Origin: Methyloceanibacter marginalis
GTDB lineage: Bacteria > Pseudomonadota > Alphaproteobacteria > Rhizobiales > Methyloligellaceae
Direction: 5' to 3'
DNA: 32,812 bases
Assembly: GCF_001723295.1 (NCBI RefSeq)
Contig: NZ_LPWD01000037.1
Coordinates: 1 to 32,812, forward strand
Shown here: positions 1-32,812 of the stretch, piece after piece
How the letters are laid out: the number at the start of each line of letters is the position of its first letter
How positions within the stretch are numbered: position 1 is the stretch's first letter
The notes under the pieces: model-generated
The model's database searches: none
What the model saw: the letters and a program-made list of their open reading frames with translations, nothing else
What the model was told of the DNA's origin: nothing
Translations under genes and position numbers: made by a program

Positions 1-710
1 GGCTTGCCGAGCTTCTGGTCGCGCACGAGCTCGATGCCCCCGCTGAACGCCTTGAACAGTTCGAGCGTCACGTCCTTCGGCGCGCGGTAGAGCGGATCGT
101 TCGGACCCGGCGTAAGAAACGTCTTGCTGTAAGCCGAGCCCTCGCGCCAATCCTCGGCGACGGCGACGGCGATCCGTTCGATGCCCGTCGCGACGCTCAA
201 GGCGAAATTGCAGCGAAAGCCGGTCTCCGGATCGCCGCTCGTCAGGTCCTCGGCGCCCTTGCCGTAGAGGAGATATTCGAGTGCGGGCAAGCCCTGAAGC
301 GCGACACTCTTCTCTACAAGCCTGTCCGGCAAGGTCACCGTCTCGTCCTTCTTCAGAAGCGTCCTCTGAACCTGACGCAGGCCGATGCCTTTCGGGTCCG
401 GCCAGAAGAACAGCCGCTCATAGCGGTGTGCCTGGTTGACCGGGCCGAACCTGAAGATCTCGACCTTGCTCCAGCTTTCGACGGCGGCGGCGAACGCCAC
501 TTTCGCCGCCTCGAGCGCAGCCTCCGACGGCTTCGCGCACAGAGTCTCGGTCTTTTCCTTGAGGGCTCCGGCTTTCGTTTCGAAATCGTTGTAGCCGGGA
601 CGGATGACTTTGGTCAGCGCGTCCTGTGCGATGGCCGTGTGGTCGGTCTCGGCATGCGCCGTTTGCGCGCCGATGCAGAGAAAAACGAAACCAAGGACAA
701 TTGACCTCAT
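1..710 (-). CDS. Imelysin-like periplasmic protein (COG3489 type), 3' end outside window
   Basis: Partial gene; about 236 codons are visible and it runs off the left edge. The N-terminus has a Sec-type signal peptide (MRSIVLGFVFLCIGAQTAHA, cleavage after AHA), so the product is periplasmic. The region around residues 140-150 reads LPALEYLLYG, the imelysin-family (peptidase M75-like) signature seen in the shorter COG3489 branch. Family members are linked to iron uptake and are related to the M75 domain of EfeO; proteolytic activity is not established. The start is chosen because AAGGGG lies 5-10 bases upstream, overlapping the stop codon of the di-haem oxidoreductase, so the two are almost certainly one transcript. 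The order imelysin, di-haem protein, imelysin is a recognised iron-regulated arrangement, and a DUF1513 (COG3490) gene would be expected just beyond the edge. Confident on family, less so on exact role. Confidence 0.85.
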   Translation of the reverse strand, partial: MRSIVLGFVFLCIGAQTAHAETDHTAIAQDALTKVIRPGYNDFETKAGALKEKTETLCAKPSEAALEAAKVAFAAAVESWSKVEIFRFGPVNQAHRYERLFFWPDPKGIGLRQVQRTLLKKDETVTLPDRLVEKSVALQGLPALEYLLYGKGAEDLTSGDPETGFRCNFALSVATGIERIAVAVAEDWREGSAYSKTFLTPGPNDPLYRAPKDVTLELFKAFSGGIELVRDQKLGK

Positions 711-718
711 AAGGCCCC

Positions 719-2286
719 TTACAGCGAGTTCACGAAGGCAAGCAGGCGGGCGCGGTCTTCCTTCGACAGTTCGGCAAAGGCATCGCGCGCGCCTTGCGCC
801 TCGCCGCCATGCCAGAGGATCGCCTCGGTGAGATTGCGGGCGCGCCCGTCATGCAGGAACAGGGTGTGCCCGCTCACGGTCTCGGTCAAGCCGATGCCCC
901 ACAGCGGCGCCGTGCGCCATTCGGTACCGCTCGCCGCACCCTCCGGACGGTTGTCGGCCAATCCTTCGCCCATGTCATGCAGCAGCATGTCGGTGTAGGG
1001 ATAGATCAGCTCGTTCGACAGATGCGGCTGATCCGGCACTTTGCCCGTAACCAACTTGGGCCGGTGGCACTTCACACAGCCCGCTTCGTAGAACAGGGCC
1101 TTGCCTTTCAGAATTTCCGGGTCGTCCGGGTTCCGCCGCTTGGGCACCGCGAGGTTCTGGGAATAGAACGTGACAAGATCGAACAATTCATCGCCCACCT
1201 CGACGTCCTGATATTTTGGCGAAGCGCCCGACGGCGCATTGAGGCATTCCGCTTGCTTCTTGGTGCAGTCGCCCGCGTTGAACGGCACCATCGTGGTTGA
1301 GATGCCGATATCGCCGGCGAACGCCTCTGCGGATTGCTGGGCGATGGTCGGCACGCCCGCCTTCCAGCCGAAGCGGCCGAGCATCACCTTCTCGTGCTCG
1401 CGCGACCAGACGCGGTTTGGCTTGCCCGAAATGCCGTCGCCGTCTTCGTCGTCCGGGTCGGCATATGCCAGGATTTGGTCCTCCGGCACGGCTTCGAGCA
1501 GTCCGAGGCCGATCATTTGCGGGGCAACCCTTGGGCTGATCATGACGTCGGGGCGCATGGGCCCGTATCCGAGGTCGGCAATCTCGTATGTGGGATGGCG
1601 CAGGCTGACGGTCTCTCCACCGGCCAGCGTGACCGGCTTCTCCTCATAGTCGATGTCGAGCTTGCCCTCGGCCTTGAAGCCCTGAATGGCGAAATCCTGC
1701 AACTGGCCGCCATAGGTCGGATCCGGCAACGTGTTGACGCTATGGGCGGCGAGCCGGTCGTGCTCCTCCTCGGTCATGGCGGGCACCGAGAGCCGGACCA
1801 GCATGGAGCCCGTATTGTCGGGCACGTCCTCCGACAGCGGCGGGTGGCCGCGTCCGTCCTTCAGGTGGCAGTTCTGGCAGCCGCGCGAGTTGAATAGCGG
1901 CCCGAGCCCATCGGCGGAATCCGTGGAGGCGGGCGCCGAGACCCAGAGCCGGCGAAAGATGCTGTTGCCGATCTTGAGTCGAGCTCCTTGCGGAAGCTCA
2001 TATTGCCGGAGGACAGCGAAAAGGCATTCGAGGTGTCGGTGGAGCCGCGCGAGGTGGCGCCCCCGCCGGGCATATCCTCGTTTTGCTCAAGCCTGGTGAA
2101 ATCGGAAGTCGGCGCCAGCAGCGCCTCAATCCCCTCGTCCTTGCCGGTCGCAAAGGTTGTGGCCGCGCCGGCAAGCAACGGCAGGCACGCGCCCAATACG
2201 AGCGCACCGCCAAGCCAGACTCTTGCCTGGCTCGACGGCGCTCGTGGGGACTGACGTACGCAGTTTACTAAGTCAGATCTATGCAC
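719..2286 (-). CDS. Di-haem c-type oxidoreductase (DUF1111, COG3488), one frame break
   Basis: Periplasmic protein of the DUF1111/di-haem oxidoreductase family, about 520 residues after frame correction. Two haem c attachment motifs are readable: CQNCH (near 1875-1890, in the N-terminal half) and CVKCH (near 1070-1085). The N-terminus has a hydrophobic signal segment (GGALVLGACLPLLAGAA). The frame changes near 1979: upstream the protein reads MSFRKELD, and one added T restores FKIGNSIFRRLW, so a single base appears to be missing. The start is uncertain. No ATG lies in frame after the porin stop, and a GTG at 2286 is the best candidate; an ATG at 2337 would overlap the porin gene. Known relatives sit beside imelysins in iron-responsive clusters and are distantly related to MauG/BthA di-haem enzymes. 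A role in oxidising or reducing iron for the neighbouring imelysins is inference. Confidence 0.85.
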
Positions 2287-2296
2287 TCGTTTCGCA

Positions 2297-3693
2297 TTAG
2301 AACGTGAACGTGTTGCGTGCCCCGATGACAGTGGCATCGTCCTGGCCGGGATCTCCGGACGGGTTCATGATGTACTGGAAGTCGGGCTGGAGAGTCCAAC
2401 CGTTCATGATCTCCATCGTATAGGCGATTTCGATGAGTTGCTCCTCGCGGCGCGGCCCCGGCTCACCGAGCGTGATGTCATTGGCCGTCACGTCGTTGGA
2501 GATGCCGGTATAGGCATATCCGATCGCAAGCGCATCGTTGGGACGGCCCGGGATCATGCCGGTGAAGGTCAGGCCACCGTCAAAGTAGACGTCGACCAGG
2601 TTCCGGTCGTCGGGGGCGCGGCGAAGCGGAGGAACATGCCGACACCTTGCGCGTCCTCGCTGCCCGGCACACGCCACAACAGCTGATCCAGGATGATGTA
2701 GAGCGCGTGGTCGTTGTCGAGCGGCTTGCCGGAGTTGCCCGTGACGACGACCAGATCGCCACCGACGTCGACACGGTTGTCCACGAAGTCGCCGAAATGG
2801 TTCCAGCCACCGATCTTGATGGTGCCGGGAAGCCGGCCGCCGGCCAGGTCGTAATTGTAGGCGCCTTCGATCATGAGCAGCGGATCGTCGTCGAGCTCGA
2901 ACTCGAGGCCGTGGGGGTTACAGATCTGCGGATCGTCGGCCGCGCAAGCGGGAGACGGATCGCCGTTGTAGACGCCGACCATGACGTTGGTGTTCTCGGT
3001 CGGTGTCACCGCGACACGCACACCAGGGGTGGCCAGCGGATAGGCCGGACCGCCGCCCGGGTTGTTCTCGGCCGCGATCGGCGCCCAACCCCAGGTGCCG
3101 TTGATGAAGAACCCGCCGCCATCGGCCGCGAAGAACTCCTCGTCGGCGGCGAGCTGACCGACCTTGATCGACACCGTGTCATTGAACAGGTGCTGCTCGA
3201 GCCACAGCTCGAACAGACGCGTGGCAGGCAGCGCCTCAAAGCTCGTGACGGGCATCAGGCCGCCGATATTGGCGCCCGTGATGGAGTTTCCGTGAATCTG
3301 GAAGCCGTTGGCATGGAAGCACAAGCCGTCCCAGAGACCGAGCTTCTTCATATCGGCGTCCATATAGAGCTCGAGCACACCCATATATTCGCCGCCTTGG
3401 TCGATGCCGCCCCAATTGTAGAACGGCTCCGCATAATAGGCGCCGCCGACCTGAATGCCGGCATTGGCAAGTCCCTTGCGGGCGCCGCCACATCGAGGGG
3501 TACAAGCGCGTCGTCCGGAATGCCCGTCGGGCTGACGCCGCAATTTGCCAGCGCCGCCCGGCATGGCCATGATCGATACGGCCAGAATGGACGCCACGGC
3601 CGCCGGCTTAGCGAGCTTGGTGGCGAGCCGTCCCATCCACGTGGTCGTAGCGTGTGGTGGTCGGTCGCCCGATAGCAGTGTGTTCTTCGTCAT
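2297..3693 (-). CDS. Carbohydrate-selective porin, OprB family, with frame breaks
   Basis: Outer-membrane beta-barrel of the OprB family, about 465 residues after correction. Recognisable stretches include GGAYYAEPFYNWGG near the mature N-terminus, FELWLEQHLFNDTVSIKVGQLAADEEF, and the C-terminal strands LIEIAYTMEIMNGWTLQPDF and NPSGDPGQ, ending in NTFTF with a terminal Phe typical of BAM substrates. A signal region (AAVASILAVSIMAMPGGA) precedes it. The frame breaks near 2613, where one missing C in a C-run restores APPDDRNLVDVYF. A second stretch, roughly 3480-3550, reads better one frame over (ANCGVSPTGIPDDALVPLDV), so two or more compensating errors lie there. The gene sits between the IrpA-like imelysin and the di-haem gene on the same strand. 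A porin here suggests a diffusion channel feeding the periplasmic proteins, but the substrate cannot be read from sequence. Confidence 0.82.
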
Positions 3694-3728
3694 GTTGTCA
3701 GCCCCCGAGGCTTTCTCTGCTCAGTTTT

Positions 3729-3759
3729 GGCCTACGATTGTTATATTATAACGTAGGCC
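3729..3759 (-). promoter_or_regulatory. Palindromic promoter/operator candidate before the porin
   Basis: Two 8-base inverted arms, GGCCTACG (3729-3736) and CGTAGGCC (3752-3759), flank an AT-rich core containing a second perfect palindrome, GTTATATTATAAC (3740-3752). On the minus strand the core includes TATAAT (3750 to 3745), a perfect -10 hexamer about 52 bases before the porin ATG. No good -35 hexamer lies at 16-18 bases. A repressor or activator site overlapping a promoter is the natural reading. It does not match an Irr or Fur box that I can recognise. Confidence 0.45.
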
Positions 3760-3792
3760 GACATTCATCCCCGCGTCAACGGGGCTTGGTCA

Positions 3793-5073
3793 TCATTCGG
3801 CTGCTCCAACCTTTTCCGGTGCGTCGAGGCTGTCGGAGCCTTCGAACTCGATGGACTTCAGGTCCAGGGTCGCCACGGCGCGCTCGATGGCCTTGGTCTG
3901 ACCGAGAAGAGCGTCGACCACGTCCTGGACGACCTTGTTCCCTTCATCGTTCCCCTCTCCGATCATCTGGTCGTAGGACTCCGTGGTCAGGGCCCGAAGA
4001 TACAGCACGTTCATGGCGTCCATGGTGGCGTCGAGCTTGGCGCGCACCTCGGCGTCAACCTTCGGGTCCTTTGCCTTGACCAGATCGGAAACGCTGGCGC
4101 CACCAACAAACGAGCCGTCGGCGCGGCGATAGCGTCCGAGATAGACATTGCGGATGCCGAGCGCGTCAAAAAAGTGAGACGCGTGAGTGTTGTCCGAGAA
4201 GCAATCGTGCTCCTCCTCCGGATCGTGGATCATGAGGCCGAGCTTGATGCGCTCGCCAGCCAGCTCGCCATATGACAGTGAGCCGAGGCCGGTCATGATG
4301 GTGGTGAGACCTTCCTCGCCGTCCCCGACACCCTTGCGGGCATCGCCGCCAGCGGCCCACTGCTCGGCCATCCAAGCGAGATCGTCGACCAGCAAGTCGG
4401 TAACGGTGCTCAGATACTCGGCGCGCCGGGCGCAATTGCCATTGCTGCAGTTCTTGGTGTCGAAGTCCGTTGGCGGGACGATTGCCGGCGCCGCGTCGGT
4501 GCCGTTCAGGTCTTGGCCCCAAAGCAGGAACTCGACCGCGTGATAGCCGGTCGCGACATTCGCCTCCACGCCGCCGGCCTCCTGCAGCTCGTCGGCGAGC
4601 AGTTCCTTGGTGAACTTGGAGGTGTCGATCTTCTTGCCGCCCATGGTCAGCGAGACGTTCTTGATGACATTGGCGACGTAGAGCTCGTTCTCCGGCGACT
4701 CGGCGCCGTAAACTTCGGTGACGTAGTCGATCAGACCCTCATCGAGCGGCCAGGCATTCACCTTGCCCTCCCAATCATCGACGATGGCATTGCCGAAGCG
4801 ATAGGCCTCGGTCTGCATGTACGGGATCCGAGCGGCGATCCAAGCGGCGCGTGCGGCGCGCAGATTAGGCTCGGTCGGCTCGGACAGAAACTCGTTGATC
4901 GCCAGATGCATCGTCTTGGCGGTCTCGAGTGAATCCTCGTACCCAGCTTGCGCGATGTCGGCATAGGTCTTCAGCACGTCCTTGGTGCCGTCAGCGGCCA
5001 AAGCGGGCGAAAAGCAGAAAAAGCCGAACGCCATCGCGGCGGCCGGCAGAACAGTCATCGGTCCTCGGAACAT
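3793..5073 (-). CDS. Imelysin family protein, IrpA-like (COG3487)
   Basis: Periplasmic imelysin of 426 residues with a signal peptide (MFRGPMTVLPAAAMAFGFF, followed by CFSPALA). The family motif GxHxxE appears as GYHAVEFLLWGQD, with His178 and Glu181. Other typical stretches are PLDEGLIDYV, HASHFFDALGIRNVYLGRY near two thirds of the length, and a CSNGNC pair that may form a disulfide or bind metal. The ATG at 5073 is preferred over those at 5079 and 5109 because AAAGGG lies exactly six bases upstream of it. IrpA was first known as an iron-regulated cyanobacterial protein, and the family is tied to iron acquisition without a proven mechanism. It is the first gene of the minus-strand cluster and is divergent from the LysR-type gene. 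No frame break was seen. Family assignment is firm. Confidence 0.92.
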   Translation of the reverse strand: MFRGPMTVLPAAAMAFGFFCFSPALAADGTKDVLKTYADIAQAGYEDSLETAKTMHLAINEFLSEPTEPNLRAARAAWIAARIPYMQTEAYRFGNAIVDDWEGKVNAWPLDEGLIDYVTEVYGAESPENELYVANVIKNVSLTMGGKKIDTSKFTKELLADELQEAGGVEANVATGYHAVEFLLWGQDLNGTDAAPAIVPPTDFDTKNCSNGNCARRAEYLSTVTDLLVDDLAWMAEQWAAGGDARKGVGDGEEGLTTIMTGLGSLSYGELAGERIKLGLMIHDPEEEHDCFSDNTHASHFFDALGIRNVYLGRYRRADGSFVGGASVSDLVKAKDPKVDAEVRAKLDATMDAMNVLYLRALTTESYDQMIGEGNDEGNKVVQDVVDALLGQTKAIERAVATLDLKSIEFEGSDSLDAPEKVGAAE

Positions 5074-5142
5074 CGTCATCCCTTTTGTTTGTAGCTCGGC
5101 CCTTGGCACTTCGCGTTAGGCCCTTTCCCGGTTTTCCCCCTC

Positions 5143-5160
5143 AAAACCGCCCGAAGGCGG
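5143..5160 (-). terminator. Intrinsic-terminator-like hairpin in the imelysin leader
   Basis: On the minus strand CCGCC-TTCG-GGCGG (5160 to 5147) is followed by TTTT (5146 to 5143). This is a UUCG-capped stem with a U-run. It lies 70 bases before the imelysin start and no minus-strand gene lies upstream for it to terminate. It is therefore a candidate attenuator or the end of a short leader RNA. Confidence 0.5.
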
Positions 5161-5167
5161 GAAGAAT

Positions 5168-5203
5168 GCGGCGGCCCGCCAGCCGGGACCTTTGGGCCGC
5201 CGC
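5168..5203. repeat. 10-base GC-rich inverted repeat in the imelysin leader
   Basis: GCGGCGGCCC (5168-5177) and GGGCCGCCGC (5194-5203) are perfect complements around a 16-base spacer. In imelysin leader RNA it would form a stable stem immediately before the terminator-like hairpin at 5143-5160. There is no U-run of its own. Function unknown. Confidence 0.55.
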
Positions 5204-5247
5204 AAGGTTGAGATGAGGAAGCGTCCAGGCTCGGGCTCAGACGCTCC

Positions 5248-5286
5248 AGACATTCGGGCTGGGCGGCCGAATGTCTTGCCAAGACA
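5248..5286. promoter_or_regulatory. Overlapping inverted repeats between imelysin and LysR genes (operator candidate)
   Basis: Two perfect dyads overlap. AGACATTCGG (5248-5257) is matched by CCGAATGTCT (5267-5276) across nine bases. TGTCTTG (5272-5278) is matched by CAAGACA (5280-5286) around a single C. The shared AGACA/TGTCT core therefore occurs three times in 39 bases. The site lies 59 bases before the LysR-type ATG and about 175 bases before the imelysin start, where a divergent LysR regulator would be expected to bind. Assignment to that regulator is inference from position. Confidence 0.5.
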
Positions 5287-5344
5287 CTAGCCCAGCGCCT
5301 AACATGAGCGTACTGAACTCTTTTCAGCCGAATAGTTGAGCAAA

Positions 5345-6264
5345 ATGCATCTTAAAGAGGTCGACGCCAATCTGCTCGTGACTCTCGACGCCCTCTTGGT
5401 GGATGCGAGCGTGACCCGGGCCGCGGAGAGACTGGGGCGGAGCGCGTCGGCCATCAGCCACGCACTGGCTAAACTCCGCGAAATTTTCAACGATGAGCTC
5501 TTCGTGCGGGCCGGACAACGCCTGGTCCCAACAGCCAAGCGCTGGAGCTTGCGCCCACGGTTCACGTCATCCTCGCCGGTATGGAAAGCCTGCTGAGGCC
5601 GAGCAAACCCTTCGATCCGTCGCTTTCCGTGCGCGAGTTTGCCGCAGCATCGAGCGAAGCGGGCGAGCTCATTTTGGTTGAGCCGTTACGCAAACGCCTC
5701 CAATCGCTCGCCCCGAATGTGCATGTGAGCTGGACGCCGTCCCATCGCGACGAAAATATCGATTCGCTGCGCAACGCCCGCAGCCACTTCGTCATCGACA
5801 TCGAAGGGGCGCCGGTGGCCGCGCCGGACGTGCGCGTGGCCAGGCTGTTCGACGACACGCTCGCCACCTTGGCGGGACCGGATCATCCTTTCATCAAACG
5901 CAGGCCCAAGGCCGCCACCTTCGCGGCCGCCGACCATGTGGCGGTCAACACGCTGCCGACGCTCACGCTGTTGGATCAGGCGCTCAGGGGCGAAGGGCTC
6001 AGCTGCAATGTCTCCTCCCAGGTCTCCTCGGTGCTCGTGGGCGTGCTCGTGGTCTTGAACGGCGACGCGCTGTTGACGCTTCCCTCTTCGCTCGCGGCGG
6101 TCCTGGAGAAGCAATTCGGCCTGGCGCGCATCGCCCAGCCGGTGCCGCCCGTGGATCTCCCCTTAAGGCTCATGTGGCATTCGAGCTATGACCGTGACGA
6201 ATGCCACCAATGGGTGCGCGGGGAGTTCGCCAATATCGCCCGGGAGATCGTGAGCGCGGCGTAG
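5345..6264 (+). CDS. LysR-type transcriptional regulator, one frame break
   Basis: About 306 residues after correction, the usual LysR length. The N-terminal winged helix-turn-helix is clear: LNLLVTLDALL-like DANLLVTLDALLVDAS, then VTRAAERLGRSASAISHALAKLRE and DELFVRAGQRLVPTA. After the break the linker reads ALELAPTVHVILAGM and the effector-binding domain follows to GEFANIAREIVSAA. The break is near 5536: adding one C converts AKRWSLRP to QALELAP. The start is ATG at 5345 (MHLKEVDAN); a TTG at 5336 is possible and neither has a strong ribosome binding site. The N-terminal sequence resembles the NodD/NahR-like branch of LysR proteins. It is divergent from the imelysin gene, which is its likely target; the inducer is unknown. 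The 120 bases after it, before the macroglobulin gene, contain only a weak GAGCC/GGCTC dyad at about 6287-6305. Confidence 0.88.
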
Positions 6265-6384
6265 CGCCGCCCCCGCCGTTCGAGTTTGAGCCTTTTAGCG
6301 AGGCTCTGGCTTCCGTCATGATGCTCCATTACCATGCGGAAGTCGCCCGCCTGCCGCCGAGGGTTGGGCGCTTGGAGGACATCC

Positions 6385-9300
6385 ATGGTCGCCTGGTTCC
6401 GCGCTGGCCTTGCCGCCGCGTTGTTGATTTTCGTCTCCATCCCCGCTTCCGCCGACGACAAAGCTTTCCAAGACGACGCGCTCGACGAGGCCGCGATCAC
6501 CCTCGCAGCCGACCTCAAGAACGAGTCGGGCACGGTCGCGCTTCCGGTCATCAAGCTGAAGGAGCAGGCTGCCGTCCAACTGAGAAAGCAGGATCTCGAG
6601 GGCGCCGCTTTCACCTATGGGCAGATCGTCACCGTGGCGCCCGACGACTCCACGGCCTGGCGCCGACTGGCCGATATCTGGCTCGCCATCCCCCCGGACG
6701 AAACGGACGACGGCAGCGTCCGCTATCGCAATGCCCGTACCGCCGCCTATGTCGCCTATCGCCGGGCGACGACGCCGAAGCAAGAAGCCGCGGGCCTGGC
6801 TACGCTCGCAACCGCCTTCGGCAAAGGCGGCGATTGGCGCCCGGCGCTGAACGCGCTGCATCTTGCGCTCACGCTCGACGACAATCAGGGCCTCAAGGTC
6901 ACCTACGACCAGCTCCGCGAGAAGTACGCTTTCCGCGTCGCCGATTTCAGCGTGGATTCCGACGCGGCGTCCCCACGCGCCTGCTTCCAATTCACCGAAC
7001 CTTTGCTGAAGCGCGCGGACTTCTCGCCATTCGTCTCCGTGGCGGGACAGGACAAGCCGGCGCTCTCGGCGGACGACCAGCAGCTTTGTGTCGAGGGGCT
7101 GAAGCACGGCGAGACCTATGACGTCACCTTGCGCGAGGGATTGCCCTCAATGGTGCACGAGGACCTGCTGAAGGACGCGGAATTCACGATCTATGTGCGG
7201 GACCGGAAGCCGTCGGTGCGGCTCGCTGGCAAGGCCTATGTGCTGCCGAGCACCGGGCAGCGGGGCATTCCGCTCGTGTCCGTCAACACCGGGCTACTCG
7301 ACGTGACGATCTACCGGATCGGCGACCGCAACCTGCTCGGCAACGTGCTGAGCTACGATTTCCAGCGCAATCTCTACGCGTACGATCTGGAGACCGTCGC
7401 TGACGAAAAAGGTCAAGAAGTCTGGAGCGGCGAACTCGCGGTCACGCAGGAGCTCAATAAAGAAGTCACCACCGCTTTCCCGATTGGCGAGGCGGTGCCT
7501 GAGATGGCGCCGGGCGCTATCTCCTCGCCGCCAACCCCGCCGACGTGCCGGGCGGACGAGTACGGCGAGCGGACCACGCAGTGGTTCGTCGTCTCCGATT
7601 TCGGTCTTACGGCCTATTCCGGCACCGACGGCGTCCACGCTTTCGTCAACTCGCTCGCAAGCACGGCGCCTTTGCCGGGTGTCGAGGTTCGTCTGATCGC
7701 GCGGAACAACGAAGTGCTGGCAACGGCGGCGACCGACGACAAAGGCGCGGTCACGTTCGCACCCGGTTGGGCGCGGGGCGAAGGCGGTCTGTCGCCGGCG
7801 ATGCTCGTCGCTTCGGGGACCGACGGCGACTACGCCTTTCTCAATCTCAAGCAATCCGGCTTCGACCTGACCGACCGGGGCGTCGCCGGACGCGAGGCGC
7901 CCAAGGGCCTCGACGCCTTCGTGTTCACCGAGCGCGGTGTCTACCGTACCGGCGAGACGGTGCACATCACGGCCTTGTTGCGCGACGCCGCCGGTATCGC
8001 CGTGCCCGGCGTTCCCCTGACGCTGGTGGTCGAGCGTCCCGACGGCATCGAATATCGCCGCGCCGTGGTGCCCGACGAGGGGCTCGGCGGCCGCGCCCTC
8101 GACGTGGCGCTGATTTCCTCGGCGCCGACAGGCACGTACCGGGTCGAGGTTTATTCCGACCCCAAGGCTTCCCCCGTCGGCAAGACGAGCTTCCTGGTCG
8201 AGGACTATGTGCCGGAGCGGCTCGAGTTCGACATCTCGACCGGCGCCAAGGCCCTGTCGCCTTCGAGCCCCGCCGAGATCGCCCTTGATGGACGTTTCCT
8301 TTATGGCGCACCGGCCTCCGGGCTGCCGATCGACGGGGAGTTGAAGATCGCCGCCACCAGCGAACGCCCGGCTTTGCCGGCTACGTGTTTGGTTGCGACG
8401 CGCAATCCGGACGACAGCTTTTCCTCCGAGAGCTTCCCGCTCGCCGACCTGCCCGAGACCGACGCTGAGGGCAAAGCGACCTTCGCGGTCGCGCTCGGCG
8501 AGATCCCCGCTTCAGGCAGACCGCTCGAGGCCACGGTCGTGGTGCGGCTTGCCGAGCCCGGCGGCCGCGCCGTCGAGCACGAACTCAAACTGCCGGTTAC
8601 GCCCCGGTCCGACATGATCGGCGTGAAGCCGCTGTTCAAAGGCTCGTCTCTCGGCGACCAGGACATCGCCAAGTTCAACGTGGTGATGGCCGCGCCGGAC
8701 GGCATGCAGGTGGCCGCGAAGGGGCTGAAATGGCAGCTCCTGCGCATCGAGTCCAAATATCAATGGTACCGGCAATACGGCAGCTGGAACTACGAGCCCA
8801 TCAAGGTCACCCGCCGGGTGGCGGACGGTACGATCGACGTGGGCGCGACGCAGCCGGGCCAGATCGAGGTGCCGGTGAGTTGGGGCCGCTACCGGCTCGA
8901 GGTGGAAACCAACGACCCGCAAGGCCCGCTCACCACTTACGGCTTCGACTCCGGCTGGTACGCCGACGCATCCGCCGACACGCCGGACCTTCTGGAGATC
9001 GCCCTCGACAAGAATGGCTACGCGCCGGGCGACACCATGACCGTGGCCGTGACCGCGCGCAGCGCCGGCACCGTGACGCTGTCGGTGATCGGCGACCGGC
9101 TCATCACCCAGACCACCACGGACGTAGTGGCGGGGCTGGTGAAGCTGCCGCTCACGGTGGGCGATGATTGGGGCACCGGCGCTACGGTGCTGGCAACCTT
9201 GCGCCGGCCGCTCGACGCGGCGGAGAAGCGCATGCCGGGCCGCGCCATCGGCGTGCAGTGGTTCAGCGTGGACCGGGTCGCGCACACGATCGGCGTGGAC

Positions 9301-11601
9301 CTCGACCTGCCCGATCTCATCAGACCCGAGACGACATTGCGCGTGCCGGTAAGGCTCGCCAATCTTGCCGCCGGCGACCAGGCGCGCATCGTGGTGGCGG
9401 CCGTCGACGTGGGCATTCTCAATCTCACCGGTTACGAGCCGCCGAACCCTGACGAGTTCTATCTCGGCCAGCGGCAGCTCTCGGTGCAGGTCCGCGACCT
9501 TTACGGTCAGCTCATCGACGGCATGCAAGGGGCGCGCGGGCAAATCCGCACCGGCGGCGACTCCGGCGGGGTGTTGCAAGGCAACCCGCCGACGCAGCCC
9601 CCGCTCGCGCTCTATTCGGGCATCGTCACCGTCGGCGAAGACGGCACTGCGGAGGTGAAATTCGACATCCCGGCCTTTACGGGAACTGTCCGCGTCATGG
9701 CCGTCGCCTGGAATAAGAATCAGGTCGGGCACGGCTCGGGCGATGTGGTCGTACGCGATCCCGTGGTGGTCAGCGCCACGCTGCCGCGCTTCCTGCTCAC
9801 GGGCGACACATCCACGCTGCGCCTCGATCTCGACAATGTGGAAGGCGCGAGCGGAAACTACCAGATTGCGGTGTCGGCCGCCGGTCCGCTGAGCGTCGCC
9901 AATGCCGATACATCCGTCTCGCTCGATGCCAAGACGCGCGGCGCGGCGACCTTCAAAGTCTCGGCGCTCGGCGTCGGCAATGGGACGGTCGACGTCACGG
10001 TGACGGGGCCGGAGGATTTCGAGGTGACGCGGCGTTACGCGCTCACCGTGAACCCGGCGACGCAGATCCTGGCGCGGCGCACCGTGAAGGCGCTCGAACC
10101 CGGGCAAAGCATCACGCTTTCCAACGACGTGTTCGCCAATCTCGTGCCGGGCACCGGGAAACTGGCACTATCGGTCACGCCGACCGCGGCACTCGACGTG
10201 GCGAGCCTGCTCGCCGCACTCGACCGCTATCCGCTTGGCTGCACCGAGCAGATCGTGAGCCGCGCGCTGCCGCTGCTCTATGTCAACGACATGGCGCTCG
10301 ACGCGAAGCTCGCCGCGGATGCCAATGTCGACAAACGCATCACCAAGGCGATCGAAACCGTGCTGGCGCGTCAAGGCTATGAGGGCGCGTTCGGCTTGTG
10401 GTCGCCCGGCGGCAGCGACGCCTGGCTCGATTCATATGTCACCGACTTTTTGACGCGCGCGCGCGCCAATGGTCACGCCGTCCCGGACGACCGCTTCAAG
10501 CTCGCGCTGAGCCGCTTGCGCAACTATGTGAGCACCGCACCCGACGTCTCCACCGATGGCGGGCTCGCGCTGTCCTATGCGCTCTACGTTCTGGCGCGCA
10601 ATGGCATGGCGCCCGTGGGCGACCTCCGCTACATCGCCGACGTGAAGCTCGACAAACTCGGCACGCCGACGGCGCAAGCGGAGATCGGCGCGGCGCTGGC
10701 CATGCTCGGCGACAAGACCCGCGCCGAGAAGGCGTTCCGCGTAGCGCCGGCGCGCTGCGGAGGAAAAGCCGAACGAAGGGGCCGTGTCGATTTCGGTTCG
10801 CGCCTGCGCGATGCGGCCGCGGTGGTCACGCTCGCGGCCGAAGGAGATGCCGGCAAGCCGATCCTGGTCAGCGCCACGCGGCAGATCGGCGTGGCGCGCG
10901 ACGCCGTGACCTACACCTCGACGCAGGAAGACGCCTGGCTGGTGCTCGCCGCCCGCGCCCTCGGTCAGCAAGGTGTCAGCCTGACGATCGAGGAAGGAAG
11001 CGGCGCCGAAGGCGGTCAGCTTGGCCCGCTCTACCGATCCTTCAGCGAAGAGGATCTCGGCATCAATCCGGTAACCGTGACCAATACCGGCGACACGCCC
11101 GTCGACGCGGTGGTCTCGGTCAGCGGCGCACCGACCACGCCTGAACCCGCCGCCGATCACGGCTTTGCGCTCGAGCGGACCTTCCACACGCTCGACGGCG
11201 AAGAGGTGGACATGGCCACGGCCACGCAAAATGAGCGCTACGTGGTGCTGCTCACCGTCACGGAGGCGAAGCCGCAATTCGCCCGCGTGGCGCTTACCGA
11301 CTATGTGCCGGCCGGCTTTGAGATCGACAATCCGAAGCTCGTGTCCTCGGCCGATACCGGCGGACTCTCTTGGATCGGCCAGGCTGCCACCCCTGAGCAC
11401 ACCGCCTTCCGCGACGACCGGTTCGTTGCCGCGTTCGAACGCAAGGCCGACAGTCCCGTGGTCTACCGCGTGGCTTATGTGGTGCGCGCGGTCTCGCCCG
11501 GAGATTACGTGCTGCCGCAGGCGGTGGTCGAGGACATGTACAGTCCCGACCGGTTCGGCCGCACGGGCACCGGCACCGTCAAGGTGACCGCGCGCAAATG
11601 A
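6385..11601 (+). CDS. Bacterial alpha-2-macroglobulin (YfhM-like protease trap)
   Basis: About 1,740 residues. Bacterial alpha-2-macroglobulins sit in the periplasm and are thought to trap foreign proteases that breach the outer membrane. ATG 6385 is chosen because GGAGGA ends five bases upstream; it opens a signal peptide (MVAWFRAGLAAALLIFVS, then IPASA). There is no lipobox Cys, so unlike E. coli YfhM it is probably not lipid-anchored. A TPR-like segment (residues 50-110) precedes the macroglobulin domains. The MG-type stretches TQWFVVSDFGLTAYSGTDG and VFTERGVYRTGETVHI are typical. The thioester motif CTEQ is at about residue 1286 (10240-10251), within YPLGCTEQ, so a reactive thioester is expected. 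Two stretches look locally out of frame through compensating missing bases: 7518-7553, where the next frame reads YLLAANPADVPG, and about 10745-10783, where it reads EEKPNEG. Its stop overlaps the start of the PBP1C gene. Confidence 0.93.
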   Translation: MVAWFRAGLAAALLIFVSIPASADDKAFQDDALDEAAITLAADLKNESGTVALPVIKLKEQAAVQLRKQDLEGAAFTYGQIVTVAPDDSTAWRRLADIWLAIPPDETDDGSVRYRNARTAAYVAYRRATTPKQEAAGLATLATAFGKGGDWRPALNALHLALTLDDNQGLKVTYDQLREKYAFRVADFSVDSDAASPRACFQFTEPLLKRADFSPFVSVAGQDKPALSADDQQLCVEGLKHGETYDVTLREGLPSMVHEDLLKDAEFTIYVRDRKPSVRLAGKAYVLPSTGQRGIPLVSVNTGLLDVTIYRIGDRNLLGNVLSYDFQRNLYAYDLETVADEKGQEVWSGELAVTQELNKEVTTAFPIGEAVPEMAPGAISSPPTPPTCRADEYGERTTQWFVVSDFGLTAYSGTDGVHAFVNSLASTAPLPGVEVRLIARNNEVLATAATDDKGAVTFAPGWARGEGGLSPAMLVASGTDGDYAFLNLKQSGFDLTDRGVAGREAPKGLDAFVFTERGVYRTGETVHITALLRDAAGIAVPGVPLTLVVERPDGIEYRRAVVPDEGLGGRALDVALISSAPTGTYRVEVYSDPKASPVGKTSFLVEDYVPERLEFDISTGAKALSPSSPAEIALDGRFLYGAPASGLPIDGELKIAATSERPALPATCLVATRNPDDSFSSESFPLADLPETDAEGKATFAVALGEIPASGRPLEATVVVRLAEPGGRAVEHELKLPVTPRSDMIGVKPLFKGSSLGDQDIAKFNVVMAAPDGMQVAAKGLKWQLLRIESKYQWYRQYGSWNYEPIKVTRRVADGTIDVGATQPGQIEVPVSWGRYRLEVETNDPQGPLTTYGFDSGWYADASADTPDLLEIALDKNGYAPGDTMTVAVTARSAGTVTLSVIGDRLITQTTTDVVAGLVKLPLTVGDDWGTGATVLATLRRPLDAAEKRMPGRAIGVQWFSVDRVAHTIGVDLDLPDLIRPETTLRVPVRLANLAAGDQARIVVAAVDVGILNLTGYEPPNPDEFYLGQRQLSVQVRDLYGQLIDGMQGARGQIRTGGDSGGVLQGNPPTQPPLALYSGIVTVGEDGTAEVKFDIPAFTGTVRVMAVAWNKNQVGHGSGDVVVRDPVVVSATLPRFLLTGDTSTLRLDLDNVEGASGNYQIAVSAAGPLSVANADTSVSLDAKTRGAATFKVSALGVGNGTVDVTVTGPEDFEVTRRYALTVNPATQILARRTVKALEPGQSITLSNDVFANLVPGTGKLALSVTPTAALDVASLLAALDRYPLGCTEQIVSRALPLLYVNDMALDAKLAADANVDKRITKAIETVLARQGYEGAFGLWSPGGSDAWLDSYVTDFLTRARANGHAVPDDRFKLALSRLRNYVSTAPDVSTDGGLALSYALYVLARNGMAPVGDLRYIADVKLDKLGTPTAQAEIGAALAMLGDKTRAEKAFRVAPARCGGKAERRGRVDFGSRLRDAAAVVTLAAEGDAGKPILVSATRQIGVARDAVTYTSTQEDAWLVLAARALGQQGVSLTIEEGSGAEGGQLGPLYRSFSEEDLGINPVTVTNTGDTPVDAVVSVSGAPTTPEPAADHGFALERTFHTLDGEEVDMATATQNERYVVLLTVTEAKPQFARVALTDYVPAGFEIDNPKLVSSADTGGLSWIGQAATPEHTAFRDDRFVAAFERKADSPVVYRVAYVVRAVSPGDYVLPQAVVEDMYSPDRFGRTGTGTVKVTARK

Positions 11602-13670
11602 GCCGGCTCACGCGACGCACCACCTTTGCCGCGATCGGGGCGTTGTGGCTCGCGGCAATTGCTGCGGGCGCGCTTGCCGGGCTTGTCGACACCTTCGGGC
11701 CGCCGGCCTTGGGGAGAGACCTCGAATATTCCACCACGGTGCTCGACCGCGACGGCAAGCTGTTGCGCGCTTATTTGACGGACGAGGGCCGCTGGCGGCT
11801 TCCGGCCACGCAAGCGGACGTCGACCCGCGCTTCATCGAGGCGTTGCTTGCCTATGAGGACAAGCGGTTCTTCTCCCATCACGGCGTCGATCCGCTGGCC
11901 ATGATGCGCGCGGCCTATCAGTTCGTAACGCAGGGCCACATCGTCTCCGGCGGCTCCACCATCTCGATGCAGGTGGCGCGCCTGCTGGAGCCGCGGCGGG
12001 AGCGCTCGCTCTATGCCAAGTACCGGCAAATGGTCCGCGCGTTTCAGCTCGAATGGGCGCTCGACAAGAACCAGATCCTGTCGCTCTACCTCACGCTCGC
12101 GCCCTATGGCGGCAATCTCGAAGGCATCCGCGCCGCCTCGCTCGCCTATTACGGCAAGGAGCCGCGACGGCTGACGCTCGGGGAGACGGCGCTGCTCGTG
12201 GCGCTGCCGCAATCGCCGGAGTATCGCCGTCCCGACCGGCATCCCGAACGGGCGCAAGCCGCGCGGAACCGCGTGCTGGATCGCATCGCGGGCGACGGCC
12301 TTTTCAGCGCGGAAGAGCGCGCCAGCGCCAAGACCGAGCCAGTGCCGGATGCGCGCAAGCCCATGCCGCTCTCCGCACCGCACGCCGCGGACGAGGCGCG
12401 GTCGGCCTCGGCCGGCGCGAAGATCATCCACCTCACCATAGACGGGCGCTTGCAGCGCCGGCTGGAGCAGCTTGCCCGCGAACGGGCGGCGGCGCTCGGC
12501 GAAACTATGTCGGCGGCGATTGTCGTGGTCGAGAACGACACCGGCGAGATCCTGGCCCGGGTCGCTTCGCCGGACTATTTCGATACGACCCGCGCGGGCC
12601 AGGTGGATTTGACGCGCGCCTTGCGCTCGCCGGGCTCGGCCTTGAAACCGTTTATCTATGGGCTCGGTTTCGAGGACGGGCTGGTCCACCCCGAAACGCT
12701 GATCGAGGACCGCCCAATCCGCTATGGCGACTACGCGCCGGAGAATTTCGACCAGAGCTTCCAAGGGACGGTCACGGTGCGCCGGGCCCTGCAATTGTCG
12801 CTCAACGTGCCGGCGGTTGCCGTGCTCGATGCGGTGGGACCGAACCGGCTCTTGGCCCGTCTCGGGGAAGCGGGCGCTTCCCTGAAGCTGCCGGACCATG
12901 AGACCGCCGGCTTGGCGCTGGGGCTTGGCGGCATCGGCGTGAAGCTGATCGACCTTACCGCGCTCTACTCGGGACTTGCCCGGCAGGGGACGGTGGCTCC
13001 TCTGCACGAACGGACGGGCGCGGCGCATCTCCCGAACAAGCGCCTGATGGCGCCGGTGGCCGCCTGGTATGTGGGCAACGTGTTGCGCGGCGCGCCGCCG
13101 CCGCCGAACGCGCTCGGCGGGCGCATCGCCTTCAAGACCGGCACCAGCTACGGCTATCGCGACGCCTGGGCGCTCGGGTTCGATGGCGAATATACGGTCG
13201 GTGTTTGGACCGGACGGCCCGACGGCGCGCCGGTGACCGGCCTCGTGGGCCGCACGGCCGCAGCGCCGATCCTGTTCGATGCCTTCGCGCGACTGACGCA
13301 AAAGCCGGAGGCGCTGCCGCCGGCGCCGAAGGGCATCGTCACGGCGCGCACGGTGGAATTGCCGCCGCCGCTCCGGCGCTTCGCCGGACGCGGCGAGCAA
13401 GGCGAGGCTATGAGGCCGAAAGTCCGCATCGTGTTTCCCCCAAACAATGCGAGCCTGATGCTGGCTTCCGACGGCACCGGGCTCGATCCCATCGCCATCA
13501 AGGTCGCGGGCGGCACGCCGCCGCTCAACGTGCTGGTCAACGGTCTGCCGTTCGAGACGGCGCGTGGCGCCGGCACTCTGTTCTTTGCGCCGGACGGGCC
13601 GGGTTTCGTGCGGCTGACGGTGACGGACGCGAATGGCGCCGCAGACAGCGTCACGGTAAGGCTGCAATAG
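11598..13670 (+). CDS. pbpC: Penicillin-binding protein 1C, bifunctional peptidoglycan synthase
   Basis: 690 residues, inner-membrane anchored by an N-terminal helix (residues 8-30). The glycosyltransferase family 51 domain spans roughly 45-230, with catalytic Glu87 in AYEDKRFF and the GGSTISMQVAR motif at 118-128. The transpeptidase domain follows, with the SxxK motif at Ser347-Lys350 in SPGSALKPF, SLN at 401-403, and KTGTS at 513-517. The last 90 residues match the BiPBP_C domain (VRIVFPPNNASLML to VRLQ). All catalytic motifs are present, so the enzyme should both polymerise and cross-link glycan chains. The start overlaps the macroglobulin stop by four bases (ATGA), which suggests translational coupling. 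The macroglobulin-PBP1C pairing is the known arrangement in many Gram-negatives and is read as defence plus wall repair. No frame break was seen. Confidence 0.95.
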   Translation: MSRLTRRTTFAAIGALWLAAIAAGALAGLVDTFGPPALGRDLEYSTTVLDRDGKLLRAYLTDEGRWRLPATQADVDPRFIEALLAYEDKRFFSHHGVDPLAMMRAAYQFVTQGHIVSGGSTISMQVARLLEPRRERSLYAKYRQMVRAFQLEWALDKNQILSLYLTLAPYGGNLEGIRAASLAYYGKEPRRLTLGETALLVALPQSPEYRRPDRHPERAQAARNRVLDRIAGDGLFSAEERASAKTEPVPDARKPMPLSAPHAADEARSASAGAKIIHLTIDGRLQRRLEQLARERAAALGETMSAAIVVVENDTGEILARVASPDYFDTTRAGQVDLTRALRSPGSALKPFIYGLGFEDGLVHPETLIEDRPIRYGDYAPENFDQSFQGTVTVRRALQLSLNVPAVAVLDAVGPNRLLARLGEAGASLKLPDHETAGLALGLGGIGVKLIDLTALYSGLARQGTVAPLHERTGAAHLPNKRLMAPVAAWYVGNVLRGAPPPPNALGGRIAFKTGTSYGYRDAWALGFDGEYTVGVWTGRPDGAPVTGLVGRTAAAPILFDAFARLTQKPEALPPAPKGIVTARTVELPPPLRRFAGRGEQGEAMRPKVRIVFPPNNASLMLASDGTGLDPIAIKVAGGTPPLNVLVNGLPFETARGAGTLFFAPDGPGFVRLTVTDANGAADSVTVRLQ

Positions 13671-13676
13671 CCTCTT

Positions 13677-13868
13677 CTAGTCGGACTTGGACTTGTGCTC
13701 CGGCTTGCCCTTGCGCTTCGTCGAGGCCATCTCGTCGAGCTCCTTCTCCGACATCGACTCGTACATGCTCTTCGAGGCACCTTTCAATTCGCTCACTTTC
13801 GTCTCGCCGCGTTTGGCAGACAGGGCCGCGCCGGCGGCTTTCTGTTGGGCTCCCGATTTCGCTGGCAT
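13677..13868 (-). CDS. Small basic DUF3008 family protein
   Basis: 63 residues starting MPAKSGAQQKAAGAALSAKR and ending in a Lys-rich tail (KRKGKPEHKSKSD). The repeated small and charged residues and the central SMYESMSEKELDEMAST stretch are characteristic of the DUF3008 family, whose function is unknown. ATG 13868 is chosen because GGAGAG sits five bases upstream; a longer frame to 13901 has no comparable ribosome binding site. It converges on pbpC with only six bases between the stop codons and is divergent from the DNA ligase gene. Members of this family are often near stress or DNA repair genes in Rhizobiales, but a link to the ligase here is inference. Confidence 0.75.
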   Translation of the reverse strand: MPAKSGAQQKAAGAALSAKRGETKVSELKGASKSMYESMSEKELDEMASTKRKGKPEHKSKSD

Positions 13869-13951
13869 GATTACTCTCCACGATTGATCCTGATGTCGCA
13901 AAAACGCCTCAGAGGCACGCGCGTTCCCCCGTGTCCAACTCGGAGCAAGAT

Positions 13952-15006
13952 ATGGCAGCGCCCCTGACCCTCGCTGACCTCGCGGTCCCCCTCAGCCTGG
14001 AACCCATGGAGGCAAAGCTTGTCAGCGAACTGCCCGACGACGGCGAATGGCAGTTCGAGCCCAAATGGGACGCTTTCGCTGCCTCGCTTTCCGCGCCGGC
14101 GACCACGTGGATTTGAGGGCGAAGTCGGGAAAGCCGCTGACGCGCTATTTTCCGGAGCTCGTGGAGGTCCTGAAGGCGCTCAAGCCGAAATGCTTCGTTT
14201 TGGACGGCGAACTCGCCATTCCAGCCACCAACGGGCTCTCATTCGATGCCCTGCAACAACGCATTCATCCCGCGGAGAGCCGGGTCGCCAAGCTTGCGGC
14301 GGAGACGCCTTCCATTCTCATCCTGTTCGACATGCTGGTCGACGCGAAGAACAAGAGCCTCGTGGAGGAACCGCTCACCAAGCGTCGGGCCGCGCTCGAG
14401 GCTTTCTACACGTCGGTCAGCGCATGCCGCAGCGTGAAGCTCTCTCCCGCCACGCTCTCGCACAAGGAGGCAGACCGTTGGCTGAGCCGAACAAGCACCT
14501 CCCTCGACGGCGTCGTAGCCAAGCGCCTCGACGGCCCCTACCTGCCCGGCGAGCGCGCCATGCTGAAGGTGAAACATTTGCGCAGCGCGGACTGCGTGGT
14601 GGGCGGCTTCCGCTACGCTAGCGGCAGCAAAGAGGTGGGCTCGCTCCTGCTCGGCCTCTACAACGAGGCGGGCCAACTCGACCATGTCGGCTTCACCTCG
14701 GCCATCACCGACAAAGAACGCCCGGCGCTGACCAAAAACCTGGAGGCCTTGATCGCGCTCCGGGTTCGACGGCAAGGCGCCCGGAGGCCGAGCCGGTGGT
14801 CGACCGAGCGTTCCAGCGAATGGGAGCCGGTCAAGCCGAAGATCGTGGTGGAGGTCCGCTACGACCACGTCACAGGCGACAGGTTCCGCCACGGCACCAA
14901 GCTGGTGCGGTTCCGGCCGGACAAGGCGCCGAAACAATGCACGTTCGAGCAGATCATGCCGGCCCGCAAGCCGCCCAAGTTGATCGCCACGATGCTGGAT
15001 CAGTGA
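13952..15006 (+). CDS. ATP-dependent DNA ligase (LigC/LigD-ligase-domain type), frame breaks
   Basis: About 352 residues, a stand-alone ligase without the nuclease or polymerase domains of LigD. The nucleotidyltransferase motif I is restored as EPKWDGFRCLAF when one G is added near 14070; the Lys is the adenylation residue. Further motifs are [32 protein letters not shown] and MLKVKH. The C-terminal OB-fold contains [19 protein letters not shown] second disturbed stretch, 14758-14790, reads correctly ([15 protein letters not shown]) if three homopolymer runs are each one base longer. ATG 13952 has GGAG seven bases upstream; a GTG at 13931 is less likely. Such ligases serve non-homologous end joining or repair in stationary phase when paired with Ku, but no ku gene is in the window. 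Confidence 0.87.
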
Positions 15007-15052
15007 CGGTGAATACTTGACGAACCGGGCCTTCCGGCCCAACAAACGGCAA

Positions 15053-16393
15053 ATGGCGATGAGCCCCAAAAAGCTCCACATCAAAACCTTCGGCTGCCAG
15101 ATGAATGCGTACGATTCCGAGCGCATGGCAGAAGCGCTCGCGCCTGCCGGTTTCGAGCTGACCGAGGCCATGGACGACGCCGACCTGGTCATCCTCAACA
15201 CCTGCCATATCCGCGAGAAGGCGGCCGAGAAGGTCTATTCCGAACTCGGCCGCGTGCGCTTGACCAAAGAAGCGCGCAAGGCGCACGGCCGCGACACGAT
15301 GGTGGCGGTCGCCGGCTGTGTCGCCCAAGCCGAGGGCGAGGAGATCATCGCGCGCGCGCCGGTGGTCGACATCGTGGTCGGCCCGCAAAGCCTGCACCGC
15401 CTCGCCGATCTTGTTGCAAAGGCTTCGACCGGTAAGCGGTCGGTCGAAACGGAGTTTCCCGCTCAAGACAAATTCGCCGCGCTGCCCCAGCGCGCCACCG
15501 GCAAGCGGCAGACATCCGCCTTCGTCACCGTGCAGGAAGGCTGTGACAAGTTCTGTACGTTCTGCGTCGTGCCGTACACGCGCGGCGCGGAGTATTCACG
15601 TAGCCCTTCCGAGATCGTCGCCGAGGTCGAACGGCTTGCCGCGCGCGGCGTCCGCGAGGTGACCCTGCTCGGGCAGAACGTGAACGCCTATCACGGTGAC
15701 GCTGCCGGCGGTGGCACTTGGGGCCTCGCGCGGCTGTTGCGGCGGCTCGGCGAGATTCCGTCCATCGCGCGGCTCCGCTTCACCACGAGCCACCCGCGTG
15801 ACATGGACGATGATCTGATCGCACTGTTTGGTGACGACGAGAAACTGATGCCCTATCTCCATTTGCCCTTTCAGGCCGGGTCCGACCGCATCCTGGGGGC
15901 CATGAACCGCAAGCACACGGCCGAAGAGTACGAGGGGCTGATCGAGCGCATCCGTGCCGTGCGGCCGGATCTCGCCCTGTCCACCGATGTCATTGTCGGC
16001 TTTCCCGGCGAGACCGACGCCGACTTCGAGGACACGCTTTCGCTGGTGCGCCGGGTCGGCTTTGCCCAAGCCTTCTCCTTTAAGTATAGCGCCCGGCCGG
16101 GCACGCCCGCGGCGAAGCTCGAAGACCAGGTGCCTGAAGCGGCCAAGAAAGAACGTCTCGCCGCGCTCCAGGCGCTGCTCGAAGAGAGCCGCCACGCCTT
16201 CGACCGGAGCGTGGTAGGGCGCCGCCTGCCGGTGCTGTTCGAGGGCAAAGGGCGGAAACCAGGACAGGTCACCGGGCGTTCACCCTACCTCCAGGCGGTT
16301 CATGTGGAAGGCCCGGAAGCATTGATAGGTCACATCGCCGAGGTTGACATCCGGGCGGCAGGGCCGAACAGTCTTACCGGTGTCATGAATTAG
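15053..16393 (+). CDS. miaB: tRNA-2-methylthio-N6-dimethylallyladenosine synthase MiaB
   Basis: 446 residues. MiaB is a radical SAM methylthiotransferase that adds a 2-methylthio group to i6A37 of tRNAs reading UNN codons. The N-terminal UPF0004 domain supplies three cluster-binding Cys (in [16 protein letters not shown] and [10 protein letters not shown]). The radical SAM motif CxxxCxxC is seen as [17 protein letters not shown]. Other typical stretches are [21 protein letters not shown] and [12 protein letters not shown], and a C-terminal TRAM domain ends the protein. ATG 15053 (or 15059) is preferred over a TTG at 15017 because homology begins at [13 protein letters not shown]; a small GGGCC/GGCCC hairpin (15027-15040) lies between them. 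The ribosome binding site is weak. phoH follows eight bases after the stop, so the two probably form an operon. Confidence 0.95.
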
Positions 16394-16401
16394 GGATTTG
16401 A

Positions 16402-17517
16402 ATGGCGCGAGCCAGTTCAGGCGGCCGTGTGACCAGCAAGGCCAGCGTTCGGAAACCATCTTTGACGCGCGGGCGAGCAGCAACGGCAACGCGTCCAGAC
16501 GCGGCGCAAACCAACGGGGGCGGTGAGCCCCTCGTCGTCTATTTCGACGATATCCGGCTCGTGCGCGATCTCCTTGGCGACTATGACGCAAATCTCGCGG
16601 TCCTCGAGGATCGGCTCGGCATCTCCGCGACCGTCAACGGCAACGCCGTGGCCTTGCGCGGGCCGGACGAGGCCTGCGCCGCCGCGAAGGCCGTGCTCGA
16701 GCAGCTTTACGGCCGCTTGGCCCAAGGCGAGATGATCGGCGCGGGTGAGGTGGTGGGCGCCATTCGCCATGCCCGCGTCATCGAGACGGGCGACGACGAT
16801 GCGCCGGACGCCAAGGCCCAGCAGATCCGGACGCGCAAGCGCCTGATCACCGCACGCACGCCGGCGCAAAGCGCTTATCTGGAATCCCTTCAGCGGAACG
16901 ACCTCGTGTTCGCTACTGGCCCGGCCGGCACCGGCAAAACCTATCTCGCCGTCGCCTTTGCTGCGGCCTGCCTCGAGGCCGGGCGTTGCGACCGGCTGAT
17001 CCTGTCGCGGCCAGCCGTGGAGGCGGGCGAACGGCTGGGCTTCCTGCCCGGCGACATGCGCGAGAAGGTCGATCCCTATTTGCGCCCCCTTTATGATGCC
17101 CTCTATGACGTGCTCGCGCCCGAACGGGTCGAACGCGGGCTCGATACGGGCGTGATCGAGATCGCGCCCCTTGCCTTCATGCGCGGACGCACCCTCTCCC
17201 ATGCCATGATCATTCTCGACGAAGCCCAGAACTGCACGGCGGTGCAACTGAAGATGTTCCTCACGCGTATCGGCGAGGGGAGCAAGATGATCGTCACCGG
17301 CGATCCCACGCAAGTCGACCTGCCGCCCGGCAAGGACTCCGGCCTCAATGACGCCATCGAGATCCTGCGCGGGATCGACGAGATCGGCCACATCGCCTTC
17401 TCCAAGTCCGACGTGGTGCGCCGGGAACTCGTCGGCCGCATCGTCGAGGCCTACGAGGCCGCCCCCAACGAGCAGGCCGCCGCGGCGCCTGCTCCGAAGA
17501 CCGGGGGAAACGCATGA
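16402..17517 (+). CDS. PhoH-family ATPase (YbeZ-like)
   Basis: 371 residues. The first 45 residues are a low-complexity basic tail, followed by a KH-like segment (LAVLEDRLGISATVNGNAVALRG) and the PhoH ATPase domain. The Walker A motif is GPAGTGKT (about residues 173-180) and Walker B is AMIILDEAQNC; VTGDPTQVDLP and a sensor-like RRELVGRIV follow. PhoH/YbeZ proteins are RNA-associated P-loop ATPases linked to the rRNA endonuclease YbeY. The next gene is ybeY and its ATG overlaps this stop by four bases, which supports joint function in ribosome quality control and RNA maturation. GGG at 16394-16396 is a modest ribosome binding site. No frame break was seen. Confidence 0.94.
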   Translation: MARASSGGRVTSKASVRKPSLTRGRAATATRPDAAQTNGGGEPLVVYFDDIRLVRDLLGDYDANLAVLEDRLGISATVNGNAVALRGPDEACAAAKAVLEQLYGRLAQGEMIGAGEVVGAIRHARVIETGDDDAPDAKAQQIRTRKRLITARTPAQSAYLESLQRNDLVFATGPAGTGKTYLAVAFAAACLEAGRCDRLILSRPAVEAGERLGFLPGDMREKVDPYLRPLYDALYDVLAPERVERGLDTGVIEIAPLAFMRGRTLSHAMIILDEAQNCTAVQLKMFLTRIGEGSKMIVTGDPTQVDLPPGKDSGLNDAIEILRGIDEIGHIAFSKSDVVRRELVGRIVEAYEAAPNEQAAAAPAPKTGGNA

Positions 17518-18062
17518 GCGACGACGGCTCTAGTGGCAACAGCGGGGAACCTCCGCAAGCGGTGACGCTCGCGGCCGAGGTCGTGCGCCATGGCGGTGCG
17601 TGGGACGACAGCGCGGTCAGCGACGCCACGCTGGAACTCGCCGCGCATGCGGCCTTCACCCAGGCTTTGCCCGCAAGGCCCACGCCCTACGAAGCGACCA
17701 TCCTACTGACCGACGACGCGGAGATGCGCGACCTGAACCGCACCTGGCGCGGCAAGGACGAGCCCACCAACGTCCTGTCCTTTCCGGCGGGCGACACGCC
17801 CGTGGAGGACGGCGCTCTCGGCGACGTCGCCATTGCCTATGAGACCGCCAAGGCGGAAGCGGACCAGGCGGGCATCCCGCTTTCCGATCACGTCTCTCAC
17901 CTTGTGGTTCACGGCGTCCTTCACCTTCTCGGCTTCGACCATCTTGACGACGCCGAAGCCGATAAGATGGAAGACCTGGAAAGAGAGGCCCTTGCCTCAC
18001 TCGGCATCGCCGACCCCTATGGACATGGGGACGAGGCCGGCCTCGCGGAGGTGACTCGATGA
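17514..18062 (+). CDS. ybeY: Endoribonuclease YbeY, rRNA maturation factor
   Basis: 182 residues. YbeY is a zinc metalloprotein involved in 16S rRNA 3'-end maturation and 70S quality control. The zinc-binding signature HxxxHxxxxxH is intact as HLVVHGVLHLLGFDH, preceded by the family hallmark RGKDEPTNVLSFPAGDTP and LGDVAIAYET. The N-terminal 25 residues are variable and polar. The start overlaps the phoH stop (ATGA) and its own stop overlaps the corC start in the same way, placing it centrally in the miaB-phoH-ybeY-corC-lnt block common to Alphaproteobacteria. Confidence 0.96.
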   Translation: MSDDGSSGNSGEPPQAVTLAAEVVRHGGAWDDSAVSDATLELAAHAAFTQALPARPTPYEATILLTDDAEMRDLNRTWRGKDEPTNVLSFPAGDTPVEDGALGDVAIAYETAKAEADQAGIPLSDHVSHLVVHGVLHLLGFDHLDDAEADKMEDLEREALASLGIADPYGHGDEAGLAEVTR

Positions 18063-19041
18063 GCAACCCCTCGCCCGAACGCGAGCTTGAGACCGAGCAA
18101 GCGCGCAACGCCGACGAGGACTCGACCTGGTTCGATCGCCTGTTGCAGACCTTCGGTCTCGGCGAGGAGCCGGACCTGCGCGAACTCATCGAGAGCGCGC
18201 TGGCCCGCAGCAAGAGCGACACGCTGAGTGCGCAAGAGCGCAGCATGCTGCTGCGCATCCTGCGCTTCGGCGCTCTTACGGTCGAGGACGTCATGGTGCC
18301 CCGCGCCGACATTGTCGCGGTGGACGACAGCGTGACCATCGAGGAACTGCTGCGCGTTTTTTCCGAAAGGCCGAGCATTCGCGCCTGCCGGTCTATCGCG
18401 AGACGCTGGACGATCCGCGCGGCATGATTCACATCCGCGACCTCATGTCGTGGATCACCGAAGAAGCGAACGGAGGCGACGACGACAGGCTCGATCTCGG
18501 CAAGGTCGATCTCGCCCGGAGCGTGGGCTCGATCCAAATCGCCCGCGAGCTGATCTACGTGCCCCCGTCGATGTCCGTGCTCGATTTGCTGCTGAAGATG
18601 CAGACCTCGCAGCTCCATCTCGCGCTTGTGGTCGACGAGTATGGCGGCACGGACGGGCTGGTCTCCATCGAGGATCTGGTCGAGGAGGTCGTTGGCGACA
18701 TCGCCGACGAGCACGACGTGGAAGACGAGCCGATGATCCATACCGATCCGCGGCTCGGACTGATCGCCGACGCCCGCATTCCAGTCGAGGATCTGGAGGA
18801 GCATCTCGGCGTCCAGCTCGTCACCGACGAGCAGGAAGAGGATATCGATACGCTGGGCGGCGTCGTGTTCACCCTTACGGGGCGCATTCCGGCGCGCGGC
18901 GAACTCGTGCATCACCCAAGCGGAATCGAGTTCGAGGTGCTGGATGCCGATCCGCGCCGCATCAAGAAGCTACGAATCCATCTGCCGAAAGAGCTCGACA
19001 CCGCCTCCGCCGAAGGCCAGGCGGGTCAGCGCGCGTCTTGA
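18059..19041 (+). CDS. CorC/HlyC-family CBS-domain protein, one frame break
   Basis: About 327 residues after correction. The layout is a short acidic N-terminus, two CBS domains (from ALTVEDVMVPRADIVAV to LALVVDEYGGTDGLVSIEDLVEEVVGDI) and a CorC_HlyC transporter-associated domain (LGVQLVTDEQEEDIDTLGGVVFTL). The frame breaks near 18365; one additional A in the A-run restores FSEKAEHSRLPVYRETLDDPRG. There is no membrane domain, as in soluble CorC of E. coli, which is associated with Mg2+/Co2+ efflux. Some annotation systems call these hemolysin-like, a label not supported by activity. ATG 18059 overlaps the ybeY stop, and the stop overlaps the TTG proposed for lnt. Confidence 0.9.
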
Positions 19042-20741
19042 GCCGCGCATCATCGCCGGTTTCCCGGGTGGCAGCCTGGACGGGTGGGCTTACCGGGGTA
19101 AAGCGCGCATGTGTCGCGGTGCTCCTTGGCGCGGTGTCGGTGCTGGCCTTCGCGCCGGTGCATGTCTGGCCGATCCTTTTCGTTAGCTTCGGCGGGCTCG
19201 TCTGGCTGCTCGACGGCTGTCATGGGTCGCGCACGGCGCTTGGCGACCGCCTGAAATGCGCGGGCCTCACCGGCTTCTTGTTCGGATTCGGCTTCTTTGT
19301 CTCCGGGCTCTACTGGGTCGCCGAGGCATTCCTGATCGAGCCCTGGCGCCACGGCTGGCTGATCCCCTTCGTCATGACGGCCCTTCCCGCCGGCATGGCG
19401 CTGTTCTTTGCGGCGGCGTGCGTCCTCGCCATGGGTCTTTGGCGCCCCGGCCCGGCCCGCGTCTTCGCCTTGGCCATCGCTTTCGGCCTGGCCGAGTACG
19501 CTCGCGGCCATGTGCTGACCGGCTTTCCCTGGAACCTGATCGGCTACGGGCTCCTGACAAACGGTCCGCTGATGCAACTCGCCGCGCTTTTCGGCGTTTA
19601 TGCCCTGAGTTTGGTAGCCGTCCTCCTGTTTGCGGCCCCCGCGGCGATTTGGAACGCCAACGGACGAAGCAGAGGAGCGGCTTTACTCGCGGGGATTCTC
19701 TTTGTGCTGCTGGGACTGGGCTATGTGTGGGGCGAGCGCCGGCTCGCATCCGCCCCCGAGGGAACCACGGATGTGCGCCTTCGCATCGTCCAAGCCAATG
19801 TGGACCAGGCCGACAAGTGGCGGCCGGAGAACAGCGCAGAAATCTTCGCCGAATATCTCGACCTCACCCGGACCGAAGGGCTCGACGAGATGGACCTCGT
19901 GATCTGGCCGGAAACGGCGCTGCCCTTCCTGCTGGGCGACTCGCCCGATGCGCTTGCGGCGATCGGCGAGGCGCTCCCGCAAGACACCACATTGCTCGTC
20001 GGCGTGGCGCGGGTGGTCGACCAGAGGGACCCAGGCGGTCGCCTAGAAGGGCGCGCCGTGTTCAATAGCCTTTTGGCCGTGGGCAATGGCGGGCAAATTC
20101 TCGACAGTTACGACAAGATGCACCTCGTGCCGTTCGGCGAGTATCTGCCGTTCCAGGACTTTCTCGAGGGCCTCGGCTTCATGCAGATGACCGGCGTGCG
20201 CGGCGGCTTTAGCGAAGGGACGGGACCGCGCCTGCTCGATATTCCCGGCCTGCCGCCTGTCTGGCCCCTTATCTGCTACGAGATCATTTTTCCCGACGAG
20301 ATCGCCGACCAGGGCCCGCGGGCCGGCTGGATGCTCAACGTGACCAACGATGCCTGGTTTGGATCGAGCGCCGGCCCCTACCAGCACTTCCATCAGGCCC
20401 AGGTTCGCGCCGTAGAACAAGGCCTGCCTGCGGTGCGGGCGGCAAATACCGGCATTTCGGCGGTGATCGATCCGTGGGGACGTGTTCTTGCCGAGATCGG
20501 GCTCGGCGAGAAAGGCCTCATCGACGCAAATCTGCCCAAAGTGGGCCCGATAACGACTTATGCTGCGCTCGGGATAAAGGTGGAAATCTTGGTTTTGATG
20601 CTCGGGATATTTGGGTGGCTGGTTTGCCGCAGTGCGCGCATAGGTGCAAACTTGACGGGTTCATATACCACCCCTATGAACCAAACCGGGCTGGGGACCC
20701 ACCACCAAGACGCTGATCAACCTCTTCTTTTTACTAACTGA
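19038..20741 (+). CDS. lnt: Apolipoprotein N-acyltransferase Lnt
   Basis: About 567 residues. Lnt is the inner-membrane enzyme that adds the third acyl chain to the N-terminal Cys of lipoproteins. The first 220 residues carry about six to seven hydrophobic helices; the periplasmic nitrilase-fold domain follows. The catalytic triad is visible: Glu292 in WPETALPFL, Lys360 in DKMHLVPFGEYLPF and Cys413 in LICYEIIFPDE. One more helix (EILVLMLGIFGWLVC) lies near the C-terminus. The open frame continues upstream through corC, but homology starts near residue 20. A TTG at 19038 overlapping the corC TGA is the likely start, although an internal GTG is possible. It is the last gene of the ybeY-corC-lnt block; the promoter for the next gene lies inside its 3' end. 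Confidence 0.94.
   Translation: MSRASSPVSRVAAWTGGLTGVKRACVAVLLGAVSVLAFAPVHVWPILFVSFGGLVWLLDGCHGSRTALGDRLKCAGLTGFLFGFGFFVSGLYWVAEAFLIEPWRHGWLIPFVMTALPAGMALFFAAACVLAMGLWRPGPARVFALAIAFGLAEYARGHVLTGFPWNLIGYGLLTNGPLMQLAALFGVYALSLVAVLLFAAPAAIWNANGRSRGAALLAGILFVLLGLGYVWGERRLASAPEGTTDVRLRIVQANVDQADKWRPENSAEIFAEYLDLTRTEGLDEMDLVIWPETALPFLLGDSPDALAAIGEALPQDTTLLVGVARVVDQRDPGGRLEGRAVFNSLLAVGNGGQILDSYDKMHLVPFGEYLPFQDFLEGLGFMQMTGVRGGFSEGTGPRLLDIPGLPPVWPLICYEIIFPDEIADQGPRAGWMLNVTNDAWFGSSAGPYQHFHQAQVRAVEQGLPAVRAANTGISAVIDPWGRVLAEIGLGEKGLIDANLPKVGPITTYAALGIKVEILVLMLGIFGWLVCRSARIGANLTGSYTTPMNQTGLGTHHQDADQPLLFTN
20652..20680 (+). promoter_or_regulatory. Sigma-70-type promoter for the HTH regulator, inside 3' end of lnt
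   Basis: TTGACG (20652-20657) and TATGAA (20675-20680) are separated by exactly 17 bases, and a C precedes the -35 as is common in Alphaproteobacteria. Transcription would begin near 20687, about 70 bases before the HTH gene start, giving that gene and possibly metK a promoter independent of lnt. Confidence 0.55.
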
Positions 20742-20757
20742 AGGATCAATTTCGCCA

Positions 20758-21174
20758 ATGGCAGGTAAGAAGCCTAACCCCGTTGACACGCATGTCGGGA
20801 GCCGAGTGCGCTTGCGGCGGATGTTACTCGGCATGAGCCAAGAACGCCTTGGCGACAGCATGGGACTGACGTTTCAGCAAGTGCAGAAATACGAAAAGGG
20901 CGTCAATCGCATCGGCGCCAGCAGGTTGTTTCAGATCTCCAAGATCCTCGACGTGCCGGTGCAGTTCTTTTTCGAAGAGGCCCCTTATGTGGGCGACGGG
21001 AGCAAGGCTCCCGGCATGGCGGAGCCCGACTCCGAGGCCTTTATTCTGGAATTCCTGAACAGTCGTGAAGGACTGGAGCTCAACCGCGCATTCGTCAAGA
21101 TCAGCGACCCCAAGGTCCGCAAGAGCGTCGTCGATCTGGTCCGCGCTTTGAGCGCCGGCAGCGGAACCAACTAG
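20758..21174 (+). CDS. Cro/CI-type HTH transcriptional regulator
   Basis: 138 residues. An XRE-family helix-turn-helix occupies residues 14-68 ([20 protein letters not shown], then [20 protein letters not shown]), and the C-terminal part ([20 protein letters not shown]) is an acidic helical region probably used for dimerisation. GAAGGATC lies about 14 bases upstream of the ATG. The regulator is conserved in this place, between lnt and metK, across Rhizobiales, and resembles PhrR-type proteins described in rhizobia as acid- or stress-responsive. Its targets here are not known. It has a good predicted promoter inside lnt, and metK follows 103 bases downstream. Confidence 0.9.
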
Positions 21175-21277
21175 TTCCCTCGCAAATTGCCGGGACTTGA
21201 CCTCCGGCTCCACGATTGTCAGAACCGGGCCGTCCAATTCGCGCCCGGCCCAACTCGTTTTTCCAAAAGGGGAGAGC

Positions 21278-22453
21278 ATGTCCCGAGGAAATTACCTCTT
21301 TACCAGTGAATCCGTGTCGGAAGGCCATCCCGACAAGGTGTGCGACCGCATTTCCGATGCCGTCGTGGACCTCTATCTGGCCGCCGACCCCCTGTCTCGC
21401 GTGGCGTGCGAGACGCTCGTAACCACCAACCGCATCGTGCTTGCCGGTGAGGTGCGCGGACCCGAAAGCGTCACCTCCGATGCCATCGAAGACGCCGCGC
21501 GGGGCGCGGTGCGCGACATTGGCTACGAGCAGGACGGTTTTCATTGGAAAACCGCGACGTTCGAAAACTACCTGCACGAGCAGTCGGCCGATATCGCCAT
21601 GGGCGTCGACGCCGACACCGAGAGCGACAAGGACGAAGGCGCGGGCGACCAGGGCATCATGTTCGGCTTCGCCTGCCGCGAGACCGAGCCGCTCATGCCG
21701 GCGCCGATCTATTATTCCCACCGTATTCTGCACGAGATGGCGAAAGGCCGGCACGCCGGCCGCACGCCGGAGCTCGGGCCCGACGCCAAGAGCCAGGTGA
21801 CGCTGATCTACGAAGACGGTAAGCCGGTGCGCGCCGACTCCGTCGTGGTCTCCACCCAGCATTCCGAGGACGCAAGCCAGGAGCGCATCGCCGAGATCGT
21901 GCGCGGCTTCATCGACGAGGTGATGCCCGAGGGCTGGGTCAACGGCAAAACCACGCTCTACGTCAATCCGACCGGCCGCTTCGTGATTGGCGGTCCCGAC
22001 GGCGACGCAGGGCTCACCGGCCGCAAGATCATCGTCGACACCTATGGCGGCGCGGCACCCCATGGCGGCGGCGCCTTCTCCGGCAAAGACCCGACCAAGG
22101 TGGACCGCTCGGCGGCCTATGCCGCGCGCTACCTCGCCAAGAACGTGGTGGCGGCTGGTCTTGCCGACAAATGCACGCTGCAGGTCGCCTACGCGATCGG
22201 CGTGTCGCAGCCGCTGTCGCTCTATGCGGACTTGCACGGCACCGGGACCGTGCCCGAGGACAAGCTCGAAAGCGTACTGCGCAAGGTGATGGATTTGAGC
22301 CCGCGCGCAATTCGCGAGCATTTGGGGCTCAGCCGTCCGATCTACGAGCGTACCGCCGCCTATGGCCATTTCGGCCGGCAGCCGGAAAACGACGGCGGCT
22401 TCTCCTGGGAGCGCCTCGACCTGGTCGAGCCGATTCGCGGCGAGCTGAGCTAG
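21278..22453 (+). CDS. metK: S-adenosylmethionine synthetase MetK
   Basis: 391 residues, normal for the family. It condenses methionine and ATP to S-adenosylmethionine. Signature stretches are [18 protein letters not shown] (ATP and Mg binding), [16 protein letters not shown], and the glycine-rich loop [30 protein letters not shown] 21278 is chosen because AAGGGGAG ends two to three bases before the final GC spacer, and the protein starts at the usual [13 protein letters not shown]. In the 103-base leader a CCGGGC/GCCCGG dyad (21225-21248) and a lone -35-like CTTGAC (21196-21201) are seen, but nothing matching a SAM riboswitch that I know. A strong terminator follows the gene. Confidence 0.97.
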
Positions 22454-22480
22454 CCGATTTCATTCAGGTTTAATCGCTGA

Positions 22481-22506
22481 TGGCCGGGCTTCGCCCCGGC
22501 CATTTT
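22481..22506 (+). terminator. Intrinsic terminator after metK
   Basis: TGGCCGGG (22481-22488) pairs with CCCGGCCA (22495-22502) across a six-base loop and is followed by TTTT. It lies 28 bases after the metK stop. The next 120 bases to trmB hold only a GCCGAAGCG/CGCTTCGGC dyad (22556-22607). Confidence 0.85.
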
Positions 22507-22627
22507 GCGTTGGGGCTGGGAAAACCCGCCGAGGCCCGGCACCTACCTGCGCGAAGCCGAAGCGCCCGCTGCCGTGATGCGCATGTTAGGTAAGGCTTCG
22601 CTTCGGCGAAGGCAGGCAAGGCCAAGC

Positions 22628-23341
22628 ATGACGGAAAAACGCGACGTATCACCGCCGGCCGGGCCTTCGCCCCTCAGATCCTATGGGCGGCGCAAGGGCA
22701 AGCGCTTGAGCCCGCGCAAGGAGCGGCTCGTCGCCGAGTTGCTTCCGGCGCTCCGCCTCGGTCTTGAGGACGTAGCCCCGGAGGATCCATGCATGCTGTT
22801 CCCCCTGCCCGTGCGGGAGGTGTGGCTCGAGATCGGCTTCGGCTCGGGCGAGCACCTGCTGTGGCAGGTGGCACAGAACCCGGACATCGGCTTCATCGGC
22901 TGCGAGCCCTTTATCAATGGCGTCGCCAGCCTGCTCGGCGCCATCGAGGATCGGGGCCTGAAAACCGTCCGCGTCCATGATGGCGACGCGCGGGAGGTGC
23001 TCGCCTGGCTACCGGATGGTGGGATCGCCCGCGCCTTCCTCTTGTTTCCCGATCCGTGGCCCAAGAAGCGGCAGGCGAAGCGGCGGTTGGTCTCGCCTGC
23101 GCTCGTGGACGCCATCGCCCGTGTCCTGGCGCGAGGCGGCGAACTGCGCTTCGCCAGCGACGATGTGGAGTATGCCGGCCAGGCGCTCCGGGCCGTCAAT
23201 CGGAACGGCGCTTTCGATTGGCTGGCCTGCAAGGCCTCGGATTGGCGCTTGCGGCCGGAGGACTGGCCGGAGACCCGCTACGAGCGGAAGGCCTTGAGCG
23301 ACGGCCGCAAGCCTGTCTATCTGCGCTGGCGGCGTCACTAG
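22628..23341 (+). CDS. trmB: tRNA (guanine-N7-)-methyltransferase TrmB
   Basis: 237 residues. TrmB makes m7G46 in tRNA variable loops using S-adenosylmethionine. The SAM-binding motif is EIGFGSGEHLLWQVA, followed by FIGCEPFINGVASLL and the catalytic region FLLFPDPWPKKRQAKRRLVS, with DPWPKKR the family signature. The C-terminus reads ASDWRLRPEDWPETRYERKA. The start at ATG 22628 (MTEKRDVS) is chosen by homology; the ribosome binding site is poor, and upstream frame to 22505 is probably untranslated. The gene directly follows metK, the supplier of its cofactor, but is separated from it by a terminator. Confidence 0.95.
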   Translation: MTEKRDVSPPAGPSPLRSYGRRKGKRLSPRKERLVAELLPALRLGLEDVAPEDPCMLFPLPVREVWLEIGFGSGEHLLWQVAQNPDIGFIGCEPFINGVASLLGAIEDRGLKTVRVHDGDAREVLAWLPDGGIARAFLLFPDPWPKKRQAKRRLVSPALVDAIARVLARGGELRFASDDVEYAGQALRAVNRNGAFDWLACKASDWRLRPEDWPETRYERKALSDGRKPVYLRWRRH

Positions 23342-23354
23342 AGAGGAGCCTGCC

Positions 23355-23780
23355 ATGCGCGCTTTTGCCCTCGCCTTCGCACTCATCCTGCTGCCGACAG
23401 CGGCGTCTGCCTATATCGGCGCCGACTGCTATTCGGCTTGCGCGGCGCGGACGACGACCAACCCGGAATACAAGGCTTGCCTGGCGCGCGTGGCGGACGC
23501 CGCCGACGCCAAGCTCAACGAGGCCTACACGGCGCTGAAGGCCGCCATCCGAAGCTGGGCTACGGAGCTGGGGCAGCGCCCCGACCTCCAGCTCCAATCG
23601 CTGGTCGACGCCCAAAAGAGATGGATCGCCTATCGCGACGCCAACTGCACCTTCGAGGACCAGCTTGCTTTCGGGGGCACCGCAATCGGCGGCAACTATT
23701 CGGCGTGCCTGTGCGCGCTGAGCCTGGGGCGGGCAGGAGACTTCGCCCGCATTACCGAGCAGGTGATCCCCGTCGATTAG
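23355..23780 (+). CDS. Secreted lysozyme-inhibitor LprI-like protein (DUF1311)
   Basis: 141 residues with a signal peptide (MRAFALAFALILLPTAASA). The mature part contains the DUF1311/LprI pattern: an N-terminal helix CLARVADAADAKLNEAYTAL, then LVDAQKRWIAYRDANC, and a Cys-bearing tail NYSACLCALS. Seven Cys in the mature region suggest disulfides and a periplasmic or outer location. LprI of Mycobacterium inhibits lysozyme; most Gram-negative members are uncharacterised. GAGAGGAG lies six to thirteen bases upstream of the ATG and the gene is 13 bases after trmB, so it is probably co-transcribed. Function as an inhibitor is by family only. Confidence 0.82.
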   Translation: MRAFALAFALILLPTAASAYIGADCYSACAARTTTNPEYKACLARVADAADAKLNEAYTALKAAIRSWATELGQRPDLQLQSLVDAQKRWIAYRDANCTFEDQLAFGGTAIGGNYSACLCALSLGRAGDFARITEQVIPVD

Positions 23781-23823
23781 AAACCATCGTTGGAAAACAA
23801 GCGTTTGCTTGAGGCCAAGCCGC

Positions 23824-23851
23824 TTGAAACCCTCGGGAAAGCACGTATATT
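23824..23851 (+). promoter_or_regulatory. Sigma-70-type promoter of the rimP-nusA-infB operon
   Basis: CTTGAAA contains a -35 hexamer TTGAAA (23824-23829), and TATATT (23846-23851) follows after 16 bases. It is the only convincing promoter in the 178-base gap before rimP. Predicted transcription start is near 23858, giving a leader of about 100 bases that contains the hairpin at 23881-23908. Confidence 0.6.
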
Positions 23852-23880
23852 AGCGGTCGAAACTCATGGTTGATTTGATC

Positions 23881-23908
23881 AGGAGTGGGCTGCGGCCCGC
23901 TCCTTTTT
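23881..23908 (+). terminator. Leader terminator / attenuator candidate before rimP
   Basis: AGGAGTGGGC (23881-23890) pairs with GCCCGCTCCT-type sequence ending at 23903, with one wobble and a very small loop, and is followed by TTTTT (23904-23908). GTGGGC (23885-23890) can instead pair with GCCCAC (23915-23920), giving a mutually exclusive stem that would break the terminator. The arrangement lies downstream of the predicted promoter, so all operon transcripts would have to pass it. Confidence 0.65.
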
Positions 23909-23958
23909 ATTAGGGCCCACGCCTTCTGGCTGATTGGGGTCTTTGAGCCCTGCCGTCA

Positions 23959-24515
23959 ATGCCGAGCACTGCGACACCTAAAGAACGCCGCCTCGTCCGG
24001 GAAACGGACCAGGAGCGGACAGTCGCCGAGCTTGCCGAGCCGGTGATCGAAGAGCTTGGGTTCCGCTTGGTGCGGGTGAAGATCTCGGGCCGTGACGGCG
24101 GCACGGTGCAAATCATGGCCGAACGGCCGAACGGTGAGATGTCGGTGGACGATTGCGCCACGATCAGCCGGGGACTTTCTCCGGTGCTCGACGCCTACGA
24201 TCCGATGCCCGCGGCGTACAATTTGGAGGTCTCCTCCCCCGGCATCGACCGGCCTTTGGTCCGCCCGAGCGATTTCGCGTTATGGGCGGGTCACGAGGCC
24301 AAGATAGAGCTGAAGGAGCCGGTAGACGGACGTAAGCGCTTCAAGGGCACGATCGAGGACGTGGCCGGCGAGGAAGTGCATTTGAAAATTGAGCTGGATG
24401 GCAAGGCCGAGCCCGTGATTATCGGCCTTCCCTTCTCGCTCATTGGCGAGGCGAAGCTCGTCTCGATCCCGACGGCTTCAGGATGGATCTTTCGGGCAGC
24501 AAGCCCGTGCATTGA
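23959..24515 (+). CDS. rimP: Ribosome maturation factor RimP, 3' frame break
   Basis: About 185 residues after correction. RimP assists 30S subunit assembly. Typical stretches are EPVIEELGFRLVRVKISGRDGG, VQIMAERPNGEMSVDDCATISRGLSPVLD, and YNLEVSSPGIDRPLVRPSDF, followed by the C-terminal SH3-like barrel (FKGTIEDVAGEEVHLKIELDG to GEAKLV). As given, the frame runs without a stop into nusA. One missing base near 24466 would give LVLDPDGFRMDLSGSKPVH and a stop at 24513-24515, so the apparent RimP-NusA fusion is probably false. The last 15 residues are less certain than the rest. No clear ribosome binding site precedes the ATG. First gene of the operon. Confidence 0.9.
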
Positions 24516-24574
24516 GTTTTCCGCGGCGAGCGATGCTCCCGCGAACGAACGCAACTTGAGTTGGAGGCTAGAGA

Positions 24575-26255
24575 ATGTCCCAGGCAGGCGTGAGCGCCAA
24601 CAGACTGGAGCTCCTGCAGATCGCCGATGCGGTCGCACGCGAGAAGTCGATCGACGCGAGGTGGTGATCACCGCCATGGAGGACGCCATCCAAAAGGCGG
24701 CGAAGTCCCGCTATGGCAGCGAGAACGAGATCAAGGCCGAGGTCGATCCCAAGACCGGAGAGATCTCGCTGGCGCGGCTTCTGGAAGTGGTCGAGGACGT
24801 GACCATGGAAGCGACGCAGATTTCGCTCGCCGAGGCCCGCCGCAAGAACCCGGCCGCGCAAGAGGGCGACTTCATCGCCGAGCCGCTGCCGCCGCTCGAT
24901 TTCGGGCGCGTCGCGGCGCAGAACGCCAAACAGGTCATCGTGCAGAAAGTGCGCGAAGCCGAGCGTGAGCGCCAGTTCGACGAGTACAAGGATCGCGTCG
25001 GCGAGATCGTCAACGGTATCGTGAAGCGCGTCGAGTACGGCAATGTGATCGTCGATCTCGGCCGGGCCGAGGCCATCGTGCGCCGCGATGAGACCCTGCC
25101 GCGCGAGAACTTCCGCTATGGCGACCGCATCCGCGCTTATGTCTACGACGTACGGCGCGAGCAACGCGGACCGCAGATTTTCCTCTCCCGCACGCATCCC
25201 GAATTCATGGCCAAGCTGTTCGCGCAGGAAGTTCCGGAGGTCTATGAAGGCATCGTCACCATCAAGTCGGTTGCGCGCGACCCCGGCAGCCGCGCCAAGA
25301 TCGCCGTGGTCTCGCGCGATGCCTCGATCGATCCCGTGGGCGCGTGCGTCGGCATGCGCGGCAGCCGCGTGCAGGCCGTGGTGAACGAGCTTCAAGGCGA
25401 GAAGATCGACATCATCCAGTGGTCGCCCGACGCCGCCACCTTCATCGTCAACGGCCTTGCGCCCGCCGAAGTGGTCAAGGTCGTGCTCGACGAGGACGCC
25501 GAGCGGATCGAAGTGGTCGTGCCCGACCAGCAGCTGTCTCTGGCCATCGGCCGCAAGGGCCAGAACGTGCGGCTGGCTTCCCAGCTCACCGGCTGGGACA
25601 TCGACATCATGACGGAAGCCTCGGAATCGGAGCGCCGCCAGGCGGAGTTCGCCGATCGCTCGGCCAAATTCATGGCGGCACTGGACGTGGACGAGGTCAT
25701 CGCTCAACTGCTGGCCTCGGAGGGATTCTCCTCGGTGGAGGAAGTGGCCTTTGTCGAGCCGGACGAGATTTCCTCGATCGAAGGCTTCGACGAGGACACC
25801 GCCGAGGAGATTCAGGCCCGCGCCCGCGAGCATCTCGATAAGCTCGAAGCGGAGCTCGACGCCAAGCGCAAAGCGCTCGGCGTGACCGATGAGCTGTTGG
25901 AGGTTCCGGGGCTCACTACGGCGATGCTGGTCGCGCTCGGCGAGAATGGCGTGAAGACCGTCGAAGATTTGGCCGATTGCGCCACCGACGATCTCGCCGG
26001 CTGGAGCGAACGGCAGGATAAAGAGACCATCCGTCACGGGGGCTTCCTCGACGGCTTTGGCGTGAGCCGGCCGCAATGCGAGGACCTGATCCTTGCCGCG
26101 CGGGTGAAGGCCGGCTGGATCGACGCGGCAGACCTGGCCGCCCCGGAAGAAGAGACGGAAGGCGAAACGGACGGCGAGGCCGAGGCGGATACCGAGGCCG
26201 GTACGGAAGCACAAGCGGGCGAGGCGCCCGCGCCGATGACGCGCCTGCGTCATGA
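24575..26255 (+). CDS. nusA: Transcription termination/antitermination factor NusA, two frame breaks
   Basis: About 560 residues after correction. NusA binds RNA polymerase and modulates pausing, termination and antitermination. The N-terminal domain starts [20 protein letters not shown] at ATG 24575 with GGAGG 10 bases upstream. One missing C near 24655 restores [20 protein letters not shown]. Then come S1 ([26 protein letters not shown]), KH1 and KH2 ([45 protein letters not shown]), and two acidic helix-hairpin-helix repeats ([30 protein letters not shown]). A further missing G near 26235 gives the end APDDAPAS and a stop at 26253-26255. The acidic C-terminal tail is typical of alphaproteobacterial NusA. 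As an essential gene it is very unlikely to be truly disrupted. Confidence 0.94.
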
Positions 26256-26276
26256 GGCGATTAGGAGACAGAGCGG

Positions 26277-26948
26277 TTGCGGCTGGAAGCGGCAGAGCGA
26301 AACGAGACGCGGGAGCGGGCGGCGGAAACGCAGCGCCGCTGCGCCGTCACGCGCGCCCACCGCTCTAAGGACGACCTCATCCGCTTTGTGCTCGGGCCGG
26401 ACGACGCGGTCGTCCCGGACCTGAAAGAGAAGCTTCCCGGCCGCGGCGTCTGGTTGACCGCCGCCCACGAAACCATCGCCGAGGCGGTCAAACGCAAGGC
26501 TTTCGGCCGGGCATTCAAGGCCCAAGTCAAGGTCCAGGAGGCGCTTCCGGACCGTGTGGGAGACCTCCTCGCCGAGGCGGCTCTCAGGGCGCTGAGCCTC
26601 GCCAACAAGGCGGGGGAAGTGGTTTTCGGCCATTCGAAGGTCGAGGAAGCCTTGAGCAAAGGGCGCGTGATCGCCGTGATTCACGCCTCGGACGCGGCCG
26701 AAGATGGTTGCCGGAAACTTGACGGCAAGGCCCGCGCGTCGACGCAAGGGCGCGGTCTCCCCTCGATCTGCGCCTTTACCGCAGATGAATTGGGTTTGGC
26801 ATCGGGCCGGTCAAATGTGATACATGCTGCCCTAATCCAGGGTGGAGCGGCTCGAAAGTTTCTGGCGGCAGCCGAGCGCGCCGCGCGCTACCGCCAGGGA
26901 ATTTCCGCATTCGCGGACAACTACGGATTGGATACGGACCAAGAATGA
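26277..26948 (+). CDS. YlxR-YlxQ fusion RNA-binding protein (DUF448 + L7Ae-like)
   Basis: 223 residues. The N-terminal YlxR (DUF448) domain is seen at residues 20-65 (RRCAVTRAHRSKDDLIRFVLG, then VVPDLKEKLPGRGVWLTA), with the conserved GRGVW. Residues 95-200 resemble the L7Ae/L30e fold (ALRALSLANKAGEVVFGHSKVEEAL, then GRVIAVIHASDAAEDG), the domain encoded separately as YlxQ in Gram-positives. The combined form is usual in Rhizobiales. A TTG at 26277 with AGGAGA eight bases upstream is the likely start, since no ATG lies before the domain in frame except internally. The stop overlaps the infB start (ATGA). YlxR family proteins bind RNA and affect transcription or RNase P; the role here is inference. 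Confidence 0.9.
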   Translation: MRLEAAERNETRERAAETQRRCAVTRAHRSKDDLIRFVLGPDDAVVPDLKEKLPGRGVWLTAAHETIAEAVKRKAFGRAFKAQVKVQEALPDRVGDLLAEAALRALSLANKAGEVVFGHSKVEEALSKGRVIAVIHASDAAEDGCRKLDGKARASTQGRGLPSICAFTADELGLASGRSNVIHAALIQGGAARKFLAAAERAARYRQGISAFADNYGLDTDQE

Positions 26949-29434
26949 GTGAAACGAACGAGACTGAAGGCAAAACTCGCGGGCGCAAGATGACGCTCAA
27001 CGTGCGCCGGACCGTGGAGTCCGGCCATGTGCGCCAGAGCTTTAGCCATGGGCGCTCAAAGTCCGTTCTGGTCGAGAAGAAGAAGCGCCGGTCGGTCGGC
27101 TCGAGCGGTGCGGCTGCACAGCCGGCCGAGGAGGCCAAGCCGAAAGTCGCGGCGCCCGCGCCGAGGCAAGGCCCGCCAAGCCCGCCGCCGAAGAGAAACA
27201 GCGCCGTTCCGGCGTGGTGCTGAAGCAGCTTTCCGAGGAAGAGAAGGCGCTCGCGCCAAGGCGCTCGCCGATGCAAAGGTGCGGCAAGCCGAGGAGAAAG
27301 AGCGCGCCCAGGAGACCGCAGCCCAGGAGACCGTTCTCGCCGAGCAGCGCGCCAAGGAAGCCGAGGAGGCCGAGGAGCGCAAGCGCAAGGAAGACGAGAA
27401 AAAGGCCGTCGAGGAGACGGCTCCGCCCAAGGCCGAGGAGCCCGCGCGCAGCAAGCATCTGAAGCAAGAGGCCGAGGAACAGCCGTCGCGTACGCCGGAC
27501 GCCCGCCACAAGAAGAGCCCCGCAGCCCCGCGGCGCGGCGACGACCGGCGGGTCCGTGGCCGCTTGACCATTACCAACGCGCTCGACGAGGAGCAGCGCC
27601 AGCGGAGCCTTGCCTCGCTGAAGCGCCACCGCGAGCGTCAGAAGAAGCAAGGCACGGGACCGCAAACTGCGCAGAAGATCGCGCGTGAGGTGGTGATCCC
27701 CGAGGTCATCACGATTCAGGAACTGGCCAACCGCATGGCCGCGCGCGGCGTCGACGTCATCAAGTACCTGATGAAGGACGGCGAGATGCACAAGATCACC
27801 GATGTGATCGACTCGGACACGGCGCAGCTCATCGCCGAGGAGTTCGGCCATACGGTACGCCGGGTGTCGGAAGCGGACGTCGAAGAGGGCTTCATTGGAG
27901 CCGAGGACGATGCGGAGGATTTGCAGCCGCGCGCGCCCATCGTCACCATCATGGGCCACGTGGACCACGGCAAGACCTCGCTGCTCGACGCGATCCGCCA
28001 GGCCAATGTCGTCGCCTCCGAGGCGGGCGGCATCACCCAGCATATCGGCGCCTACCAGGTCGTGGTGCCGTCTGGTCAAAAGATCACCTTTATTGATACG
28101 CCCGGCCATGAGGCGTTCACCGCCATGCGGGCCCGCGGCGCCAAGGTCACGGACATCGTCATCCTGGTGGTGGCGGCGGATGACGGCGTGAAGCCGCAGA
28201 CCATCGAGGCGATCAATCACGCCAAAGCCGCCGAGGTGCCGCTGATCGTCGCCATCAACAAGATCGACAAGCAAGGCGCCGACCCCAAGCGCGTGCGCAC
28301 GGAACTGCTCAGCCACGAGATCGTGGTGGAGAGCCTGGGCGGCGACACGCTGGAAATCGAAGTGTCCGCCCTCAAGAAGACCAATCTCGACAAGCTGCTC
28401 GAGGCGATCGCACTGCAGGCCGAAGTGCTGGAACTCAGGGCCAATCCGGAGCGCGACGCCGACGGCGTCATCGTCGAGGCCAAGCTCGAACGGGGCAGAG
28501 GCCCGGTCGGTACGGCGCTCGTTCAGCGCGGCACGCTCCACCTCGGCGATATTATCGTGGCCGGCTCCGCTTGGGGCCGTGTGCGCGCGCTGATCGACGA
28601 TCTCGGCGAACAGGTCAAGGAGGCCGGCCCCTCGGTGCCGGTCGAGGTTCTCGGCTTCGATTCTGCGCCTGAGGCCGGCGATCAATTCGCCGTGGTCGAG
28701 AGCGAGGCCCGGGCCCGCGAGATCACCGACTATCGCATGCGCGAGCGCCGCAAGCGGCTGGCCGTGGCCGGCCAGCGCGGCAGCCTCGAGCAGATGATGA
28801 GCCAGTTGAAGGAAACCGGCGTCCAGGAATTCACGCTCGTGATCAAGGGCGACGTGCAGGGCTCGGTCGAGGCCATTTGCGCGGCTCTCGCCGCACTCGG
28901 CACCGACGAGGTCAAGGCCCGCATCGTGCATGCGGGTGTCGGCGGCATCACCGAGTCCGACGTGTCCTTGGCGCTGACGTCGGGCGCCGCGCTGCTCGCG
29001 TTCAACGTGCGCGCCAACGCGCAGGCCCGCGAGGCCGCAGAGCGCGACGGCGTCGAGATTCGCCAATATTCGGTCATCTACGATCTGGTCGACGACATTA
29101 AGCAGGCCATGTCCGGCCTGCTTTCCCCCTCGGTGCGCGAGACCTTCCTCGGCAACGCCGAAATCCTGGAGGTGTTCACCATCTCCAAGGTCGGCAAGGT
29201 GGCCGGCTGCCGCGTGACCGAAGGCAAGGTCGAGCGCGGCGCCCAGGTCCGTCTGATCCGCGACAACGTCGTGGTGCACGAGGGCAAGCTCTCCACACTC
29301 AAGCGCTTCAAGGACGAAGTGAAGGAGGTGGTGTCGGGCCAGGAATGTGGCATGGCCTCGAGGGCTACCAGGACATGCGACAGGGCGACGTCATCGAGTG
29401 CTTCGAGGTCGAGCACGTCAAGCGCACGCTGTAA
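26945..29434 (+). CDS. infB: Translation initiation factor IF-2, three frame breaks
   Basis: About 830 residues after correction. IF-2 is the GTPase that brings fMet-tRNA to the 30S subunit. The N-terminus ([20 protein letters not shown]) is followed by a long Ala/Glu/Lys-rich linker. Frame breaks by one missing base occur near 27175 and 27252 in the linker and near 29364, after which [20 protein letters not shown] and VEHVKRTL end the protein at a TAA (29432-29434). The IF2_N domain reads [21 protein letters not shown]-domain motifs are [11 protein letters not shown] (G1), [12 protein letters not shown] (G2), DTPGHEAF (G3) and NKID (G4). Domains II to IV follow, with [15 protein letters not shown] and [20 protein letters not shown]. 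The start overlaps the preceding stop by four bases. Confidence 0.96.
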
Positions 29435-29446
29435 GCGCCGCGCATG

Positions 29447-29470
29447 GCGCCGCCGATTTCCGGCGCTTTT
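29447..29470 (+). terminator. Weak intrinsic terminator between infB and rbfA
   Basis: GCGCCG (29447-29452) pairs with CGGCGC (29461-29466) across eight bases and is followed by TTTT. It lies 12 bases after the frame-corrected infB stop and 14 bases before rbfA. It may tune the infB to rbfA ratio more than end the transcript. Confidence 0.55.
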
Positions 29471-29484
29471 GAGAGAAGCCATTC

Positions 29485-29877
29485 ATGACCGCGCGAGACA
29501 AGGGCCCTAAGGCCCCGAGCCAACGCCAGTTGAAAGTCGGCGAGGTGATCCGCCATGCGCTGGCGGAGATCTTCGTCCGCGGCGAGGTCATGGACGAAGT
29601 GGTCAGCAAGCACTCGCTCACCGTGCCGGAAGTCCGCATGACGCCAGATCTCAAGCTCGCCACGGCCTATGTCATGCCGCTCGGCGGTGGCGAGGCGGAA
29701 GAAGTGGTGGCGCATTTGGAGAAGCACAAGCGCTTCCTGCGCGGCGAGGTGGCAAAGCGCGTCAATCTCAAATTCATGCCGGAGTTGAGGTTCAAAGTGG
29801 ACGTCTCGTTCGAGGAGTCCGCCCGGATAGACGCCCTGCTCGCCTCTCCGCAAGTCGCCCGCGACCTCGACGACTAG
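29485..29877 (+). CDS. rbfA: Ribosome-binding factor A
   Basis: 130 residues. RbfA is a KH-fold 30S assembly factor needed for 16S rRNA 5'-end processing, particularly in the cold. Typical sequence: [22 protein letters not shown] near the start, then [24 protein letters not shown], and [28 protein letters not shown] near the end. ATG 29485 follows GAGAGAAG at 29471-29478. The gene lies between infB and truB as in most bacteria; truB starts 12 bases after its stop. No frame break was seen. Confidence 0.95.
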
Positions 29878-29889
29878 GCAGGATCAGGC

Positions 29890-30807
29890 ATGGCGCGTCG
29901 GCGTAAGGGCCAAGCGGTCAGCGGCTGGCTGATCCTCGACAAGCCGGAAGGCCTGACCTCGACCAAGGCGGTGGGACGGGTGCGCTGGCTCTACGACGCC
30001 ACCAAGGCGGGGCATGCCGGGACGCTCGATCCGCTCGCCACCGGCATCCTGCCGATTGCCTTCGGCGAAGCGACCAAGACGGTGCCTTTCGCCGTCGAAG
30101 GCGCCAAGGCGTATCGGTTTACCGTGCGCTTCGGCGCGGCGACCGACACGGACGACACCGAAGGCAAGGTGACCGAGACCTCCGATCTGCGGCCGTCCCG
30201 CGAGGAAATCGAAGCGGCGCTGCCCCAGTTCACCGGCGCCATTTCCCAGGTCCCCCCGCGCTACTCGGCCCTCAAGGTGGACGGCGCGCGGGCCTACGAT
30301 CTCGCCCGTGACGAGGAGGAGTTCGAGCTCGCCCCGCGGACCGTGACGATCGACCGGCTCACGCTCGTGGATCTGCCCGACTCCGGCCATTGCGTGCTGG
30401 AGGCCGAATGCGGCAAGGGCACCTATGTCAGGGCGCTGGCGCGCGATCTCGGCCGGGCGCTCGGCTGTCTGGGCCATGTCTCGGCGCTGCGCCGCACCCG
30501 GGTCGGCGGTTCAGTGAAGCGGAGGCCGTCAGCTCGAAGAGGTCGAGGCAGCCGCCGGCGAGAGCCGGGAGGCGGCGCTGCCCTGCTTCATCCGGTGGAG
30601 ACGGCGCTGCAGGACCTGCCGGCCCTGAACTTGAGCAGTTCCGACGCGGCCAGGCTCCGCCAAGGCCAGCCGGTGCTGCTAAGGGGCCGTGACGCCCCGA
30701 TCATCACCGGTCCCGTCTACGCGGTTTCAAAGGGGGCGCTAGTGGCTCTGGGGGAGGTCTCCCAAGGCGAATTCAAGCCTCGGCGGATCTTTAACCTGAC
30801 GGGCTGA
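29890..30807 (+). CDS. truB: tRNA pseudouridine-55 synthase TruB, compensating frame errors
   Basis: About 306 residues. TruB converts U55 of tRNA T-loops to pseudouridine. The protein opens with GWLILDKPEGLTSTKAVGRV, and the catalytic Asp is in GHAGTLDPLATGILP. Further family stretches are AISQVPPRYSALKVDGARAYDLAR and CGKGTYVRALARDLGRALG. Between about 30509 and 30583 the frame is wrong: three single missing bases restore GGFSEAEAVSLEEVEAAA before LLHPVETALQDLPAL, after which the frame is normal to FKPRRIFNLTG. The overall open frame is preserved because three deletions sum to a codon. It is the last gene of the rimP operon, followed by a terminator-like hairpin at 30864-30885. A GGATC box lies four to eight bases upstream of the ATG. 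Confidence 0.95.
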   Translation: MARRRKGQAVSGWLILDKPEGLTSTKAVGRVRWLYDATKAGHAGTLDPLATGILPIAFGEATKTVPFAVEGAKAYRFTVRFGAATDTDDTEGKVTETSDLRPSREEIEAALPQFTGAISQVPPRYSALKVDGARAYDLARDEEEFELAPRTVTIDRLTLVDLPDSGHCVLEAECGKGTYVRALARDLGRALGCLGHVSALRRTRVGGSVKRRPSARRGRGSRRREPGGGAALLHPVETALQDLPALNLSSSDAARLRQGQPVLLRGRDAPIITGPVYAVSKGALVALGEVSQGEFKPRRIFNLTG

Positions 30808-30844
30808 CGGCCCAAATTCCGCTGGTCTCGGGGGCGATAATCCC

Positions 30845-30850
30845 TATAGT
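30845..30850 (+). promoter_or_regulatory. Possible -10 element for rpsO
   Basis: TATAGT fits a -10 hexamer in the truB-rpsO gap, but the expected -35 region (30822-30827, CTGGTC) is poor. It would give transcription start near 30857, just before the terminator-like hairpin. Reported mainly because of that placement. Confidence 0.3.
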
Positions 30851-30863
30851 GCGCGCATCGCGG

Positions 30864-30885
30864 GCCCCGCTTTTCGGGGCTTTTT
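30864..30885 (+). terminator. Intrinsic terminator between truB and rpsO
   Basis: GCCCCG (30864-30869) pairs with CGGGGC (30875-30880) across CTTTT and is followed by TTTTT. It may end the rimP-to-truB operon, or act as a leader attenuator if the -10 at 30845 is used. Flanking GCGCG/CGCGC can extend the stem. Confidence 0.8.
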
Positions 30886-30960
30886 CGCGCATTCCGAATG
30901 ACCGTGCTGGACGACATCCCGGCTCGGCCCTGTCAAACCCTCAAATATAAGGATATCCCG

Positions 30961-31230
30961 ATGTCGATTAGCGCTGAGCGCAAGCAAGAGCTTATCAAAG
31001 AGTACGCGACCAAATCAGACGACACCGGATCTCCGGAAGTTCAGGTCGCGATCCTGACAGAACGGATCACCAATCTTACCGAGCATTTCAAAACGCACGG
31101 CAAGGATAATCATTCGCGCCGTGGGCTGCTGAAAATGGTCAGCCAGCGGCGGCGTCTGCTCGACTACGTCAAGGCGTCAGATCAGGACCGATACCAGAAG
31201 CTCATCAACCGACTCGGTATTCGCCGGTAG
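30961..31230 (+). CDS. rpsO: Small ribosomal subunit protein uS15
   Basis: 89 residues, the exact usual length. uS15 binds the central domain of 16S rRNA and the platform of the 30S subunit. The sequence [20 protein letters not shown], then [25 protein letters not shown] and [20 protein letters not shown], is unmistakable. ATG 30961 has AAGGA seven to eleven bases upstream; the frame also opens at 30898 but homology does not. The 153-base leader holds the terminator-like hairpin at 30864-30885. uS15 commonly represses its own translation through its leader; no specific binding fold could be recognised here. pnp follows after 116 bases, the conserved pairing. Confidence 0.97.
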
Positions 31231-31237
31231 GCCATGT

Positions 31238-31257
31238 CCGCCGTGCAGACGCGGCGG
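31238..31257 (+). other. Hairpin in the rpsO-pnp spacer
   Basis: CCGCCG (31238-31243) pairs with CGGCGG (31252-31257) across eight bases, seven bases after the rpsO stop. No proper U-run follows, so it is more likely an mRNA-processing or stabilising stem. In E. coli the same spacer holds an RNase III-cut stem used for pnp autoregulation; equivalence is inference. The rest of the spacer shows nothing further. Confidence 0.45.
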
Positions 31258-31346
31258 TTGAGCTTCCACGCATATGAACGGGCCAGTCCTTGCGCCACCG
31301 GGCGTCAAGGGCGGCCTTATCTTTCCCCGCTCATTGGGACACGCAC

Positions 31347-32812
31347 ATGTTTGATAAACACACCGTAGAAATCGAATGGGCCCGACGCCCACTCAAGTTC
31401 GAAACCGGGCGCATCGCCCGACAGGCCGACGGCGCCGTACTGGTCACCTATGGCGAGACATCCGTTCTGGCCACCGTCGTCTCCGCCAAGCAGGAGCGGG
31501 TCGGTATCGACTTCTTCCCGCTGACCGTGAACTACCAGGAAAAGACCTTCGCCGCGGGCAAGATCCCCGGCGGCTATTTCAAGCGCGAGGGACGTCCGAC
31601 CGAAAAGGAAACCCTCACCTCACGCCTGATCGACCGGCCCATCCGGCCGCTGTTCGCCAAAGGCTTCAAGAACGAGACCCAAGTCATCATCACCGTGCTG
31701 TCGCACGACATGGAGAACGATCCCGACATCGTCGCCATGGTTGCCGCCTCCGCGGCACTGACGATTTCCGGCGTCCCGTTCCTCGGTCCGATCGGCGCAG
31801 CGCGCGTCGGCTATATTGACGGCAAATACGTGCTGAACCCGATGGTCGACGAGATGCCCGAGACGTCGCTCGACCTGGTCGTGGCCGGTACCGCCGACGC
31901 CGTGCTGATGGTGGAATCGGAGGCCAATGAACTTCCCGAAGACATCATGCTCGGCGCCGTGATGTACGGCCATGAGCATTTTCAGCCGGTGCTCGACGCC
32001 ATCGTCAAGCTCGCCGAGCGCGCCGCCAAGGAACCCTGGGACCTCAAGCCCGTGGACAACGGGGAGATGGTCGACAAGGTGCGCGCACTCGCCGAGAGCG
32101 GGCTGCGCGAGGCCTACGCCATTTCTTCCAAGCAGGAGCGCCGCGACGGCATCTCCCAGGTCAAGGAGAAGGTGGTAACCGAGCTCGTCCCCGAGGACGA
32201 TGACGGCACGATCGCCGGCAAGGTCTCCAGCGCCTTCAAGGAAGCCGAGAAGGACCTTGTGCGCGGCAGCATCCTCGACACCAAGAAGCGCATCGACGGC
32301 CGCGACCTGGTGACGGTGCGTCCAATCTCGTGCGAAGTCGGCATCCTGCCTCGGACGCACGGTAGCGCGCTGTTTACCCGCGGCGAGACGCAAGCGCTTG
32401 CCGTCACCACGCTTGGCACCGGCGAGGACGAGCAGTACGTCGACGCCCTGGCGGGCACCTACAAAGAAAGCTTCATGCTGCACTACAACTTCCCGCCCTA
32501 CTCGGTCGGCGAAGCGGGCCGCATGGCTCTCCGGGGCGCCGTGAAATCGGTCACGGCAAGCTTGCCTGGCGGGCGATCCACCCTGTCCTGCCCGATCGCG
32601 AGCAGTTCCCCTACACCATCCGCATCGTGTCCGAGGTCACCGAGTCGAACGGCTCCTCGTCCATGGCCACGGTGTGCGGCTCCTCACTCGCCATGATGGA
32701 CGCGGGCGTCCGCTGAAGCGCCCGGTCGCGGGCATCGCCATGGGCCTCATCAAGGAAGGCGACAAGTTCGCCGTTCTGTCCGACATCCTGGGCGATGAGG
32801 ACCATCTCGGCG
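31347..32812 (+). CDS. pnp: Polyribonucleotide nucleotidyltransferase (PNPase), 3' end outside window, two frame breaks
   Basis: Partial; about 490 of roughly 700 residues are visible. PNPase degrades RNA 3' to 5' phosphorolytically and is a core of RNA decay complexes. The first RNase PH domain is clear ([52 protein letters not shown]). The helical linker and the start of the second RNase PH domain follow ([50 protein letters not shown]). One missing G near 32525 (ATGGGC read as ATGGC) restores [20 protein letters not shown]. Another missing base near 32709 restores [20 protein letters not shown], which runs to the window end. The start at ATG 31347 ([11 protein letters not shown]) matches the family. 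KH and S1 domains lie beyond the edge. Confidence 0.96.

Follow-up and report, generated by a model that had tools for sequence, protein, structure and literature searches.

The stretch of DNA studied here (the window) comprises 32,812 nt of Methyloceanibacter marginalis and belongs to an assembly of 470 contigs and 80% completeness, which is therefore probably a metagenome assembly. By comparison of the RimP sequences the nearest named relatives of the host are Methyloceanibacter and other Hyphomicrobiales. Downstream of the leader considered in this paper the encoded domains follow each other in the order RimP, NusA, YlxR and IF-2 (rimP, nusA, ylxR, infB). In the deposited sequence rimP and nusA appear as one fused frame at 23959-26424, with what look like single-base deletions close to the rimP end and in the early part of nusA, a pattern as expected from assembly errors; the rimP frames of relatives mostly comprise 170-250 codons. 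The features of the locus are the following:

23355-23780, same strand as the leader: small lprI-like gene with a lysozyme inhibitor domain, between trmB and the leader
23824-23851, plus strand: sigma-70-type promoter found by a consensus scan, TTGAAA (23824-23829) and TATATT (23846-23851)
23862-23886, plus strand: upstream competing hairpin (candidate antiterminator) with the arms 23862-23871 and 23877-23886 and an A-G mismatch at 23866/23882
23881-23904, plus strand: rimP-leader terminator hairpin of 10 pairs, with a GGGC-UGCG-GCCC core at 23887-23898 and a predicted energy of -18.7 kcal/mol
23904-23908, plus strand: terminator T run, the first T of which also closes the stem
23915-23920, plus strand: GCCCAC, an alternative partner of 23885-23890 that is present and was judged to lie outside the switch
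23959-24465, plus strand: rimP, with RimP N-terminal and C-terminal SH3 domains, its reading frame being upset farther downstream by what seems to be an assembly error
24575-26070, plus strand: nusA, with a probable start at 24575 and NusA_N, S1 and KH domains in 24679-26070

RimP is encoded in all 30 searched genomes of the host's family, and 29 of these (the host and 28 relatives) include DNA upstream of the gene, which is lacking at locus L031. The promoter, with its 16-nt spacer, matches the consensus at 10 of 12 positions, and the form TTGnnn-16/17-TATATT is found in all 29 leaders. From the position of the -10 element transcription would start near 23858. The terminator hairpin reads AGGAGTGGGC-TGCG-GCCCGCTCCT, and the leader from 23855 to 23911 folds with a z of -5.12, none of 200 shuffles folding equally well. 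In every one of the 29 leaders TATATT is followed by a CUCAUG-RUU element, exact or nearly so, and this by CAGGRGUGG...CUUUUU; the end of the T run lies 28-98 nt before rimP, at the host locus 50 nt (23908 to 23959). Promoter and leader are also kept in the 18 of the 29 loci in which the lprI-like gene does not separate trmB from the leader. Searched with a covariance model of the leader, the host's own genome gives a single match. The promoter and the strong hairpin with five T, both claimed in a preliminary description of this DNA, are thus real and are conserved in all 29 family genomes that could be tested, and because both are kept in position and sequence its reading of the locus as leader termination before rimP-nusA is sound.

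For a wider comparison we used 130 rimP-upstream regions from 148 Hyphomicrobiales genomes with RimP (left out were five genomes of the host's family, which are counted in the family set, two loci already sampled and 11 others) and 84 regions from 93 further alphaproteobacterial genomes with RimP, the host excluded (left out were one Hyphomicrobiales member and eight others; three regions end early at contig ends). A hairpin of at least 8 pairs with RRGUGG on the left arm lies before rimP in 122 of the 130 Hyphomicrobiales regions and in 51 of the 84 others, where conservation of the GUGG letters is by construction, as the survey required them; it was not found in eight and 33 regions, respectively. 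Together with a T run (4 or more T among the following 10 bases) the hairpin is present in 109/130 and 49/84 regions, against 0/130 and 4/84 on the reverse strand and 0/390 and 0/252 among shuffles. Thirteen of the 122 hairpin-bearing Hyphomicrobiales regions scored fewer than 4 T; inspected by eye, 11 of them have no T run, while at L123 and L142 a T run is visible. In the named relatives L082, L084, L086 and L087 the script found the hairpin and no T-run terminator; a GRGUGG...CCGCUC hairpin without T run stands upstream of rimP in these four as well as in L180, L195 and L224. Because some Hyphomicrobiales have the hairpin without T run, the rimP hairpin may serve for something besides intrinsic termination. 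The terminator pair 23886/23899 is a U-G wobble, and in the order and class hairpins G stands opposite U in 145 of 173 cases and A in 22, the U being required by the hairpin search.

The terminator core is not new. Naville and Gautheret described in 2010 a rimP-leader consisting of a GGGc...gCCC stem followed by a U run and located 4-130 nt upstream of the gene, and ranked it first among the genes most often under attenuation (PMC2965389, as far as the accessible part of that paper goes). The host hairpin precedes the same gene and operon, has the G-rich GGGc left arm, the C-rich gCCC right arm and the U run, and with its 50 nt from rimP falls inside the range given there. As it shows every positive feature of the rimP-leader, the terminator belongs to the described kind. 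The structure had initially been reported as not recognised as an alphaproteobacterial element. This stands with respect to Rfam, since not one family attains the gathering score anywhere in the 32,812-nt window, three weak matches with E up to 5 in 23500-24200 all stay far below the cut-off, and RF01770 'rimP' (cut-off 47 bits) does not match the leader, its sole match in the genome up to E 10 lying elsewhere with 19.5 bits and E 1.56. It does not stand with respect to the core, which is the rimP-leader motif. We assume RF01770 to be the gammaproteobacterial tandem rimP leader, which, in the part of PMC2965389 that describes it, resembles the host leader in combining a terminator with a potential antiterminator and differs in having a second tandem terminator with a CCCg...cGGG motif. 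Among the literature matches listed, going by their titles, none describes this leader in alphaproteobacteria or the way in which the level of NusA, RimP or IF2 is set there, and in PMC8060035 there was no match for autoregulation terms.

The preliminary description proposed GCCCAC (23915-23920) as a competing partner of the terminator's left arm. The sequence is indeed a perfect complement of GTGGGC at 23885-23890, but in relatives its presence is at the level of chance: a downstream partner matching 6/6 (G-U allowed) within 15 nt occurs in 15 of 29 family leaders (median p 0.27 against shuffles; locus L017 was anchored at a wrong place in this count), and in the wider set, with 141 of 243 regions covered, the median p is 0.557 in the order (8/95 at p <= 0.1) and 0.535 outside (3/46). 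The predicted downstream stem (-12.1 kcal/mol) is weaker than the terminator (-18.7 kcal/mol), and by the time GCCCAC is made the polymerase is already beyond the T run, so that this partner can hardly decide termination. For these reasons we rejected the downstream stem. A partner of the type GYYCAY occurs at about the same place in seven family leaders (L002, which is the host, L008, L013, L014, L018, L019 and L020). After the T run (23912-23923; also in L008, L013, L014 and L018) the sequence reads GGCUCAY or GGYYCAY and resembles a second copy of the 5' CUCAU.

Missing from that description was a better candidate competitor on the other side, the hairpin 23862-23886 with the arms ACUCAUGGUU (23862-23871) and GAUCAGGAGU (23877-23886), which ties up the base of the left terminator arm. 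As 23881-23886 is common to both stems, the upstream hairpin and the terminator are mutually exclusive. Its predicted energy is -5.9 kcal/mol alone and -7.0 kcal/mol in the growing RNA against -18.7 kcal/mol for the terminator, and being so much weaker it would act only kinetically or with help. When the fold of the exposed RNA is predicted at 2-nt steps of lengthening, the upstream hairpin is the best fold with the RNA reaching to 23886-23894; at 23896 another fold is best by a small margin, at 23898-23900 the upstream hairpin is combined with the inner GGGC/GCCC stem, at 23902 the fold is mixed, and from 23904 on it is the full terminator. A corresponding upstream hairpin is predicted in all 27 family leaders (out of 29) that could be parsed, with -6.3 to -9.3 kcal/mol.

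Within the family the bases of this stem pair in 97.4% of 234 cells in 26 distinct rows, as compared to 24 to 48% for slid versions. Covariation of the leader was named in the preliminary description as a check, and a lack of compensatory changes in its stems as a refutation: within the host's family the 26 distinct rows contain no double-sided change in an upstream stem pair, and one of 14 pairs of the RNAalifold consensus, located in the terminator, has one. Between families the sequence of the upstream stem turns over while the layout is kept, as in L056 where UUCUU.G.GUC faces GAC.G.AAGAG. Overall, the covariation support for the switch is modest.

The natural sequences upstream of the terminator were also compared with their dinucleotide shuffles in a folding test that enforces pairing with the base of the arm. 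This test covered 121 of the 130 Hyphomicrobiales regions plus the 29 family leaders, and from the class the 44 of 84 regions with RRGUGG in a T-run terminator. The median p was <= 0.1 in 19 of 40 Hyphomicrobiales families (four expected) and <= 0.5 in 35 of 40, and 18 of the 44 other class leaders reached p <= 0.1, as did 12 of the 29 leaders of the host's own family taken singly. Among 44 other terminators used as a control the number was seven, with a median p of 0.465. Arm-base pairing was not found in the order families f2, f26, f31 and f46 (best p 0.45 to 0.64). A short-duplex test of the upstream side, on the same 141 regions as the downstream one, gave no significant result by family (4/34 at p <= 0.1, binomial p 0.45), the median p being 0.333 in the order (16/95 at <= 0.1) and 0.396 outside (8/46).

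The letters of the two arms are associated. With each order family and each class genome represented by a single leader, leaders with a GAG arm have upstream CUC only in 28 cases and CCC only in two, those with a GGG arm CUC only in 10 and CCC only in 15 (Fisher p 2e-5). However, the counts of CUC and CCC are near those of dinucleotide shuffles (34 observed against 28.2 expected, and 17 against 15.7), so base composition explains part of this association. When arms were swapped the own arm was weakly preferred (27/43 and 23/41; p 0.04 raw and 0.024 after subtracting shuffles), for which rank tests only were used, because folds that cannot exist push up the shuffled mean for the GGG arms. Taken from the sequence comparisons, the upstream hairpin 23862-23886 is likely, though not proven, to be a competitor of the terminator.

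In attenuators with alternative terminator and antiterminator hairpins the two folds share one RNA strand. The host leader is like these systems in the shared strand, and differs from them in being very short and in having neither a conserved peptide nor a known ligand. The general rimP-leader has no visible antiterminator in what the accessible text of PMC2965389 reports, whereas the host leader has a predicted upstream competitor which recurs across families. We propose, with a probability of roughly 0.6, that the leader is a transcription attenuator with an upstream antiterminator that controls rimP-nusA-infB, probably under feedback by NusA. RNA polymerase would start near 23858 and reach the strong intrinsic terminator within about 50 nt. 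The upstream hairpin would form first and sequester six bases at the bottom of the left terminator arm; beside this hairpin only the inner GGGC/GCCC part of the terminator could form. If it persisted while the polymerase stands on the T run, transcription would continue into rimP; if it dissolved in time, the full terminator would form and the RNA would end. The default of such two-fold attenuation is best read as lying toward termination.

NusA is the most likely regulator because the operon encodes it, because B. subtilis nusA is controlled by NusA-stimulated leader termination (PMC12288461, in the part available) and because the E. coli operon is repressed by NusA (as cited in the accessible part of PMC2965389). 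The B. subtilis leader is like that of the host in that termination in a 5' leader controls entry into nusA; there it is known from experiment, according to the same portion of PMC12288461, whereas for the host it is deduced from the DNA. In the attenuator proposed here NusA could aid folding of the terminator or pausing, or bind the 5' ACUCA strand of the upstream hairpin, and high NusA would then lead to a stop of its own operon. Such feedback, which the preliminary description had suggested, is plausible.

For the NusA KH domains the RNA site of the M. tuberculosis rrn type is reportedly a single strand containing ACUCA. The host NusA matches 2asb (2.5e-56), the chain of the M. tuberculosis NusA-RNA structure, and this structure reportedly contains a sequence similar to ACUCA, which makes a contact of the KH domains with the 5' ACUCA strand attractive. 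CUCA occurs within 30 nt of the -10 element in 27 of 29 family leaders and AACUCA in 23 of 29; in the one rrn leader that was readable ACUCA was not found. Such a direct contact is a guess on our part.

Several other explanations have to be weighed. The leader could be a plain NusA-stimulated terminator as in B. subtilis, without antiterminator. In this case NusA or RNA polymerase would recognise the conserved GUGGG arm, and pairing with the upstream RNA would be incidental. For this speak the precedent itself (the available text of PMC12288461), the general rimP-leader, for which the accessible part of Naville and Gautheret (PMC2965389) sees no antiterminator and names NusA as the best candidate regulator, the predicted terminator being far stronger than the upstream stem, and the short-duplex test. 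As pairing with the arm base nevertheless beats shuffles in 19/40 families and 18/44 class leaders against 7/44 other terminators (p <= 0.1), and as the architecture is kept despite the turnover of its sequence, we regard an antiterminator-free leader as possible but rather unlikely. A similar, rather low probability is given to the same switch being operated by another effector, such as a cold-shock (CspA-type) RNA chaperone, RimP, a ribosomal protein or temperature itself. CspA acts as an antiterminator in the E. coli rimP-nusA operon. In the same bacterium cold shock raises the transcripts of the operon, and two terminators are located upstream of rimP (in the accessible part of PMC6511841), while feedback by RimP is raised as a possibility in the part of PMC2965389 at hand; for none of these candidates, however, was evidence found in the sequence.

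It is also conceivable that the terminator mainly ends transcription of the preceding gene (trmB, alone or together with the lprI-like gene) or yields a stable small RNA of about 50 nt, with the promoter of rimP located further downstream. Of the 29 family loci 28 have a trmB-like gene upstream and 11 an lprI-like gene between it and the leader, on the same strand as the leader at the host locus, and a small RNA gene would likewise have its promoter and terminator this close together. But in all 29 loci a promoter separates the terminator from those genes, the consensus scan of 23300-24700 gives no promoter-like site besides 23824-23851 (shuffle mean 0.2), and the hairpin precedes rimP in many members of the class, which makes this explanation quite improbable. 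Ending an upstream transcript and attenuating rimP are mutually compatible, and the terminator may also end trmB transcripts. Attenuation by a leader peptide, to which an ATG at 23866 opening a frame of 15 codons (MVDLIRSGLRPAPFY) across the terminator could point, is extremely unlikely: in the 29 leaders of the family the frame opened at this position varies from 0 to 67 codons, several leaders having at most four, and since neither frame nor sequence is kept we rejected it.

Going beyond the attenuator at the host locus, one ancient switch of about 50 nt might set NusA in many or most Alphaproteobacteria, NusA capturing the first-made CUCA (or CCCA) strand and thereby deciding on transcription of the operon; uncaptured, this strand would fold onto the base of the rimP-leader terminator. 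This is a speculative extension, which we consider doubtful and put forward as such.

NusA, RimP and IF2 connect transcription with the making of ribosomes. A class-wide rimP leader with a named competing strand represents a compact and testable model, and it bears on the question left from 2010, in the accessible part of that work, which protein reads the rimP attenuator, and how. For the cell itself, the switch probably allows it to set the amount of its own transcription factor that is made.
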